The notes under the pieces are model-generated. The model was not told where the DNA came from, ran no database searches, and saw only the letters and a list, made by a program, of their open reading frames with translations. Positions 1 to 64,000 of a DNA stretch of 64,000 bases are shown piece after piece. The stretch spans positions 2,046,001 to 2,110,000 of the forward strand of contig NZ_AP019823.1 of the NCBI RefSeq assembly GCF_007990525.1. The letters run 5' to 3'. This DNA comes from Leptotrichia hofstadii (GTDB taxonomy: Bacteria; Fusobacteriota; Fusobacteriia; Fusobacteriales; Leptotrichiaceae). Position 1 is the stretch's first letter. Each line of letters opens with the position of its first letter. Both the position numbers and the translations under genes were made by a program.

Positions 1-1
1 T

Positions 2-88
2 AATGTCTACATTCAAAAAATTGTAAAAGAAGATAAAAAAGAAGTTGTTCAGACACCTATAGCAGAAACAGCAGAAATTGAAGAATAA
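2..88 (+). CDS. C-terminal end of an Asp23/Gls24-like protein (5' partial)
   Basis: An open frame enters from the window edge and stops with TAA at 86-88. Its 28 residues include NVYIQKIVK followed by a charged tail rich in Glu. The Asp23/Gls24 family of envelope-stress proteins typically ends in a strand like VNVYVQ followed by a charged tail. The next two genes (AmaP-like and NusB) are the usual companions of Asp23. The identity therefore rests on context and a short motif. Most of the gene lies outside the window. Confidence 0.5.
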   Translation, partial: NVYIQKIVKEDKKEVVQTPIAETAEIEE

Positions 89-285
89 AAATCATAATAA
101 GCTCAAATATTCATAGAAATCTTGTTTACAAATAATATTTGAGCACATTCACTCAATTAGGAAAGGAGAACCTGTCAAAGATATATTTTGATTAAAATAA
201 TTTTAATTGAAATTATTTTACAAATTGCTGATAGATAACTTTACTCAATTATTAAAATACGGTATATTTTTGGCAGTACATATTA

Positions 286-945
286 ATGATTGCAATATTA
301 GGATTTTTAGCAAGACTGTCTGTCATACTTGGGTTTCTTGGTATCGCGTTCTCAAGCATTTCAGATATGCTGTTCAGAACGGATTATTTAGGGCAGCTTG
401 ACAATTTTATTGATTTAAGCAGTCTGAACTTCAAGGTTTTAGTTGGATTGTTGTCAATAATTTATTTAGTTATATTTTTACTTTCTTATCTTAACAAGCT
501 TACAAAATATTCTCAAAATAGAAAAGTGAAAAATAAAAATGGAGAAATTGAAGTTTCCATAAAAACAATAAATGAAACATCAAAAGACTTTCTAAGCGGA
601 CAGGAAATTATAAAAAATTCAAAAGTAAGATCATATCCGAAAGGAAAGTCGGTTGTTATCGAAGCTACTGTGGACACTTACAACGTTGACAACTTAAATG
701 AGAAACTGGCAGAAATTCAAAACAAATTATCTGATTATGTTTTTCAGTCAACTGGAATCACAGTAAAAAAAAGTAAGGTAAAATTGAAAAAAGTTTTAGG
801 TGAAACAATTGTTGAGAAAAAGATTATTGATTCTCCGTCTGTTCAAAAAGAAGAAGTAAAAAAAGAGAAAAATATTGAAAATGACATTCTGACTAGCGAT
901 AATAATTCACAAAATGATATTTCCACAGCTGGAAAGGAAAATTAA
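286..945 (+). CDS. amaP: AmaP-like membrane anchor protein
   Basis: This 219-residue protein has two hydrophobic segments near the N-terminus (about residues 3-25 and 48-68), followed by a soluble domain of about 90 residues and a charged, low-complexity tail. This is the layout of AmaP, which anchors Asp23 at the membrane in Gram-positive bacteria. It lies between an Asp23-like gene and nusB, and its stop overlaps the nusB start by one base (TAATG). The start is uncertain. ATG at 286 has no clear ribosome binding site, while a good GGAAAGGAG lies far upstream near 161-170. The in-frame region upstream is open only back to 256 and offers no better start. A TTG at 207 in another frame gives a hydrophobic N-terminus that could belong to a small separate peptide. 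The family call is fairly secure, the start less so. Confidence 0.65.
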   Translation: MIAILGFLARLSVILGFLGIAFSSISDMLFRTDYLGQLDNFIDLSSLNFKVLVGLLSIIYLVIFLLSYLNKLTKYSQNRKVKNKNGEIEVSIKTINETSKDFLSGQEIIKNSKVRSYPKGKSVVIEATVDTYNVDNLNEKLAEIQNKLSDYVFQSTGITVKKSKVKLKKVLGETIVEKKIIDSPSVQKEEVKKEKNIENDILTSDNNSQNDISTAGKEN

Positions 946-1361
946 TGACACGACGAGAAATTAGGGAAGAAATATTTAAACTTCTTTTTGAATACGAGTT
1001 AATTGACAATGATATTGAAAAAAGAATAAATGAAACAATTGCAGAAGAAAACTTAAAAAGGGATGAAGAAATTGACTTTTTAAGAAGCTATATTACTGAA
1101 ATAATTGAAAATAAGGATATTCTAACTGACAGAATAAGGCAAGTACTGGACGGTTGGACTTATGAACGTTTGGGAACTATAGAAAAAGTTTTGTTAAAAA
1201 TATCTTTTTATGAAATTACTATAAAAGACATAGGATATGAAATAGCGATTAATGAAGTTCTTGAAATTGCAAAAAAATATTCCTACAATGATACCAAAGA
1301 CTTTTTAAACGGAATTCTTGCAAAATTAGTACAAAATATTAAAGATGAAAAACAAAAATAA
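945..1361 (+). CDS. nusB: Transcription antitermination factor NusB
   Basis: The 138-residue protein is the usual length for NusB, which binds boxA RNA with NusE (S10) and helps antitermination of rRNA transcription. The N-terminal MTRREIREEIFKLLFEYE resembles the family start (REiAfklLyqyE). The C-terminal part shows the conserved pattern of an aspartate-rich helix (DRIRQVLDGW), then LLKISFYEI, AINEVLEIAKKYS and DFLNGILAKL. It overlaps amaP by one base and so is probably translated by coupling. A weak hairpin with a T-run follows at about 1396-1434. Confidence 0.93.
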   Translation: MTRREIREEIFKLLFEYELIDNDIEKRINETIAEENLKRDEEIDFLRSYITEIIENKDILTDRIRQVLDGWTYERLGTIEKVLLKISFYEITIKDIGYEIAINEVLEIAKKYSYNDTKDFLNGILAKLVQNIKDEKQK

Positions 1362-1395
1362 CGCAAGAATATTTCAAGCAAAACAAATAATAGGC

Positions 1396-1434
1396 AAAAA
1401 GACTTCTGTATTTGTATATATGGAAGTTTTTTTA
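1396..1434 (+). terminator. Possible terminator after nusB
   Basis: AAAAAGACTTC and GAAGTTTTTTT can pair around a 16-base loop, and the right arm runs into a T-tract. The stem is short, so the call is tentative. Confidence 0.4.
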
Positions 1435-1625
1435 TATATAGCAATTCTAGTTTAAAATTAGAGTAAAAGGTTAAGCTGTATTTATAACTACAGTCAATAC
1501 ACTACTTTTTACATACTTTACTTCAATTTTTAAGTAGATCGGCTATAATTTTAAATTTTGTAAATTTAGTATTTAAAAAATTTGAACATACTATAAAATT
1601 AAACTAGAAAAGGAAAAATAATACA

Positions 1626-2738
1626 ATGAAAAAAATAGGAATAATTATAGGAAAATTTTTTCCGCTTCACATCGGACATGTAAACTTTATTCAAAGAGCC
1701 AGCGGAATTGTAGACAGATTATACGTTGTTATCTCGTATTCCGATGATGCCGATGACTTGCTTACTTCTAATTCGCGTTTTGTAAAGGAAATCACACCAA
1801 AGGACAGATTACGTTTTGTAAAGCAGACATTTAAGAACCAACCTAACATCTCGTCCTTTTTGCTGGATGAAAATAACTATTCCCAGCAAGGCGACAACTG
1901 GCAGGAATGGGCAACAGCTTTAAAAAATGAAATTGAGAAAAGAGAAAATCTGAAAAATAAAAAGGAAATAGACTGGCAAAATGATGTAATTTTCATAAGC
2001 AATAGAGATGGGGACAAGGAATACAATCTAAAGCATTTTGGATCTGAAACTAAATCAATTGACAAAAATTATATTGAATACAACGTAAACTCAAAGCAAA
2101 TACGTGAAAATCCAAGTAAATACTGGAAATTTTTACCACGTGAAGTAAGGGAGCATTTAATTCCCATTATTACAATTTGTGGAGGGGAAAGCAGTGGAAA
2201 AAGTGTAATGATAGACAAACTTGCAAATGTTTTTAATACAACTTCCGCTTGGGAATATGGACGTGAATATGTTTTTGAAAAATTAGGTGGAGATGAGGAG
2301 TCATTGCAATATTCTGACTACGAAAAAATCGTTTTTGGACATCAGTCAAATGTTTTGTATGCCGCTAGAAACGCCAATAAATTTGCATTAATTGATACAG
2401 ATTATATCGCAACTCTGGCTTTTTGCCTAACTTATGAAAAACGGGACAATCCGATAGTTCGTGAATTCGTCCAAAATTACAGATTTGACTTGACGATTTT
2501 ACTTGAAAACAATGTTGCTTGGGTAAATGATGGACTTCGTTCAATTGGCGATAACGATAGACGTGAAAAATTTCAGAATTTATTAAAGAAACTGTATAAA
2601 GAATACAATATTCAATATATTACAGTAAAATCAAGCAGCTATGAAAAAAGATATTTAGCTTGCAAGCATATTATAAAGGCATATTTAGACGGTGCTGATA
2701 ATTCACAGCTTCAGGAAATAGCAGATACTTTTATATAA
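1626..2738 (+). CDS. nadR: Bifunctional NMN adenylyltransferase / nicotinamide riboside kinase (NadR)
   Basis: NadR makes NAD from NMN (or nicotinamide riboside through NMN) in the cytoplasm. The N-terminus has the nucleotidyltransferase signature GKFFPLHIGH (about residues 9-18), and the matching ISSRxxR-like region is replaced by NSKQIRENP near residue 160. The C-terminal kinase domain has a P-loop, GGESSGKS (about 187-194), and conserved DTDYIATL further on. The protein is 370 residues and lacks the N-terminal helix-turn-helix of enterobacterial NadR. It is therefore an enzyme, not a repressor. It is a single-gene unit, with a weakly informative 264-bp gap upstream and a strong terminator downstream. 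Confidence 0.93.
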   Translation: MKKIGIIIGKFFPLHIGHVNFIQRASGIVDRLYVVISYSDDADDLLTSNSRFVKEITPKDRLRFVKQTFKNQPNISSFLLDENNYSQQGDNWQEWATALKNEIEKRENLKNKKEIDWQNDVIFISNRDGDKEYNLKHFGSETKSIDKNYIEYNVNSKQIRENPSKYWKFLPREVREHLIPIITICGGESSGKSVMIDKLANVFNTTSAWEYGREYVFEKLGGDEESLQYSDYEKIVFGHQSNVLYAARNANKFALIDTDYIATLAFCLTYEKRDNPIVREFVQNYRFDLTILLENNVAWVNDGLRSIGDNDRREKFQNLLKKLYKEYNIQYITVKSSSYEKRYLACKHIIKAYLDGADNSQLQEIADTFI

Positions 2739-2744
2739 AAAAAT

Positions 2745-2794
2745 AACCTATTACTAAAATTTGTTTTAATGCTTAGTAAATAGGTTTTTTTATT
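2745..2794 (+). terminator. Terminator after nadR
   Basis: AACCTATTACTAA pairs with TTAGTAAATAGGTT (one bulged A) across a loop, and is followed by a run of T. It is a clear intrinsic terminator. Confidence 0.85.
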
Positions 2795-2952
2795 TCTCAA
2801 ATTTTTTATTTTTCTATTTTTTAAATTTCAATTTTAAGTTTTTTTGAAAAAACAGCTAAATACTTTTATCGTGCCCTCCTTAAATCGTGCATACTTAGCT
2901 ATTTTTGAAAAACCACTTTATATTTATATAATTACAAAATTATATATTTTAT

Positions 2953-3450
2953 TTAGTCTCTTTTCCCCATTTCCTTGTCTAATAAATATAACGTAGCGTT
3001 ATTATTGTCAACATCAAGTGAAATAATCTTATCAAGGAATTTTTGAGCTTGTTCCTCTTCTTCTTCCTGCTCTTCAGCAAATTCATTCAAGAATACTTCT
3101 GCACCATAATCTCCTAGTTCTCTTGCAAGCTTGTGAATATTCTCAATAGAGGCTGTAACAGCTTCTTCATGTGCAAGAGCAGCTTCAAATACTTCTCTTA
3201 CTGATGTAAAGTCCATTTTAGGCTTATCTAATCCCAAAAATTCAATTTTTCCATTTCTTTTTAATACATACTCATAAAATTTTTTTGAATGTTCTATTTC
3301 CTCTTTTGCTTGATTTCCCATCCAGTTTGCAAAACCTTCTAATGCTCTTTCGTCAAAGTATGCAGCCATAGCTTGATATTGATAAGCCGCTGCTAATTCC
3401 ATATTTATTTGATTATTTAATAAAACTTCCAATTCTTTATTTAATTTCAT
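2953..3450 (-). CDS. ftnA: Ferritin
   Basis: The 165-residue protein is a bacterial non-heme ferritin that oxidises and stores iron in a 24-subunit shell. Ferroxidase ligands line up with FtnA: E18, E51 and H54 (in KEEIEHSKK), E95, and Q128/E131 in the helix FAEEQEEEEEQ. It lies 39 bases after perR on the same strand, so both are probably one transcript. This links iron storage to peroxide sensing. The acidic stretch EEQEEEEEQ is more Glu-rich than usual, but all the ligand positions remain. Confidence 0.95.
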   Translation of the reverse strand: MKLNKELEVLLNNQINMELAAAYQYQAMAAYFDERALEGFANWMGNQAKEEIEHSKKFYEYVLKRNGKIEFLGLDKPKMDFTSVREVFEAALAHEEAVTASIENIHKLARELGDYGAEVFLNEFAEEQEEEEEQAQKFLDKIISLDVDNNNATLYLLDKEMGKRD

Positions 3451-3489
3451 ATTTTCTCCATTTCTATTTTTTATTTTAATAATTTATTT

Positions 3490-3906
3490 CTAATTTTTCT
3501 TTTCTAAACATTTTTCGCAAGTACCTTTTATGTAGAAATGTATTTCATCAATTTCCACATTACCCAATTTTGATAAATCGAATTTTGATAAATTTACATC
3601 AAAATCTATTATTTCTCCACAATTTTTACATTTGAAATGTCCATGATCCTCCGTCACTACATCGTATCTCACTTCATTTTCTTCAATAATAATTTCTTGA
3701 ATAATGTTATTACTGACAAATATATTTAACGTGTTATACACTGTAATTTTTGATAAAGTAGGCATTTCAGGAGATAAATTCTGAAAAATATCGTCGACTG
3801 TTGGATGTGTATGATGATCCAGCAGATATTGAAATATTTTCATTCTTTGTACTGAAGGTTTTATTCCATTTTTCTTTAAATAGTCGCCAACGTTTTCTAT
3901 ATGCAT
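3490..3906 (-). CDS. perR: Peroxide-responsive regulator PerR (Fur family)
   Basis: The 138-residue protein has a Fur-type winged helix, then a metal-binding dimerisation domain. Structural zinc is held by C93-x2-C96 and C130-x2-C133. The regulatory metal ligands of Bacillus PerR (H37, D85, H91, H93, D104) have counterparts here at H34, D82, H88, H90 and D101. Aspartate at the last position favours PerR over Fur. A ribosome site AGGAGG precedes the ATG. The gene leads a two-gene operon with ferritin and has its own strong promoter. A PerR-like box overlaps the start region, which suggests autoregulation. Confidence 0.88.
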   Translation of the reverse strand: MHIENVGDYLKKNGIKPSVQRMKIFQYLLDHHTHPTVDDIFQNLSPEMPTLSKITVYNTLNIFVSNNIIQEIIIEENEVRYDVVTEDHGHFKCKNCGEIIDFDVNLSKFDLSKLGNVEIDEIHFYIKGTCEKCLEKKN

Positions 3907-3965
3907 ATTCCCTCCTAAATTATTTATTTCATTTTTTTATTTAATTAATTATATTTACCTTTCCT

Positions 3966-3980
3966 TTGTATCCATTATAA
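3966..3980 (-). promoter_or_regulatory. Candidate PerR box in front of perR
   Basis: Read on the minus strand, the 15-mer TTATAATGGATACAA matches the Bacillus PerR consensus TTATAATnATTATAA at 11 of 14 defined positions (7/7 in the left half, 4/7 in the right half). It lies just downstream of the -10 element, where repressor binding would block initiation. Confidence 0.45.
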
Positions 3981-4008
3981 TTTTATACTCTTTTCTATAT
4001 TTTGTCAA
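3980..4008 (-). promoter_or_regulatory. Promoter of perR-ftnA
   Basis: On the minus strand, a perfect -35 TTGACA (4003-4008) is separated by 17 bp from -10 TAAAAT (3980-3985). No other gene on this strand lies between it and perR. Confidence 0.75.
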
Positions 4009-4113
4009 TACATTTATTTATTTTTATTCTCAAAGTTATTTTTTACAGTATTTCAAGATACTTAAAACTTTTTTATAATTAAAATAAAATAACAATAATT
4101 TTAAAAATCTCAG

Positions 4114-5829
4114 TTACTGCGAGTCATTTAGTGGAATTAAAAATGTGAATACGGTTTTAATATTAGGCACACTTTTTACAAAAATTTCAATATTATGCCG
4201 TAAAGCTATTTCTTTTGCAATTGCAAGCCCTAATCCCATTCCATTTTTGTTTTCCTCAGTATTTGACTTGTGATAACGGTTAAAAATTTCTCCAATGTTT
4301 TCAGGATCAATACCTCTTCCGCTGTCACATATTTTAAGCTCGTACTTTTTATTCTCTTTTTTTAACAAAATATCAACTTTCTGATTTTCATTAGAAAATT
4401 TTATTGCGTTATCCAGCACAATTATTATCATTTGCCGAATCCGCTGATAATCCCCAGCAAAAAGATACCTGTCTTCTTCAATTGTATTTTCAGCAGAAAA
4501 ATTTATTTTCACACCTTTTTTAGTTGAAATCTGTTTCATGCTTCTCACAGCGTCATTTATAATTTCAAATAAATTTATTGTACTTTTATCAATGGAAAAA
4601 TCTGTATTTTGAAGTTTCGTCAAATCTATCAAATCATTAACCAGCCTTTGCAGATGAATACTATCTGATAAAATCTGTTCATTATAATCCTTTAGCTGCT
4701 CAGGATTACTTATAATTCCGTCGCAAATGGCTTCTATTGAACCACGAATCACTGTAATCGGCGTTCGCAGTTCGTGAGAAATATTTGCAATAAAATTTTG
4801 CCGCATTTTTTCAAAACGTTCACTTTCTTTTGAGCTTTTATCTAGTTGAAGTGCCAGTTTATCAATACTTTTTGCAAGTTCCCCAATTTCATCGCTCTGT
4901 TTTATCTGCGTTGTTACTTCATAATTTCCCTTTGCCAATTCTGCTGTTGTATCACGAATTTTATTAAGTGGCTTTGTAAAGCTTATGGAAAGCCAGACGG
5001 CACTGATACTCGCAAGGATTAGAGCGACCAAGATACTGAAAATAAGAGTATAAATACCGCTTTTTAATGCCGAAGACATATATTTGACTGGAGAATGAAG
5101 GAGCACGACTCCTTCAATTGTTTGACCGTTTTTTATTGGAACTGCTACTGTTATTGAATTTTCATTTAAGTAATCATTAAAATTTTCTGTCGTAGTTGTT
5201 TCTCCAGAAATAGCTTTTTTAATAGTTTCTTCTGCATTTGGAGGTAATTTCAGATATGAAAGCGGTTGCCCCTTCTCATTTCTTCCCTGCACAATATTTC
5301 CTGTTTTTGCATCCACTATCCAGACTTCTCCCATCGCAATGTCCTCAATCATTCGCATACTTCTAAATATTTTGACATTATTGTCCTTCTCATCCACGAT
5401 TCTATGTCTATGAAAATGTCTTTCATCTAATAATTTTTTAGAATTTTTTTCTTCTGGCCTTTTTTCAGTTTCATTTTTCCGTATATTTTCAATAACATTG
5501 TTTTCAAATGCTTTTCCATTTATATTTCCTACAATTTTAGGTTTTTCTCTCCTAACTGGCTTTTCAGAAGAAGTTTCCTTTGATGGAGGTTTCCTGTCTT
5601 TATTCTCAAGATTCTCATTTCCGTCTTCAAACCACATTTTTGAAAGAGTTGTTGAAATCTTATAAGCTCTTTCAACCAAATCTTTCTTATGTAAACTAAC
5701 AGTATTTTGAATATAAATATATCCAAAAATGCTCCCAATCACAATGGAAAATAACAAAAGCGACAATCCAAAATATGAAAGTAATTTTATGAATATTTTA
5801 TTTTTAAATTTTATGCCTTTTATTTTCAC
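4114..5829 (-). CDS. Membrane sensor histidine kinase (no partner regulator nearby)
   Basis: The 571-residue protein is a classical class I histidine kinase. It has a membrane segment at about 12-40, a charged extracytoplasmic sensor region at 41-255, a second membrane segment at 256-280, then HAMP at about 281-335. The phosphoacceptor is H352 in SHELRTP. The ATPase domain has the N box (LDNAIKFSN, N474), G1 DSGRG (502-506) and G2 GMGLGL (530-535). The start is GTG at 5827-5829 with AGGAAG upstream, one base after the stop of the tannase-like gene. The two should be co-translated. No response regulator lies on either side, so its target must be encoded elsewhere. The sensor region is Lys/Arg/Glu-rich with a His cluster (HFHRHR, about 138-143) that could bind metal; that is only a guess. 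Confidence 0.92.
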   Translation of the reverse strand: MKIKGIKFKNKIFIKLLSYFGLSLLLFSIVIGSIFGYIYIQNTVSLHKKDLVERAYKISTTLSKMWFEDGNENLENKDRKPPSKETSSEKPVRREKPKIVGNINGKAFENNVIENIRKNETEKRPEEKNSKKLLDERHFHRHRIVDEKDNNVKIFRSMRMIEDIAMGEVWIVDAKTGNIVQGRNEKGQPLSYLKLPPNAEETIKKAISGETTTTENFNDYLNENSITVAVPIKNGQTIEGVVLLHSPVKYMSSALKSGIYTLIFSILVALILASISAVWLSISFTKPLNKIRDTTAELAKGNYEVTTQIKQSDEIGELAKSIDKLALQLDKSSKESERFEKMRQNFIANISHELRTPITVIRGSIEAICDGIISNPEQLKDYNEQILSDSIHLQRLVNDLIDLTKLQNTDFSIDKSTINLFEIINDAVRSMKQISTKKGVKINFSAENTIEEDRYLFAGDYQRIRQMIIIVLDNAIKFSNENQKVDILLKKENKKYELKICDSGRGIDPENIGEIFNRYHKSNTEENKNGMGLGLAIAKEIALRHNIEIFVKSVPNIKTVFTFLIPLNDSQ

Positions 5830-5830
5830 A

Positions 5831-7429
5831 CTATCTTCCTTCTGCTACAACCTTATCCATCCAGCTAAATAACTCATCTAAATCATAATCTCCAGAATGT
5901 GGAGTTGCCCAAGGCGATGCAAAATCAACTTTTTTCCCAAGATTTTCGAGTTTTATAGCAAGTATCGCAGGTATTGCAAGTGAAGTATCCTTGTCAACCG
6001 CACCATGTCTTATTCTCCAGTATTTTACTTTTGAATTTGCAACATAGTTCATTGGATTCATCATTTTTATTATTTTTTTATCAGCCATAGTTCCATTCGC
6101 TGTAGAGTGTTCCAGCATATATTCCGTAAAATGCTTATTGTTCGTAGTTTCATCTCCAAATTCGTTATTTTCCCCTGTTGACAAATCTACATTGTCAAAT
6201 GCCCCTGGCGTTTTTTGTCTACCCATATAAGCCACATATTTATCATAATCTAAATCTACAACTTTCCCATTTTTTATTGTCAAAAATTCAAATTCCGATA
6301 AATCAGTCCCTTTCTTCAAAGTGACATTTGCAGAATCAATGTAATATTGCTTAATCTGCTCCTTAAAACTTCCATTTCCATTTTCATCCAATGTTAAAAG
6401 TTTCCCATTTTTACCTTTTAATTTTAGACTGTTTAAATAGGTAGGAAACATTTTCTTCAAATCATTTGAACGTAAAATTTCATCATCAGTCAACGTACCC
6501 TCAGTATATTTTCTTTCCACATTGTAATCTAACATTGAAATCTCTATCTTTTTATACGTTTTTACATCGTTAAACATCCACTCGTAAGCTGTATTCGCAT
6601 TATCCAAGTTAGTTATTGGACAATAAGCTGACACAGCGTAAATATCATCTCTTACATTCAATGCACCAATTTCCTTTAGATACGGTTCATAATCCTTATT
6701 ATTCCCAGTCGCTCCGAGCAAAGCTGAAACTGCTCCTCCAGCACTTGTCCCATTGGAAATAATTCTATCCGCTCTTCCTGGCATTCTAACATCATTATAT
6801 CGCAAATATCTCACAGCCGCTTTCAAATCTACAATTACAGCAGGTGCCTTTCCAGTATACTTCCCATCTTTTTCCAAAGTTCTGCCTCTAGCTCCAGGAC
6901 TTGCCACGACATATCCATTTGATAATGCGACTAATGAAGCATCCGGCTTTCCATCTCTTCCATTTCCAGGCACTCCAGCCGCTCCAGGCATATATCCTCC
7001 TACTGTATTCGGGAAAAATATTGGTGCAGTTTTTGCATTGTATTTTCCAACTGATTTATTTTTAAAATATTCTTCTGGAATATAGATATTTATAGTCTGA
7101 TAAGCAATATCAACTGGTTTTGCAACATAAACTATATTTTCATAAGCACGATAAGTAACCGTTTTCCCATTAACAGTCGCCGTTTTCGCCGTATAATTTT
7201 TATTTACATCAAAATTTAAATTATAACCATTTTCTGTTTTATTTGTTATCATATCTTCGGTTATTACTTTTTTATTCATAGGTGCTCCCATTTGTGGCTT
7301 TTTATCTTCATTCTTATTTACTTCAACATTTTTATGATTTTTACTAGAATCCACTAATCCTTTTTTATTATCAGCAGCCATTGAAAGAGCTGAAACCAAT
7401 AAACTTAATATAATTAATTTTTTTTTCAT
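5831..7429 (-). CDS. Secreted subtype-B tannase-family esterase
   Basis: The 532-residue protein has a signal peptide (MKKKLIILSLLVSALSMAA, predicted cut near residue 19) and no lipobox. The alpha/beta-hydrolase core has the nucleophile motif GTSAGG (227-232, Ser229). This motif and the surrounding sequence are typical of bacterial subtype-B tannases, which cleave galloyl esters. Likely acid and base are D479 or D481 (HGAVDKDTS) and H511 (TPHSG). Residues 20-60 form a Lys/Asn-rich linker. It starts a two-gene unit with the histidine kinase. Tannase activity is likely from family membership, but other aromatic or short esters are possible substrates. It lies downstream of the rplQ terminator, so it has its own promoter. 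Confidence 0.78.
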   Translation of the reverse strand: MKKKLIILSLLVSALSMAADNKKGLVDSSKNHKNVEVNKNEDKKPQMGAPMNKKVITEDMITNKTENGYNLNFDVNKNYTAKTATVNGKTVTYRAYENIVYVAKPVDIAYQTINIYIPEEYFKNKSVGKYNAKTAPIFFPNTVGGYMPGAAGVPGNGRDGKPDASLVALSNGYVVASPGARGRTLEKDGKYTGKAPAVIVDLKAAVRYLRYNDVRMPGRADRIISNGTSAGGAVSALLGATGNNKDYEPYLKEIGALNVRDDIYAVSAYCPITNLDNANTAYEWMFNDVKTYKKIEISMLDYNVERKYTEGTLTDDEILRSNDLKKMFPTYLNSLKLKGKNGKLLTLDENGNGSFKEQIKQYYIDSANVTLKKGTDLSEFEFLTIKNGKVVDLDYDKYVAYMGRQKTPGAFDNVDLSTGENNEFGDETTNNKHFTEYMLEHSTANGTMADKKIIKMMNPMNYVANSKVKYWRIRHGAVDKDTSLAIPAILAIKLENLGKKVDFASPWATPHSGDYDLDELFSWMDKVVAEGR

Positions 7430-7516
7430 GAATTCTCCTTTTATTTTACTATATTTTATTTTTTTTAAATCTTACAATATTTCGCATTAGAATAATAAAT
7501 TTATTGTAAATCTATT

Positions 7517-7542
7517 TAACAAATGTTTTGAAACCCTTGTTA
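7517..7542. promoter_or_regulatory. Inverted repeat upstream of the tannase-kinase pair
   Basis: TAACAA and TTGTTA are separated by 14 bases, about 90 bp upstream of the tannase start. It has the form of an operator, but no regulator can be assigned. Confidence 0.25.
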
Positions 7543-7580
7543 GAAAATAAATAAAATATCTTTTTAATTAAAATTACTAT

Positions 7581-7615
7581 AAAAAAAGGACATAAGTATA
7601 AAACCTATGCCTTTT
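7581..7615 (-). terminator. Terminator of the alpha ribosomal operon
   Basis: On the minus strand AAAGGCATA pairs with TATGTCCTTT (one bulged T), followed by seven T. It lies 15 bases after the rplQ stop. Confidence 0.8.
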
Positions 7616-7629
7616 AACTATTATAATTA

Positions 7630-8004
7630 TTATACTAATTCAATAATTGCCAATTCAGCTGAATCTCCACGTCTAACAGCCGTTTTGATGATTCTTGTAT
7701 AACCACCATTTCTTTCAGCATATTTAGGTGCAATTTCATTAAAGATTTTTGCAACTGCTCCTTCATTTCTTAAAAATGCAAAAGCCTGTCTTCTCAAATG
7801 CACTCTTCTTGCCACATCAGTCGAATTATTATATTTTTTCCCTAAAGTAATTGCTTTTTCAGCAAATTTTCTTAATTCTTTAGCACGAGTTACTGTTGTT
7901 TCAAGTTGCTCATGCTCTACTAAAGAAATCGTCATATTTTTAAGCATAGCTAATCTATGATCAGTTCTTCTACCTAGTTTTCTATATGATTTATTATGAT
8001 TCAT
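7630..8004 (-). CDS. rplQ: 50S ribosomal protein L17
   Basis: The 124-residue protein starts [20 protein letters not shown], which is close to the family start (MRHxxxxRKLGRTxxHRxAM). It ends [21 protein letters not shown], matching the conserved L17 end. L17 sits near the peptide exit tunnel of the large subunit. It is the last gene of the alpha operon and follows rpoA by 52 bases, as in most bacteria. Confidence 0.97.
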
Positions 8005-8056
8005 TTTCCCTCCTCGTTTAAGATTTTATTCTAAATTCTAGTTTAATTTTATATGA

Positions 8057-9031
8057 TTATTCATCACTACTTGTATTATCGTCTAAATCATAACCAAGTT
8101 CTTTCATTTTATCGATAATTTCATTTAACGATTTTTTTCCTAAATTTTTAATTTTCAATAATTCGTTATATGTCATTGAAGTTAAGTCTGAAATTGTATT
8201 TACTCCTGCTTTCTTCAAGCAATTATAAGAACGTACTGTAAAGTCAAGTTCTTCAATTTTCATATCTTCAATATTATTTTCATTTTCAGCATCAGCTTCT
8301 GCCAATTCATCCTCACTATCTCTGTATTTACTCATACTGTTTCCAATATTTGTAAATGGTTCCAAATGCCAAGTTAGTAACTCTACTGCATAAGATAAAG
8401 CGTCTTTAATTTCAATACTTCCATCTGTAGCAATTTCCAAAATTAACTTGTCATAGTTTGTAACACGTCCAACCATAGTGTCTTCAACACTATAATTTAC
8501 TCTCTTAATAGGTGTATAAATTGCATCAACTGCTAAATATCCTATTGGCCATCCATCAGTATTAATTTCATCAGAAACTACAAATCCTTCTCCAGAATCC
8601 ACAAGAAATTCTATGTCAATCTGTTTATCAGTTGTAACAGTCATAATAACCTGCTCAGGATTTATAATTCTTAATCCAGGTTCTACATGAATATCTGCCG
8701 CTGTAATTACAGCTGGTCCTTTTACTGAAAGCGTCATTTTCTTTTCACCAGGCTCATCAGCTTCAACTACTATTTCCTTCACATTTAAAATAATATCTGT
8801 AACTGCTTCTTTTACACCTTCTATTGTAGAAAATTCATTTAACACACCTTCAATTTTAATTCCTTTTATTGCAGTTCCTGGAATTGATGACAGCAATATT
8901 CTTCTAAGTGCATTTCCAATAGTATTCCCATATCCTCTATACAGAGGCTCTAGCGTGTACTTTGCTGTATAATTATCTTCTTTTTCTTCAGTTAATCTTA
9001 CATTTTTAGCTATTTTTTCAATATTTAACAA
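8057..9031 (-). CDS. rpoA: DNA-directed RNA polymerase subunit alpha
   Basis: The 324-residue protein has the N-terminal assembly domain with YGNTIGNALRRILLSSIPG (about 35-53), a family signature. After an acidic linker (about 245-262, rich in E, N, D) comes the C-terminal domain that binds UP elements and activators: ELDFTVRSYNCLKKAGVN and LLKIKNLGKKSLNEI. The full length and both domains are intact. It sits between rpsD and rplQ. Confidence 0.98.
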   Translation of the reverse strand: MLNIEKIAKNVRLTEEKEDNYTAKYTLEPLYRGYGNTIGNALRRILLSSIPGTAIKGIKIEGVLNEFSTIEGVKEAVTDIILNVKEIVVEADEPGEKKMTLSVKGPAVITAADIHVEPGLRIINPEQVIMTVTTDKQIDIEFLVDSGEGFVVSDEINTDGWPIGYLAVDAIYTPIKRVNYSVEDTMVGRVTNYDKLILEIATDGSIEIKDALSYAVELLTWHLEPFTNIGNSMSKYRDSEDELAEADAENENNIEDMKIEELDFTVRSYNCLKKAGVNTISDLTSMTYNELLKIKNLGKKSLNEIIDKMKELGYDLDDNTSSDE

Positions 9032-9061
9032 GCTAATTCATCTCCTCCGATTAAAATATTA

Positions 9062-9649
9062 TTATCTAGAGTAGAACTCGATAATCATCGCTTCGTCAAC
9101 TTCAAAGTCAACTGCATCTCTTCCTGGATTTTCTAACACTTTAGCTGTCAAAGCTCCTTCTTCAAGTGATAACCATCCTGGAACTGTTTTTTGTCCAACA
9201 GACTCTTTAATTAAAGCTAATTCTTTAGAATCTTCTTTAACAGTAATTACATCACCTTGTTTTACTCTATATGATGCAATATTTACTCTTTTTCCATTAA
9301 TTAGAATATGTCCATGACTTACGATTTGTCTTGCTTGTCTTCTTGTAGCACCAAATCCTAATCTGTAAATTACGTTATCTAATCTTCTTTCAAGATATTG
9401 AAGTAAAAGTTCCCCTGTTACTCCTTCTTTTCTTGTTGCTTCTTCATATAATTTATAAAATTGTTTTTCCATTACTCCATAAACAAATTTTACTTTTTGT
9501 TTTTCTCTTTGTTGTGTTCCGTATTCAGTTAATTTTCTATTTGCATTTGGTCTAATATTTCTATTTGATTTTTTGTTTACCCCTAAAACAATAGGATCTA
9601 AACCAAGATTTCTACATCTTTTTAACACAGGCTGTCTATCTCTTGCCAT
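9062..9649 (-). CDS. rpsD: 30S ribosomal protein S4
   Basis: The 195-residue protein has the S4 RNA-binding domain with LDNVIYRLGFGATRRQARQ (about 90-108) and HGHILINGKRVNIASY. S4 nucleates 16S rRNA assembly and often represses its own operon. The N-terminus (ARDRQPVLKRCRNLGLDP) has a single Cys and no CxxC zinc motif, so this is a zinc-free S4. It is in its usual place between rpsK and rpoA. Confidence 0.97.
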   Translation of the reverse strand: MARDRQPVLKRCRNLGLDPIVLGVNKKSNRNIRPNANRKLTEYGTQQREKQKVKFVYGVMEKQFYKLYEEATRKEGVTGELLLQYLERRLDNVIYRLGFGATRRQARQIVSHGHILINGKRVNIASYRVKQGDVITVKEDSKELALIKESVGQKTVPGWLSLEEGALTAKVLENPGRDAVDFEVDEAMIIEFYSR

Positions 9650-9677
9650 TTATCTTTTTCCTCCTTAGTTTATAAAA

Positions 9678-10067
9678 TTACGGTCTTCTCTTTTTAGGTG
9701 GTCTTGCACCATTATGAGGTACTGGAGTTATATCAACTATTCTTGTTACTTCTAATCCAGTAGCCTGTATTGATCTTATAGAAGCTTCTCTTCCAGATCC
9801 AGGTCCTTTTATTTTGATTTCGATTTGTTTCATTCCGTTTTCGATTGCAACTTGAGCCGCTTGTTCAGCCGCTATTTGAGCTGCGAACGGAGTTCCTTTT
9901 TTAGTTCCTTTGAACCCTGAAGTTCCTCCTGATTTCCAAATTACTACTTTACCTTCTGAATCTGTTATAGTAACAACAGTATTATTGAAAGTAGAATGTA
10001 TATATGCGATTCCATTAGGAATATTTTTTAATTTTTTCTTTTTTGAAGTTGCTGGTCTTTTTGCCAC
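9678..10067 (-). CDS. rpsK: 30S ribosomal protein S11
   Basis: The 129-residue protein shows the S11 signatures [18 protein letters not shown] and [20 protein letters not shown], and ends [14 protein letters not shown]11 lies on the platform of the small subunit near the mRNA exit. It follows rpsM by 31 bases. Confidence 0.98.
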
Positions 10068-10098
10068 TTACGGTTTCCTCCTTTAACTTAATAGTTTA

Positions 10099-10464
10099 TT
10101 ATTTTTTCTTAGCAATTGCCATTCTAACTGGCCCTTTTCTAGTTCTTGCATTTGTTTTAGTTTTTTGTCCTCTTACAGGTAATCCATTTCTATGTCTTAA
10201 TCCTCTGTAACTCTTAATGTCAAGCAGACGTTTGATGTTAAGTCTAATTTCTTTTCTTAACTCACCTTCAATTTTGTACTCTTCCACAGCAGCTCTTAAT
10301 TTTGCTACTTGTTCTTCCGTCAAATCTTTTACTCTTGTATCTCTGTCGATACCAGTTGCTCCTAAAATTTTGTTTGAAGTGCTTCTACCAATTCCAAAAA
10401 TGTAAGTCAAAGAAACTTCTACTCTTTTATTTCTTGGAATATCTACTCCTGCTATTCTAGCCAA
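10099..10464 (-). CDS. rpsM: 30S ribosomal protein S13
   Basis: The 121-residue protein begins [20 protein letters not shown] and carries [14 protein letters not shown] and [20 protein letters not shown], both diagnostic for S13. S13 contacts the P-site tRNA and the large subunit. AGGAGG precedes the ATG. A 190-bp non-coding leader separates it from rpmJ, longer than the other gaps in this operon. It could hold an internal promoter or a binding site for autoregulation, but I saw no convincing structure. Confidence 0.97.
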
Positions 10465-10654
10465 ATTTTTTCCTCCTCGTTTTGATATTTTTAATCTTCT
10501 TCAATATGCCCTCACATACATAATATAAGGAATAAGCTCTACAGCTAAACATACCTTTACAATCTTTATTTAAATATCCATAGTGTCTTTGTATCTCATT
10601 TAATCTATATATATTTTAATAAAAATGTTTTTAGGTTTATTAATCTGTTTTTTA

Positions 10655-10768
10655 TTATCCTTGTATTTGTTTGTGTTTAGGGTTTTCGCATATTACTCTT
10701 ACTTTTCCGTGACGTTTAACAATTTTACATTTGTCACAAATAGGTTTTACTGAAGCTTTTACTTTCAC
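10655..10768 (-). CDS. rpmJ: 50S ribosomal protein L36
   Basis: This 37-codon gene reads on the minus strand from a GTG start at 10768 to TAA at 10655. The product starts [20 protein letters not shown] and ends [11 protein letters not shown]. It has the zinc ligands of the C+ form of L36: C11, C14, C27 and H32. GGAGGG lies seven bases before the start. It sits between infA and rpsM, the standard position. Confidence 0.96.
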
Positions 10769-10789
10769 TAAAAACCCTCCTTCCAACTG

Positions 10790-11008
10790 TTATTTTTTTC
10801 TATATACAATTCTGCCTCTTGACAAGTCATACGGAGAAACTTCCACCGTAACCTTATCTCCTGGCAAAATTTTTATATAGTTCATTCTCATTTTCCCTGA
10901 GATATGTCCTAAAACTTCGTGTCCATTTTCAAGCCTTACTTGAAACATTGCATTTGGTAATGCTTCGATTATTTCACCTTCCAGCTCAAGAACATCCTGT
11001 TTTGCCAT
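10790..11008 (-). CDS. infA: Translation initiation factor IF-1
   Basis: The 72-residue protein is full length for IF-1, a single OB-fold that covers the ribosomal A site during initiation. [32 protein letters not shown] and [13 protein letters not shown] are typical. It is the first gene of the cluster here. The usual upstream genes secY-adk-map are absent and a restriction-modification system lies there instead. Two promoters precede it. Confidence 0.98.
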
Positions 11009-11032
11009 AAATAATCACCTCGGATCCTTTCT

Positions 11033-11061
11033 ATTATAACAAAAAAATAAATAAATGTCCA
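11033..11061 (-). promoter_or_regulatory. Proximal promoter of infA operon
   Basis: On the minus strand, TGGACA (11056-11061), a 17-bp spacer and a perfect TATAAT (11033-11038) lie just upstream of infA. The predicted transcript would have a leader of about 20 bases. Confidence 0.8.
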
Positions 11062-11139
11062 GTTTTTTTGCATTTATTTTTGATATTTAATTTCACTTAA
11101 AAATCAAAAAAACAACTAACACTTTTTATTTACCTTATC

Positions 11140-11168
11140 ATAATACAGTATTTATACTATTTTGTCAA
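11140..11168 (-). promoter_or_regulatory. Distal promoter of infA operon
   Basis: On the minus strand, a perfect TTGACA (11163-11168), a 17-bp spacer and TATTAT (11140-11145) lie about 107 bp upstream of the first promoter. Both read toward infA, so the ribosomal operon seems to have tandem promoters. Confidence 0.7.
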
Positions 11169-11206
11169 TTATTTTAAATCACTTTTTATTTTCACTTAGA
11201 TAGATA

Positions 11207-11863
11207 TTATTCTACAATATCTGAAAAATCTGAAAAAATATGCCATAATTTCAATTTTTTTGATTGTATGTTGTATACACTCTTATACCGTTGAGATGTA
11301 TTTTTTTTATCAACAAAACAAAATTTACCATGTAAATATTCATTTGAATGTTTATTTTGAATATCTTGAATTAAATTAACATTTTGAGTTATATCAATTT
11401 TTTGTATAACAAATCCCCACATTATATTTTCACCATAACGTGAAGAATATTTTTGTATAATAAATCTATTGATTCCTTTCTCTACATATTGATTATTTAA
11501 ATATTTTTCTCCATCAATTCTTTTGCATTCGATAAAATAATATTTAGGATATTCCGGAAAACCTGGTAACAAAACTCGAATATCGACTCTTCCATCATAT
11601 TTTTCTTCTTTTTTATTCCAATTTTCAGGAACTTCAGAATCAAACCAATAGGATATTCCATAATCACTTTTTTTCTTTATTAGGTATTCTTCTATTAAAA
11701 CATTTCGTATTTTATTTTCACTATTCTTTGGAAGTTTTAGTTTATTTTGTTGATAATCTTTTATAATTAACTCGCTTATCTCTAAAAGATACTTTGCTAT
11801 TTGATCTACTTCTGTTTCAGAATTTGACTTTCGCAATTTTTCCAAAATTTTTTTATCTCCCAA
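11207..11863 (-). CDS. PD-(D/E)XK-type restriction nuclease subunit
   Basis: The protein of about 218 residues has a nuclease core: GRVDIRVLL with a candidate catalytic Asp, then YYFIECKRIDG with the E-x-K of a PD-(D/E)XK active site. It follows the large methyltransferase gene on the same strand, so the pair looks like a restriction-modification system. I chose TTG at 11861-11863 because AGGAG lies ten bases before it. The frame is also open to a TTG at 11884 that would overlap the methyltransferase by 17 bases but has no ribosome site. It has no recognisable DNA-recognition domain, so specificity probably comes from the partner. The function is inferred from motif and neighbour. Confidence 0.65.
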   Translation of the reverse strand: MGDKKILEKLRKSNSETEVDQIAKYLLEISELIIKDYQQNKLKLPKNSENKIRNVLIEEYLIKKKSDYGISYWFDSEVPENWNKKEEKYDGRVDIRVLLPGFPEYPKYYFIECKRIDGEKYLNNQYVEKGINRFIIQKYSSRYGENIMWGFVIQKIDITQNVNLIQDIQNKHSNEYLHGKFCFVDKKNTSQRYKSVYNIQSKKLKLWHIFSDFSDIVE

Positions 11864-11867
11864 TGTT

Positions 11868-14768
11868 TTAATTCTCCTTTTCAATTAATATTTCATTAAC
11901 TACTTTATAGCTGTCTTTTATCGCCATTGCAGAATGCCAATTTTTAGCTTCAATTGATTTTACAATGATAATAGAGTCTTCTGAAAATTCTATAATATCT
12001 TTTTTCTGATAAAAATAATCATTTTTTTGATATATCATAAATTTAGTAAGTAAGTCTATGTCATCATTAATATCATTGACAATAATATCGGATTTTTTCT
12101 CTTTAAGAGATAATTTTATTTCTAAAGCGGCAAATTTACCTTTTATATCAGGATAAATATTTATTGTATAATACACTCCACTATTTTCAAAGTGTCTATT
12201 CCAAATTTTTGAAAAGACTTTAGCGTATTCTTCTATTAACTTCTTGTTACATTTAATTTCTTTGTAAACTCCACAAAGTATTGGTATTTGTATAGATAAT
12301 GCATAATCAATAAAATAATTGTCTGATAATCCATACATATCCATAACACATCGGTTTAATTCTACTCTTAACTTATCTGAATTTCCATCATTTTTTATTT
12401 GTTGTTGTATTTTTTTTACTATTTCAACAAGTTTATCACTATATCTATATGGATATTTTGCTATTTCCTCCAAAAAAATTTGTTCCCGTTCTATACCTAC
12501 AGAAGAACCCAGCATCAAGTTAAAATATGAAAATAAAGAAGAATTTAATAATCCACAAAGGTTTAATAAAATATTTTCATCTTCTTTAGACCCTTTTATG
12601 CAAGTTATTGTATCTCTATAAAGAAAATCTTTTTCTGTATACACTGCTTTTATAGAATAATTTTTTGAATCTACTCCCTTTTTAAATAAAACATACGGTG
12701 CTTTATATATTTCTGGACTTCTTGGTCGGTTTATTTTTTTTTTATTAAATATTGTATATTCTTTATCATCAAGATAAAAATGATCTACTGCAGATTTAGA
12801 ATTTAAAATCTTTTTTCCAATTAAATGCGAAGAATCTGCCTTACCATCATTATCTTGTAGTCCTTTTTTCATTATCAGTCCTTTTTTTAGTATTATATTC
12901 TCAATAGTATCAAAATTGATTTTCATATCATTAAGTAATTCGAAATCCCAATATCCTCCATAAACTAATATTTTCCATAAATAATCATTTTCCATAAAAA
13001 GTTTCTGTTTTACATATTTAATATCATTCGACTCAACCATAATTAAATTATATAATCTTAAAAATTTATTAGGCTTTAGACTTATGTATTCTACTTTATG
13101 ATCTGTTGAACTTTGTCTACATAAAAAAGAAAATACTGCTGCCGGTGCTATTGCTTCTTTAAAAATTTGCTTCCTAACGGATGAAATTTCTAATACTTGT
13201 TCTAATTGAATATTGGTTAGCAATTCTTTTCTAAAATTTATCGAAGTATCCCCGATTTTATAAAGTATTTTTGAAGGGATTATCAAACTACATTTTGTGT
13301 TTACAGTTCCTAAATCTTTAACTTTTAATAAAAATGCTGTACAGATTTCTTTATTTGGTATAACAAATTTTCTATTTTTACAATACTCCTTATACTTCTC
13401 TTGATTCTTGATTTGTCCCCAAGGAGGATTGCCTAAAATAAATTTAAACTCTATATTTTCAATTAATTTTGTTTTCTTTTCATCAAAAAAATCTCCAAAA
13501 ATAATATTATTATTTTTTAATAAAGGTAATTTAAAACCTTCTAATTTCTTTGGATCTTGATAATCAAAAAGAGTGATGTATAGTGAAAAAATTGTAACAT
13601 CTATAGCCTCTTCATTATAATCTATACCATATATATTATTTTCAATCAATTTATTTAATTTGTTTTTATTTTGAAAAAAACCATTTAATTCACTATTTTT
13701 TTCTAATATTTTTTGAAGAGATTTAATCAAAAAAATTCCTGATCCACAAGAAGGATCTAATATTTTGCATTCATTTTCATTAACAAGAAATTCTTTAACT
13801 GTTCTATCTACGATGTAATCTGCTAAATATTCTGGTGTGTAATAGGCTTTATCTTTATCTTTTTTTTCTTTTCCCAACAATATTTCATAAATATTGCTTA
13901 TTAATTCAATTGGAATAAAATTAAAATTATAAAAAGGAAACAAACTCAATTGTTTTGTTTTTAAATCTTGGCGAGCTGTTAAAAAATCATGTAACATAGA
14001 AAGTGCTTCTTTTGTTATCTCACTTCTTTCTTTTAGTTCATCCATTTCAAATAAATTACCATTAAATCTATTTTTTAAATATTTTATTAACTTAAAAAAC
14101 TCTTCTTTATCTTTTATGATACTTAAAAATTTTTCTTGTGAATTTGTTACATTATTATTAAGTCCCATATATCCAATATTAACACCTCGATCTATTAAAT
14201 ATCTTATAAATAATATTCTTAACATTAATTTATTTGCAAAAGAAATTTTATATTTATTTTTCAATGATTTCGTAATATATTTTAAATTATCAATCAAAAA
14301 TTCATTCAAATTTTTTTTATCAATACTTTTTTCATAAAGATTCAATGATAAACTATTTGTTATATTCCAATATGAAAATTCATTTTTTTCATCAAATTGA
14401 TTTAAATCATATGAAATAATGTCCTTTAATTTGATTTTTTTATTATTCTCTAAATTCATACTTTTTCCATTATAAATTTTAATATCCTCTCCCTCATCTG
14501 AAATAATTATTGGTATCTGTGCATTCCATAATTTCCCATGAATATTTGTATGTTCACGATTATTTAAATCATTAAAAAATAATACAAGAACATTTCCATC
14601 CATAATATAGAAAGCATAAGGAGTTAATTCATGCAATATCCTTTTATTATGTCTAGATAAAGCAATACACTTATCTATATTTTCCAAAGTTTTGCCATTA
14701 TTTACATAGATTAAATTTTCCGATTTACTATATCCTAATCGTTCAATTATATTATCAATAATTTTCAT
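11868..14768 (-). CDS. Eco57I-like N6-adenine DNA methyltransferase / specificity protein
   Basis: The 966-residue protein has a gamma-type adenine methyltransferase core: YYTPEYLADYIV (309-320), the SAM-binding motif DPSCGSG (338-344), GIDYNEEAI (381-389) and the catalytic GNPPWG (446-451). After the core, a region of about 500 residues resembles the TaqI-like target recognition part of type IIG enzymes. The N-terminal 300 residues include HGKLWNAQIPIIISDEGED, possibly a nuclease fold that has lost its catalytic residues; that is a guess. A separate small nuclease gene follows, so cutting and modification are probably split. Very AT-rich codon use and the place beside the ribosomal operon fit horizontal gain. 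Confidence 0.82.
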   Translation of the reverse strand: MKIIDNIIERLGYSKSENLIYVNNGKTLENIDKCIALSRHNKRILHELTPYAFYIMDGNVLVLFFNDLNNREHTNIHGKLWNAQIPIIISDEGEDIKIYNGKSMNLENNKKIKLKDIISYDLNQFDEKNEFSYWNITNSLSLNLYEKSIDKKNLNEFLIDNLKYITKSLKNKYKISFANKLMLRILFIRYLIDRGVNIGYMGLNNNVTNSQEKFLSIIKDKEEFFKLIKYLKNRFNGNLFEMDELKERSEITKEALSMLHDFLTARQDLKTKQLSLFPFYNFNFIPIELISNIYEILLGKEKKDKDKAYYTPEYLADYIVDRTVKEFLVNENECKILDPSCGSGIFLIKSLQKILEKNSELNGFFQNKNKLNKLIENNIYGIDYNEEAIDVTIFSLYITLFDYQDPKKLEGFKLPLLKNNNIIFGDFFDEKKTKLIENIEFKFILGNPPWGQIKNQEKYKEYCKNRKFVIPNKEICTAFLLKVKDLGTVNTKCSLIIPSKILYKIGDTSINFRKELLTNIQLEQVLEISSVRKQIFKEAIAPAAVFSFLCRQSSTDHKVEYISLKPNKFLRLYNLIMVESNDIKYVKQKLFMENDYLWKILVYGGYWDFELLNDMKINFDTIENIILKKGLIMKKGLQDNDGKADSSHLIGKKILNSKSAVDHFYLDDKEYTIFNKKKINRPRSPEIYKAPYVLFKKGVDSKNYSIKAVYTEKDFLYRDTITCIKGSKEDENILLNLCGLLNSSLFSYFNLMLGSSVGIEREQIFLEEIAKYPYRYSDKLVEIVKKIQQQIKNDGNSDKLRVELNRCVMDMYGLSDNYFIDYALSIQIPILCGVYKEIKCNKKLIEEYAKVFSKIWNRHFENSGVYYTINIYPDIKGKFAALEIKLSLKEKKSDIIVNDINDDIDLLTKFMIYQKNDYFYQKKDIIEFSEDSIIIVKSIEAKNWHSAMAIKDSYKVVNEILIEKEN

Positions 14769-14859
14769 TCTATCACCTCCTAATTTTTCTTAATATTATA
14801 GTTTTTTTATTGTTAATTATATCATAATTTATAATTTTTGAATAGATAAAATCTTTCCT

Positions 14860-15486
14860 TTAGTTCTTAACACTTCTAAAAATTCTATACCCCGCATTAA
14901 TTTCCAGTGTTTCACAATTTCCAAAAACTTCTTCCAGCTTTCTCTGTGTACTTTTCGCTCCGTGCTTTGTCTGAATTACACAATAAAATTCTCCATTTTT
15001 ATTTAAATGCTCGAAACTTTGTTCATAAATTTGAAAAATTGTTTGCTTTCCAGCCCTAATTGGTGGATTAGACAAAATCACATCAAACTTTTCAGAAATA
15101 TTATCAAACACAAAAGACTTTCTCACTTCAAAATCATCATTTTCATCCTTTACAACTTCATTTTTTAAAAGATTTTCTGTTGTAAGCTCCAATGCCCGCT
15201 CATTCACATCTGTTGAAACAGTTTTTACATTTTGAAAGAATGATTTTATAATAACTGACACAACCCCGTATCCACAGCCAATATCCAGCACTTCAAATTT
15301 TTGATTTTTTTTGTTCATATTTTCTCTCAAAAAAACTTTTAACATAACATCTGTCCCAAAATCCACCTTTGTCTTTGAAAATACTCCGTTATCTGTCACA
15401 AATTCAAAATTTTTATTTTCTATTTCATATTTTATTATTTTTCTATCCGACTTTACTTCCTGCTTTTCTGAAAAATAATGGCTCAT
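14860..15486 (-). CDS. RsmC-like class I methyltransferase
   Basis: The 208-residue protein has the SAM motif VLDIGCGYGVV (about 61-71) and the catalytic motif FDVILSNPPIRAGK. NPPIR/NPPFH with this spacing is typical of the single-domain RsmC/YbxB family, which methylates guanosine N2 in 16S rRNA. It lacks the N-terminal pseudo-domain of E. coli RsmC. The start MSHYFSEKQEV fits family members (MSHYFsekP). The exact target base cannot be read from the sequence. Confidence 0.82.
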   Translation of the reverse strand: MSHYFSEKQEVKSDRKIIKYEIENKNFEFVTDNGVFSKTKVDFGTDVMLKVFLRENMNKKNQKFEVLDIGCGYGVVSVIIKSFFQNVKTVSTDVNERALELTTENLLKNEVVKDENDDFEVRKSFVFDNISEKFDVILSNPPIRAGKQTIFQIYEQSFEHLNKNGEFYCVIQTKHGAKSTQRKLEEVFGNCETLEINAGYRIFRSVKN

Positions 15487-15548
15487 TACCAGTTTCCTCC
15501 TAATTTTTCTATTTTTTATTTTAAGTTTATTTTATCACTGAATTTCAA

Positions 15549-16451
15549 TTATTCATAATACTCCCCTGCTGTATTATCAAAATCACTTTTACCTTTCAAT
15601 ACTTTTACTATATCCAAGAATAAATCTGTAAGCGATGAATCAGTATACTGTACATTTTCTCTTATATATCTTATTTTTGTAACGCCATTTTTAATTTCAT
15701 ATACTCTTATTGGCTTATAATAAGCATATCTATCAGTTATGTAAATTCTTGTTGTCTTTTTTTCATCTCCAACCAACTTCAAATAATTTTTAACTTGTTT
15801 AACCAGACTGTTTAATCCTTCGCCGTTAACTGAATATCTTACTGAAATATCAATCACCTGATCAATTTCACCAGAAAATTCCTTTACATCAAAATCATCA
15901 TCATACTGTTTTGGTTTTTTAAATTCTGTAATACTTACCGAATCTATCATAGGTAATTTTTTTATTATTTTTTCCATCTCTTCCTTATCTTTTATCTTGG
16001 AAAAATATGAACTATATACAATATTACGTGGTTCCCAGTAATAAATTGTCATAAAATTGACAAACTTTACAGATTGAAAAAATATTAATATCATAAAAAA
16101 GATAGATTTCCACTTTCTTCTTTTTATTTCCTGAAAAATTAGTATTGCCATCTGCACTGCTAACAATAAAATCAAATAAGTGATAACAGCTATATTAAAT
16201 CTTTTATTCAAATCCCTATAACTCGAATATTTTATAAAAAACATCGTAAAACCGGCAATAAAACTTGTTATGTACTTATTGCCTTCCATTTTTATGTCAT
16301 CTACGAAAATTAGAAAAAATAGCCCTGTAATAATTACCAGCAGATATATTCCTGTAAGTTTTCCCGATTCCCCATTATTCAGCAACATAAATAGTTTTCC
16401 CATTAATAGCAAATATACCAAGTACCAGTTTGAAATACTTATTTTATTCAT
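15549..16451 (-). CDS. Integral membrane protein of unknown function
   Basis: I do not recognise this 300-residue protein. The first half has about five hydrophobic segments (near 5-20, 33-50, 60-75, 87-107 and 118-137). The second half is soluble and charged, with an acidic patch KQYDDDFDVKEFSGEID. It ends 62 bases before the methyltransferase gene on the same strand. Its start region faces the HMA gene on the other strand. Confidence 0.6.
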   Translation of the reverse strand: MNKISISNWYLVYLLLMGKLFMLLNNGESGKLTGIYLLVIITGLFFLIFVDDIKMEGNKYITSFIAGFTMFFIKYSSYRDLNKRFNIAVITYLILLLAVQMAILIFQEIKRRKWKSIFFMILIFFQSVKFVNFMTIYYWEPRNIVYSSYFSKIKDKEEMEKIIKKLPMIDSVSITEFKKPKQYDDDFDVKEFSGEIDQVIDISVRYSVNGEGLNSLVKQVKNYLKLVGDEKKTTRIYITDRYAYYKPIRVYEIKNGVTKIRYIRENVQYTDSSLTDLFLDIVKVLKGKSDFDNTAGEYYE

Positions 16452-16566
16452 TATGAAATTCTCCCATTTTCTTTATTTTTACTATTATAACATATTTTTC
16501 ACAGTTACATATCCATTTTTTGTCTTACAAATATTTTTTTCAAAATTATTGCATATACAAAACTTC

Positions 16567-16595
16567 TTGCATTCTTATAAATTTTTTTATATAAT
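16567..16595 (+). promoter_or_regulatory. Promoter of the HMA-domain gene
   Basis: TTGCAT, a 17-bp spacer and a perfect TATAAT lie about 70 bp upstream of the ATG at 16667. Confidence 0.72.
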
Positions 16596-16666
16596 AAACT
16601 TAACACAAAGCTTTTAATTTAAAATTTTGTGTATAAATAAAAATAAAATTTTATGGAGGTTTTGAA

Positions 16667-16891
16667 ATGATTAAAAAACTTGTTGAAATAGAAGGACTGC
16701 ACTGTGAAAATTGTGCTAAAAAAGTGGAAGACGCTTTATATGGACTGCCAGAAGTGGAAAATGTGGAAGTAAATCTTTCTGATAAAAATGCAAAAGTTAC
16801 TTTAAATGAAGAAGTTGACGATTTGCTGATAGCGGATGTGGTAAATTCTGCCGGACATTATAAAGTGAAGGATGTTACAGAAATTTCTTAA
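16667..16891 (+). CDS. Heavy-metal-associated (copper chaperone-like) protein
   Basis: The 74-residue protein is a single HMA domain. It has the metal-binding motif GLHCENCAKKVE (Cys at about 13 and 16). The rest follows the family pattern: VENVEVNLSDKNAKVTL, then DVVNSAGHYKV. CopZ-type proteins carry Cu(I) to P-type ATPases. No copper ATPase lies in this window, and the motif has His in place of the more common Met before the first Cys. The metal is therefore not certain. AGGAGG-type ribosome site (TGGAGG) is present. Confidence 0.85.
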   Translation: MIKKLVEIEGLHCENCAKKVEDALYGLPEVENVEVNLSDKNAKVTLNEEVDDLLIADVVNSAGHYKVKDVTEIS

Positions 16892-16946
16892 TCTTTTTTA
16901 TTAACTATTTATTTACAAAAAATTAAAAAAATTATTTTAAATTGAG

Positions 16947-16975
16947 TTGATTTTTTTATTATAAAATGTTATAAT
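16947..16975 (+). promoter_or_regulatory. Promoter of a small plus-strand RNA
   Basis: TTGATT (16947-16952), a 17-bp spacer and TATAAT (16970-16975). No plus-strand gene follows, only a terminator about 75 bases on. Confidence 0.65.
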
Positions 16976-16981
16976 AATGAT

Positions 16982-17056
16982 GTAAAAGAATAAAAATTCT
17001 CATTGTAGTGTTACAAATCAAAAGAGAGCCAACCCCCAAAGTAAGCTCTCTTTTTT
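16982..17056 (+). ncRNA. Predicted small RNA of about 75 nt
   Basis: A consensus promoter and a strong intrinsic terminator frame this segment, and it holds no plausible plus-strand reading frame. Its 3' half is complementary to the 3' end of the opposing small reading frame. It therefore has the shape of an antisense RNA in a type I toxin-antitoxin locus. Transcription is predicted, not observed. Confidence 0.45.
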
Positions 17057-17086
17057 AGTTATTTCCAAAATTCTTGACGTTCTCAT
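17018..17086 (-). CDS. 22-residue peptide frame with strong ribosome site (uncertain)
   Basis: A minus-strand frame runs from ATG at 17086 to TGA at 17018. GAAAGGAGG lies nine bases before the ATG, one of the best ribosome sites in the window. The product starts MRTSRILEITKKES and ends with a short hydrophobic run (LLWGLALF). A TATAAT promoter reads into it (17120-17148). Its last 13 codons lie in the hairpin shared with the plus-strand RNA. No known family is recognised, and the peptide is short for a membrane-spanning toxin. It could also be the leader of an RNA whose structure matters more than the peptide. Confidence 0.35.
   Translation of the reverse strand: MRTSRILEITKKESLLWGLALF
17020..17056. 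terminator. Hairpin terminator shared by two convergent transcripts
   Basis: AAAAGAGAGC pairs perfectly with GCTCTCTTTT across a 15-base loop. On the plus strand six T follow. On the minus strand the stem is followed by TTTTGATTT, a weaker run. Confidence 0.8.
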
Positions 17087-17119
17087 CGTAATGCACCTCC
17101 TTTCTCAAGGATTGCTAAA

Positions 17120-17148
17120 ATTATATCATTTTTTGAAATATTTGTATA
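17120..17148 (-). promoter_or_regulatory. Promoter of the 22-residue frame
   Basis: On the minus strand, TATACA (17143-17148), a 17-bp spacer and a perfect TATAAT (17120-17125). The -35 is only a partial match (4/6). Confidence 0.5.
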
Positions 17149-17189
17149 TCTATTTTTTAATTTTTTTAATAAATTACAAATTTTTATAA

Positions 17190-17235
17190 AATAAAAAAGA
17201 TGATATTGAACAATTTTACTGCTCTTTATCATCTT
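17190..17235 (-). terminator. Terminator of the proline gene cluster
   Basis: On the minus strand AAGATGATA pairs with TATCATCTT around a 21-base loop, followed by TTTTATTTT. It starts 11 bases after the stop of the 179-residue membrane protein. Confidence 0.75.
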
Positions 17236-17245
17236 CCAACATTTT

Positions 17246-17785
17246 CTATTTAATTATTTCAAAAGCTATCATCGGTAAATACATCATCAGAAATGAAACT
17301 ATCCAATAACACATTGTTTTCAGCCAGCTTATCTGAAATTTTCCTTCTAAAACATTTTGAGATTTTAATTCGTCTTCTAATATTTTTAAATTATTTGCCA
17401 ATTTTCTTTTTTGATATTTGCTTACCATAGGGAAGATTAAAAAATCTTCTTCGTCAGTTGATATTGAGATTGCTTTTTCAAGCCCCAAAAAACTATGTAT
17501 TTTATATTTTTTTATTCTTATATCTTGTGCATTTAATGTGAAATTCCCATTTTCCAGCATCAATTTGCTCTTACAAAAAAATATGAACCAAAGCATAACA
17601 GCTATAGAAATTCCTGCTCCCATAAGCGTAAATGAAGTAGCAAGTTTTTCTGAATCTTTAGAAATTGCCATAACAGAACCCACAATTCCATAAATCACTG
17701 CAACTATTGCTGTGGCAATCATTAAGTTAGTTTTATCGTCATTTATTTTAATTCCTTTAATTAATATTGAATTTTTATTTTCCAC
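17246..17785 (-). CDS. Small membrane protein of unknown function
   Basis: This 179-residue protein is not recognised. It has two hydrophobic segments close together (about 20-40 and 48-70), a soluble middle part (about 75-150) and a C-terminal hydrophobic segment (about 153-175). The middle part, with a stretch like IKKYKIHSFLGLEKAISI and EDFLIFP, resembles the PH-like domains of YcxB-type proteins, but the match is weak. It follows proA by 33 bases and is the last gene before a terminator. Confidence 0.55.
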   Translation of the reverse strand: MENKNSILIKGIKINDDKTNLMIATAIVAVIYGIVGSVMAISKDSEKLATSFTLMGAGISIAVMLWFIFFCKSKLMLENGNFTLNAQDIRIKKYKIHSFLGLEKAISISTDEEDFLIFPMVSKYQKRKLANNLKILEDELKSQNVLEGKFQISWLKTMCYWIVSFLMMYLPMIAFEIIK

Positions 17786-17818
17786 TTTTTTTATTTCTCC
17801 TGCCTTTAATTTAGGTTT

Positions 17819-19075
17819 TTATTCCCTTATTTGACCTTCTCCCCTAATCACATATTTCGTCGTAGTCAGCTCTCTTATTCCCATAGGCCCACGAGCATGC
17901 AGTTTTTGTGTAGAAATTCCAATTTCTCCACCGAATCCAAATTCCCCTCCATCAGAAAATCTTGTAGAAGCATTTAAATAAACGTTTGCTGAATCTACTT
18001 CGTTTAGGAATTTTTCAGCATTTTCTATAGATTTGGTCAAGATTGAGTCGGAATGGTGCGTTCCATGATTATTTATGTATTCAATTGCTTCATCTATGTT
18101 TTTAACTAATTTTAGTGACATTATTAAATCCAAGTATTCAGCTCCAAAATCTTCTTCTGTTGCCAATTTTACATCTTTTCTGTTTCCAACAATTTCTAAT
18201 GCTTCTTTGCTGTACCTTAGCTCTACACCATCTTTTAAAAGCATTTCTGTTAATTCTGGCAAGATTGCTTTTGCGATATTTTCATGAATAAGTGTTGTTT
18301 CGATGGCATTACATACGCTTGGGCGTTGGACTTTGGCATTTTCGATGATTGGTAATGCCTGCTTTATGTCAGCTGTTTCGTCTACAAAGATGTGACAGAT
18401 TCCTGCACCTGTTTCTATCATTGGAATTGTTGCGTTTTCTATGATAAATCTTTTTAACCCTTTTCCTCCTCTCGGGATAATTACATCAATATACTTATCT
18501 GCACGAATTAAGTCCTTCACAAGTTCCCTTTCTGGCTTTTCTACAAGCTGAACTGTATTTTTTGGCAATCCGTGAGCATCTGCAACTCTATTTAATAAAT
18601 TATTCAAATAAATATTTGAATTTAGGGCATCTTCTGACCCACGTAAAATTATCGCATTTGAAGATTTTATTGCAAGTCCTGCCGCATCTACTGTAACGTT
18701 TGGGCGGGATTCATAAATCATTCCGATTACTCCAAGCGGAACTCTCTTTTTTACAATACTCATTCCATTTTTATGATTCCATCCTGTAATGACTTCTCCA
18801 ATTGGATCTGGAAACATAGCCATTTCACGTAAACTTTGAGCCATTCCTTCAATTCTGCTGTCTGTAAGCTCCATTCTATCCAGCAAGGAAAATGCCATTC
18901 CATTTTTCTTACCATTTTCCATATCTATTTTGTTCGCAGCCTTTATTTCTTCTTTTTTATTTATCAATTCATCTGCAATTGCAAACAATACATCATTTTT
19001 TGTTTTTGTTCCAATTTTCAAAAGTTCCCTTGAAGCGGCTTTTGCTTTTTTCCCAAGTTCTTCTATATAATTCAT
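17819..19075 (-). CDS. proA: Gamma-glutamyl phosphate reductase
   Basis: The 418-residue protein is the second enzyme of proline synthesis: it reduces gamma-glutamyl phosphate to glutamate semialdehyde with NADPH. It is full length for ProA. Signatures include GVIGMIYESRPNVTVDAA (about 115-132), IPRGGKGLKRF, and the active-site Cys in RPSVCNAIETTLIH (Cys near 256). The C-terminal ASTRFSDGGEFGFGGEIGIS motif is also typical. It is in the same transcription unit as proB, with two genes between them. Confidence 0.97.
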   Translation of the reverse strand: MNYIEELGKKAKAASRELLKIGTKTKNDVLFAIADELINKKEEIKAANKIDMENGKKNGMAFSLLDRMELTDSRIEGMAQSLREMAMFPDPIGEVITGWNHKNGMSIVKKRVPLGVIGMIYESRPNVTVDAAGLAIKSSNAIILRGSEDALNSNIYLNNLLNRVADAHGLPKNTVQLVEKPERELVKDLIRADKYIDVIIPRGGKGLKRFIIENATIPMIETGAGICHIFVDETADIKQALPIIENAKVQRPSVCNAIETTLIHENIAKAILPELTEMLLKDGVELRYSKEALEIVGNRKDVKLATEEDFGAEYLDLIMSLKLVKNIDEAIEYINNHGTHHSDSILTKSIENAEKFLNEVDSANVYLNASTRFSDGGEFGFGGEIGISTQKLHARGPMGIRELTTTKYVIRGEGQIRE

Positions 19076-19105
19076 ACTTCCCTCATTTCTTAATTTATCT
19101 AATTT

Positions 19106-19273
19106 CTAAAAAAGATTTCCAGCTTTTCTATTCCCATCCTTCATCTTTTTTATTTTTCTACGTTCTATAAATATAGCTATTATAAACATAACTGCAAAAA
19201 TAGTTAAAAACAGCCAGTAAATTACCAGATATCTTTTAGCCCAGCCAATATTAAAAATATCTTCACTCTTCAC
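19106..19273 (-). CDS. 55-residue single-pass membrane protein
   Basis: A minus-strand frame starts with GTG at 19273 and ends with TAG at 19106. The product begins MKSEDIFNIGWAKRY, then has one hydrophobic stretch of about 20 residues (about 16-36) and a strongly basic tail (IERRKIKKMKDGNRK). GGGGAG lies seven bases upstream. It sits 21 bases after the 261-residue membrane gene and 30 bases before proA on the same strand. A positive-inside tail suggests an N-out, C-in orientation. The function is unknown. Confidence 0.6.
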   Translation of the reverse strand: MKSEDIFNIGWAKRYLVIYWLFLTIFAVMFIIAIFIERRKIKKMKDGNRKAGNLF

Positions 19274-19294
19274 TTACTTCTCCCCTTCATTTTT

Positions 19295-20080
19295 TCACTC
19301 ATTCGCTCCGAAAGTATTAATTATTGTTTCTAATAAATTTGTATTATGAATCAACGCTTTGTCTGACAAATGCAATATTTTATTTCCAGTTTTGTCTGTT
19401 ATATTTATTCTTCCAGCCATTGTGCTTATATTGTAGTCATTCCAGTTATAAACTTCATTATCCAGAGCCAAGGCTTCTCTTGTAACCTTTATTTTCAATG
19501 CTTGTTCCAATTTTTTAGCTATATACTTTTTAGGAGCCAACGCCATTACAGATTTTTTTGGATTATTAAATAAAAATTCAACTGGTTCACCTTTTTCAAT
19601 TTTTCTCATAGCTTCTGGGTAGTTAATTTTCACAAAATCTTGCTGAAACAAGTCAAAGGCATTAGATGGATAACCTGCCGCCGCTATATTTTTCCAAGTT
19701 CCATTATTATCTTTATACCATATTCCCAAAAATGTATTTGGTCTCATTATATTTGGAATAAAAAAATATTCCAAATTTTCATAAAGAATTTTTTCATTTT
19801 TTCCAATAGCAAATCCATCTTCATAAAAAGATATTTTTTCATATTTCCTTATTATAAAATATGGCAAAATATAAGCAAATATTATTAAAAACAAGCCTAT
19901 TAATGTTATTGCTATTATAGCGCCTAGAAGTTTCCCTCTTTCAGCGGCATCAGACAGATTTTTCACAAAAAGTTTTATAAATACTATCAAAAAAAGGTTA
20001 AATAGCAAAAAATTTGCCAATGTAAGTATTTTAAGATAAAGTTTCATTCCTACTATTTTTTTGGGTTGTTCGTAACTCAT
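19295..20080 (-). CDS. Membrane protein of unknown function in the proline cluster
   Basis: I do not recognise this 261-residue protein. It has two strong hydrophobic segments at about 17-37 and 47-72, then a soluble domain of about 185 residues with short beta-like stretches (for example INITDKTGNKILHLSDKAL near the end). The layout is that of a membrane-anchored PH-like domain protein, similar in form to the 179-residue protein at the end of the same cluster. It follows proB by 100 bases. Confidence 0.55.
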   Translation of the reverse strand: MSYEQPKKIVGMKLYLKILTLANFLLFNLFLIVFIKLFVKNLSDAAERGKLLGAIIAITLIGLFLIIFAYILPYFIIRKYEKISFYEDGFAIGKNEKILYENLEYFFIPNIMRPNTFLGIWYKDNNGTWKNIAAAGYPSNAFDLFQQDFVKINYPEAMRKIEKGEPVEFLFNNPKKSVMALAPKKYIAKKLEQALKIKVTREALALDNEVYNWNDYNISTMAGRINITDKTGNKILHLSDKALIHNTNLLETIINTFGANE

Positions 20081-20180
20081 AAATCGTCCCGCTTTCTATT
20101 TTATTAAAATTTTTTGATACTTGTGTACTAAACACTTTAAATAAAATTTCTCTCAAACAGCAAAATTAAATTTATTATTT

Positions 20181-21365
20181 TTATTTTCTAATAACCACAT
20201 TATCAATATGAATCACAGCGTCATCATATTTGTAGCCCAATATTTCCTCTATATTTTCACTTTTTACGCCTTTTATAAGATTTATTTCCTCTGATGAATA
20301 ATTTGAAATTCCAGTTGCGATAACTTTTCCTTCCAAATCTTCTATTTCGATAACTGCCCCTTTATCAAAATTTCCTTCAATAGATTTTATTCCCACAGGC
20401 AATAGGCTATTTCCATTTTTTAATGCTGCTTTTGCACCATTGTCAATTGTTAACGAACCTTCCTTATTAGGCCCGTATGCAAGCCAGTATTTTCTCAAGC
20501 TGATTTTTTTATTTTTTTTCACAAAAAGTGTTCCTATATTTTCTTTTTCAACTATTCTAGTTATATTTTTTGGATCATCTCCACTGGCAATTACAAGGCT
20601 TGTCCCAATTTTTGTTACCATTTCCGCAGCGATAATTTTTGTTATCATTCCACCAGTTCCAAATTTTGAGCCTTCTGCACCTGCCATCTGCTTTATATCT
20701 TCATTAATATCCCCAACCATATGGATTAAGTTCGCATCCTCATATTTTCTAGGATTTTTATTATAAAGTCCATCAATATCCGATAAAATTATAAGTAAGT
20801 CAGCATCAATCAATCCAGAAACAAGCGCTGACATTGTATCATTGTCCCCAACTTTTATTTTTAATGCATTAGACACAATTGCATCATTTTCATTTATAAT
20901 TGGTATAATTTTTCTTTTCAAAAAAGCATTGCAGACATTTCTCATATTCAAGTATCTTTTTCTATTGGAAAATTCCTCTTTTGTCAACAACAATTGTCCA
21001 ATTATCTTGTTATGCTCTTTAAAAAGAGTTTGATAAATTTGCATAAGTGAAACTTGCCCAACTGCTGACAGCATCTGCTTTTCCGCTAAAGTTTTAGGCT
21101 TTTCACTTATATTAAGAAGTCCCATTCCAGCTCCAACTGCGCCAGAAGTTACAAGTATTACATCATATCCTTTATCCTGTAAATTACTCAGTTCCAGCAC
21201 AATTTTCTTTATCTTTTCAATATCTAGATGGCCATCCTCTGTTGTAAGTGTAGAAGTTCCAACTTTCACAACTATCCTCTGCATATTGTCTAAAATTTCT
21301 TCTCTTGTATTACTATTTCTCATTTTTTCCATATTCTCCTGTTTAAACATTTCTATGTAGCTCAT
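20181..21365 (-). CDS. proB: Glutamate 5-kinase
   Basis: The protein phosphorylates glutamate, the first and feedback-regulated step of proline synthesis. The kinase domain has IVVKVGTSTLT, VTSGAVGAGMGLL, NENDAIV and KVGDNDTMSALVS. GTGGMITKI lies near residue 237. The C-terminal 100 residues form a PUA domain, as in the longer ProB proteins. The 394-residue frame includes about 27 residues before MQRIVVKVG. The ribosome site CAGGAGAAT lies inside this extension, so the true start is probably M12 (ATGGAAAAAATG) or M15. Confidence 0.96.
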   Translation of the reverse strand: MSYIEMFKQENMEKMRNSNTREEILDNMQRIVVKVGTSTLTTEDGHLDIEKIKKIVLELSNLQDKGYDVILVTSGAVGAGMGLLNISEKPKTLAEKQMLSAVGQVSLMQIYQTLFKEHNKIIGQLLLTKEEFSNRKRYLNMRNVCNAFLKRKIIPIINENDAIVSNALKIKVGDNDTMSALVSGLIDADLLIILSDIDGLYNKNPRKYEDANLIHMVGDINEDIKQMAGAEGSKFGTGGMITKIIAAEMVTKIGTSLVIASGDDPKNITRIVEKENIGTLFVKKNKKISLRKYWLAYGPNKEGSLTIDNGAKAALKNGNSLLPVGIKSIEGNFDKGAVIEIEDLEGKVIATGISNYSSEEINLIKGVKSENIEEILGYKYDDAVIHIDNVVIRK

Positions 21366-21373
21366 TTTTTAAC

Positions 21374-21398
21374 GTAAGGGCATTAACCATGCCCTTAC
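21374..21398 (-). repeat. Hairpin of the TGGCG family (short, degenerate copy)
   Basis: GTAAGGGCAT pairs perfectly with ATGCCCTTAC over a short loop. Read on the minus strand, the loop begins TGGTT instead of TGGCG and is only 5-7 bases long. CGTTAAAAAA follows on the minus strand, as in the copy at 39631. It lies between a small lipoprotein gene and proB. Confidence 0.5.
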
Positions 21399-21407
21399 AA
21401 CCTTAAA

Positions 21408-21551
21408 CTATTTTTTCAATTTGTTACAAAGACTTGTATTCAGGCAAGTATATCCTCCTGCAACTGCTCCTGCTCCCAATGCCACTGCCGTACAAGAACT
21501 CAAACTCATCATTAACGCAATTACTGCTCCTATAATTTTAATTTTTCTCAT
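21408..21551 (-). CDS. Small lipoprotein (47 residues)
   Basis: A minus-strand frame starts with ATG at 21551 and ends with TAG at 21408. The product starts MRKIKIIGAVIALMMSLSSC, a clear lipoprotein signal with lipobox LSSC and the modified Cys at 20. The mature part is only 28 residues: Ala/Gly-rich (ALGAGAVAGG), then two more Cys (YTC and SLC) and a basic end. GGAGG lies eight bases before the ATG. It resembles the short lipoproteins often found in Fusobacteria, but no function can be given. Confidence 0.7.
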   Translation of the reverse strand: MRKIKIIGAVIALMMSLSSCTAVALGAGAVAGGYTCLNTSLCNKLKK

Positions 21552-21581
21552 TTTTCTTACCTCCAATTTTGGTTTTTTCCT

Positions 21582-21601
21582 AAAAATAACCTAGAAAGGT
21601 T
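21582..21601 (-). terminator. Weak terminator after the amylase gene
   Basis: On the minus strand AACCT pairs with AGGTT around a four-base loop, followed by ATTTTT. The stem is only five base pairs. Confidence 0.35.
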
Positions 21602-21657
21602 CATATTATTTTAACATTTATTCCTTTACAACAATAGATAATTTCAATATTTTTATC

Positions 21658-23100
21658 TTAACTTTTCCGTATCCAGACAGAAATTTTTTCACTTTCAACT
21701 TTAAAGTTAGCATTTCCTTCCTCATCTATTACAATGTCTTCATATCCACTACCTGTAACTTCCTGCCAAATTTGGCCAGCTCGCTCTTTTCCAATCTCAA
21801 TCTGTATTTCCTCTTCCTCTTCAGAATTTGAAAGTACGGCTACGCAGCCCGTCCACTCATCTCTTCCTGTTCTTTGAATTGCAATTACATTTGGATTATC
21901 CAGATGATTTATTTGTTCTCCATAAGCATGTATTCTCCGTACTTCCAGAAGTTTGTCAATTATCCATTGATGTGGACTTTTTTCTCCTCCCATTCCATAG
22001 TAATCGCCATAAAATAGGCATGGATAACCATCTTTTGATAATAATATTATAGCATATGAATGGGGAATAAACCAGTCTTCCACTTGTGATTCTAAAGCAC
22101 TTCCTTTTTGAGAATCGTGATTATCCACAAATGTTACCGCTGCCATCGGATTTGTTGCCACTATCGTATGTTCAAAAATTTCTCTTAAATCATAATCCTT
22201 TTTCTTTTTAGATGCATCATACATATTAAAATGAAGCCCAACATCGAATAGATCAGTCTTATACCCAACATTATCCAGATATTCCTTCAACTTTTCCAAA
22301 TCATTTCGCCAGTATTCTCCAACAGAATAAAATTCTTCGCCGTAAGCTGCTCTTACTTGTGTCAAAAATTCAGCTATAAACTCATCTTTTATATGTTTTA
22401 CAGCATCCATTCTGAATCCATCAATTTTTAATTCATTTACAACCCATTTACCCCATCGGATTACTTCTTCACGCACTTCAGGATGTGAAAAGTCAATATC
22501 GGCATTCATCAAATAGTCATAATTTCCAAGTTCAGAGTCAACTCCCTCATCCCAGTCCTTATTTTCACCAACAATTTTATAAATTGCTGTTTTACCAGTT
22601 TTGTTATCAAAATCCACACCATCAAAAAGATTATAATTCCACTTGAATGCAGAATATTTATCATTTCTTCCAGGAAAAGTAAACTTTGTCCAGCCTTCTA
22701 TTTCAAAAGGCTCGGTTATTTCCACAGTTCTGTCTTCAGGGTCAACTTCTATCGCCAAAAAATTCTCTGTTTCATCAGCTCCGCCCTTATGATTCAAAAC
22801 AGCGTCCAAATACACATTTATATTGTATTTATGAAGTTCTTCTATCGCTTCAATCAGTTCCTGCTTTGTCCCGTATTTCGTTCTGACAGTTCCTTTCTGG
22901 TCAAATTCACCTAAGTCCCATAAATCATAGGCACCATATCCCACATCAAATTGTGAAGTTCCTTTATATGCTGGCGGAATCCACACTCCACTTACACCAA
23001 TTTCACTTAGATGTTTTGCATCATCCTTTAATCTTTGCCAATGTTTCCCATCATTCGGCAAATTCCACTCAAAGTACTGTATCATTACTCCGTTTTCCAT
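21658..23100 (-). CDS. Cytoplasmic alpha-amylase (GH13)
   Basis: The 480-residue protein has no signal peptide, so it should act on internal glycogen or imported maltodextrins. It shows the four GH13 regions: YLDAVLNHKGG (region I), DGFRMDAVKHI with the catalytic Asp, GEYWRND with the acid Glu, and FVDNHDSQKG with the second Asp. N-terminal VMIQYFEWNLPNDGKHW is typical of liquefying/cytoplasmic amylases (GH13_5, AmyS/MalS-like). About 6 kb away is a GH57 glucan enzyme, which supports glycogen turnover in this region. Confidence 0.92.
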   Translation of the reverse strand: MENGVMIQYFEWNLPNDGKHWQRLKDDAKHLSEIGVSGVWIPPAYKGTSQFDVGYGAYDLWDLGEFDQKGTVRTKYGTKQELIEAIEELHKYNINVYLDAVLNHKGGADETENFLAIEVDPEDRTVEITEPFEIEGWTKFTFPGRNDKYSAFKWNYNLFDGVDFDNKTGKTAIYKIVGENKDWDEGVDSELGNYDYLMNADIDFSHPEVREEVIRWGKWVVNELKIDGFRMDAVKHIKDEFIAEFLTQVRAAYGEEFYSVGEYWRNDLEKLKEYLDNVGYKTDLFDVGLHFNMYDASKKKKDYDLREIFEHTIVATNPMAAVTFVDNHDSQKGSALESQVEDWFIPHSYAIILLSKDGYPCLFYGDYYGMGGEKSPHQWIIDKLLEVRRIHAYGEQINHLDNPNVIAIQRTGRDEWTGCVAVLSNSEEEEEIQIEIGKERAGQIWQEVTGSGYEDIVIDEEGNANFKVESEKISVWIRKS

Positions 23101-23127
23101 AATTTCCTCCTTTTTACAATATTTTAT

Positions 23128-23880
23128 TTATTTTAATGTTATTCCATTTTCAGTTATAAATTTAACAACTTCTTTCAAATCCTCTTGTGTATCCACTCCT
23201 ATTACCTGCGACTTAGTTTCTAAAACTTTTATTTTATATCCATTTTCAATAAATCTAAGCTGTTCAAGCGATTCTATCTTTTCCAAAACACCTTCCTTTA
23301 AATTTTTCAGTTCATTTAAAAATTTCGCTGTATATCCATAAATTCCAACATGTTTAAAATATTTAATATTTTGGCTGTTATTCTTATCACGCTCATAAGG
23401 AATTACTGAACGGCTAAAATAAATGGCGTTATCATTAAAGTCTGTAATAACTTTTACATGATTTGGATTTTCAATTTCATTTTGAAATTTCATTTCCTGC
23501 TTTAATGTAACAATTTCTGATTTTTCATTTCTGTAATTATTTGCTAAAATATTTATTGACTCAATGTCAATTAACGGCTCATCTCCCTGAATATTTATAA
23601 TAAAATCATAATTTTTATACTCACTTTTGTTTATAACTTCTATTATTCTGGAAGTTCCATTCTGATGATTTTCAGCTGTCATAACCACATTTCCTCCAAA
23701 CTTTTCTACAGCCTCAAAAATTCTCTCATCATCTGTAGCCACAACAATCTCGTCAATATCCGCATTTTTTGCTCTTTTGTAAACCCATTCAATCATAGTA
23801 TGCCCGCAAATATCCTTGAGTGGTTTCCCCTCAAACCTGCTGGACGCATATCTTGCTGGTATCACTCCCAATATTTTCAT
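23128..23880 (-). CDS. kdsB: 3-deoxy-manno-octulosonate cytidylyltransferase
   Basis: The enzyme activates KDO as CMP-KDO for LPS inner-core synthesis. The product of about 250 residues begins MKILGVIPARYASSRFEGKP, the family signature for nucleotide binding. It also has IINIQGDEPLID (about 93-104), and HVGIYGYTAKFL later. I placed the start at ATG 23880 because AGGAG precedes it. The longer frame to 23967 adds 29 residues with no homology. The gene shows that the organism makes an outer membrane with LPS. Confidence 0.96.
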   Translation of the reverse strand: MKILGVIPARYASSRFEGKPLKDICGHTMIEWVYKRAKNADIDEIVVATDDERIFEAVEKFGGNVVMTAENHQNGTSRIIEVINKSEYKNYDFIINIQGDEPLIDIESINILANNYRNEKSEIVTLKQEMKFQNEIENPNHVKVITDFNDNAIYFSRSVIPYERDKNNSQNIKYFKHVGIYGYTAKFLNELKNLKEGVLEKIESLEQLRFIENGYKIKVLETKSQVIGVDTQEDLKEVVKFITENGITLK

Positions 23881-24062
23881 AAATATGTTTCTCCTTTTTT
23901 CAATAATTTTATAAAATCGTAGTAATACTCTTTTAAAACTAAACTTAAAACTATACTTTTTTAGCATTAAATTTATTCAATTTTTATTAGTTCAATTTTA
24001 AATAAGTTTAAATATATTTTACCATATTTTTATTTAAATTACATTATATTTATCAGATAAAC

Positions 24063-24095
24063 AAAAAAAGAGCCATTTAATTTTCTAAACAGCTC
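24063..24095 (-). terminator. Terminator after the D,D-carboxypeptidase gene
   Basis: On the minus strand GAGCTGTTTA pairs with TAAATGGCTC (two G-U pairs) around GAAAAT, followed by seven T. Confidence 0.85.
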
Positions 24096-24114
24096 AATTT
24101 TACTTTACTTTTTT

Positions 24115-25593
24115 TTATGCAAGTCCAAATGTAATAAATCTCAAAATACGTCTAAACAGCGATAACTGCTTATAATCATTCTGTGCCACAATATCAACAG
24201 TTCCTACAACCTTGTTGTCATCCGACAGCACTTCAAGCTTACCTATTACATCTCCTTTTGAAATTCCTTCTTTTTCAGCCGTAACCTGTAAATCCTTAAC
24301 TTCAAATTTATAATTTGTATTGTCAAGCTGGTAGACATTTGTTGATAAAACACCTTTTATTTCCTTCTGTTCAGCATTTTTAATCTTAAATTTGCCTCCT
24401 ATTTCCTGTCCTGCCTTGTAAACTGGTATCATTCGTTTTTCCAGCTGTGTAAATTCCTGCTCCTGATCTTCCGTTCTGGCATCATCACTTTTATTTCCCA
24501 ATGTAACTGAAATAATTTCAAGATTTCCTATTTTACTTGACACTATCATATTATATCCCGCCTGCGCATGAAATCCTGTCTTCAGCCCATAAATTCCGAA
24601 CTGGTCTAAAAGATGATTCCTATTACTATAAACAACATCTTCTCCTTCTGAATTTTGCAGCACCAATTCCGATTCCTTCATCCATGCACGCAATCTTTCA
24701 TCTCTTATAGCCCTTTTTCCAAGCAAATACATGTCGTATGCAGTCGAAATATCCATATTCTTATTTGTCATTGAAGATGGCAAGCCTGCTGGCGTATAGT
24801 AACGCGTGTCATTCATTCCCAGCTCTTTAGCCTTGTCATTCATTAATTGTACAAAATTATCAATATTTCCTTTTCCAATATGGTGTGCCACTAGGTATGC
24901 CGCATTGTTTGCTGAATAAATAATTTCTGCACGAAGCAAATCTCTTAATGTGTAGCAATCTCCAGCCTTTGCATTTAGCCAGCTTCCGCCCATGTTGACA
25001 AATTCAGGTGTAAAGCATATTTTATCGTCCAGCTTTGCATTTCCCCTGTCAACCTGCTCCAAAGCCACCAGAATGTTCATAACTTTTGTAAGTGAAGCTA
25101 TTGGATGTTTTTGCCTTGACATTTTTTCCTTCAGTATTTTTCCATCTGTAGTGGCAATGAATTTTATAACTTCCCCATAATAATGTGAAGCTCCCTCGTG
25201 TTCATGCTCTATTGCCTTTACAAGTTTCCTTTTATGCTCTGCTTTCCCTGAGGTACCATTTTTTACTGAATTGATTTTGTCCTTCCCTTTTTCAGATTTG
25301 CTTTTCCATCTAGAGGAGTGATTTTGACTGTCTTCAGTATATTCGCTGGATTCCTCGTGTTTAGAATCCCATCTTTTTTTTCCATGTCTGGAACGCTTTG
25401 AATATCCTCTTCTTGTTGCCTGCTCTATTTCGCTGTAACCATCGGCTTCCTTTCCCACGGAACCTTTACTTTTCTCCTCTTTGACAGCTACACTTCCCTC
25501 TTTAGGCGAATCTTGTTCCCCTTCTGCATAAGCAAGAGCTGTAAATAACGCCAGTACTCCAAAAATCAAAACTCTTTTTACCTTTTTAACCAT
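24115..25593 (-). CDS. D-alanyl-D-alanine carboxypeptidase (PBP5-like)
   Basis: The 492-residue protein trims pentapeptide stems in peptidoglycan. It has a signal peptide (about 1-23). The penicillin-binding motifs are S-x-x-K in ASLTKVMN (about 167), S-x-N in SANNAAY and K-T-G in LKTGFHAQAGYNM. A C-terminal PBP5_C-like beta domain follows (about 395-460), then a short hydrophobic end. Between the signal and the enzyme lies an unusual segment of about 120 residues, rich in Lys, Arg, Ser, Glu and His (for example KRSRHGKKRWDSK). It is probably disordered and wall- or membrane-binding. It is not part of the normal family. Confidence 0.92.
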   Translation of the reverse strand: MVKKVKRVLIFGVLALFTALAYAEGEQDSPKEGSVAVKEEKSKGSVGKEADGYSEIEQATRRGYSKRSRHGKKRWDSKHEESSEYTEDSQNHSSRWKSKSEKGKDKINSVKNGTSGKAEHKRKLVKAIEHEHEGASHYYGEVIKFIATTDGKILKEKMSRQKHPIASLTKVMNILVALEQVDRGNAKLDDKICFTPEFVNMGGSWLNAKAGDCYTLRDLLRAEIIYSANNAAYLVAHHIGKGNIDNFVQLMNDKAKELGMNDTRYYTPAGLPSSMTNKNMDISTAYDMYLLGKRAIRDERLRAWMKESELVLQNSEGEDVVYSNRNHLLDQFGIYGLKTGFHAQAGYNMIVSSKIGNLEIISVTLGNKSDDARTEDQEQEFTQLEKRMIPVYKAGQEIGGKFKIKNAEQKEIKGVLSTNVYQLDNTNYKFEVKDLQVTAEKEGISKGDVIGKLEVLSDDNKVVGTVDIVAQNDYKQLSLFRRILRFITFGLA

Positions 25594-25626
25594 TCTTTTC
25601 CTTTCTGTATTTATTTATACTAAAGT

Positions 25627-26286
25627 CTATTTATTAATTCCATTTTTCTTTAAATTATCTAGATTGTATTTACAGTAGTCCCTGATTTCACATATTTCAC
25701 ACTTGGGCTTTCTGGCGATACATTTGTCCCGTCCATGCAAAATCATATAATGGGAATACACAAACCAGTCTCTTTTCGGCACAAATTTCATAAGTTCCCG
25801 CTCAATAATCTCCGGATTGTCATTTTGCACAAGCCCTATACGGTTAGATAGTCTCTTGACATGCGTATCGACAACAATTCCTTCACGAATATTCCAAAGT
25901 TCCCCAAGAACAACATTCGCAGTTTTACGTCCAACACCTGGCAGTTCTACAAGCTTTTCCAAATCCTTCGGAATCACGTCATTATATTTTTCAAGCATCA
26001 TTTCAGCATTTAGCTTTATATTTTTTGCCTTATTCTTGTAAAAACCTGTTGATTTTATATATTTTTCAAGTATTCCCAAATCCATTTTCCTGATGTCTTC
26101 AGGCTTTCTTACAACTTTAAAAAGCTCCTTTGTAACAATATTTACACGCGCATCCGTACATTGGGCTGACAGGATTACTGCAACCATCAGCTGATAGGGC
26201 GTTTCAAATTCCAAGGCAGCCTTTGGATTGCCAAATTTTTCTTTTAATATCGGAAATATTTTTTTCAATCTTTCCTTTTTTGTCAT
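25627..26286 (-). CDS. nth: Endonuclease III
   Basis: The 219-residue protein is a base-excision repair glycosylase/lyase for oxidised pyrimidines. It has the helix-hairpin-helix LPGVGRKTANVVLGE with the catalytic Lys, and VVDTHVKRLSNRIGL with the catalytic Asp. The [4Fe-4S] cluster is held by C-x6-C-x2-C-x5-C in CIARKPKCEICEIRDYC. It is 34 bases upstream of the carboxypeptidase gene on the same strand. Confidence 0.97.
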   Translation of the reverse strand: MTKKERLKKIFPILKEKFGNPKAALEFETPYQLMVAVILSAQCTDARVNIVTKELFKVVRKPEDIRKMDLGILEKYIKSTGFYKNKAKNIKLNAEMMLEKYNDVIPKDLEKLVELPGVGRKTANVVLGELWNIREGIVVDTHVKRLSNRIGLVQNDNPEIIERELMKFVPKRDWFVYSHYMILHGRDKCIARKPKCEICEIRDYCKYNLDNLKKNGINK

Positions 26287-26322
26287 TTTCTCTCTCCAAA
26301 AATTTTCATAATTACATTAAAA

Positions 26323-27003
26323 TTACTTAATATTCCTTATTCCTTCTAAAATAAGAAAATGTACCGGATAAAACAAATAAAAAAAGTATTTCATACTTCT
26401 TCCCTTTTTCCCATTATACATAAAAATAAATATAAGCGAAACTATTGAAAAGAACTGCGTTTCTGTCAGCTTAAAGACATCTGGAAAGAACAGATTTAGA
26501 ATATTTAATATAAGAAAATTCATTGATATGTGAAATTTGCTAGTCCTAAAGATATTAAAATTCATAATTAGCAAAATTCCGTATGCTCCATAATCCATTT
26601 CAAGCCATTGTGCAGCAATTAATATGAAACCAGTCAGAATAATTTTTATTATCCATAAAAATGTCTGATTTTTTATGTATTTTTTCTTAAAATTGAGGAT
26701 ATGGATTGCCAAAAGCCCTAAAAACAATGTAAAAAATATATTCATAGGATACTTGTAGCCAAATATGACAGACGGTATCTGCATACCTGCCGCAAAAATA
26801 AAAAGTCTAAGTAAATATTTTTTTAAATTTCGCGTATGTACATACCCTTCACTTAGCGTAAATGCAAATATTGGAAAAGCAATTCTCCCAACAATATTTA
26901 AAATCAGGCTTCCACCAACCACATAATGGTAATGATCCATAAACATCGCTGCTATACCAATTATTTTTAAAACAAATAAACTCAACTCTTCTCCTAAATT
27001 CAA
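26323..27003 (-). CDS. TraX-like membrane protein
   Basis: The 226-residue protein has about seven or eight membrane segments. It begins like the TraX family: LKIIGIAAMFMDHYHYVV, then GRIAFPIFAFTLSEGYVHTRN. F-plasmid TraX acetylates the pilin N-terminus. Chromosomal relatives are common in Firmicutes and Fusobacteria, and what they acetylate is unknown. It precedes nth by 36 bases. No conjugation gene is near. Confidence 0.82.
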   Translation of the reverse strand: MNLGEELSLFVLKIIGIAAMFMDHYHYVVGGSLILNIVGRIAFPIFAFTLSEGYVHTRNLKKYLLRLFIFAAGMQIPSVIFGYKYPMNIFFTLFLGLLAIHILNFKKKYIKNQTFLWIIKIILTGFILIAAQWLEMDYGAYGILLIMNFNIFRTSKFHISMNFLILNILNLFFPDVFKLTETQFFSIVSLIFIFMYNGKKGRSMKYFFYLFYPVHFLILEGIRNIK

Positions 27004-27250
27004 TTATCTGTACTCAATTCCCACTCACAGTAATTTCCAAAATTTATTTTTATTTTTTTAACTTAAAAATCCTCTGAACTCAGATATTTTTATATAAAAA
27101 AACATTTTTTCTTATGATAAATTCCGATATTCAAAGAAATTTTCAAAAAAACTATTATATTTAATAATATCATTTTTTTACTGTAATTTCAAGAATTTTT
27201 TTTGCAAATTCAAAGTAAAAAATTAGAGATGCATTATTTATCAAAATTTA

Positions 27251-27952
27251 TTAACTTTTCGACATCTCCGCCAATATTATCCCTCCAGCCACAGATACAT
27301 TCAGCGAGTTTATTTGCCCCTTCAAGTGTATTTTTACAATTTTGTCACAATGCTCCTTGACTTTTTTTCGCATTCCATTTCCTTCACTTCCAAGTACAAG
27401 ACACGCTTTTTCTGGATAATTTTCCTCATAATAATAATTCTGCCCATCAGCTTCTGCACCGTAAACTGCATATCCATATTTTTTTAATTTGTCAATCGTA
27501 TCAGAAATATTGGTAACTTTTACAATATCCACATGCTCAATCGCTCCTGTTGATGATTTTACAACTGTTTCTGTAACTTTCACGCTGTTTCTGTCCTGAA
27601 TAATAATCCCATCAACTCCAAAGCACTCTGCACTTCTTATAATCGCCCCAAAATTTCTCGGATCCTGAACCTGATCCAGCACAACAACTATTGATTTTTC
27701 CTTTTTCAAAAGTTTTTCTAAAAATGCAGAAAAATCCACATAATAATCAAATTCTGAAACAAGTGCCACAACTCCCTGTGAATTTTCAGTCCGTCTATCA
27801 GTATAAAAAATCTTTATATTTCTTCTGCTTGCCAGATTCAATATTTCCTTAATTGTTTCCTTCTTTATCTTCTTATAAATCTCCAGCTTCTCAATATTTT
27901 TATCCGATTTCAATACTTCAATCACTGGATTTATCCCTATTATCTTCTCCAT
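27251..27952 (-). CDS. rlmB: 23S rRNA 2'-O-ribose methyltransferase (SpoU/TrmH family)
   Basis: The 233-residue protein has an N-terminal substrate-binding domain (MEKIIGINPVIEVLKSDKNI) and a SPOUT domain. The motifs are LDQVQDPRNFGAIIRSAECFG (motif 1), VLGSEGNGMRKKV (motif 2) and INSLNVSVAGGIILAEM (motif 3). RlmB methylates G2251, but the C-terminal SPOUT domains of related enzymes are alike, so the exact base is an inference. Confidence 0.9.
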   Translation of the reverse strand: MEKIIGINPVIEVLKSDKNIEKLEIYKKIKKETIKEILNLASRRNIKIFYTDRRTENSQGVVALVSEFDYYVDFSAFLEKLLKKEKSIVVVLDQVQDPRNFGAIIRSAECFGVDGIIIQDRNSVKVTETVVKSSTGAIEHVDIVKVTNISDTIDKLKKYGYAVYGAEADGQNYYYEENYPEKACLVLGSEGNGMRKKVKEHCDKIVKIHLKGQINSLNVSVAGGIILAEMSKS

Positions 27953-28267
27953 TCTTTTCTCTCTCTCTTTCTATATATTAAAAATTTTTTTCTAATATTA
28001 ATTTTTATTTATTAAACTTTTATTTTCAGATTATTTTGATTAATAACTGTTTTTTCAATTATTCTTATATTTTTTTCTAATAATCATCATTTCCCTTTGT
28101 TTCGCAATAATAGTTATTTTAACATATTTAACTAATAGCATATTAAAGAAAATGGCGAAAGTGCTACGCACTAACCCTGGATCGTCTAAGCATTTTTTTG
28201 AAATATTCCCAAATTTTATTTGGGAAAGTAGTCTAAACTTTATTATTTGCATAAAACCTTGATTACT

Positions 28268-28407
28268 ACGAAAACGAAACTCGCTGACGCTCACTTTCTC
28301 AAATAAAGACTATAACAACTCCATAAAATATATTTGCGATAAAGGTTATGGCGAAAGAAGTACATAAATGTGTTTAGTCGTTTTCATTCCAAAAAAATCA
28401 CGACATT
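28268..28407 (-). repeat. 140-bp dispersed repeat, copy 1 (inverted)
   Basis: Its reverse complement aligns without gaps to 35406-35545, with 12 differences by my count (about 91% identity). It includes the conserved blocks CTTTCGC and GCGAAAG, which could pair, and GTGAGCGTCAGCGAGTTTCG. A block like ATGCTTAGAC follows on the same side at 28185-28196, as in copy 2. Confidence 0.85.
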
Positions 28408-28641
28408 CTACATTAACTCATAAAGATTATATATTTAAGCTCTTAAATTGAGAAAATATTAAACAAGCAAAATTTCGTTAAAGGAAAAATAACTAAATAC
28501 AAATGTATTTCTTTCGCCATAATTTTTATAACGATAGAACTTATTTATGTTAAAATAACTCTTGTTTGCGAAAGTGAGCGTAGTTTTAACGAAGCGAGTT
28601 TTATTTTTTCTTTATAAGAAAGTTTTGCGTAAAGCTGGGAG

Positions 28642-28669
28642 GCAAGGGCATGGCGTCTGATGCCCTTGC
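28642..28669 (+). repeat. Hairpin of the TGGCG family
   Basis: GCAAGGGCA pairs perfectly with TGCCCTTGC around the ten-base loop TGGCGTCTGA. AAAGCTGGGAGG precedes it, like the AAGCCGGGAT in other copies. There is no T-run, so it is not a normal terminator. Confidence 0.75.
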
Positions 28670-28773
28670 TTAAAATAACCTAAAATTAGAAAAAATAATT
28701 TTTCTCTTTTAAATATATTTTATACCAATTTAACCTTAAAATCAAATAAAAATATTCAACAATTCAATTAATA

Positions 28774-28818
28774 TTAAAAAGGAATGCTCTTATAAAAAAA
28801 TTATAAAAAACATTCCTT
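28774..28818 (-). terminator. Terminator of the GH57 gene
   Basis: On the minus strand AAGGAATG pairs with CATTCCTT, with an inner TTATAA/TTATAA pairing, followed by TTTTTAAT. Confidence 0.75.
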
Positions 28819-28845
28819 AAATTATACTAATTTTTATTATTTAAA

Positions 28846-30435
28846 CTATAACCAGTCAGTTCTGTACATTCTGTATTCAATTTCAGGGAAGATATTATCT
28901 CTGCTTTCAATTTCACTTATCCAGCTTTCATCCAAACTGCCGTTTTTGAAGTCTTCATAAATTTTGAATAACCTATGAACGTGATCGCTTATTTTCTTGT
29001 GAGCATAACCAACCATTGTTCCAGTATACATTATAAATTCCCAGCATGAAGTCTGTGCCATTAATAATTCTCTTGCGGCCTGATTTAATGCTCTGTATTC
29101 TAATTCGTTGTATGGTTCTCTTCCGTTTGCCAGTTCTATCATTTTTTGTGCGGCTTTATGTAAATGTCTGTAGGCGTAATCATTTGAGCCGTCTATCCAA
29201 ACGTCATAATAACCGTTTGCTCCCCAGCTTGACATGCTTACATCAACTATTTGATTTGTCGGATATTGCTCTAAATATTTGTATGGTGTTATTGTAGAAA
29301 AATTAGATTCCGCTGTGGCTCTGAATACCCATTCTAGGAATATTGGCCCTTCATACCACCAGTGTCCGTATAATTCAGCATCATAAGGCGATACTACAAT
29401 TGGTTTTCTATATTTCATTTTTGAAGCCAGAAACTCAATTTGTTTTGAACGGTTGAATACAAAGTTGTAGGCGTGCTCTTTGGCTCTGGCCGCTGCCGCT
29501 TCTGGATTGTAAACTGCTTTATAAGTTCCTTTTTTATCAGTTATTGCATGATATTTTACTCCAATGTTTCTTCGTACTCCATCACTGTGTAAATATGGTT
29601 TTACAAGTTCATAGTCAAGTTCATATCCCGCATCCTTGTGGAATTCTCTATAAACTCCATCTCCTGGATAACCAGACTCTGAACTCCAGACTTGCTCAGA
29701 TGATTCCAAATCTCTGGCAAACGCAGCTACATAGTTTTTGGTATAAACTGGCGAGTAGATACCGTAAACTGGACGTGGATCACTGTGCATAATCCCATGT
29801 GCATCAACTAGGAAATATCTTATTCCATGTTTTTCCAAAAATTTATCCTGTCCTGGATAATAAGCGCACTCTGCTAGCCAAATTCCTTTTGGCTCTCTTC
29901 CAAAGTTTTTGATGTAATCTTTTTTAGCCATAAAAACTTGAGCATTCACTGCTTCTGGATAATCTTTCATAACTGGTAAAAATCCATGTGTCGCAGTAAC
30001 TGGAATGATTTCCAAATTGCCCTGATCTTGGAATTTTCTGAAGGCTCCGACCAAATCTCTATTGTATTTTTCTTCAAATACTCGTTTTGCCCTTGTATTA
30101 AACCATAAATTATGTTTTGCAACATTTAGCATATCAGGATATGGACTAAGTCTTTCCACTTCTTTCTCGCAAAATTCAATCAATTTGTCTATGTGACGAA
30201 CGTATCTTTCCCTTAATAAACTGTCGTTCATCATATTAACAAGTGTCCCAGACATTGTAATGGTCATATTCCAAGGAATATTATCCCTTGTTAAATTTTC
30301 AAACATTTCTAGTAGAGGAACATATGTTTCTGTAATTGCTTCGTATAACCAATCTTCTTCTAAAAATTCTTTATATTCCGGGTGTCTTACATAAGGTAAA
30401 TGTGCATGCAAAACAAGACTCAAATATCCATTCAT
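28846..30435 (-). CDS. GH57 family 1,4-alpha-glucan branching-type enzyme
   Basis: The 529-residue protein begins MNGYLSLVLHAHLPYVRHPE, the first GH57 motif. The catalytic Glu is in GIWLAECAYYPGQ (about 188-200) and the Asp in VSPYDAELYGHWWYEGP (about 349-365). A C-terminal helical domain of the DUF1957 type follows (from about 430). Relatives from thermophiles are glucan branching enzymes, so glycogen branching is the likely role. Other GH57 members are amylases or glucanotransferases. No signal peptide is present. It stands alone between a terminator and a long gap. Confidence 0.85.
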   Translation of the reverse strand: MNGYLSLVLHAHLPYVRHPEYKEFLEEDWLYEAITETYVPLLEMFENLTRDNIPWNMTITMSGTLVNMMNDSLLRERYVRHIDKLIEFCEKEVERLSPYPDMLNVAKHNLWFNTRAKRVFEEKYNRDLVGAFRKFQDQGNLEIIPVTATHGFLPVMKDYPEAVNAQVFMAKKDYIKNFGREPKGIWLAECAYYPGQDKFLEKHGIRYFLVDAHGIMHSDPRPVYGIYSPVYTKNYVAAFARDLESSEQVWSSESGYPGDGVYREFHKDAGYELDYELVKPYLHSDGVRRNIGVKYHAITDKKGTYKAVYNPEAAAARAKEHAYNFVFNRSKQIEFLASKMKYRKPIVVSPYDAELYGHWWYEGPIFLEWVFRATAESNFSTITPYKYLEQYPTNQIVDVSMSSWGANGYYDVWIDGSNDYAYRHLHKAAQKMIELANGREPYNELEYRALNQAARELLMAQTSCWEFIMYTGTMVGYAHKKISDHVHRLFKIYEDFKNGSLDESWISEIESRDNIFPEIEYRMYRTDWL

Positions 30436-30644
30436 AATTTTTCCTCCATACTTTATAAATTTTTATATATTATATTTATACCATATTTTCGCAGAAATTC
30501 AAAATTTTTTTATAGAAAGTTTACTGAAATTTTAAACTTTCTTTTTTTATTATAACCTGCTATTTCATATTTTAATTTTTAACCTTGTAACAAAATTTTC
30601 TCATATCAATCTATTTTATCTCATTAACAGCATAATTTTAAAAT

Positions 30645-30679
30645 TAAAAAAAACCTGCCAGCTAAATTCAACTGGCAGG
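30645..30679 (-). terminator. Strong terminator of the small-peptide transcript
   Basis: On the minus strand CCTGCCAG pairs with CTGGCAGG around a ten-base loop, followed by eight T. Confidence 0.9.
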
Positions 30680-30713
30680 CAAAAGGTAGGACAATAAGAC
30701 AAGAATTCAACTG

Positions 30714-30785
30714 CTATTTTTGACTGCTAAAAATCAAAAACAATATGATTATAACTGTCAAAACAGTCAAATCCCAATTTGCCAT
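30714..30785 (-). CDS. 23-residue hydrophobic peptide, type I toxin-like
   Basis: A minus-strand frame starts with ATG at 30785 and ends with TAG at 30714. The product begins MANWDLTVLTV, continues with an unbroken hydrophobic run (IIILFLIF) and ends SSQK. It could span a membrane once. AGGGG lies about nine bases upstream. A consensus promoter lies 56 bp upstream and a strong terminator 35 bp downstream, so this is an independent transcript of about 190 bases. In the leader, TCAAGG and CCTTGA form a hairpin. The whole has the shape of Ibs- or Fst-like type I toxins, but an antisense RNA was not found. No family is recognised. Confidence 0.6.
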   Translation of the reverse strand: MANWDLTVLTVIIILFLIFSSQK

Positions 30786-30840
30786 TATTACCATCCCCTG
30801 TTCAAGAAAGTGTAATCAAGGTTGCGTTCCTTGACAGACA

Positions 30841-30869
30841 ATTATATCACAAAAAAAAGCCCTATTCAA
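30841..30869 (-). promoter_or_regulatory. Promoter of the 23-residue peptide
   Basis: On the minus strand TTGAAT (30864-30869), a 17-bp spacer and a perfect TATAAT (30841-30846). The predicted leader is about 49 bases. Confidence 0.75.
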
Positions 30870-30987
30870 TAAAGAATAAAGCCCTTTTCTCGCATTTTTA
30901 ATTTTACACTAACCTGAACAGGTTTTTTATTCAAAGTTATTATATCATTTTTTCTAAAAAAATTCAATCCCAAAATTTTCAAAAAAC

Positions 30988-31014
30988 AAAAAAAACTTCT
31001 TTAATTAAAGTTTT
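30988..31014 (-). terminator. Terminator of the lipid-kinase gene
   Basis: On the minus strand AAAACTT pairs with AAGTTTT around TAATTAAAG, followed by a T-run. Confidence 0.7.
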
Positions 31015-31032
31015 CTTATATTATAAATTTTT

Positions 31033-31932
31033 TTAACAAAAAACTTTTAATTTCCCACTAATAAACTCAATTGTTACATCCACATTTTCTCCTTCTTCTC
31101 CATCAATGCTTACGTCAATTTCTTCTGTAACTTTTTTTATTTCGCATTTTTTGGCTTGTAAAGTTCGGATGTAATCGTTGTTTGTTAGGTTGCTGTTCAT
31201 TAAATCTATTAGGATTTTTGGAATATCCAGCGGGTTGTCAATGTTTTTTACGATTAGAATATCCATAAATCCATCATTCATACTGGCTTCATCGATTACA
31301 TTTTCAAATCCGCCAACACTTTTTCCGTTCAGAATTGCGTACAAAATAGCCTTTTCCTTTACTTTCTCATTTCCATCCAGCACAATTTCCAAGTCAAAAG
31401 TCTTTATATTTGTAAGTTCTCCAAGTCCATTTATATAATAGGCGACTTTCCCAAACGTTTTTTTCAGTGCCTTATCTGTATTGTAGGAAATTTTAGTAAA
31501 TAGTCCCCCAGCATACGAAGACAAGAACACAGTTTTTCCATTAATTAATCCAAAATCAATATTTTTGGCAGTTTTATCTGTAATTTTTTCTATCCAGTTC
31601 CCAATGTTTTCTTCGATTTTCAATGCTTTTGCAAAATCATTTGATGTTCCTGTCGGAAATATTGCAACTTCTGGAAATTCAATGTTTTTAGAATAAAGTT
31701 CGCTCAAGCAACGGCTTAATGTTCCATCTCCACCTGATAAAATCAAAATATCATATTTTTCATTTTTTAAAATTTCTGTAAGCAAATCATAATTCTGATT
31801 TATGCTGTAAAGTGTCAATGTAATCCCTTTTTCCAGCAGTTTTGTCGTGATTAAATCAAAATTGCTTAAAATTATATTGGCATTTCCAGATTTTGGATTG
31901 TAAACCAAAATAGCCTTTTTTAGTTTTTCCAT
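31033..31932 (-). CDS. Diacylglycerol kinase family (YegS-like) lipid kinase
   Basis: The 299-residue protein has the DAGK catalytic signature: VYNPKSGNAN at about 10-19, SGGDGTLSRCL (about 66-76) and PTGTSNDFAKAL (about 93-104). It ends with a beta-rich domain that has VSIDGEEGEN. The family phosphorylates diacylglycerol or similar lipids with ATP at the membrane. The Fusobacterial member may recycle diacylglycerol. It is a single gene with its own terminator, 118 bp after recJ. Confidence 0.87.
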   Translation of the reverse strand: MEKLKKAILVYNPKSGNANIILSNFDLITTKLLEKGITLTLYSINQNYDLLTEILKNEKYDILILSGGDGTLSRCLSELYSKNIEFPEVAIFPTGTSNDFAKALKIEENIGNWIEKITDKTAKNIDFGLINGKTVFLSSYAGGLFTKISYNTDKALKKTFGKVAYYINGLGELTNIKTFDLEIVLDGNEKVKEKAILYAILNGKSVGGFENVIDEASMNDGFMDILIVKNIDNPLDIPKILIDLMNSNLTNNDYIRTLQAKKCEIKKVTEEIDVSIDGEEGENVDVTIEFISGKLKVFC

Positions 31933-32050
31933 ATTTCCTCCTATTTTTTATATTCTTGTCACATAGATATTATCTCACATCACTTTTTTTATAATTTTTT
32001 ACAACAAATTAAGATTTTTGCTACTCAAATATTTGTATCATCATTTACTT

Positions 32051-35041
32051 TTACAAAATCTCATTAACCGAATAATCAGAATAAATCTTTTCTCCATCAG
32101 TAAGCAACTTTTTCAATTTAATTTTTTCTTCAATCGGTAAATATTCTACAAAAATATTTTTTGCATTTTTTCTCTCCTTCTTCGTTGAATTTTCTAAAAA
32201 CATTATATTTTCTGGCACTTCAATTTTCGTATCTATCTCTTCAATATTATTTTTGTCCAAATCATCTGTTTTTACCATAAAATCTTCAGAATTTATTATT
32301 ATGCAAAATCTGTTCTCTACTTCCTGTTTTCCAGCTTCACTTAACTTTTCAGTATTTTCCTGCTGTTTTTCCACAATACTCTCGGAGTTTTCCACATTTT
32401 CATTATTTTTAAACTCTATTTTTTCAATTTTCTTGTATTCCAGCTGTTTTGGCTCTTCATTAACTTCAAGATTTTGGCTGTTTTCCTTAATTTCATAATT
32501 GATTTCGTTTTGCATTGAAAAATCTGTTTTTATAATATTTTCCAACCGTTCTATATCTTTGTAATTATAAAATAATGTAAATGGATAGTCATTTTCAGAA
32601 TATTCTTCATTTATATCAAAATATGATTTTATAAAATTGTTAAAAATTGGCTTTTTATCTGAACTTATTACAATTTGACTTTTTTTATCAGTCATTTTTT
32701 TATAATAAATTCCAACTGTCAGTAAAAAGTTTTCAAAATTTGACATTTTGTATTTATATTTTTCATTTTCATCAAAAATATTTTTTATAATCAAGTTTTT
32801 ATTTTGTTTAAAAAACTGTGCCAGCAATTCTTTAGTCTGTGAATTATACTCCATTTTCCCAATCAAAAATTCTTTTATTTTCTTAAAAATACCAATTTGC
32901 GTGTGATCATAACATTTAAAATTATAATCTCTTTTTATCAATATATTTACAATATTATGATTTGAAGCCTGCTTCACATCCTCCATTTTCACAGTAAAAT
33001 TCCAGTTATAATACTGATTTAAAAGTATTAACAAGTTGGAAATGCTGTAATCAAGCCGTCCAATGAACTTTCTTCCTTGAAAAAGCGAAACCTGGTCAAA
33101 TTCCATTTTCATTGTAATTTTCTTTTCCGTTTCCAGCTCAATATTTGTATAAAATACCGACTTCATCGGGAAAGATGTGTTAAAAAGCGAATGATAATAA
33201 GATAAAGTATCGTCCTTCAACTGCGACACTTTCACATCCTCAACATACACTTTCGTATAATATCTATCTTGAAACATTTCTGTCTTTAATTTATAAACAA
33301 TGTCGTAAAACAAATTCTCGTTCAGTTCTTTAAAATACTCGCCAGAATTAAACCAGACAGCATTTTTATTAAAAAATCCCTTTTGCTTTATGTCAAACAT
33401 TATATGATTTTTATTTTCTCCAATGAACTTTATATTTTCAAAAAGTACGTTATTTGTCCTGAACGTCGGCATTGGATTTCCAAATCCAAATGGCTTTAAC
33501 AGTTCTATTATTTGGAAAAATTCGTAGGAAACCTTTTGAATTGGGATTTGCTTATCAATTTCTATTATTTTTACAAAATCCTCTTCCTTTAGTTTTGTTT
33601 TTGCAAATTTATTTATTTTTTTCCTAAATAATTCCAAATTTTTTATTCCAATCGTAAATCCAGCCGCTCCAGAATGTCCCCCAAATTTCACAAAAAGTTC
33701 AGGCATCGACTGCAACGCCTCCAAAATATTAAAGTTCCCAATGCTTCGGCATGATCCAACTGCTATTCCTTCATCTTCCTTCACTTCAATGATAATCGCA
33801 GGCTTGTAATATTTATCCACAATTTTAGAAGCTGCTATACCAATTACTCCGTGATGATATTCAGGCGAATAGTCTACAATCACATAATCTTCCTTTAAAT
33901 CGCTTTCTTCAATATGTTTTTCCACTTTTTCGACGATTTGATTCTGCAATTCTTTTCGCTCAAAATTCTTATTAATCAATTCCTTTACGATTATCTCAAT
34001 TTCCCTGTCATTATCAGAAATTAGCAATTTTACCACCATTTTTGCATCTTTAAGCCTTCCAGCCGCATTAAAGACAGGTGCTATGATAAAGCCCACATCA
34101 TACGAATTATACTCAGTTTTTTCATTAAAATCTGAATTTTGCGTACTAAACAATTTATACAGCAAAAATCTAAGCCCCTTATTTTTAGAACGGCTCAGCT
34201 GCTCCAGCCCAAACTTAGTCAAAATCCTGTTTTCCTCCACCAGCGGAACAATATCCGCAACCGTACCAATTGCCACCAGATCGAGATATTTATATGCTTT
34301 TGCCTTTTTCCCAATTCTTTCATAAAGACAAAGAATTACCATAAAAATAGTCCCAACTCCCGCTAGAAACTCAAAGGAAAATTTATTTTCAGGACGTTTT
34401 GGATTCACAACTGTAATAGCGTCTGGAACTTTATCCCCATGTAAATTATGGTGATCCGTAATAATTATCGGCAAATTTATAGAATTTGCAAACTCCACTT
34501 CAGGAAACGCTGTAATTCCACAATCCACAGTAATTACCAAATCCGCCCCAGATTCTTTAATTTTCTTCAAAGCCTCATTATTCAGTCCATACCCTTCATC
34601 CCGAATAGGAATGTAGTAGTTCACATTTTCCGCCCCAAGCTCTTTTAATGCCATATACAAAATAGATGTCGAAGTAATTCCATCCACATCATAATCTCCA
34701 TATATCCAAATATTCTTCTGTTCCTTTATCGCCTTTTCAATTTCCAAAACTGTCTTTTCCATATCCTGCAGTCCATAAGGATTCTGGATATTTTCAAGTT
34801 TTGGATTCAAAAACTCCCTTACTTCCTTCTCTGTCGTTATTCCCCGTGAATAAAGTATTTTCAAAATATCATTATCAATTACCGAACTTAAATTCATATT
34901 TTCAAAATTCTGTTTTTCAGTCTTACTTTTTTTCAATTTTTTTGTTTTTTCATCATTTTTCTGCTTGTTGTCTCTTTCAATATATTCCCTCTCCTGTCGT
35001 GGATTAGGAATAATTTTTGCAGCCCATTTTGTATTTCTCAT
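32051..35041 (-). CDS. recJ: Single-strand DNA exonuclease RecJ, extended form
   Basis: The 996-residue protein is a 5'-3' single-strand exonuclease of recombination and repair. The DHH motifs are IYGDYDVDGITSTSILY (about 117-133), ITDHHNLHG (about 195-203) and FGGHSGAAGFTIG in the DHHA1 domain (about 453-465). The OB-fold follows. Beyond about residue 580 there are some 400 more residues: a folded-looking part like that of Firmicute RecJ, then a Glu/Asn-rich linker and a last basic segment. It is longer than the B. subtilis protein (786 residues). Confidence 0.93.
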   Translation of the reverse strand: MRNTKWAAKIIPNPRQEREYIERDNKQKNDEKTKKLKKSKTEKQNFENMNLSSVIDNDILKILYSRGITTEKEVREFLNPKLENIQNPYGLQDMEKTVLEIEKAIKEQKNIWIYGDYDVDGITSTSILYMALKELGAENVNYYIPIRDEGYGLNNEALKKIKESGADLVITVDCGITAFPEVEFANSINLPIIITDHHNLHGDKVPDAITVVNPKRPENKFSFEFLAGVGTIFMVILCLYERIGKKAKAYKYLDLVAIGTVADIVPLVEENRILTKFGLEQLSRSKNKGLRFLLYKLFSTQNSDFNEKTEYNSYDVGFIIAPVFNAAGRLKDAKMVVKLLISDNDREIEIIVKELINKNFERKELQNQIVEKVEKHIEESDLKEDYVIVDYSPEYHHGVIGIAASKIVDKYYKPAIIIEVKEDEGIAVGSCRSIGNFNILEALQSMPELFVKFGGHSGAAGFTIGIKNLELFRKKINKFAKTKLKEEDFVKIIEIDKQIPIQKVSYEFFQIIELLKPFGFGNPMPTFRTNNVLFENIKFIGENKNHIMFDIKQKGFFNKNAVWFNSGEYFKELNENLFYDIVYKLKTEMFQDRYYTKVYVEDVKVSQLKDDTLSYYHSLFNTSFPMKSVFYTNIELETEKKITMKMEFDQVSLFQGRKFIGRLDYSISNLLILLNQYYNWNFTVKMEDVKQASNHNIVNILIKRDYNFKCYDHTQIGIFKKIKEFLIGKMEYNSQTKELLAQFFKQNKNLIIKNIFDENEKYKYKMSNFENFLLTVGIYYKKMTDKKSQIVISSDKKPIFNNFIKSYFDINEEYSENDYPFTLFYNYKDIERLENIIKTDFSMQNEINYEIKENSQNLEVNEEPKQLEYKKIEKIEFKNNENVENSESIVEKQQENTEKLSEAGKQEVENRFCIIINSEDFMVKTDDLDKNNIEEIDTKIEVPENIMFLENSTKKERKNAKNIFVEYLPIEEKIKLKKLLTDGEKIYSDYSVNEIL

Positions 35042-35216
35042 AGTTTTCTCCTCTTTTATATTTTCCCCTCTTATTTTAAACTTTATTTTTATTATTGTAC
35101 TCTCTTTTTAAGTATTCGAATTACTAAATTCTTTTAAAATATTCATTTTAATACTAATTTCTAACTAAAAATGGTACACAACCGATGTTTTCGCTAACTT
35201 AACTTTTTCATTTTCA

Positions 35217-35236
35217 CAAGAGGTCAAGACCTCTTG
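35217..35236. repeat. Inverted repeat, perhaps a degenerate member of the hairpin family
   Basis: CAAGAGGT pairs with ACCTCTTG around CAAG. The 3' flank GCTTC resembles the GCTTA/GCTTT after other copies, but the TGGCG loop is missing. Confidence 0.45.
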
Positions 35237-35405
35237 CTTCAGAATATTTGTTTTATTAATAAAGACATATAGTTGTCGAACAGGTTTAATCAATAGCGAC
35301 AATATATACTTTTTCCTAATTTATTATACATAGTTTAATTATATATTAGTATAAGCATTTTGATTAATATTTCTTTATTAAAACAGCCTTCATAATTAAA
35401 TTAAA

Positions 35406-35545
35406 AATGTCGTGATTTTTTTGGAATGAAAACGACTAAACACATTTATGTGTTTCTTTCGCTAGAACCTTCATAGCAAATATATTTTGTAGAGTTGTTC
35501 TAATCTTTATCTGCGAAAGTGAGCGTCAGCGAGTTTCGTTTTCGT
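35406..35545 (+). repeat. 140-bp dispersed repeat, copy 2
   Basis: This copy is inverted relative to 28268-28407 and about 91% identical to it. It runs directly into ATGCTTAGACAAGCCGGG (35556-35573) and then the TGGCG hairpin, which suggests that one complete element is about 200 bp (35406-35605). Confidence 0.85.
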
Positions 35546-35577
35546 TTCAAAAAAATGCTTAGACAAGCCGGGTTTGA

Positions 35578-35603
35578 AAAGGGGATGGCGACTGTTCCCC
35601 TTT
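35578..35603 (+). repeat. Hairpin of the TGGCG family
   Basis: AAAGGGGA pairs perfectly with TCCCCTTT around the ten-base loop TGGCGACTGT. ATGCTTAGACAAGCCGGG precedes it; inside this, GCTT and AAGC can form a small second hairpin. Confidence 0.75.
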
Positions 35604-35766
35604 GCTTTATAATAAAGAAATAACATATAAATTTTAAAAAATATTTATTAACAATAATTCATCTTATGGACCTTAAATAAAAAGCATTAATTTGAATATC
35701 TACATAATTTTACCACATTTTTTTATCAAAATAAATGCCAGCTATTCTATTTTTTTCTGCAAAATA

Positions 35767-35790
35767 AGAAAAACCCCTAAAATAAAGGGG
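35767..35790 (-). terminator. Terminator of nifJ
   Basis: On the minus strand CCCC pairs with GGGG (with T-A closing) over a seven-base loop, followed by TTTTTC. It starts 42 bases after the nifJ stop. Confidence 0.7.
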
Positions 35791-35831
35791 AATCTCTTTT
35801 TATAAAAAATAAATTTTATCTTAATTTAATT

Positions 35832-38800
35832 TTATTCTTCTGCTGAATAATCCATTGCTGCCATTCGTTTGTAGTAGTTCCAGTTGTCTTTGGCATTTTT
35901 TAAGTTTGCTTCAAGCAATTCTTTGGCTTTTTCAGGAAATTCTGCGGCTAAAGTTGCATATCTTCGTTCCCCTAGCAGGAAATCTTCATATTTGTCCCAA
36001 GCAGGATTTCGTGTATCTAACTGCAGTGGATTTTTCCCTTTTTCAGCGAGTCTTGGATCATATCTGAAAATTGGCCAGTATCCTACTTCTGTTGCAAGTT
36101 TTTCTTCTGTCTGGAATTTACCCATGCCAGCTTTTATTCCATGCTCTATACAAGGTGAATAAGCAATTATTATTGATGGTCCTGGATAAGCCTCTGCTTC
36201 TCTTACTGCTTTTAGTGTCTGATTTTGATTTGCACCCATCGATACTTTAGCAACATAGATATTTCCATAGGTCATTAGTATCGCAGCTAAATCTTTTTTC
36301 TTGATTGGTTTTCCCGATGCTGCGAATTTTGCAACTGCTCCTGCTCTCGAAGATTTTGAAGATTGTCCTCCTGTGTTTGAATAAACTTCCGTATCAAGTA
36401 CAAGAACATTTACATCATCTCCAGAAGCCAGGACGTGATCAAGACCTCCAAATCCGATATCGTAAGCCCATCCATCTCCTCCAAACATCCACATTGATTT
36501 TTTTATTAAGTATTGTTTTAACTCCAGTATTTCTTGAGTATTCTTTTTTACTTTTTCATTCGGATTTTCATTATTTTCCTTTTCTAATAAGATTACCAGT
36601 TCATCTCGAATTTCAGTAGTTTTATCTCCATCATAAAAATTTTCAGCAAAAATGGTAAATAAATCAGCTAATTCACTTGAAACATCTGCTTTTATTTCTT
36701 CCATTCTTTTTAAAATTCTGAGTCGAATTGTATTTACAGCCTGAAACATTCCATATCCATATTCAGCATTATCTTCAAATAGTGAAGAAGCCCATGCAGG
36801 CCCACAACCACTTTCAGCAGTCGTATAAGGTGAAGATGGTGCAGAAGCTCCATAAATTGAAGAACATCCTGTCGCATTTGCCACAATCATACGTTCTCCA
36901 AATAACTGTGTCACCAATTTAATATAAGGTGTTTCTCCACAGCCTGCACACGCTCCAGAAAATTCAAATAGAGGTTTTGCAAATTGTGAGCCTTTTACAG
37001 TATTTTTTCCTAAAATCTTATCTTTGTATGAAACATTATTAAATAAGTAATCTGTGTATTCAATTTCATTTCTTTCAATTTGAGATTGAGTAGATTTCAT
37101 AACAATGGCTTTTCCACGTGGCGCAGGACAAACATCTACACAGGCACTACATCCTGTACAGTCCAGAGGCGATACCTGAATTTTATATTCAAGTCCATCC
37201 ATTCCTCTACCAAGAGCTTTTATTGTAGGCATTCCTTCTGGTGCCTTTTTCATTTCTTCTTCATCAAGCAGAAACGGACGTATTACAGCGTGAGGACATA
37301 CATAAGCACATTGATTACATTGGATACACATGTCTGGCTGCCATTCTGGCACTTCATCAGCAATTCCTCTTTTTTCATAATGTGCCGTTCCATGCTGGAA
37401 GCTTCCGTCAACCATTCCATTTTCTATAATTGAAGAAACTGGCAATTCATTACCTTTCATAAGATTAATCGGATCTGCAATCTTTTTGATAAATTCAGGT
37501 TTTGCATCGTCAATGATTTTTTCATCGACTTCAAGATCTGCCCATTCTGGCAATACTTCAACTTCTTCCAGACCGTCAATTCCTCTGTCAATCGCATTCC
37601 AGTTTTTTTGAACAATATCTTGTCCTTTTCTTCCGTAACTTTTCTCTGCATACTCTTTCATGTATTCCTTTGCTTCTTCATGAGGAATTACTTCTGAAAG
37701 ATAGAAAAAGGCTGATTGCATAATAGTATTTGTTCTATTTCCTAATCCAATTTCTTTAGCTAATTTTGTAGCATTTATAATGAAAAATTTGATTTTTTTT
37801 CTAGCCAGTTCCCTTTTTATCTCATTCGGAATACTTGGAATCAATTTCTCTTTTTCCCAGATTGTATTTAAGAGGAATGTTCCTCCTTCTTTTAATCCAG
37901 AAATCATATCGTATTTCCCAAGATATGCAGGTGCCGAACAAGCCACAAAATTAGGTCTTGTAACCAAGTAAGTTGAGCGAATTGGATTTTTACTGAATCT
38001 CAAATGAGATCTTGTCACTCCTCCAGCTTTTTTTGAATCGTATGCAAAATAACCTTGTGCATACAAGTCTGTCTTATCTCCAATAATTTTTATTGAATTT
38101 TTATTTGCTCCAACCGTTCCATCTGAACCTAGCCCAAAGAATAGACAGCCTTTCACATCCTCATTTCCAGTAAACACTTCATCTTCCAGCGCCAGTGATG
38201 TAAATGTAACATCATCAATAATTCCTATTGTAAAGTTATTTTTAGGTTCTTTTTGTGCAAGATTTTTGAATACTGCCACAATTTGTTCAGGCGTTGTATC
38301 CTTTGATGAAAGTCCGTATCTTCCACCGACAATTTCAGGTGCATTTTCACGTCCATAGTAAAGTGCCTTTACATCCATATATAATGGCTCACCCAATGCT
38401 CCAGGCTCTTTTGTCCTATCAAGTACAGCGATTTTTTTCACGCTTTTCGGCATTGCATCAAAAAAATATTTGCTAGAAAACGGACGATATAAATGAACAT
38501 TCAATGCTCCCACATTTTCGCCATTTTTATTAAGATAATCTACAACTTCCTTGATTGTTTCATTTACAGATCCCATTGCAATAATAACTCTTTCAGCAGT
38601 TTCTGAACCGTAGTAAACAAAAGGTGCATAGTTCCGTCCTGTCTTTTCGCTAATTTTTTTCATATAGTCATTTACAATATCAGGTACAGCTTCATAAAAT
38701 TTATTTTGGGCTTCTCTTGCCTGAAAATAAATATCGTCATTCTGAGCTGTTCCCCTTGTTACAGGATTTTCTGGATTTAATGCTCTTTCTCTAAATTCCT

Positions 38801-39401
38801 GAACAGCTTTTTTATCAAGCAGGCTCTCAAGAAACTCATAATCCATAACCTCTATTTTATTTATCTCATGCGAAGTCCTAAATCCATCAAAAAAATGCAT
38901 TACTGGCACTCTTGACTTAATTGCTGTTAAATGTGCAATTCCAGCTAAATCCATAACTTCCTGAACCGAACTTGTCGCAAGCATAGTCCATCCTGTCATT
39001 CTAGCAGAATAAATATCCTGATGATCTCCAAATATTGATAATGCTTGTGCAGAAATAGCCCTTGCCGCAACATGCATTACACCTGGAAGCAATTCCCCAG
39101 CTATTTTATACATATTAGGTATTTTTAATAGTAATCCTTGAGAAGCAGTAAATGTCGTGGTCAAAGCTCCAGTTTGTAACGATCCGTGTACAATCCCTGC
39201 AGCTCCAGCCTCTGATTGCATTTCCACAACCTTTACCGGCATTCCAAATAAATTTTCCTTTCCGTATGATGCCCATTGATCTACAAGCTCTGACATAGTT
39301 GATGACGGAGTAATCGGATAAATTCCAGCAACTTCCGTAAATGCGTACGCTATATGAGCTGCAGCCTGGTTACCATCCATTGTTTTCATATTTTTTGTCA
39401 T
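35832..39401 (-). CDS. nifJ: Pyruvate:ferredoxin (flavodoxin) oxidoreductase
   Basis: The protein of about 1189 residues is a single-chain, homodimeric enzyme that turns pyruvate and CoA into acetyl-CoA, CO2 and reduced ferredoxin. The N-terminal domain I has YAFTEVAGIYPITPSSTMSE. The two [4Fe-4S] ferredoxin motifs are CIQCNQCAYVCPHAV and CTGCSACVDVCPAPRG. The C-terminal TPP domain has CAGCGETPYIKL and GGDGWAYDIGFGGLDHVLAS. I chose the ATG at 39401 because GGAGGG lies just before it; a TTG at 39413 would add four residues. It is the key fermentation enzyme of anaerobes. It has its own promoter and terminator. Confidence 0.97.
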   Translation of the reverse strand: MTKNMKTMDGNQAAAHIAYAFTEVAGIYPITPSSTMSELVDQWASYGKENLFGMPVKVVEMQSEAGAAGIVHGSLQTGALTTTFTASQGLLLKIPNMYKIAGELLPGVMHVAARAISAQALSIFGDHQDIYSARMTGWTMLATSSVQEVMDLAGIAHLTAIKSRVPVMHFFDGFRTSHEINKIEVMDYEFLESLLDKKAVQEFRERALNPENPVTRGTAQNDDIYFQAREAQNKFYEAVPDIVNDYMKKISEKTGRNYAPFVYYGSETAERVIIAMGSVNETIKEVVDYLNKNGENVGALNVHLYRPFSSKYFFDAMPKSVKKIAVLDRTKEPGALGEPLYMDVKALYYGRENAPEIVGGRYGLSSKDTTPEQIVAVFKNLAQKEPKNNFTIGIIDDVTFTSLALEDEVFTGNEDVKGCLFFGLGSDGTVGANKNSIKIIGDKTDLYAQGYFAYDSKKAGGVTRSHLRFSKNPIRSTYLVTRPNFVACSAPAYLGKYDMISGLKEGGTFLLNTIWEKEKLIPSIPNEIKRELARKKIKFFIINATKLAKEIGLGNRTNTIMQSAFFYLSEVIPHEEAKEYMKEYAEKSYGRKGQDIVQKNWNAIDRGIDGLEEVEVLPEWADLEVDEKIIDDAKPEFIKKIADPINLMKGNELPVSSIIENGMVDGSFQHGTAHYEKRGIADEVPEWQPDMCIQCNQCAYVCPHAVIRPFLLDEEEMKKAPEGMPTIKALGRGMDGLEYKIQVSPLDCTGCSACVDVCPAPRGKAIVMKSTQSQIERNEIEYTDYLFNNVSYKDKILGKNTVKGSQFAKPLFEFSGACAGCGETPYIKLVTQLFGERMIVANATGCSSIYGASAPSSPYTTAESGCGPAWASSLFEDNAEYGYGMFQAVNTIRLRILKRMEEIKADVSSELADLFTIFAENFYDGDKTTEIRDELVILLEKENNENPNEKVKKNTQEILELKQYLIKKSMWMFGGDGWAYDIGFGGLDHVLASGDDVNVLVLDTEVYSNTGGQSSKSSRAGAVAKFAASGKPIKKKDLAAILMTYGNIYVAKVSMGANQNQTLKAVREAEAYPGPSIIIAYSPCIEHGIKAGMGKFQTEEKLATEVGYWPIFRYDPRLAEKGKNPLQLDTRNPAWDKYEDFLLGERRYATLAAEFPEKAKELLEANLKNAKDNWNYYKRMAAMDYSAEE

Positions 39402-39473
39402 TTTTCCCTCCAAATTAAAGAATTTTATAATTTCTCTGCTTAACTTGCATTTATAAAATTCTAGCTATATATA

Positions 39474-39502
39474 ATTATATATTTTCTAGTCCAAATTTGC
39501 AA
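39474..39502 (-). promoter_or_regulatory. Promoter of nifJ
   Basis: On the minus strand TTGCAA (39497-39502), a 17-bp spacer and a perfect TATAAT (39474-39479), leaving a leader of about 65 bases. Confidence 0.72.
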
Positions 39503-39630
39503 TTACTTTTTAACTTTTCTTTCTATTATTTTTTATCTCCTAATTTCTATTTATTAATTTTTTTATTCTTATAGATTAGTTTTATTAATAACTGTTTTTT
39601 CTTAATTTTATTTATTTTAGTTTTTTTAAC

Positions 39631-39658
39631 GCAGAGGTATCAGACGCCATACCTCTGC
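39631..39658 (-). repeat. Hairpin of the TGGCG family
   Basis: On the minus strand GCAGAGGTA pairs perfectly with TACCTCTGC around the loop TGGCGTCTGA, identical to the loop at 28651 although the stem differs at three positions on each side. AGAGCGGGAGT precedes it. Confidence 0.75.
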
Positions 39659-39883
39659 ACTCCCGCTCTCGAATTTCAATTTTACAGCAAAAGACAAAAC
39701 TCGCTTTTAACAAAAGTTATTTTCATCTCATTAAGTTGTTGTCTATTCAAATAAAATAGAAAAGCTCAAACAAGTTGTCTTTTACTGAAAAATTAAAATC
39801 TCGGAAATTTATAAAAAATATTTTTGCTTTAATAAAATTACCTGTTATGATTAAACTAAAAATGCTTAAACAAGCCGGGATTG

Positions 39884-39911
39884 TAAAGGGAATGGCGAGT
39901 AATCCCCTTTA
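39884..39911 (+). repeat. Hairpin of the TGGCG family
   Basis: TAAAGGG pairs with CCCTTTA, then one mismatch and one more pair close the loop TGGCGAGTAA. ATGCTTAAACAAGCCGGGAT precedes it, nearly identical to the flank at 35556. Confidence 0.7.
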
Positions 39912-40029
39912 TGTATTCAAAAAAGAAAAACATAAGAATTACAGAAAAAATTTTTATTAACAACAATATATTTTCTAAGAATTAAGAAATAGTTATTAGT
40001 TTAAATTTTTAAAAATAAATTTAAATAAA

Positions 40030-40887
40030 TTATTTAAGAAAATCATTTTTAAATTCCTTTTTTGTAGATTTATGTTCAATAATATTTTTTATAATCAGAA
40101 TAAATATTGAAATTATTACCAAAAGTGAAGATACTGCAAATGCTGATACTATTGACTCTGATGAGCCTGACAGATATAAAGCATCTATTTCTAGTGGCAA
40201 AGTAAATGTTTTTCCTCTTGCTTTTGATAATGCGTTTACTGCTCCAAATTCTCCTAACGCTCTTGCTGTACAAAGGATAATTCCGTAAAGAAGTCCCCAT
40301 TTTATTTGTGGTAATGTTATTTTTCTGAAAATCGTGAATCCGTCTGCTCCCATTAATGCGGCCGCTTCTTCCTCATCTTTTCCCTGTGCATTCAGAATTG
40401 GAATGATTTCCCTTGAAATAAAAGGAAAAGTTACAAATACAGTAGCTAAAATTACTCCTGGAATTGCAAACACTATTTTTATGTCAAGTACAAAAAATTT
40501 ATTTAGATGCTCAATATAAGGTGCTGCCCAGCCCATTCTCCCAAAGGTCATAATGAAGGCAAGACCTGCTATTACTGGAGAAATCGAGAAAGGGATGTCT
40601 ATTAGCGTTGCCAAAATATGTTTTCCACGAAATGAAAACTTTGTGAGAAGCCATGCCGCCGCTATTCCAAAAAAAGTATTTATAATTAATGCTGAGATTG
40701 TTGCAATCACTGTAATTTTCAAAGCTGAAAGGACGTATTTATCTGTTAAGCTTCTTATGTAAAATGTCCAGCCTTTTTGAAGCGAATTTGTAATAATCGC
40801 AATTAGCGGCAATACTAACATAATGCCGACAAACAGGATACTTACTGCTATTAATACATACTTTATAATGTTATTTTTTTTATCCAT
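40030..40887 (-). CDS. cysW: Sulfate ABC transporter permease CysW
   Basis: The protein of about 285 residues has six membrane segments and the EAA loop EEEAAALMGADGFTIFRKITLPQIKWG (here at about 170-195) that touches the CysA ATPase. The C-terminal GEFGAVNALSKARGKTFTLPLEI is typical for CysW. It is the second permease of the sulfate/thiosulfate importer. I chose ATG 40887 (AGGGG eight bases upstream), giving a gap of 16 bases after cysT. The longer frame to 40911 would overlap cysT. Confidence 0.93.
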   Translation of the reverse strand: MDKKNNIIKYVLIAVSILFVGIMLVLPLIAIITNSLQKGWTFYIRSLTDKYVLSALKITVIATISALIINTFFGIAAAWLLTKFSFRGKHILATLIDIPFSISPVIAGLAFIMTFGRMGWAAPYIEHLNKFFVLDIKIVFAIPGVILATVFVTFPFISREIIPILNAQGKDEEEAAALMGADGFTIFRKITLPQIKWGLLYGIILCTARALGEFGAVNALSKARGKTFTLPLEIDALYLSGSSESIVSAFAVSSLLVIISIFILIIKNIIEHKSTKKEFKNDFLK

Positions 40888-40903
40888 CACTCTTTCCCCT
40901 TTC

Positions 40904-41752
40904 CTAAACATTGTTTGTCCGCTTGAACTGGTTCATTTGAACTAAATTTATTAAAAATAAAAGTGTGAATGAAAATATTAGCATAACCAGAGCAACTACA
41001 GTCGCAGAAGGATAGTCGACATAATTTAATTTTTGCATAATTACATAGGAAACAACCTGTGTATGCTCTTTTAGGCTGTTTCCTGAAATGTAAATTACAC
41101 TTCCATATTCTCCAAGCCCTCTTGAAAAGGCAAGTCCAAATCCTGTTAATAAGGCAGGTCTTATTTCAAGGAAAATTACTTTCCAAAAAGTCGTTTTTCC
41201 GTCTGCACCTAAGATGTATGCCGCTTCCTCATACTGATTGTCCAGCTTTTCCAGAATTGGCTGAACTGCTCTTACCACGAAAGGAATTCCTACAAAAATT
41301 AAGGCAATTATTATCCCAACGTGAGTATATGAAATTTTTATCCCAATTTTTGCAAAATATTTTCCAACCATCCCAGTATCAGAATACATTTTTGAAAGTG
41401 TGATTCCTGCAACTGCAGTAGGCAAGGCAAAAGGCAATTCAAGCATTCCGTCTAAAAATCTTTTTCCAAAAAAGTCGTATCTTATAAGCACCCACGCCAA
41501 AATTACTCCGAAAACGCAGTTTACAGCGGCAGCTATAAATGAACAGATGATGCTTGTAAAAAATGCATTCAAAACTGGCTTTTCTGTTACAAGTTTCCAA
41601 AATTCAAGAGGTGACAGCCTAAAGGAATAAACTAATATCGAGGCTAAAGGTATTAATATCAGAATTGACAGCATTGTCAATGATATTCCAAATGTAAGTC
41701 CAAATCCTGGAATTACAGGCCGCTCTTTTCTTTTTAATGCTAATATTTTCAT
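40904..41752 (-). CDS. cysT: Sulfate ABC transporter permease CysT
   Basis: The 282-residue protein has six membrane segments and starts PVIPGFGLTFGISLTMLSI, as in CysT/CysU. The EAA loop is EEAAYILGADGKTTFWKVIFL and GLGEYGSVIYISGN is a family signature. It forms the pore with CysW. It is followed closely by cysW and preceded by sbp with a 138-bp gap. Confidence 0.93.
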   Translation of the reverse strand: MKILALKRKERPVIPGFGLTFGISLTMLSILILIPLASILVYSFRLSPLEFWKLVTEKPVLNAFFTSIICSFIAAAVNCVFGVILAWVLIRYDFFGKRFLDGMLELPFALPTAVAGITLSKMYSDTGMVGKYFAKIGIKISYTHVGIIIALIFVGIPFVVRAVQPILEKLDNQYEEAAYILGADGKTTFWKVIFLEIRPALLTGFGLAFSRGLGEYGSVIYISGNSLKEHTQVVSYVIMQKLNYVDYPSATVVALVMLIFSFTLLFLINLVQMNQFKRTNNV

Positions 41753-41890
41753 TTTTTTACTCCTTTCATAACAATATCTCCAATTAAAAGATTTTTTGCC
41801 TATTTTCTTATATCAAATAAAAAGACTTTTGACAATGAACCTTTGCCGCACAAGTATTATTGCTATTTAATTTTGAAACAATTTATACTT

Positions 41891-42928
41891 CTAATTTTCA
41901 TAAATTTTATCAAATAATGCACCTTCATTGAAAAATTTCTCGTAGGCTTTTTTCCAGCCGCCAAAATCATCTATTTTTGTTAGTTTCATCTTCAAGTCAA
42001 ATTTATTTTCATATTTTTTCAGAATTTTCTGATTGTAAGGTCTGTAGCCACTTTCAGCGATTATTTCCTGCGCTTTTTCTGAATACAGATATTTCAAGTA
42101 TTCTGTACTTATCTGATAAGTCCCGTTGTTTTTTGCAACTTTGTCAACTACTGCTACTGTCGGTTGTGCCAAAATACTCACACTCGGATAGACAATCTCA
42201 TATTTTTCAGGATACTCCCTAACCGTAGCAATCGCCTCATTTTCCCACGCAATAAACACATCTCCCTGATTATTTTCCACAAAAGTCGTAGTTGCTGCCC
42301 TTGCCCCCGAATCCATTACTGCCACATTGTCATAAATATTTTTCACAAAATTTTGAATCTTATGCTCATCATTTCCAAATTTTTCACGTCCGTATGACCA
42401 TGCTGCCAGAAAATTCCAGCAAGCTCCACCACTGCTTTTCGGATCAGGTGTTATCACTTTTATTCCCTTTTCTGTCAAACTGTTCCAGTCCTTAATATTT
42501 TTCGGATTTCCTTTTCTTACAAGAAAAACGATTGTAGAGGTATACGGAGAAGAGCTTCCGGGAAATTGGTTTACCCAGCCTTTTTCAAGCAAGTCTGCCT
42601 TCTCAAGAAGTGCCACATCATTTTCCAGTGCTAAAGTTACCACATCCGCATCAAGCCCTTCAATTACCGAACGTGCCTGTGAGCCTGAGCCTCCATGCGA
42701 TTGGGAAATTTTCACATCCTGTCCGTATTTTTGCCTGTAATATTCCATAAACAGCTTGTTATACTTTTCGTACAGTTCACGGGTAGGATCATAGGAAACA
42801 TTTACAATTTCCAATTTTTTCCTGCTTTTTCCAGATTTGCTGTTTTGCCGCATAATTCCGATAAAATAAAGAAAAATAACAATTATAGCAAATATTACTG
42901 GTATTTTCAGTTTCTTTAACATCTTCAC
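41891..42928 (-). CDS. sbp: Sulfate-binding protein of the sulfate importer
   Basis: The 345-residue protein matches the Sbp/CysP family: EIVNVSYDPTRELYEKYN, SHGGSGSQARSVIEGLDADV and TPDPKSSGGACWNFLAAW. These loops bind the oxyanion. The N-terminus has one membrane segment (about 9-25) followed by QNSKSGKSRKK, and no lipobox, so it is probably either a cleaved signal or a membrane anchor. It sits between cysN and the permeases. Confidence 0.93.
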   Translation of the reverse strand: MKMLKKLKIPVIFAIIVIFLYFIGIMRQNSKSGKSRKKLEIVNVSYDPTRELYEKYNKLFMEYYRQKYGQDVKISQSHGGSGSQARSVIEGLDADVVTLALENDVALLEKADLLEKGWVNQFPGSSSPYTSTIVFLVRKGNPKNIKDWNSLTEKGIKVITPDPKSSGGACWNFLAAWSYGREKFGNDEHKIQNFVKNIYDNVAVMDSGARAATTTFVENNQGDVFIAWENEAIATVREYPEKYEIVYPSVSILAQPTVAVVDKVAKNNGTYQISTEYLKYLYSEKAQEIIAESGYRPYNQKILKKYENKFDLKMKLTKIDDFGGWKKAYEKFFNEGALFDKIYEN

Positions 42929-42973
42929 GTTCCCCTTTTTATGAAATCTGTCTATTCAATAATCTGGTTAATA

Positions 42974-44659
42974 TTAAATCATATAGAAATTATCCCCACT
43001 TACTACTCTTCTGTAAGTTTCAAATTTTGCCCATTTTTTGTGAATTTCCACTTTATTTACATTTTGATTGCAGTCTAAAAGATAATTTTTCATATCTTCT
43101 TTAGTTTTAATCTGCAATCCGAATCCTGCTGTGTCTAATATTGGCAGTCCTGTAAAATGATAATCTTCTAATTTAACAATATCAAAAATTTTACAGTCTC
43201 GCACTAAAACTGCCGCCTCACTTTCAAGTGATATAATGTCATAATATTGCGGATATTCAAAGCTATCTCCTTTTTGAGGCACTTCATCGCCTACATGGTA
43301 TGTTTTTTCTTTTGTTCCTTCTTTAGACATTCTCGCATTTTCGAAATCGAAATACAGTTCTTCAAAAATGTATCCGTCAATTTTTATGTCATCCTTTTCA
43401 AAATAAGGTTTTTCTCCAATTGTATCAATATTTTCCACTACTCCTGCAGCGGCAGTCTGATGTGAAAGCCTGTCAATCAGTATCAATTCTCCCAAAGCCT
43501 TATTTTTTTTGAACAAATCAACAATAACTTTATCTGAAAATTCTATTTTGCAAAATGCAATTTCATTTTTTGTGATACTTTGTGTTTCAATTTTTTCTCC
43601 TGTATTCACATCAATTTTATATACAATTTCCTTTAATATTGCAGAAAGTTTCTTTGTTCCAAGTTTTGCCAAATATTCCTTTCCAGCTGTCAATTTGTCA
43701 TCATCCATCCACAATAATACGGCTTCAACCGATTTTGCAACTGGAAGATTTTTGTTTTTTGTAATAACAGAACCACGGCTCACATCCACTTCCTTGTCCA
43801 GCTGAATTGTAACAGCCTGTCCAGAAAATGCCTCTTCTACATTTTTATCTCCATTCAAAATCGTTTTAACAATTGCAGTTTCATTACTTGGCAAAACAGT
43901 GATTTCTTCTCCAGTTCGTATAATTCCACTTTCAATTTGCCCCTGAAATCCTCTAAATTCGTGATTTGGACGGCATACACGCTGGATTGGGATATAAAAG
44001 TCTGAATTTTCGTTATTTTCTGTCACATCCACTGTTTCCAGATATTCTATAATGCTCCCGCCCTTATACCAGTCCATATTTTCAGATTTTTTGGTAACAT
44101 TATCACCTTCAGTGGCACTCACAGGTATTATTTTTATATTTTCTAATTCCAGTTCCTTCGCTAATTCCTTCACTTCATCGACAATTTTATTAAATTTTTC
44201 TTCGCTGTATTTTGCTAAATCCATTTTATTTACTGCGAAAACAAAGTGGCGTATTCCAACCATTGAACAAATTCTTGCGTGTCTTCTAGTTTGAACAAGT
44301 ACACCTTTTGTAACATCCAAAAGCAAAATTGCAACTTCCGCGAATGAAGCTCCAACCGCCATATTTCGAGTATATTCCTCATGCCCTGGCGTATCAGCCA
44401 CAATAAAGCTCCGTTTATTTGTCGTAAAATACCGGTATGCCACATCAATTGTGATTCCTTGCTCCCTTTCAGCCATCAGTCCGTCCAAAAGCAGCGAATA
44501 ATCGATTGCTCCTCCACGTGAACCGACTTTACTGTCTAAAATTAAGGCTTCTTCCTGATCCGCATAAAGCAGCTTAGAATTGTAAAGGATATTTCCAATT
44601 AACGTCGATTTTCCGTCATCCACACTCCCACAAGTTATAAATTTTAATAATCTTACCAT
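42974..44659 (-). CDS. cysN: Sulfate adenylyltransferase large subunit CysN, C-terminally extended
   Basis: The 561-residue GTPase drives ATP sulfurylase (CysDN). The G motifs are GSVDDGKSTLIG (about 12-23), DTPGHEEYTRNM (about 93-104) and NKMDLAKY. An EF-Tu-like domain pair follows, up to about 415. E. coli CysN is 475 residues; this one has about 145 more at the C-terminus. That part has no P-loop, so it is not an APS kinase (CysC) fusion. It contains ILDTAGFGLQIKTKEDMKN and a basic end. Its role is unknown. The start overlaps the cysD stop by one base. Confidence 0.93.
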   Translation of the reverse strand: MVRLLKFITCGSVDDGKSTLIGNILYNSKLLYADQEEALILDSKVGSRGGAIDYSLLLDGLMAEREQGITIDVAYRYFTTNKRSFIVADTPGHEEYTRNMAVGASFAEVAILLLDVTKGVLVQTRRHARICSMVGIRHFVFAVNKMDLAKYSEEKFNKIVDEVKELAKELELENIKIIPVSATEGDNVTKKSENMDWYKGGSIIEYLETVDVTENNENSDFYIPIQRVCRPNHEFRGFQGQIESGIIRTGEEITVLPSNETAIVKTILNGDKNVEEAFSGQAVTIQLDKEVDVSRGSVITKNKNLPVAKSVEAVLLWMDDDKLTAGKEYLAKLGTKKLSAILKEIVYKIDVNTGEKIETQSITKNEIAFCKIEFSDKVIVDLFKKNKALGELILIDRLSHQTAAAGVVENIDTIGEKPYFEKDDIKIDGYIFEELYFDFENARMSKEGTKEKTYHVGDEVPQKGDSFEYPQYYDIISLESEAAVLVRDCKIFDIVKLEDYHFTGLPILDTAGFGLQIKTKEDMKNYLLDCNQNVNKVEIHKKWAKFETYRRVVSGDNFYMI

Positions 44660-45561
44660 TAAAAATACCCCTCTCTTTTTCTTTTTTCCATGCTCGCCGC
44701 TCCGCTATCCTTGTCAATAACCCTGCTTGTTCTTTCAGATTCCACCGAACTTAGCGTTTCATCTATTATTTCCTCCAAAGTTACAGCGTTTGACTCCACA
44801 GCTCCTGATAACGGATAATCTCCTAAAGTTCTAAAACGAACCATCCTAATTTCAGGCTCTTCGCCTTCTTCCAGTCTCATTCTCTCATCATCAACCATTA
44901 TCAAATTTCCATCCCTTTCCACAACAGGACGTTCTGCCGCCGAATAAAGTGAAACAATTGGTATATTCTCCCTTTGAATATACTCCCAAATATCCTTTTC
45001 AGTCCAGTTGGAAATTGGGAAAACCCTGATACTTTCACCTTTACTAATTTCTGTGTTGTAAAGTTTCCACATTTCTGGCCGCTGGTTCTTAGGATCCCAT
45101 GCTTGAGCTGCATTTCTGAATGAAAAAATTCTTTCTTTTGCACGGCTTTTTTCTTCATCTCTTCTGCCGCCACCAAATGCCGCAGTAAATCCATATTTAT
45201 TAAGTGCCTGCTTCAATGCCTGCGTTTTCATAATATCTGTAAATGAAGCTCCATGATCAAACGGATTAATATTTTTCTCAACTCCTTCAGGGTTAATATA
45301 CTCAATCATTTCAATCCCAAGCTCCTTTGCTCTTCTGTCACGAAAATTTATCATTTCCTTAAATTTCCATCCAGTATTCACATGAAGAAACGGAAAAGGC
45401 GGCTTTTCAGGATAAAATGCCTTCATTGCCAAATGCAGCATAACCGAACTGTCCTTCCCAATCGAATACAGCATGACAGGATTCTCACATTCAGCCGCAA
45501 CTTCCCGAATAATATATATCGCTTCCGCTTCCAGTTCATCTAAATGAGATAATTCATTCAT
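44659..45561 (-). CDS. cysD: Sulfate adenylyltransferase small subunit CysD
   Basis: The 300-residue protein of the PP-loop ATPase family forms APS from sulfate and ATP. It has the signature [20 protein letters not shown] (about 32-51), [12 protein letters not shown] and [31 protein letters not shown] and the end [11 protein letters not shown] are family hallmarks. It is full length. It overlaps cysN by one base and follows aprB by 42 bases. Confidence 0.97.
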
Positions 45562-45603
45562 ATATAAATCACCCTTTCTTTTTTTATTTTTTATTAAATT
45601 TCA

Positions 45604-45933
45604 TCAATATTTATTCGCATCTTTCCTGTTTATATCAATTTCCTCCACAGTTCCGTCCCTTTTTTCAATAATCCATTTCAGAACATCTCCTTCTTCCTTA
45701 GTTGTCATTGTGCTTCCATTACCTCCAATATCTGCCCCAAGGAAAAATGAAATTGCCTGAACCGGGCATTCCTTCACGCAGGAAACACAGCCCCAGCAAT
45801 CTTTCGGATACTGCATAACCGCCTTTTCGATTTTCATGTCATCCACTTTCTGCATTTCAATCAAAGTCCCCGGACATACCAGCGTACATTTTGTACATCC
45901 TATACACACATACGGATCAATTACTATGCTCAT
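45604..45933 (-). CDS. aprB: Adenylylsulfate reductase beta subunit (ferredoxin-like)
   Basis: The protein of about 109 residues starts MSIVIDPYVCIGCTKCTLVC. It has two [4Fe-4S] motifs: C-x2-C-x2-C-x3-C-P here, and CWGCVSCVKECP at about 52-63. This layout is that of AprB, the electron entry for AprA. A charged C-terminal tail contains GSTMTTKEEGDVL. The start is ATG 45933 with AGGAGG upstream; the frame overlaps the end of aprA by 17 bases, which indicates tight coupling. Confidence 0.88.
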   Translation of the reverse strand: MSIVIDPYVCIGCTKCTLVCPGTLIEMQKVDDMKIEKAVMQYPKDCWGCVSCVKECPVQAISFFLGADIGGNGSTMTTKEEGDVLKWIIEKRDGTVEEIDINRKDANKY

Positions 45934-47671
45934 ATTTCTCCTCCTTAACAATTTCTCTCATAAATACTTCCAGTTCTCCGTCAACTAACCTCGAATTCAC
46001 ATATTTAAAGTAATTTTCATCAGTTTCAGGATAATCCAGATTTTCATTAAACGAATGCCATCTCGTTTCCTTCCTGAAAAAAAGATGCCCAATTAGTGAT
46101 TTACACACTATCAGTCTCTCTTTTAGCTCATAAGCAAACATTAAATCATGCATATTATCTGCCGAAAGCTCATCAGAAAGCTCTATAAGCTGATCAATTT
46201 TCTCTTTTGCCAAATTTAGCTGCTTTTCATTAAATTGATAGTTTGTAGAGATTCCACCTGCATATTCATCCATAATTTTTTGCATTCCTTCCTCCATATC
46301 TTCCGTTGAAAATCTTTTGGCTTCTGTATTTCTTATTTTTTCATACTGATTAATAATTTGGTTTTTTTGTTCATCCAAGAAGTTTTCCACATTTTCATCA
46401 ATTTTTCCACAATTAATATTTTTTTCATCAGCTAACTTTGAAATTATATCAAGCGCTGCAATTTCACCTTCAGCCAATGCACCTGTAACATATTTCTGCG
46501 GACAGCCTCCAGCTACATCTCCTGCCGCATAAAGCCCATTAATTGTAGTTTCTCTGTTCGTATTCACCCAAAAGCCGCTTGCAGTATGCCCTCCGACAAT
46601 ATACGGCTCTGTTCCTTCAATTTCAACATCCTGCTCATTCGGATTCTTTCCACTTTCAATCCATTTCAATGTCTGACTTGGCGCCATATTCAAGTATGCC
46701 TTTAGCAAACTTTCACTTTCTTCTTCACTAATTCCACTTGTCTTCAAGTAACAAGGTCCATTTCCAAGTTGATTTTCTCTCACAGTTCCATAAACACGCT
46801 CACTAGTCGTAAGCCCGTATTTATCCTCATAAACAACCCCTCTTGAATTTACCTGCTTTGCTCCAACTCCCTGAGCAATCGTTCCAACTGGCGCAATTGT
46901 GTCCTTACATCTCAAAGCAATAAATCTCATTTCAAATGTTGTCATTTCTGCTCCAGCCAAAATTCCCATCGCATATCCCGCTCCAGTATTAAATGGTGGA
47001 TACCACATCTTATGCCTTGAAAATCCAGGATTATTAGGCTTATAAAGTCCAGCCGCTCCTCCAGTCGAAATTATCACTTTTTTCGCCCTAATCACAATAG
47101 CTTCTTCTTTTTTTATAGAAAATCCAGCCGCTCCATAAACTTTCCCGTCCTTCACAAGCAAATCCGTAATATTAAGTGTATTCAGAACTCTCACATTTTT
47201 TACCTTTTTCACAGCATCAGCAAGTATCGGCTTAAAATTTTCTCCATTTATTTTTATATTTCTATTTCCACGTGCAACATACTCTCCATTCTCATCCTTC
47301 AAAATCACAAGCCCCAGCTTTTCCACTTCAGCGGTAATCTCATTAAATCTATTCGCGGCAGTAATTAACAAATCGTGCCGTACAATTCCATTGGCATCTT
47401 TTGCCGCATAATCCACATAATCCTGTGGCACACGTCCTTTCACATTATACGCATTTATTGCATTAATCCCAGCCGCAAGACACCCGCTCCTCTTAATATT
47501 CGCCTTCTCTGCTACAATTACTGATAAATCGGAATTTTTTCCAAGCGTAATCGCTGCATAACATCCAGCAGTCCCCCCACCAATAATCAATACATCCGTT
47601 TCCAATTCCTTTATTTCAAGTTTTTTTCTTCCCTTATTATTTTTATTTTTGTCAGCCTTATTCTCTGCCAT
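45917..47671 (-). CDS. aprA: Adenylylsulfate reductase alpha subunit (flavoprotein)
   Basis: The 584-residue protein belongs to the fumarate reductase/AprA flavoprotein family. It has an FAD dinucleotide fold (DVLIIGGGTAGCYAAITLGK, about 25-44) and AEKANIKRSGCLAAGINAINAY, typical of AprA. Further motifs are GGAAGLYKPNNPGFSRHKMWYPPFNTGAGYAMG in several blocks, and GLYAAGDVAGGCPQKYVTGALAEGE at about 386-410. AprAB reduces APS to sulfite and AMP. It sits next to CysDN, which makes APS, so the role here is assimilatory. It follows the TGGCG hairpin at 47802 and GAGG precedes its ATG. Confidence 0.87.
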   Translation of the reverse strand: MAENKADKNKNNKGRKKLEIKELETDVLIIGGGTAGCYAAITLGKNSDLSVIVAEKANIKRSGCLAAGINAINAYNVKGRVPQDYVDYAAKDANGIVRHDLLITAANRFNEITAEVEKLGLVILKDENGEYVARGNRNIKINGENFKPILADAVKKVKNVRVLNTLNITDLLVKDGKVYGAAGFSIKKEEAIVIRAKKVIISTGGAAGLYKPNNPGFSRHKMWYPPFNTGAGYAMGILAGAEMTTFEMRFIALRCKDTIAPVGTIAQGVGAKQVNSRGVVYEDKYGLTTSERVYGTVRENQLGNGPCYLKTSGISEEESESLLKAYLNMAPSQTLKWIESGKNPNEQDVEIEGTEPYIVGGHTASGFWVNTNRETTINGLYAAGDVAGGCPQKYVTGALAEGEIAALDIISKLADEKNINCGKIDENVENFLDEQKNQIINQYEKIRNTEAKRFSTEDMEEGMQKIMDEYAGGISTNYQFNEKQLNLAKEKIDQLIELSDELSADNMHDLMFAYELKERLIVCKSLIGHLFFRKETRWHSFNENLDYPETDENYFKYVNSRLVDGELEVFMREIVKEEKYEHSN

Positions 47672-47971
47672 AAAATTACCTCACAACCTACATCTATTTA
47701 ACTTATTCTATAAACTTACTTTTTTATAATTTTACTGTTATAGATTATTGTTATTAAAAATATCTTTCCTATAATTTTTATACTTTTTCTTTTTTCTAAA
47801 CGTAAAGGGGATCAACCGCCATCCCCTTTACAATCCCCGCTTGTCTAAGCATTTTTAATTTAGTTATAAACTGTTATTTTAATTAAAAATTATTATAGAT
47901 CAAATAAATATTCTATAAAAGTTCAAAGACAAATTAACTTAAATATTATATAAAAAATTTTTTATTTTTTT
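47672..47971. other. 300-bp gap between cysA and aprA
   Basis: It contains a TGGCG-family hairpin and no gene. All genes on both sides read on the minus strand. The gap may hold a second promoter for aprA and the genes after it, but no clear -35/-10 pair was seen. Confidence 0.5.
47802..47831 (-). repeat. Hairpin of the TGGCG family
   Basis: On the minus strand GTAAAGGGGA pairs perfectly with TCCCCTTTAC around the ten-base loop TGGCGGTTGA. ATGCTTAGACAAGCGGGGAT precedes it. It lies in the gap between cysA and aprA. Confidence 0.75.
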
Positions 47972-49036
47972 TTAAATAACGACATCATTTTGATTTCTTG
48001 TATTTTCATTTTCCACAATTTCCACTTCCTCATTTTTCCCAAAGGCATAGGAACGGTATATGTAAATATTGACTTCTTCTCCCACAGATACAGCATCTTC
48101 TTCAATTTTACGATTTCCTTTTATTAAAGTGCCGTTTATTTGTACGCCAATTTCTACTTCTTTTCCACGAAACAATGTATATTTAACAATTCCACTCTCT
48201 GTTGAAGCTGAATATCTAAATTTTTCATTTGCCTTTATAATACTTACGTTTTCTGGACGAATTATTGCTTTTTGTCCATTTTTTAAGTTTTCAAAACCTT
48301 TAAATCTGTTTATATTTTCCAATTCTATTGGGTTTCCCATAAATTTGGCTACAAATGCTGTTTTGGGATTGGAATAAATTTCTTTTGGACTTCCAATTTG
48401 TTCGATTCTTCCCTTATTTGTTACAATAATTTCATCCGCCACTTCTATTGCCTCTTCCTGGTCGTGCGTTACGAAAATGCTCGTAATTCCTACTTTATCA
48501 ATTGTTTCACGCAGCCAGTTCCGAAGTTCCTGCCTAACTTTAGCGTCAATTGCAGCAAAAGGCTCATCTAACAGCAATAATTCAGGATTGGGAGCTAATG
48601 CCCTTGCAAATGCCACTCTTTGCCGCTGTCCTCCTGAGAGCTGGTTTGGATACCGTTTCCCAAGCCCTTTTATATTCACAAGCTCCATCAGTTTTTCCAC
48701 GCGTTCCTTTATAATGGACTTTTTCACTTTTGCAATTTTCAACCCAAACGCAATATTGTCAAACACAGTCATGTACCGAAATAACGCATAATTCTGAAAA
48801 ACAAAGCCAATTCCCCTTTTGCTTGGAGAAATGTTATTTACAACTTTTCCGTCAATTATAATCTCCCCAGTATCAGGTGTTTCCAGTCCCGCAATCATCC
48901 GTAAAATTGTGGATTTTCCACTTCCGCTTGGTCCTAGCAAAGCCACCAGCTTTCCTTTTCTAATGCCTAAATTTATATTGTCTGACGCTTTGTAGCTATT
49001 GTACATTTTGTTAATATTTTTTAGTTCCACATACAT
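47972..49036 (-). CDS. cysA: Sulfate ABC transporter ATP-binding protein CysA
   Basis: The 354-residue ATPase has a Walker A GPSGSGKS (about 34-41), the Q-loop VFQNYALF, the signature LSGGQRQRVAFARAL and Walker B LLLLDEPFAAID, then the H-loop VTHDQEEAIEV. The C-terminal TOBE-like region (about 240-340) is usual for CysA. It powers CysT and CysW encoded 6-8 kb downstream. It starts four bases after the sulfite reductase stop, so both are cotranscribed. Confidence 0.93.
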   Translation of the reverse strand: MYVELKNINKMYNSYKASDNINLGIRKGKLVALLGPSGSGKSTILRMIAGLETPDTGEIIIDGKVVNNISPSKRGIGFVFQNYALFRYMTVFDNIAFGLKIAKVKKSIIKERVEKLMELVNIKGLGKRYPNQLSGGQRQRVAFARALAPNPELLLLDEPFAAIDAKVRQELRNWLRETIDKVGITSIFVTHDQEEAIEVADEIIVTNKGRIEQIGSPKEIYSNPKTAFVAKFMGNPIELENINRFKGFENLKNGQKAIIRPENVSIIKANEKFRYSASTESGIVKYTLFRGKEVEIGVQINGTLIKGNRKIEEDAVSVGEEVNIYIYRSYAFGKNEEVEIVENENTRNQNDVVI

Positions 49037-49040
49037 TCAT

Positions 49041-50750
49041 CTACCACGCCCTTTCCATATCAGCTTTACGGAAATCATTGAAATCAACCACTTCAAGTTC
49101 AAATTCCTTGTATTTCTCTATCAGCTCAATAAACCTTTCCTCATGTACAAACTCCTCAAATTCAATGTTTTCCTCTTTTATGATATTTGCAATGTCCTCA
49201 AGAAAATACGGAATTTTACTTGCCTTTATTTCTCCCACGATTTCATTCAGCTTAACAGTTTTACCTGTAAATTCTCCTCTTGCAAAAATTGCAAAGTATT
49301 CTCCGTCTTTTTTTCTTCTTCCGCTAAATCCAAGTTTCGCTATCTGCGGTGTCGCACAGGAATTTGGACATCCAGCAATCTTTATTTGTGGCAAATAATT
49401 TGTAAGCTCCCTTTTTTCCTCATTTTCAAAATATTTAAAAATATAGTCCAGTATCGGCGGAGTATCTAAAATTCCAACATTACAAGTTGTACTCCCAATA
49501 CACGAGTATGAATTAAAAAATTCGTTTTCGCCATAATATTCTTCCATAATTTCTCTTAATTTTAAAACATCTTCTTTTTTCAATCCTCGAACCAGAATAC
49601 TTTGAAAACTTGTAAGTTTCAATTCAACTTTATAGTCAAGGCTTTTTACAAACTTAATTAATTTTTCCCCATCTTCCTTGTAAATATTTCCTCTGGCAGG
49701 TCTTAAATAATACCCATATTCTCCTTTATGCTTTCCTGCCACGATATTTCTTTCACTTTTTATAAATTCATCATCTTTAATGCTTTCGTCTGTATTTTCT
49801 CCATTAGAAAATACTTCTATTTTTTCCAGCTCTTTTTCTTTATCTAAAATTTCTCTCTCATCTAGCAATTTTCTTGTATAAACTCTAAGACTATCCCCTT
49901 TTTCAGCATAAAAATTAGAAATATATTCGTTACACAGTTCTAAAAATTTTTCTTCCCCCAAATTTAGCAAAACATAACGAAGCCTTGCTCTTGCACGAAT
50001 TTTACGGTTTCCATGATCATTAAATACATTTCTTATTGCATGAATATAATACAGAAAATCATCTTCCTCGATAAATTCCCTTAAAATAATGGCATTAGTT
50101 GAAATTGGTCCAATTCCTCCGCCAACATACACTCGAAATCCCTTTTTTCCATCTTGAATTACTGCTTGAAATCCGATGTCATTTATTTTTGCATAAAGCG
50201 AATTTTCTTCCTTATTTGAAAAAGCAACTTTGTATTTTCTTGGCAAATGCATAAATTCACGTCCATTTAAAATATAATCTGTCACAATTTTTGCATGAGG
50301 CGAAACGTCAAAAACTTCTTCTTCAAATCCAGTTGTTTCAGGAGTAATTACCGCTCTTGTCGAATCTCCGCAAGTTGCTTTCGTAAAAAATCCTCTTTTT
50401 GAAATAGCCTCTAATAAGTCTGGCAAATTTTCCTTTTCTATTCCATGCAGCTGAAAATCTTGCCTTGTCGTAAGATGAAGCCTTTTATCACAATACTTCT
50501 GCACAACATCCAGCAAATACTCAAAGTCCTCAATGTCAATTTTACTTTCAAAAAAACGAGGTCTTATCATATATGTCCCTTTTTTTCTTCCTTCTGTATA
50601 AAGTGCAAATGAAGTCCTAACTGCATTCCACTCCTTCTCCTTTTCAGGATCAGTTAAAGCCTCCCTTGTCAAATTTATAATAAACTCCAGCTCTTTTTTC
50701 TCTCTCTCAGCCTCATAATCCTTGATTCTTTCATAATTATTCAATTTCAT
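49041..50750 (-). CDS. Siroheme sulfite/nitrite reductase
   Basis: The 569-residue protein has the typical two-fold repeat of ferredoxin-dependent sulfite and nitrite reductases. Siroheme and [4Fe-4S] are held by C-x5-C (SCIGSTTCNVG) and C-x3-C (GCPNSCATP). RLHLTTRQDFQLHGI and KRGFFTKATCGDSTR are conserved contacts in the first half. The sulfur genes around it make sulfite the likely substrate; the two classes are hard to tell apart from sequence. It leads the operon with cysA. Confidence 0.85.
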   Translation of the reverse strand: MKLNNYERIKDYEAEREKKELEFIINLTREALTDPEKEKEWNAVRTSFALYTEGRKKGTYMIRPRFFESKIDIEDFEYLLDVVQKYCDKRLHLTTRQDFQLHGIEKENLPDLLEAISKRGFFTKATCGDSTRAVITPETTGFEEEVFDVSPHAKIVTDYILNGREFMHLPRKYKVAFSNKEENSLYAKINDIGFQAVIQDGKKGFRVYVGGGIGPISTNAIILREFIEEDDFLYYIHAIRNVFNDHGNRKIRARARLRYVLLNLGEEKFLELCNEYISNFYAEKGDSLRVYTRKLLDEREILDKEKELEKIEVFSNGENTDESIKDDEFIKSERNIVAGKHKGEYGYYLRPARGNIYKEDGEKLIKFVKSLDYKVELKLTSFQSILVRGLKKEDVLKLREIMEEYYGENEFFNSYSCIGSTTCNVGILDTPPILDYIFKYFENEEKRELTNYLPQIKIAGCPNSCATPQIAKLGFSGRRKKDGEYFAIFARGEFTGKTVKLNEIVGEIKASKIPYFLEDIANIIKEENIEFEEFVHEERFIELIEKYKEFELEVVDFNDFRKADMERAW

Positions 50751-50800
50751 ATTCCAACATTCCTCTCTTCTTCACAAACCAAAAATTCCACCAATATTAT

Positions 50801-50812
50801 TTGTATATACAA
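50801..50812. promoter_or_regulatory. Palindrome TTGTATATACAA
   Basis: A perfect 12-bp palindrome lies 51 bp upstream of the sulfite reductase start, within the likely leader or promoter of the sulfur operon. A regulator binding site is possible. Confidence 0.45.
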
Positions 50813-50855
50813 TTATTTTAACATTTTTTGAAAAAAACTTCCATAATTAATATTA

Positions 50856-50870
50856 TTTTGATATACAAAA
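50856..50870. promoter_or_regulatory. Palindrome TTTTGATATACAAAA
   Basis: A 15-bp palindrome with arms TTTTG and CAAAA shares ATATACAA with the one at 50801. On the minus strand TTGTAT inside it could be a -35 element (17 bp before TATGGA). Confidence 0.4.
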
Positions 50871-51266
50871 TATATTAAAAAAGAATTATCCACAAATTTT
50901 GTAAATAATTCTCAATCATAATTCTTTCTGCTAAAAATTTTACAAATCATCAGCAATATAATTTACATACAATAATGCAACTGCCACAGTATTCAAGAAG
51001 ATTTTTTATGTTTGTTTCTTTCTATTAGATAGAGTACACCTAAAGTTAATATATATTCTAATTTTTTTCTTCAATTTTACTAAAAAATCCAACTTCTGTC
51101 AAATTGTAAATTATTTTCAGTTTTTTATACTTCAAAGCGAAAAACATTTGCTTATTTGTCGATTTTGGTATATAATGTATTAAGATAACTTAAAAATTTG
51201 GTTCATTCAACAAAATCTGCTTTTTAGTTATTATTCAAAAATAAAAATTTTGAGGTGATTATAAAA

Positions 51267-51911
51267 ATGAGAAAATTAACATTACTTTTTATGACATTAA
51301 TCTTATTTAATTTGTCATTTGCAGCGGGAGACACTGCTTTTACATTTCAAGGATTCAGTCCAGTTTCTCCAAGTGTCGTAAGATCTACAAAAAGAGTTAA
51401 GGCATTAGGAAAATCAAGAGTTTCATACCCAATGTTCTTTGGTAGAAACGGAGATGTTACTAAAAATATGAATAAGAACATGGAGAAATTTATTTCAGAC
51501 TACAAGTCTTCAAGAAACAAAATTTACACAGTTACTTCTGAAATTAAAGGTGACAACAGTTCATTCGTAAGTGTTCTGTTCACAGTTGAAGAAAAAGATA
51601 CTAAAACTGGTGAAAAAATAAAATCCTATGACGGAATTTCATTTAATGTAAAAGACGGAAAAGCATTAAAATTAAAAGATGTTCTTGTGGACGGATTTGA
51701 AAATGCGTTGACTGATGCTGTCAATGACAAGTTCAGACAGTTTGGACTGCCTCAGGTAGATAGATTCGACGCTGTTTCCAAAAAACAGAACTTCTACTTG
51801 GAGAATGACTCATTGGTTCTAATATATAATCAGGGAGAAGGGACAAATTTTGCTGACGGACAAGTATTTATTCCATTCATATTGACTGATTTAATAGGAA
51901 TTTTGAGATAA
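51267..51911 (+). CDS. Secreted DUF3298-like protein
   Basis: The protein of about 214 residues has a signal peptide (MRKLTLLFMTLILFNLSFA, cut near 19). The mature part ends with the DUF3298 pattern: YDGISFNVKDGKALKLKDV, then NFYLENDSLVLIYN and FADGQVFIPFILTDL. DUF3298 domains occur in anti-sigma factor RsiV and in periplasmic or surface proteins; no function is known for the stand-alone form. I chose the ATG at 51267, since GAGG lies ten bases before it. Confidence 0.72.
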   Translation: MRKLTLLFMTLILFNLSFAAGDTAFTFQGFSPVSPSVVRSTKRVKALGKSRVSYPMFFGRNGDVTKNMNKNMEKFISDYKSSRNKIYTVTSEIKGDNSSFVSVLFTVEEKDTKTGEKIKSYDGISFNVKDGKALKLKDVLVDGFENALTDAVNDKFRQFGLPQVDRFDAVSKKQNFYLENDSLVLIYNQGEGTNFADGQVFIPFILTDLIGILR

Positions 51912-51932
51912 GTACAAAAAATTTTATAATAT

Positions 51933-51983
51933 AAAAATACACTGAAAAATAAATGTTACTTTATTATACAGTGTATTTTTTTG
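51933..51983. terminator. Bidirectional terminator
   Basis: AATACACTG and CAGTGTATT form a stem, with T-runs on both strands. It serves the convergent genes 51267-51911 and 51985-53058. Confidence 0.85.
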
Positions 51984-51984
51984 T

Positions 51985-53058
51985 TTATTTTGTCGCTTTT
52001 TCTATCATAATTTCTCTTTTTCCAGTATCCATTACTGCCTTTGCTCCAATTGGCACAGTGATAAATGGTCTTACATGCCCAGATTTGAAATTTTTTACAA
52101 TTGGAATATTTAATCTTCCAAAGTTGTCATAAAACACTTCATCAATTGTCATATCTGTCGGATCAGACTGCTTAGGATTTTTAAAGTCCCCCAGGATAAT
52201 TCCCTGAATCTTGTCAAACTTTCCAGCTAGTTTTAGCTGTTTTAACATTCTATCAACACGGTAGCTCGCTTCATTTGTTTCTTCCAGAAATAATATTTTT
52301 CCATCTGTATTGATTTCGTGATCCGTTCCAAGGGTCGCAACTACAAGAGACAGGTTCCCTCCTGTAATCCTTCCGCTTCCACGTCCACTTTTCATAATTG
52401 TGTAAGTATCGTCAAAGCCTAGCAAATTATATGATTCATTACTCGTAAAGGCTTTATTAAAGGCATTTTCCGTAACTAGTGGTATATTTTTCATATTGTC
52501 TGACATGGGTCCATGAAATGTTACAAGCCCTGTCTTTTCATTGATTGCAAGCAGTAAAGTGGTGTTGTCGCTAAATCCTGAAATAATTTTCGGATTTTTC
52601 TTGATTACATCATAATTTAACTTATCCACAATCCTTATTCCGCCATAACCTCCACGCACTGCAAAAATCGCATTGATATTAGGGTTTGCAAACATATCAT
52701 TTATATCTTTTGCCCTCACATTGTCAGTCCCTCCAAACCCATACCATCTTGAAGAAAATGATTGACCGTAAACAACATTAAATCCTCTGCTTTTCAAATA
52801 TTCCACTTCCGCATAGCTATTTTCATTAGTATAGTTTGCAGGTGCGATTAATCCAATTGTATCTCCTGGCTTTAGCCCTTTTGGAATGATAATTTCGTTT
52901 GACGGATTATTTTTTTGATTTTGATAAGTTGCAGTCGCAGTCTTTCTTGCAGGCGGATAGCTGCTTCTTGCTGTCCTGTACGTAGCCGCATTTAATGTCA
53001 TGCCGCCCAGTACAAATCCTAGTGTTATAAATATTCTGCTTATTTTTATTGTTCTCAC
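51985..53058 (-). CDS. ldcA: L,D-carboxypeptidase (peptidase S66, LdcA/MccF-like)
   Basis: The protein cleaves the last D-Ala of tetrapeptides in peptidoglycan recycling. The S66 pattern starts GLKPGDTIGLIAPAN. The nucleophile Ser is in ISGFSDNTTLLLAI, preceded by FAVRGGYGGIRIVDKL. The acid residues EETNEASYRVDRML and the C-terminal FKSGHVRPFITVPIGA with the active His complete the set. A signal segment (about residues 5-23) suggests export. I chose GTG at 53058 because the upstream 25 residues to 53133 look unlike a signal peptide. The GTG has only AGGA close by. Confidence 0.85.
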   Translation of the reverse strand: MRTIKISRIFITLGFVLGGMTLNAATYRTARSSYPPARKTATATYQNQKNNPSNEIIIPKGLKPGDTIGLIAPANYTNENSYAEVEYLKSRGFNVVYGQSFSSRWYGFGGTDNVRAKDINDMFANPNINAIFAVRGGYGGIRIVDKLNYDVIKKNPKIISGFSDNTTLLLAINEKTGLVTFHGPMSDNMKNIPLVTENAFNKAFTSNESYNLLGFDDTYTIMKSGRGSGRITGGNLSLVVATLGTDHEINTDGKILFLEETNEASYRVDRMLKQLKLAGKFDKIQGIILGDFKNPKQSDPTDMTIDEVFYDNFGRLNIPIVKNFKSGHVRPFITVPIGAKAVMDTGKREIMIEKATK

Positions 53059-53243
53059 TTCCTTTTTTATGCTTTTGAACTCCTTAAAACTGGATATTGA
53101 AGAATACGTCGTTTCAAAGCAGTTCCATTGCATTAAATTTTTTCTAAAAAAATAGGCAATTTATCCCAGCGCTAAAAAGTTGTGGATGCCTTGCCTAATT
53201 ATATCAAATAATTCTGTAGTTCACAGTTTGGTTTACCAATTTA

Positions 53244-54380
53244 TTATTTCATAGCCTGAACTTGTTTCAAAATTTCTGAAGCTCCGTTTACTTTGTTGTT
53301 TACTGCTTCCTGTAAAATTTTAACTGCTTCAGCTTTTTTCCCTTGTCCTGCGTAAACTTGTCCCAAAACAACTTTTGCAGCGTTGTCCTTGTCTTCAGTT
53401 ATAGCTTTTTGTAAATATTTTTCAGCTAACGCTCCTGCTCCAACTCCTCCGAAATAAGTTCCAATTTGTCTGTTTGTAACTTTAGCTGATTTTAACTGGC
53501 TGTAAATTGAATTTAATTTTGCAGTATTGTTTTGCACTTCATAAATTCCTAACAATAAAATTTTTGCACTTGTATTCTTAGGTTCTGCAGCTACAGTTTT
53601 TGCTAAATATTCCTCAGCTTTTGCAGGGTTATTTTGCTGCAGGTAGAAAGTACCTAGCATTCCTAAGATTTGTCCATTTTTACCTTTTGCGGCTGTATTC
53701 ATTTCCAAAAGATATTTTTCAGCTTGTGAAGGATTTTTTTCGTTTATCGCAATCTCAGCCAGCAGGATTCCAGCACCATTTACACGGTCACTTGCTCCTG
53801 TGTATGCTTTTTGCAGATATGTCTTGGCTTGCGCGTTGTTATTTTTTGTCAAGTAATATTGCCCAATATTGTAGTTTACTTCAGCAACAAAGTCTTTGTT
53901 TGTAGACTGTACAGCTTTGTTATATCTTGCAGTACCTTTTGACTGTTCGTTATTGTCAAAATAGAAGATAATTAAGCTTGATGTAACATCAGCATTTGTT
54001 CCTCCTGATTTTTCATCTGTCCATAAAATATATTTTTCAGCTTCAGCCTTGTTTTTTTGCTGAATTCCCACTAAATACAAGAATCTTGCCGCTTCAACAG
54101 CTTCAGGAGTAGTTGATTGCCCATTTCCCCAAGCTGCCTGTAAATAAGGTTTTGCTTGAGATACTTTATTTTGTTGCAAGTAATATGCCCCTAGTTCAAG
54201 ATTTGCTTTCTGCGCGTAAGCGGCATCTGTTCCTTTGGCAACTCCTTCCAATACTTTTACTGCTTCAGCTACTTTTTTCTCTCCTGCCAGTTTTACCGCT
54301 TTTTCATAATCTGATTTTCCATCAGCAAATGAAATTGCCCCTGTTACTAAAATTGCTCCTATTAGTAATAATTTTTTCAT
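53244..54380 (-). CDS. Secreted tetratricopeptide repeat protein
   Basis: The 378-residue protein has a signal peptide (MKKLLLIGAILVTGAISFA, cut near 19). The rest is built from TPR-like repeats of 33-36 residues with the pattern A-x-x-Y-L-x-K-A (for example AKPYLQAAW, AKTYLQKAY, AEEYLAKTV, AEKYLQKAI). Roughly ten repeats make a solenoid for protein binding in the periplasm. No enzyme domain is present. It has a good ribosome site. Genes like this are common in Fusobacteria. Confidence 0.8.
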   Translation of the reverse strand: MKKLLLIGAILVTGAISFADGKSDYEKAVKLAGEKKVAEAVKVLEGVAKGTDAAYAQKANLELGAYYLQQNKVSQAKPYLQAAWGNGQSTTPEAVEAARFLYLVGIQQKNKAEAEKYILWTDEKSGGTNADVTSSLIIFYFDNNEQSKGTARYNKAVQSTNKDFVAEVNYNIGQYYLTKNNNAQAKTYLQKAYTGASDRVNGAGILLAEIAINEKNPSQAEKYLLEMNTAAKGKNGQILGMLGTFYLQQNNPAKAEEYLAKTVAAEPKNTSAKILLLGIYEVQNNTAKLNSIYSQLKSAKVTNRQIGTYFGGVGAGALAEKYLQKAITEDKDNAAKVVLGQVYAGQGKKAEAVKILQEAVNNKVNGASEILKQVQAMK

Positions 54381-54527
54381 TGTTCCTCCTAAATTATATT
54401 TATCCTCTTAAAAATTGGATATTTGCTATTTAATTGTTATTGTATCACTTATAAATTTGATTTCACTTATAAAGTGATGTAAAATAATTTAATATGCTCT
54501 TTTTTATATATATTTTCTAAAAAAATG

Positions 54528-55226
54528 CTAAATATTTCTCAGTGCGTCAACTAATTCTGTTTTTGAAGCAGTTTTTGCATCTACTCCCTTTATGATTCTC
54601 GCAGGTGTTCCTGCCACAACCACTCCTTCAGGCACATTTTCCGTAACAATCGCCCCAGCCGCAACAACCGAGCCTTTTCCTACTCTTACGCCTTCCAGTA
54701 CAACGGCATTCGCTCCGACAACTACATCGTCTTCAATAACTACCGGATCTGCTGAAGGTGGCTCAATAACTCCTGCAAGCACGGCTCCCGCACCTATATG
54801 GCAATTTTTACCAACTTTTGCACGTCCACCAAGCACAACGTTCATATCAATCATTGTCCCTTCGCCAATTTCAGCGCCAATATTTATAACGGCTCCCATC
54901 ATTATAACAGCCCTCTCCCCAATGCTTACTTTATCACGAATAAACACTCCAGGCTCAATTCTTGCATTAATATTTTTAATATCAAGCATAGGAACACCAG
55001 AATTTCTTCTGTCATTTTTCAGATAATAATTAGTAAGATTATTTTCACTAATAATTTTTTCAATTTCTTCCCAATCTCCAAAAACTACCTTTAACCCTTC
55101 TTTTCCTATTACTTTACAAGAATAAGCATTTTTTATGTCTTCATCTGTATAAAGTTCCACAGGTGTCGTCTTCTTGGCATCAGCAATGTATTGAATAATC
55201 GCCTTTGATTTCTCCAATTCTGTCAT
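54528..55226 (-). CDS. dapH: Tetrahydrodipicolinate N-acetyltransferase
   Basis: The 232-residue protein makes N-acetyl-tetrahydrodipicolinate in the acetylase branch of lysine/diaminopimelate synthesis. The N-terminal DapH domain (to about 85) is followed by a left-handed beta-helix of hexapeptide repeats ([20 protein letters not shown], then [20 protein letters not shown]). [19 protein letters not shown] is the typical end. It is a single gene. Confidence 0.93.
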
Positions 55227-55571
55227 TCTACTCCTCCAATTTTATTTTTGCATATTATGATTTTTTAATCATCGTACTTTCCGTATTTTAGCATTTTTTT
55301 CTAATTTTTACAACTGTAATTTATTTTTTAATCTTTATTTTTAAATATTATCATCTTTTCTAAACTTATTAATAATAAAATTTAAAGTATTATTAAATCC
55401 AATCTCAAAAGTTCAATTAAAATTTTTTATAAATTCGTATTTTATACTAAGATTCCATTTAAAAAATAAAAGTAAAATCCTATAATAATTAATTTGACAG
55501 ACTTGTTAAAAAAATGGCTTTAATTTCATAAGTTTTTTGACTAATAATCCTTTTTTATTTTATTATAAATT
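55227..55571. other. Gap between dapH and the three-gene operon
   Basis: This part of the divergent gap is over 80% A+T. No gene or strong hairpin was seen. A TTGACA at about 55495 lacks a good -10. Confidence 0.4.
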
Positions 55572-55587
55572 TGTGATACATGTTACA
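55572..55587 (+). promoter_or_regulatory. CRP/FNR-type activator site
   Basis: TGTGA and TTACA are separated by six bases (TACATG). The pair matches the CRP-family consensus TGTGA-N6-TCACA at nine of ten positions. Its centre is 41.5 bp before the predicted start (TATAAT at 55609), the class II activator position. Confidence 0.55.
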
Positions 55588-55608
55588 TAATATTATTAAT
55601 TTTTATGA

Positions 55609-55614
55609 TATAAT
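55609..55614 (+). promoter_or_regulatory. -10 element of the three-gene operon
   Basis: A perfect TATAAT with no good -35 (the site at 55572 overlaps that position). This fits a promoter that depends on an activator. The leader would be about 104 bases. Confidence 0.55.
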
Positions 55615-55724
55615 TTTCACGATGGATTATTTTCCAATGTTTTTAAAATTAGAGTTAAAATATATTAGCAATTATTTGAATTCTGGCTCTTTTTAAATAA
55701 AAAATATCATAAAAGGAGATTAAT

Positions 55725-56951
55725 ATGTTTAGTTTAGATGATACACTTTATGAAATTATAAATAAATATCCTGAAGCACTGGATTTTTTTATTGCAAATG
55801 GATTTGAGCAGTTAAAAAATAAGCAGATGCTTGAGGTTATGGGGAAAAATATTACTTTGAAAATGGCTCTTATGTCAAAAAAACTTAATCAGGAACTGTT
55901 TGTTGAAAAGCTGGAAACATTTTTGCAAAAAGATGCAGATGTTGATGTTTCACTGGATGAAAGCAAAGCTGATGAAAATAGTGACTTGATAATTGAAGGA
56001 GTTCTGCCCTGTCCTATCAGAATCCCACTTTTAGAAGGTATAAAAGACTGGGTAAACGAACAGAACGAGAAAAATGATTATACTATTTCATATACCTTGA
56101 AATCAGCAAATTTAGGACTTGACTGGGTTGTAGAAAAAGTTAAGACAGGTAATTCTGACAAAGTTTCGGATGTGCTTCTTTCGGCTGGATTTGAACTGTT
56201 TTTTGATAAGAATTTGATGGGGCAATATATGGAAAATGGTATTTTTGAAACACACCTTGAAAATATGAATAAAGATTTCTGCAACGAAACTATTGACTTG
56301 CGGGATCCTAAAAAGCGTTACGCAATAATGGGAGTCGTGCCAGCAATATTTTTAGTAAACAAAACTTCTTTAGGCGATAGAAAAGTACCAGAAACTTGGG
56401 CAGACTTGTTAAATGAAGAATTTGAAGATTCAGTTGCATTGCCAATGGCTGATTTAGACTTGTTTAATGCCCTTCTTGCAAATCTTTACAAAGATTTTGG
56501 AATGGACGGGATACATAAATTGGCACGTTCATACAAAAAGAGCCTGCACCCTGCTCAAATGGTAAAAGCCAGAACGCGAACACCAGAAGCCCCTGCTGTC
56601 AGTATTATTCCATACTTCTTTTCTCAGATGATTGACGGAACAGGAGATTTGGAGGCTGTATGGCCAAAAGATGGAGCTTTGCTAAGCCCAATATTTATGA
56701 TTACAAAAAAATCTAAGGCAGATAAAATCAAGCCATTTATGGACTTATTTATGTCAAATGAAATTGGAACAATTTTTTCTGCAAATGGAAAATTCCCGTC
56801 AACAAATCCAAATGTGGATAACCATTTAGAAGAACATCAGAATTTTAAATGGATTGGCTGGGATTATATCTATAGCCATGATATTGGAAAAATTATTCGT
56901 GAATGTGAAGATGAATTTAATAATGATGTGCAAAAAAGCCTTGCACAATAA
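55725..56951 (+). CDS. Cytoplasmic DUF1858 / solute-binding-protein-like protein
   Basis: The 408-residue protein has no signal peptide or membrane segment. The first 65 residues (MFSLDDTLYEIINKYPEALD, NGFEQLKNKQMLEVMGKNIT) match the DUF1858/ScdA_N-like helical domain, seen in RIC-type iron-sulfur repair proteins and proteins linked to the hybrid cluster protein. From about 85 the rest resembles ABC-type solute-binding proteins (VLLSAGFELFFDKNLM, VPETWADLLNEEFEDSVALP, AVWPKDGALLSPIFMI). A binding protein without export is unusual. AGGAG precedes the ATG. Genes for a GTPase and an ABC ATPase follow at once. The function is not known. Confidence 0.7.
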   Translation: MFSLDDTLYEIINKYPEALDFFIANGFEQLKNKQMLEVMGKNITLKMALMSKKLNQELFVEKLETFLQKDADVDVSLDESKADENSDLIIEGVLPCPIRIPLLEGIKDWVNEQNEKNDYTISYTLKSANLGLDWVVEKVKTGNSDKVSDVLLSAGFELFFDKNLMGQYMENGIFETHLENMNKDFCNETIDLRDPKKRYAIMGVVPAIFLVNKTSLGDRKVPETWADLLNEEFEDSVALPMADLDLFNALLANLYKDFGMDGIHKLARSYKKSLHPAQMVKARTRTPEAPAVSIIPYFFSQMIDGTGDLEAVWPKDGALLSPIFMITKKSKADKIKPFMDLFMSNEIGTIFSANGKFPSTNPNVDNHLEEHQNFKWIGWDYIYSHDIGKIIRECEDEFNNDVQKSLAQ

Positions 56952-56981
56952 AATTTAAAAAATAAAAAAGGAGAGATAACT

Positions 56982-57674
56982 ATGAATTTGATAATATTTT
57001 CAGGCCCACCATCATCAGGAAAAACAAGCGTTATTCTAAAAACAGTAGAAGCCTTAAAATCACAAGGAATGTCAGTTGGAGTAGTAAAATTCGACTGCCT
57101 TTACACAGATGATGACAAATTATACGCAAAAGCGGGAATTCCAGTAAAAAAAGGAATTTCAGGAGCTTTATGCCCAGACCATTTCTTCGTATCGAATATC
57201 GAGGAAGTCGTGCAATGGGGAAATAGCCTTGGGCTTTCAATATTAATTACAGAATCGGCAGGACTTTGCAACAGATGTTCGCCATATATCAAGGACATCA
57301 AGGGAGTCTGTGTAATCGACAATTTATCAGGAATTAATACGCCTAAAAAGATTGGACCATTATTAAAAGCCGCTGATATTGTGATTATTACCAAAGGAGA
57401 CATTGTTTCACAAGCTGAACGTGAAGTTTTTGCCTCACGTGTGAACTCTGTAAACCCAAAAGCTGTAACAATGCATGTTAACGGGCTTACTGGGCAGGGA
57501 GCGTATGAATTAAGCACACTTCTTTACGAAAAAGAGCTGGAAATAGACAGCGTTCAGGGAATGGAACTTAGATTTCCAATGCCATCAGCACTTTGCTCTT
57601 ACTGCTTAGGAGAAAAGAGAATCGGTGAAAAATATCAGATGGGTAATGTCCGAAAAATGAATTTACAGCAATAA
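56982..57674 (+). CDS. HypB/UreG-type P-loop GTPase
   Basis: The 230-residue protein begins MNLIIFSGPPSSGKTSVILK, a P-loop. It continues like SIMIBI-class metallochaperone GTPases: VGVVKFDCLYTDDDKLYAKAG, ITESAGLC (switch region), and DIVIITKGDIV (about 131-141) in place of the guanine-binding NKxD. It has two Cys pairs that could hold metal: CNRC after the switch and CSYC near the C-terminus. HypB and UreG insert nickel; here no hydrogenase or urease lies nearby. It is 30 bases after the binding-protein-like gene and 34 before the ATPase. Confidence 0.72.
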   Translation: MNLIIFSGPPSSGKTSVILKTVEALKSQGMSVGVVKFDCLYTDDDKLYAKAGIPVKKGISGALCPDHFFVSNIEEVVQWGNSLGLSILITESAGLCNRCSPYIKDIKGVCVIDNLSGINTPKKIGPLLKAADIVIITKGDIVSQAEREVFASRVNSVNPKAVTMHVNGLTGQGAYELSTLLYEKELEIDSVQGMELRFPMPSALCSYCLGEKRIGEKYQMGNVRKMNLQQ

Positions 57675-57708
57675 AAAAATAGATAAAAATAATAAAAAAG
57701 GAAAAAAT

Positions 57709-58725
57709 ATGAAAAATAACGATTTAATAAATAAATTGACTATTAGTGAACTTAGCAATAAATATCCCTTTGCAGAAAACTTTTTTACGGAAAACAACTT
57801 GCCTGTGGAAACTTTTCAGGATAAGACATTTCACGAGTTCATCGTAACTTTTGCAGAAGATAAAATTGAGGACTTTGCACTGGATGTGGAAAAAATTGAG
57901 GAAAGTCTTGTTGACTACATTGAGCAGATGAAACTTTTTTTGGGAATGGAAGAGGAAAATTCGATTGATATGCTTACAATTGTCGCTGGGCAAGATAAAT
58001 CTGGGAATAAAGAGGGATTTGAGCGGCTTGATATTCATAAATCAGAAATTATTTCCATTGTAGGGCCTACAGGCTCTGGAAAATCAAGACTTCTTGCCGA
58101 CATCGAATGGACTGCCCAGAAAGACACTCCAACACAGCGTCAAATCCTTATAAACGGTGAACTTCCAGATAAAAAATGGCGTTATTCCTCAAACAACAAA
58201 TTAGTCGCCCAACTATCACAAAACATGAATTTCGTTATGGATTTATCAGTAAAGGAATTTCTAGAACTGCACGCTCAAAGCCGAATGATTGAAGACATTG
58301 ATGAAACTGTAGAAAAAATCATTACTGCTGCAAACAATCTGGCTGGAGAGCAATTTGACTTAACTACTGCAATCACAGCCCTAAGTGGTGGACAATCCCG
58401 TGCTTTAATGATTGCCGACACAGCCATTTTAAGCTCATCTCCAATTGTCCTAATTGACGAAATTGAAAATGCAGGAATTGACAGGAAAAAAGCCTTGGAA
58501 TTACTTGTTTCATCAGACAAAATCGTATTAATGGCAACACACGACCCAACATTGGCACTAATAGCAGATAAACGAATTATAATAAAAAATGGTGGAATCA
58601 GTAAAATTATTACAACAAGCCCTGAAGAAAAGAAAATTTTGAAAAAACTGGATGAAATGGATGATATTATTCAAAAAATGAGAAGTGATTTGAGAAAAGG
58701 GGAAATTTTGAAAGGTGATTTTTAA
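57709..58725 (+). CDS. DUF1858 / soluble ABC-type ATPase
   Basis: The 338-residue protein has an N-terminal helical DUF1858-like domain (about 1-85; NKLTISELSNKYPFAENFFT resembles the start of the first gene's domain). An ABC ATPase follows: Walker A GPTGSGKS (about 119-126), signature ALSGGQSRAL (about 224-233), Walker B PIVLIDEIENAG (about 244-255) and an H-loop MATHDPTLALI. It has no membrane part and there is no permease in the operon. So it may act as a soluble motor on a partner protein. The terminator at 58768 closes the operon. Confidence 0.72.
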   Translation: MKNNDLINKLTISELSNKYPFAENFFTENNLPVETFQDKTFHEFIVTFAEDKIEDFALDVEKIEESLVDYIEQMKLFLGMEEENSIDMLTIVAGQDKSGNKEGFERLDIHKSEIISIVGPTGSGKSRLLADIEWTAQKDTPTQRQILINGELPDKKWRYSSNNKLVAQLSQNMNFVMDLSVKEFLELHAQSRMIEDIDETVEKIITAANNLAGEQFDLTTAITALSGGQSRALMIADTAILSSSPIVLIDEIENAGIDRKKALELLVSSDKIVLMATHDPTLALIADKRIIIKNGGISKIITTSPEEKKILKKLDEMDDIIQKMRSDLRKGEILKGDF

Positions 58726-58767
58726 TTAATAAATTTGTTTTTGAAAATTAGTAAGAAAAGTAAATTA

Positions 58768-58806
58768 GGGAGAAATATTCAGAATTTGTTTATTTTCTCC
58801 CTTTTT
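58768..58806 (+). terminator. Terminator of the three-gene operon
   Basis: GGGAGAAA pairs perfectly with TTTCTCCC around an 18-base loop, followed by five T. Confidence 0.88.
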
Positions 58807-59048
58807 AAATAGAGAATAAAAAGAACTGAAACAACTGGAGAATTTGAGAAATTGATTGAAAATGAAGATAAAGTTCATATTACATGATATTAAGCCATAG
58901 CCTTTGTTAAATCGTTTTTGGGTACAAAAAATATCCTACCTGATGCAAAATTTTTTTGTTATAGGCCTAATATAAGCTTACTTCATAAACAAAAAAATAA
59001 CCGCTGTCTTTTACAATAACGATTATTTGAAAATTTAGCTTTATTTTT
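58807..59048. other. Gene-free stretch with a possible gene remnant
   Basis: A plus-strand fragment at about 58829-58889 reads TETTGEFEKLIENEDKVHIT before a stop. It looks like the end of an unrelated gene. The right end repeats AACGATTATTTGAAAATTT, also found at 59871, which marks the edge of the duplicated cassette. Nothing else is clear. Confidence 0.4.
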
Positions 59049-59735
59049 TTATTTAGCTTTATTTTTTAATAATTTTTCCATTTTCCAGTATAATAGTGAA
59101 TTATATTCCATTTCCTCAATATGTTTTTCTAAACTTTCTTCACCTTGTTTAAGTTTTATTTCTAAAGTATTTGCTTCTTCTAATGTATCTATAAAGAAGT
59201 CATATTTTTTTTCTACTTCTGGAAGTTTTTCATATTCTTCTTTTACTTTTTCAATATTTACTTGAATTTTTGAATATTTTTTAAATTTTGCAAAAGTAGT
59301 CGCCCTAAATAAATACTCATATATCTTAACTCCACGAAATATGTTTGAATTTTCAACTATTTCGTTTAAAAAAATATCTAAATTTTCATATTTTTGAAAC
59401 CAAGGAATAATATCATTTTCTATTTCATTTAAAATTTTTTTCATTCCTTTTTCCATTTTTTCTTCTCCATCCAAATCTACAAACTTTGTATATCCTCCGT
59501 TTGCTATAGTATCCTTTAATATGCTACTATATATCGGTATTACTGCATATTCTAATCGTAACTTTTGGTAATATCTAAAAAAACCAATGTATTCAAATAA
59601 TCCTAATTTATTTAATCTACAAAATGTCCCTGTCCCTTTTTTCTTAAAACCTAAACCTTTCATAGATTTACTAAAAATTTCCTTAAAATACTTTTTATAC
59701 AATTCATTGTATTCTTGTGTTGATAATTCTTCCAT
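59049..59735 (-). CDS. Immunity-like protein, copy 2 (DUF4304-like)
   Basis: The 228-residue soluble protein is mostly helical and charged. It begins MEELSTQEYNELYKKYFKEI, and then FKKKGTGTFCRLNKLGLFEY resembles the DUF4304 pattern (GFKKKG, then an aromatic Arg). Its closest relative is the protein encoded just upstream (59900-60586), so both arose by duplication. It follows a toxin-tail remnant. DUF4304 proteins are often found with polymorphic toxins; the immunity role is an inference from position. Confidence 0.6.
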   Translation of the reverse strand: MEELSTQEYNELYKKYFKEIFSKSMKGLGFKKKGTGTFCRLNKLGLFEYIGFFRYYQKLRLEYAVIPIYSSILKDTIANGGYTKFVDLDGEEKMEKGMKKILNEIENDIIPWFQKYENLDIFLNEIVENSNIFRGVKIYEYLFRATTFAKFKKYSKIQVNIEKVKEEYEKLPEVEKKYDFFIDTLEEANTLEIKLKQGEESLEKHIEEMEYNSLLYWKMEKLLKNKAK

Positions 59736-59747
59736 TTTTCTTCCTTT

Positions 59748-59876
59748 CTATTTCCAAATTGTAATATCCGAATTTTTTATTGTTCCATTAGATTTTTCAA
59801 TTATTTTCTGGATTATTTTTTGTTCTTGTGAATAAGTGATTCCTTGTCCTCTAGCGTCAATAATAATATAACGATT
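59748..59876 (-). pseudogene. Toxin-tail remnant, copy 2
   Basis: A 42-codon fragment without a start runs to TAG at 59748. It reads YIIIDARGQGITYSQEQK, then TIKNSDITIWK, almost the same as the end of the 62-residue protein at 60600-60788. Before residue 1 the sequence jumps to the repeat edge. It is a broken end of a larger toxin gene. Confidence 0.65.
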
Positions 59877-59899
59877 ATTTGAAAATTTAGCTTTATTTT

Positions 59900-60586
59900 T
59901 TATTTAACTTTATTTTTCAACAATTTCTCCATTTTTCTATATAATAGTGATTTATATTCCATTTCTTCAATATATTTTTCTACGCTTTCTTCTCCTTCTT
60001 TTAATTTTTCTTCTAATTCATCTACTTCTTTTAATATAACATTATAAAAGTCATATGCTTTTTCTTCATCTGGAAGTTTATTGTATTCTTCTCTTACTTT
60101 ATCTATATTCTCCTGTATTTTTGAATATTTTTTAAACTTTGCAAAAGTAGTCGCTCTAAATAAATATCTATAAATTTCTGCTCCTAAATATAATTTATCA
60201 TTTCCTACTATTTCTTCAAAAAAAGTATCTAAATCTTCATATTTTTTAAACCAAGGGATTATTTTGTTTTTTATTTCTTCTAAAATACTTTTCATCCCTT
60301 TTTCCATCTTTTCTTCTCCGTCCAAATCTACAAATTCTGTCTCACTACCATTTCCTATAGAATTTTTCATTATATAACTATATATCGGTATTATTGCATA
60401 CTCTACTCTTAATTCATGATAATATCTGAAAAAACCTATATATTCAAATAATCCTAGTTTATTTAATTTAAAAAATTTTCCTGTTCCTTTCTTTTTATAT
60501 CCAAAATCTTTCATAGGCTTATTAAAAATTTCTTTAAAATATTTCTTATATAGTTCATTATATTCTTTTGTTGATAATTCTTCCAT
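59900..60586 (-). CDS. Immunity-like protein, copy 1 (DUF4304-like)
   Basis: The 228-residue paralogue of the previous copy begins MEELSTKEYNELYKKYFKEI; GYKKKGTGKFFKLNKLGLFEY follows. Both copies are the same length and mostly conserved, including YRYLFRATTFAKFKKYSKI near residue 140. That suggests that both still fold. It lies 13 bases after the 62-residue toxin-tail gene. The two copies differ most in the loop around residues 110-135, where an immunity protein could vary. Confidence 0.6.
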   Translation of the reverse strand: MEELSTKEYNELYKKYFKEIFNKPMKDFGYKKKGTGKFFKLNKLGLFEYIGFFRYYHELRVEYAIIPIYSYIMKNSIGNGSETEFVDLDGEEKMEKGMKSILEEIKNKIIPWFKKYEDLDTFFEEIVGNDKLYLGAEIYRYLFRATTFAKFKKYSKIQENIDKVREEYNKLPDEEKAYDFYNVILKEVDELEEKLKEGEESVEKYIEEMEYKSLLYRKMEKLLKNKVK

Positions 60587-60599
60587 TTCTTCTTCCTTT

Positions 60600-60788
60600 C
60601 TATTTCCATATTGTTATATCTGATTTTTTTATTGTTCCATTAGATTTATCTATTATCTTCTGGATTATTTTTTGTTCTTGTGAATAAGTGATTCCTTGTC
60701 CTCTAGCATCAATTACAATATTTTGTCTTGTTCCAATAGATAATTCATTTTTTCTTTTTTCATATTGTTCTACTATAGTTTTAGCCAT
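60600..60788 (-). CDS. Toxin-tail-like protein, 62 residues
   Basis: The product begins MAKTIVEQYEKRKNELSIGT, then NIVIDARGQGITYSQEQK, and ends KKSDITIWK. The block VIDARGQG, then I-x-IW near the end, resembles the last 45 residues of CdiA-type and related polymorphic nuclease toxins. The N-terminal part that would deliver a toxin is absent. Its ATG lies one base after the stop of the upstream broken frame. It may be a relic that is still translated, or an orphan toxin domain. Confidence 0.55.
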   Translation of the reverse strand: MAKTIVEQYEKRKNELSIGTRQNIVIDARGQGITYSQEQKIIQKIIDKSNGTIKKSDITIWK

Positions 60789-60789
60789 A

Positions 60790-60979
60790 CTAATCTGTTA
60801 TACCATATTTGTTTATAAATTCATCTGGAGTTTCATTAAATTTTACATTTCCAAATTTTTCCTTTATTTCTTCTTCAGAAACATTGAATTGAATATCAGT
60901 ATTGTCTTTTTTTATATAAAAATACCCTGAACATCTTTTCTTCTTTAAATTTTTTTATTCTTTCAACATTGTTTATCAT
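60790..60979 (-). pseudogene. Frameshifted small reading frame
   Basis: On the minus strand an ATG at 60979 opens a frame MINNVERIKKFKEEKMFRVF. It stops early, but a shift at a run of seven A (60907-60913) joins it to DIQFNVSEEEIKEKFG, ending NKYGITD at 60790. The joined product of about 63 residues looks like a small soluble protein, perhaps another immunity-type remnant. It could be a real mutation, a slippage site or a base error. Confidence 0.45.
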
Positions 60980-61031
60980 TTCCACAACCAGTATTATTTT
61001 ATACCCCGATATTATTCTTTATTCAAGGTTG

Positions 61032-62198
61032 TCAAACAGATTTATTAATTCTAAAAATTAAATACATAACCACAAAAATAACAACTGTAACATTTATCAC
61101 AAATAAATTAACAACACTAATTTTTCTTAATAATAAACTGGAAATAAATAACGTTCCGAACGAAAAAATCCTTGAAAAAAATGATTTCATTGAAGTTATT
61201 GCACTTATTTTTTCTTTTGACAGGATTTTATTAAAGTGAAATTCAAAATAATAGTTAATTATAAAAAAAATTGTACATAATATTAGGTATATTCCTGTAA
61301 ATATTAGATTATTTTTTAATATTACTACAGTTATTGCCATTAAAAATATTAAAATTAATAAAAAATACAATTTTTTCGTATTTATAAGCAGAATATTTGT
61401 GTTGTATGCAATAATCACAATTATTTGAAACAACACATACATTACAAAAAAATTCTTTTCTCCAATCCCTTTATCTAAAAAAAGTTTTTGCCATAACTGA
61501 AAATGGCTTTGAATAAAAATTTGTATAATTCCAAAAAATATAAAATAATACTTCATTACTCTTTTTTCCTTCAATTCAGAAATGCACTCAATTATATGCC
61601 TTTTAAAAATTTGAAAGTTTATATTTTCATTTGCTTTTTTATTCTCATCGAAAAAAAATAAGGCTGTTAGCAATATATTGAGAAGTATCAAAGTAATAGA
61701 AATAAAATAAATATTTACACCTATCTTAAAATAAAGTAAAAATCCTATTCCTGAACCTAAAATGGAGGAAAAAGTCGAAATTTGCTTTTGATATTTTAAA
61801 AATTTTTGCAATCCAGTTTCATTATTTTTCAAACTATTTATTAAAACTACATCAATTGTTCCAGTTTCGAGTGCATTTGCTACCCCATATATTACATATG
61901 CCACCGATAACCAAAATAGGCTTTTGGAAAAAATAATCAGAAAAAACGTTATAACCAAGGTAACTAATGATAAAATATAAACTTTTTTCCTTGAATATAA
62001 ATCCGACATTACTCCACTTGGAATCTCAAAAATAATCATTGAAAGGTTGAAAAAAGACTGCATTAGCACAATCTGCGACATTAACAAGCCTTTTTTTAGA
62101 AAAAGTACAGTCAGAATGGAATGTGGCATTGTGGAAGCTAAAAATAGTAAAAAGGTGCTTATATAGTAAACTTTGGTATTTTTATCTATAAGATTCAT
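61032..62198 (-). CDS. Major facilitator superfamily transporter
   Basis: The protein of about 388 residues has about twelve membrane segments. The motif SGVMSDLYSRKKVYILSL (about 58-75) is the MFS loop 2-3 signature (G-x3-D-x2-S/R-R-K). No substrate can be read from the sequence. I chose ATG 62198; the GTG at 62210 adds four residues but lies in the ribosome site. The Fic gene ends 26 bases before it on the same strand. Confidence 0.88.
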   Translation of the reverse strand: MNLIDKNTKVYYISTFLLFLASTMPHSILTVLFLKKGLLMSQIVLMQSFFNLSMIIFEIPSGVMSDLYSRKKVYILSLVTLVITFFLIIFSKSLFWLSVAYVIYGVANALETGTIDVVLINSLKNNETGLQKFLKYQKQISTFSSILGSGIGFLLYFKIGVNIYFISITLILLNILLTALFFFDENKKANENINFQIFKRHIIECISELKEKRVMKYYFIFFGIIQIFIQSHFQLWQKLFLDKGIGEKNFFVMYVLFQIIVIIAYNTNILLINTKKLYFLLILIFLMAITVVILKNNLIFTGIYLILCTIFFIINYYFEFHFNKILSKEKISAITSMKSFFSRIFSFGTLFISSLLLRKISVVNLFVINVTVVIFVVMYLIFRINKSV

Positions 62199-62224
62199 TA
62201 TTTTTCCCACCTTTCCAATCCATT

Positions 62225-63259
62225 TTATCTTTTAATAATTCTTTCCGATTTCCTGTATTTCTGATTTTTACTGTTAGGTTTGTCAGGAATTGTCCTTTCA
62301 ATCAATTTTGCCTCTAAGGCAGGATTTAAATAATTTTTTCTAAAAGTAGGTTTATGTACTAAATTTAATCTTTCCATAATTTCTGCTGCTGATAAAACAT
62401 TATTTCCAAGGACACTAAGTAATTTTTCGACTGGATTTTTATCCTGGTCGCTATCTTGATCGGTTACTTGGTCGTTATCTTGGTCGGTTATTTTTTCAGA
62501 AGTTTTAATTTCTTTTAAACTGTCGTTTATAATTTTGAGCATAAACTCTACAAATATTGTACTCTCACCTTCTTTATCAGCTATTGCAAGAGTATCATAA
62601 TATTTTTTCTGTTCTTTTTTTATCAATTCCTCTATTGGAAGCCAAAAAAATATTTTTTTCCATTTTCCAAGCAGTAAAGTATGCCACATTCTTCCAATAC
62701 GACCATTTCCATCTGAAAATGGATGGATAAATTCAAATTCATAATGAAAAACAGCACTTTTAATCAATGGATGTACAGAAGAAGTTTTGTACCATGAAAT
62801 TAAACTGCTTATATGCTTAGGCACTAAATCTGCTGGCGGAGCAATATGTACAACCTTTCTTCCAGCAAAAATACCAACCCCTTGAGAACGAAATTTACCA
62901 TTTTCCTTAACCAGCCCATTCATCATCAATCTGTGAGCATTCAATAAATCCTTTACTAAAAATGGATTTAACTTAGTTAATAGTTCATATGCTTCATAAG
63001 CATTCTTTACTTCTTTTATTTCATTAGGATTTCCTAAAACTCTTTTTCCGTCCAATATAGCTGTAACTTGTTCCAGCGAGAGAGAATTATGTTCAATAGC
63101 AAGTGAAGAATGAATTGTTTTTATTCTGTTTTCTCTCCTTAAATGTGGATTTGAAATTTTTTCCTGAAAAATAGACATTCTTCCTATTTCTTCACTTATT
63201 TCACCTATTAATATTGTCATTTTTTCGGTTATTTGAAAAGGTGGCTTGTAATTATTCAA
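62225..63259 (-). CDS. Fic domain protein (AMP-transferase type)
   Basis: The 344-residue protein has the Fic motif HPFSDGNGRIGR (about 177-188) with catalytic His. A possible inhibitory helix at the N-terminus reads HSSLAIEHNSLSLEQV (about 51-66), where the usual SxxxEGN has His for Gly. Fic enzymes transfer AMP to target proteins. A C-terminal winged helix (about 275-340, NNVLSAAEIMERLNL to PDKPNSKNQKYR) follows a linker of Asp-Gln-Val/Asn repeats (about 253-270) built from a 24-bp DNA repeat. The target is unknown. Confidence 0.9.
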   Translation of the reverse strand: MNNYKPPFQITEKMTILIGEISEEIGRMSIFQEKISNPHLRRENRIKTIHSSLAIEHNSLSLEQVTAILDGKRVLGNPNEIKEVKNAYEAYELLTKLNPFLVKDLLNAHRLMMNGLVKENGKFRSQGVGIFAGRKVVHIAPPADLVPKHISSLISWYKTSSVHPLIKSAVFHYEFEFIHPFSDGNGRIGRMWHTLLLGKWKKIFFWLPIEELIKKEQKKYYDTLAIADKEGESTIFVEFMLKIINDSLKEIKTSEKITDQDNDQVTDQDSDQDKNPVEKLLSVLGNNVLSAAEIMERLNLVHKPTFRKNYLNPALEAKLIERTIPDKPNSKNQKYRKSERIIKR

Positions 63260-63314
63260 TTTTAAATACCTCCTATTTTTCTAGAATTTTTTCCAATTAA
63301 ATTACAACAACAAA

Positions 63315-64000
63315 TTAAATCTTCTTACCCACAATATAAAATCTATGAATTCTTCCTTCCACTGCTCCATTTGACTCAATTATTTCCTGTACTTTATACA
63401 AATTGTCAAGATGGCTTTCGACTGAAAAATTTGGAAATTCCCATTCAATAATTTTTGCAAACCATACAAGAGCTCCTGTATCAAAAAACTTTATTGGTTG
63501 AAATGTTTCCCCACTTTCTAATATTTCAAATCCTTGTTCAGAAATTTCCTGCTGTTTAATATTGAGATAATGCTCAGCGTACGGTAAATCTTTATATTCA
63601 GGTAGTAACATTTCGACAAGTTCCCTATCATTTTCTGCCCCTACCTGCTGTGTAATAAAAATTCCATCTTTTTTCAAGACTCTTTTTAATTCTGTAACAT
63701 TATAAGCCCCATGCCGATTGGTAATTATGTCAAAATATTCATTTTCAAATGGGATTTTTTCATCTCCATCCGCTTCTTTAAAATCTATTCCCAATGGCAG
63801 CAATACTTTTTTACACAGTTCAACATTTGGCTGATAACCTTCGATTGCTGATGTGTTATGTTTTGGATGATTTAATGAAAGCAAAAACTCTCCACCGCCT
63901 GTTTCCATATCCAGCAATTTCATATTATTTTTCAGATACTTATTTATGACGGTTCTAAAATCCCAAGGTAAATTTTCCTCTTCTGAATAACGTCCATAAA
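63315..64000 (-). CDS. Class I SAM-dependent methyltransferase (5' partial)
   Basis: The frame runs from a stop at 63315 past the window end. The visible 228 residues begin with SEEENLPWDF, a start seen in small unassigned methyltransferases. The SAM motif is LLDMETGGGEFLLSL, then FDIITNRHGAYNVTELKRVLKKDGIFIT. An internal ATG at 63923 would cut off conserved sequence, so the gene starts outside the window. The substrate is unknown. Confidence 0.78.
   Translation of the reverse strand, partial: YGRYSEEENLPWDFRTVINKYLKNNMKLLDMETGGGEFLLSLNHPKHNTSAIEGYQPNVELCKKVLLPLGIDFKEADGDEKIPFENEYFDIITNRHGAYNVTELKRVLKKDGIFITQQVGAENDRELVEMLLPEYKDLPYAEHYLNIKQQEISEQGFEILESGETFQPIKFFDTGALVWFAKIIEWEFPNFSVESHLDNLYKVQEIIESNGAVEGRIHRFYIVGKKI

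What the first reader, a model, noticed from the sequence alone, without database searches (positions are those of the whole stretch)
30645..30869. Independent transcript for a 23-residue membrane peptide
A promoter (TTGAAT-17-TATAAT), a leader with a hairpin, a ribosome site, a 23-codon hydrophobic peptide and an eight-T terminator all fit in 225 bp. Type I toxins such as Ibs and Fst have this layout. An antisense RNA was not found by eye, although a T-tailed hairpin sits on the other strand at 30911. The palindrome CCTGAACAGG there repeats the CCTGTTC/GAACAGG around the ribosome site.
Basis: partly seen in the sequence, partly recalled or inferred. Interest (0 to 1): 0.62.

Follow-up and report, generated by a model that had tools for sequence, protein, structure and literature searches.

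The report
Same-strand RNA-controlled membrane-peptide toxin module
A tiny gene for a greasy 23-residue peptide, probably a self-poison, sits right behind a second tiny gene on the same DNA strand whose RNA is built to stick to the peptide's message and block it; many matched pairs of this kind occur across the oral bacterium Leptotrichia and on its plasmids, in a gene order that toxin-antitoxin finders are written to exclude.

Summary
The transcript unit is real, on the minus strand: promoter P2 30869-30841, 5' hairpin, ribosome site, 23-codon ORF 30785-30714, terminator 30680-30646. Directly upstream, on the SAME strand, a second promoter (30967-30939) drives a predicted ~80-nt RNA ending in a G-U-rich terminator whose 3' arm also holds P2's -35 box. 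That RNA is antisense in two blocks to the toxin leader: its 5' part to the ribosome-site region, its middle to the loop of the toxin's 5' hairpin. Cassettes are multicopy: 5 in this genome (one on a 5.4-kb contig), in 12 of 13 Leptotrichia genomes and in one other genus of the family. Across 19 sequence types every RNA pairs best with its own leader (mean -30.9 vs -14.7 kcal/mol; 0 of 100,000 permutations), so the antisense blocks co-vary. In most types the 3' UTR is predicted to mask the ribosome site. Best explanation: a new type I toxin-antitoxin family whose antitoxin is transcribed in tandem, not from the opposite strand. I found no earlier report from Fusobacteriota in the papers searched. 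Expression and toxicity are untested.

The parts
30939..30967 (-). P1, promoter of the antitoxin RNA: TTGAAT-17-TATAAT with TG before the -10
   Evidence: P1/P2 of 38 copies: 76 of 76 have a -10 of at least 5/6 matches, 75 have TGn, 65 have TTGA
30851..30932 (-). Predicted antitoxin small RNA, about 80 nt (5' end inferred from the -10, 3' end from the T run)
   Evidence: ends not measured
30904..30922 (-).
   Evidence: best with own leader in 19 of 19 types
30890..30895 (-). Antisense block B, ATGCGA, complementary to the loop of the toxin mRNA 5' hairpin
   Evidence: cognate -7.7 vs -4.9 kcal/mol over 19 types, 0 of 100,000 permutations; weak (4 bp) in the window copy itself
30851..30889 (-). 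Antitoxin terminator, stem with G-U pairs then T8; its 3' arm contains the -35 box of P2
   Evidence: 54 G-U against 1 A-C in 19 stems
30841..30869 (-). P2, promoter of the toxin mRNA: TTGAAT-17-TATAAT with TG before the -10
30815..30835 (-). 5' hairpin of the toxin mRNA, GTCAAGG-AACGCAA-CCTTGAT; loop is the target of block B
   Evidence: hairpin found in nearly all types with differing stems and loops
30797..30815 (-). Target of block A, TTACACTTTCTTGAACAGG, running into the SD
30791..30799 (-). Shine-Dalgarno region AGGGGATGG (GGAGGTGG or GGGGGTGG in nearly all other copies)
30714..30785 (-). Toxin-like peptide ORF, 23 aa, MANWDLTVLTVIIILFLIFSSQK
   Evidence: mean hydropathy 3.3 over residues 6-19
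30678..30691 (-). 3' UTR segment predicted to mask the SD in the full-length mRNA
   Evidence: SD pairs with the 3' UTR, probability 0.71 here and 0.55-0.97 in 16 of 19 types
30646..30680 (-). Toxin terminator, 12-bp stem plus T8

Best explanation
A type I toxin-antitoxin cassette with both genes in tandem on one strand. P1 makes a short RNA that stops at a terminator overlapping P2. P2 makes the toxin mRNA. The short RNA acts in trans: block B touches the loop of the toxin's 5' hairpin while block A zips onto the ribosome site, stopping translation and probably exposing the duplex to RNases. The full-length toxin mRNA is also predicted to mask its own ribosome site with its 3' UTR, so translation would need trimmed or nascent mRNA. 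When the short RNA falls (P1 silenced, cassette or plasmid lost) the peptide is made and inserts in the membrane. Shown from sequence: the layout, the promoter and terminator signals, the two co-varying antisense blocks, specificity per copy, multicopy distribution and plasmid carriage. Inferred: expression, RNA ends, repression, toxicity, the trimming step, and an addiction or stress role.
For: Own leader is the best partner of every small RNA in 19 of 19 types, 0 of 100,000 permutations; blocks A and B each hold alone; 13 of 15 types tested reach at most 2 of 500 leader shuffles; G-U pairs far outnumber A-C in the terminator stems, so the RNA is the minus strand; conserved paired promoters; conserved short hydrophobic peptide; plasmid copies; predicted SD masking by the 3' UTR; five broken toxin genes whose antitoxin is still present.
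Against: No transcript or growth data. L061 has an intact toxin gene whose antitoxin region is replaced, and L080 seems to lack the antisense block. One genome of the genus, G006, has no copy. The whole-RNA duplex energy alone was not significant. Two types (L004, L019) are weaker against shuffles (11 and 10 of 500). Block B in the window copy is only 4 bp.
Confidence: 0.83

Rival explanations
1. The small RNA does control the peptide by the same antisense pairing, but the peptide is not a toxin: it is a small membrane protein that modulates a membrane complex or serves in stress.
For: Toxicity is untested; apparent orphan toxin genes L061 and L080 persist; the SD of the window copy is weak.
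Against: Multicopy with orthogonal regulators, carriage on small plasmids, presence/absence at one site and frequent breakage of the peptide but not of the RNA fit an addictive module better than a housekeeping peptide.
Confidence: 0.12
2. P1 to the first terminator is a cis leader (attenuator) of one long toxin transcript rather than a separate trans-acting RNA; block A folds back on the ribosome site only in read-through RNA.
For: Read-through RNA is predicted to pair block A with its target in cis, probability 0.85.
Against: P2 is a full promoter conserved in every extracted copy, downstream of the P1 terminator, so most toxin mRNA should lack block A.
Confidence: 0.04
3. The complementarity is a by-product of DNA-level correction of an inverted repeat (template switching) inside a repetitive element, with no regulatory function.
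For: Such processes can homogenise nearby inverted repeats without selection, and the cassette is repetitive.
Against: G-U exceeds A-C (54 to 1 in terminators, about 23.5 to 11 in the pairing blocks), which a strand-symmetric process would not give; two separated blocks match in the right antiparallel order; promoters, SD and ORF are kept, pN/pS about 0.54.
Confidence: 0.01

Closest known systems
E. coli tisB/istR-1, shoB/ohsC, zor/orz, dinQ/agrB (type I, non-overlapping antitoxin gene)
   Same: Short hydrophobic toxin; separately transcribed small RNA next to it with limited complementarity to the toxin mRNA; duplicated loci (zor/orz).
   Different: Those antitoxins are transcribed divergently and pair far upstream in a long 5' UTR (PMC4147584). 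Here the RNA is on the same strand, upstream, with its terminator overlapping the toxin promoter, and it pairs at the ribosome site of a short leader.
Fst/RNAII (par of pAD1) and relatives Ldr, SprA1, Lpt
   Same: Plasmid and chromosomal copies; trans pairing at separated sites, one at the ribosome site (par detail from own knowledge); single-helix peptide.
   Different: Those genes converge or overlap; toxins carry APXXXG/PXXXGC (PMC8309996). This peptide has neither P nor G and matches no Pfam or NCBIfam model.
Ibs/Sib
   Same: Very short hydrophobic toxin in intergenic, multicopy loci (own knowledge).
   Different: Sib RNA is encoded opposite ibs (own knowledge); here both genes are on one strand and the peptide sequence is unrelated by eye.
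hok/sok and aapA/IsoA
   Same: Full-length toxin mRNA held inert by 5'-3' pairing that masks the SD (PMC6733600), predicted here too.
   Different: Their antitoxins are overlapping antisense RNAs; toxins unrelated; 3' trimming is not shown here.
Type III systems (ToxIN and others)
   Same: Gene order antitoxin RNA, terminator, toxin on one strand; known in Fusobacteria (PMC4147584).
   Different: Type III toxins are RNases bound as proteins by repeat RNAs. Here there is a 23-aa peptide, no repeat array, and RNA-RNA pairing.

Membership tests
Type I toxin-antitoxin (general) | Small hydrophobic toxin peptide | tested here: met
   21-24 aa, hydropathy 3.3 over residues 6-19, conserved in 39 extracted copies
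Type I toxin-antitoxin (general) | Antitoxin RNA complementary to the toxin mRNA | tested here: met
   Co-varying complementarity, own pair best in 19 of 19 types
Type I toxin-antitoxin (general) | Peptide is toxic and the RNA represses it | not testable with these tools
   Needs expression experiments
Type I toxin-antitoxin (general) | Primary toxin transcript with masked SD | tested here: met
   Predicted only: SD pairs with the 3' UTR in 16 of 19 types, locally in 3
Type I as defined by TADB 3.0 | Toxin gene and antitoxin RNA on opposite DNA strands | tested here: not met
   Both on one strand in all extracted copies; definition in PMC10767807
Fst/Ldr | APXXXG / PXXXGC motif | tested here: not met
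   No P or G in the window peptide; motif from PMC8309996
Ibs/Sib | Antitoxin encoded opposite the toxin gene | tested here: not met
   Complementary RNA is on the same strand, upstream
hok/aapA-type mRNA control | 3' processing activates the toxin mRNA | not testable with these tools
   Masking predicted; processing needs RNA data
Type III toxin-antitoxin | RNase toxin and repeat antitoxin RNA | tested here: not met
   23-aa peptide; no repeat array between P1 and its terminator

The most novel reading that the evidence does not exclude
A new type I toxin-antitoxin superfamily of Fusobacteriota with a compact one-strand design: antitoxin terminator fused to the toxin promoter, two-site recognition (hairpin loop plus ribosome site), and at least 19 naturally distinct RNA-target pairs arising by duplication and paired divergence, with read-through transcripts silenced in cis.
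Probability: 0.65. Interest if true: 0.72.

Novelty: new variant of a known kind. Interest (0 to 1): 0.62.

Why it matters
Type I systems look confined to few phyla, partly because searches start from known families: a 2025 paper lists only Proteobacteria, Firmicutes and Tenericutes, adding Cyanobacteria itself (PMC12390103). TADB 3.0 requires the antitoxin on the opposite strand (PMC10767807) and so would skip this design. If the toxin is confirmed, type I systems extend to Fusobacteriota, a tandem layout should be sought elsewhere, and the matched pairs form a natural library for asking how antisense specificity splits after gene duplication.

Tried and rejected
Antisense RNA on the plus strand at 30911: the palindrome belongs to the 5' end of the minus-strand RNA, so dropped. 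Duplex energy of the whole small RNA with the whole toxin mRNA was not significant (182 of 1000 shuffles as good), because the terminator arms and U-rich tail dominate; restricting to the antisense part and the leader, and comparing cognate with non-cognate copies, resolved it. Rfam with a relaxed threshold: only matches far below gathering scores. tblastn on phages and plasmids and a viral-contig scan: nothing; a DNA search found the plasmid copies. Weak profile hits in other genera: those inspected (L058, L063, L064, L065) lack the layout. The genome-contig scan found only L. hongkongensis, but its pattern was narrow.

Full report
WHAT IS THERE. The finding lies between a diacylglycerol kinase gene (31932-31033, minus; Pfam DAGK_cat) and a GH57 glucan-branching-enzyme gene (30435-28846, minus).

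THE MISSING PARTNER. The promoter scan shows a second near-identical minus-strand promoter, TTGAAT-17-TATAAT at 30967-30939. From it to 30851 runs a predicted ~80-nt RNA that ends in GAAAAGGGCTTTATTCTTTATTGAATAGGGCTTTTTTTT. This stem is complete only with G-U pairs, so it is a terminator of the minus-strand RNA. Its 3' arm contains TTGAAT, the -35 box of P2. The RNA's 5' part, CCTGTTCAGGTTAGTGTAA (30922-30904), is the near-complement of the toxin leader TTACACTTTCTTGAACAGG (30815-30797).

FAMILY. The peptide has five copies in this 2.6-Mb genome, one on a 5.4-kb contig (C4) with relaxase- and Rep-like ORFs (the ORF names are my reading of the sequences). Relatives occur in 12 of 13 genomes of the genus and in one other genus of the family; I saw no credible copy elsewhere among 98 genomes of the phylum. 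The genus is Leptotrichia: the GTDB scan names L. hongkongensis for loci at the same contig positions as G007, and two further unannotated copies lie on plasmids of L. trevisanii and L. wadei. The pattern terminator/-35, TGnTATAAT, GGAGGTG gives 22 hits, all in the two genera, and none for the reversed pattern.

CO-VARIATION. I extracted P1, small RNA, P2 and leader from 39 copies. They fall into 19 types. The small RNA of every type pairs best with its own leader, and every leader with its own RNA: cognate mean -30.9, non-cognate -14.7 kcal/mol, 0 of 100,000 permutations. Examples: CCATTAGCGTG/CACGCTAATGG (the other genus), CAATCTATATGCTT/AAGCATATAGATTG, CCATTCGGCGTGG/CCACGCTGAATGG, TCCATATCAAACT/AGTTTGATATGGA. 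A second, separate contact joins the middle of the RNA to the loop of the toxin 5' hairpin: TTTGCGAA/TTCGCAAA, TTTGCAGAA/TTCTGCAAA, GGTGAAA/TTTCACC, TAGCGAA/TTCGCTA, TGCGGA/TCCGCA. Tested alone, block A (-22.0 vs -9.8) and block B (-7.7 vs -4.9) each beat all 100,000 permutations. The two blocks occur in the order needed for one antiparallel duplex. The types are related by descent, so the permutation counts are descriptive; but the antisense sequences are unlike between types while promoters, SD and ORF stay alike, which is the signature of paired change.

STRAND TEST. A strand-symmetric DNA process would leave G-U and A-C mismatches equally often. Terminator stems have 54 G-U and 1 A-C; pairing blocks have about 23.5 and 11. 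This favours RNAs of the cassette strand under selection over palindrome correction.

TOXIN mRNA. In 16 of 19 types (one of them, L081, with a truncated ORF) the SD is predicted to pair with the 3' UTR (mean probability 0.55-0.97; 0.71 in the window); in the other three it is masked mostly by the 5' leader. This resembles the inert full-length mRNAs of hok and aapA (PMC6733600). The peptide shows moderate purifying selection (pN/pS about 0.54).

EVOLUTION. The dgk-GH57 site is occupied in six genomes (G000, G002, G003, G008, G009, G010), doubled in G008 by two different types side by side. It has no cassette in G004, G005, G006 and G012, where the gap between the genes is 120-127 bp in three; G004 keeps a relic of P1 without the rest. 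Broken peptide genes with the antitoxin region still present: L024 and L055 (start lost), L081 (truncated), L096 (frameshift), L016 (stop lost). L061 has a toxin gene whose antitoxin region is replaced, and L080 seems to lack the antisense block; these are the main puzzle for a strong toxin. Within this genome the five RNAs are largely orthogonal; the closest cross pair is -25.2 against -29.5 kcal/mol for that leader's own RNA.

MECHANISM AND NOVELTY. Best reading: type I toxin-antitoxin, acting in trans, with tandem genes. Read-through from P1 would fold block A onto the ribosome site in cis (probability 0.85), a possible extra safeguard. TADB 3.0 states that type I toxin and antitoxin lie on opposite strands and requires this for prediction (PMC10767807); the E. 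coli non-overlapping pairs are divergent (PMC4147584). I found no report of type I systems in Fusobacteriota in the papers searched; PMC12390103 lists only Proteobacteria, Firmicutes and Tenericutes, plus its own cyanobacterial case. Preprints and most subscription papers were not searched, so priority is not certain. Because one published definition (opposite strands) is not met while the working features are, I call it a new variant of type I rather than a member of any named family.

Noticed in passing
window 30788-30799 (-): The window copy alone reads GGGGATGG at the SD; its orthologues read GGGGGTGG or GGAGGTGG. The change weakens the SD and creates an in-frame ATG three codons upstream (possible 26-aa product).
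   Followed up: partly
L112 / L071 (G008:C1 about 1650700-1651600): Two different cassette types lie head to tail at the window's own dgk-GH57 site, a snapshot of tandem duplication or neighbouring insertion with divergence.
   Followed up: partly
L061 (G010:C12:60314) and L080 (G022:C1:19483): Intact toxin-like ORFs whose antitoxin RNA is replaced or lacks the antisense block; L061 is near a contig end.
   Followed up: partly
L109 (G004), gap upstream of the GH57 gene: Relic of promoter P1 and the first bases of the small RNA remain where the cassette is gone, a deletion scar.
   Followed up: partly
L053 (G000:C4, 5413 bp): Small plasmid-like contig with relaxase-like and Rep-like ORFs and one cassette, suggesting a plasmid-maintenance role.
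   Followed up: partly
window 10497-10562 (-): Rfam match RF03133, S4-Fusobacteriales ribosomal protein leader, 66.1 bits: the only Rfam match in the window at gathering score.
   Followed up: no
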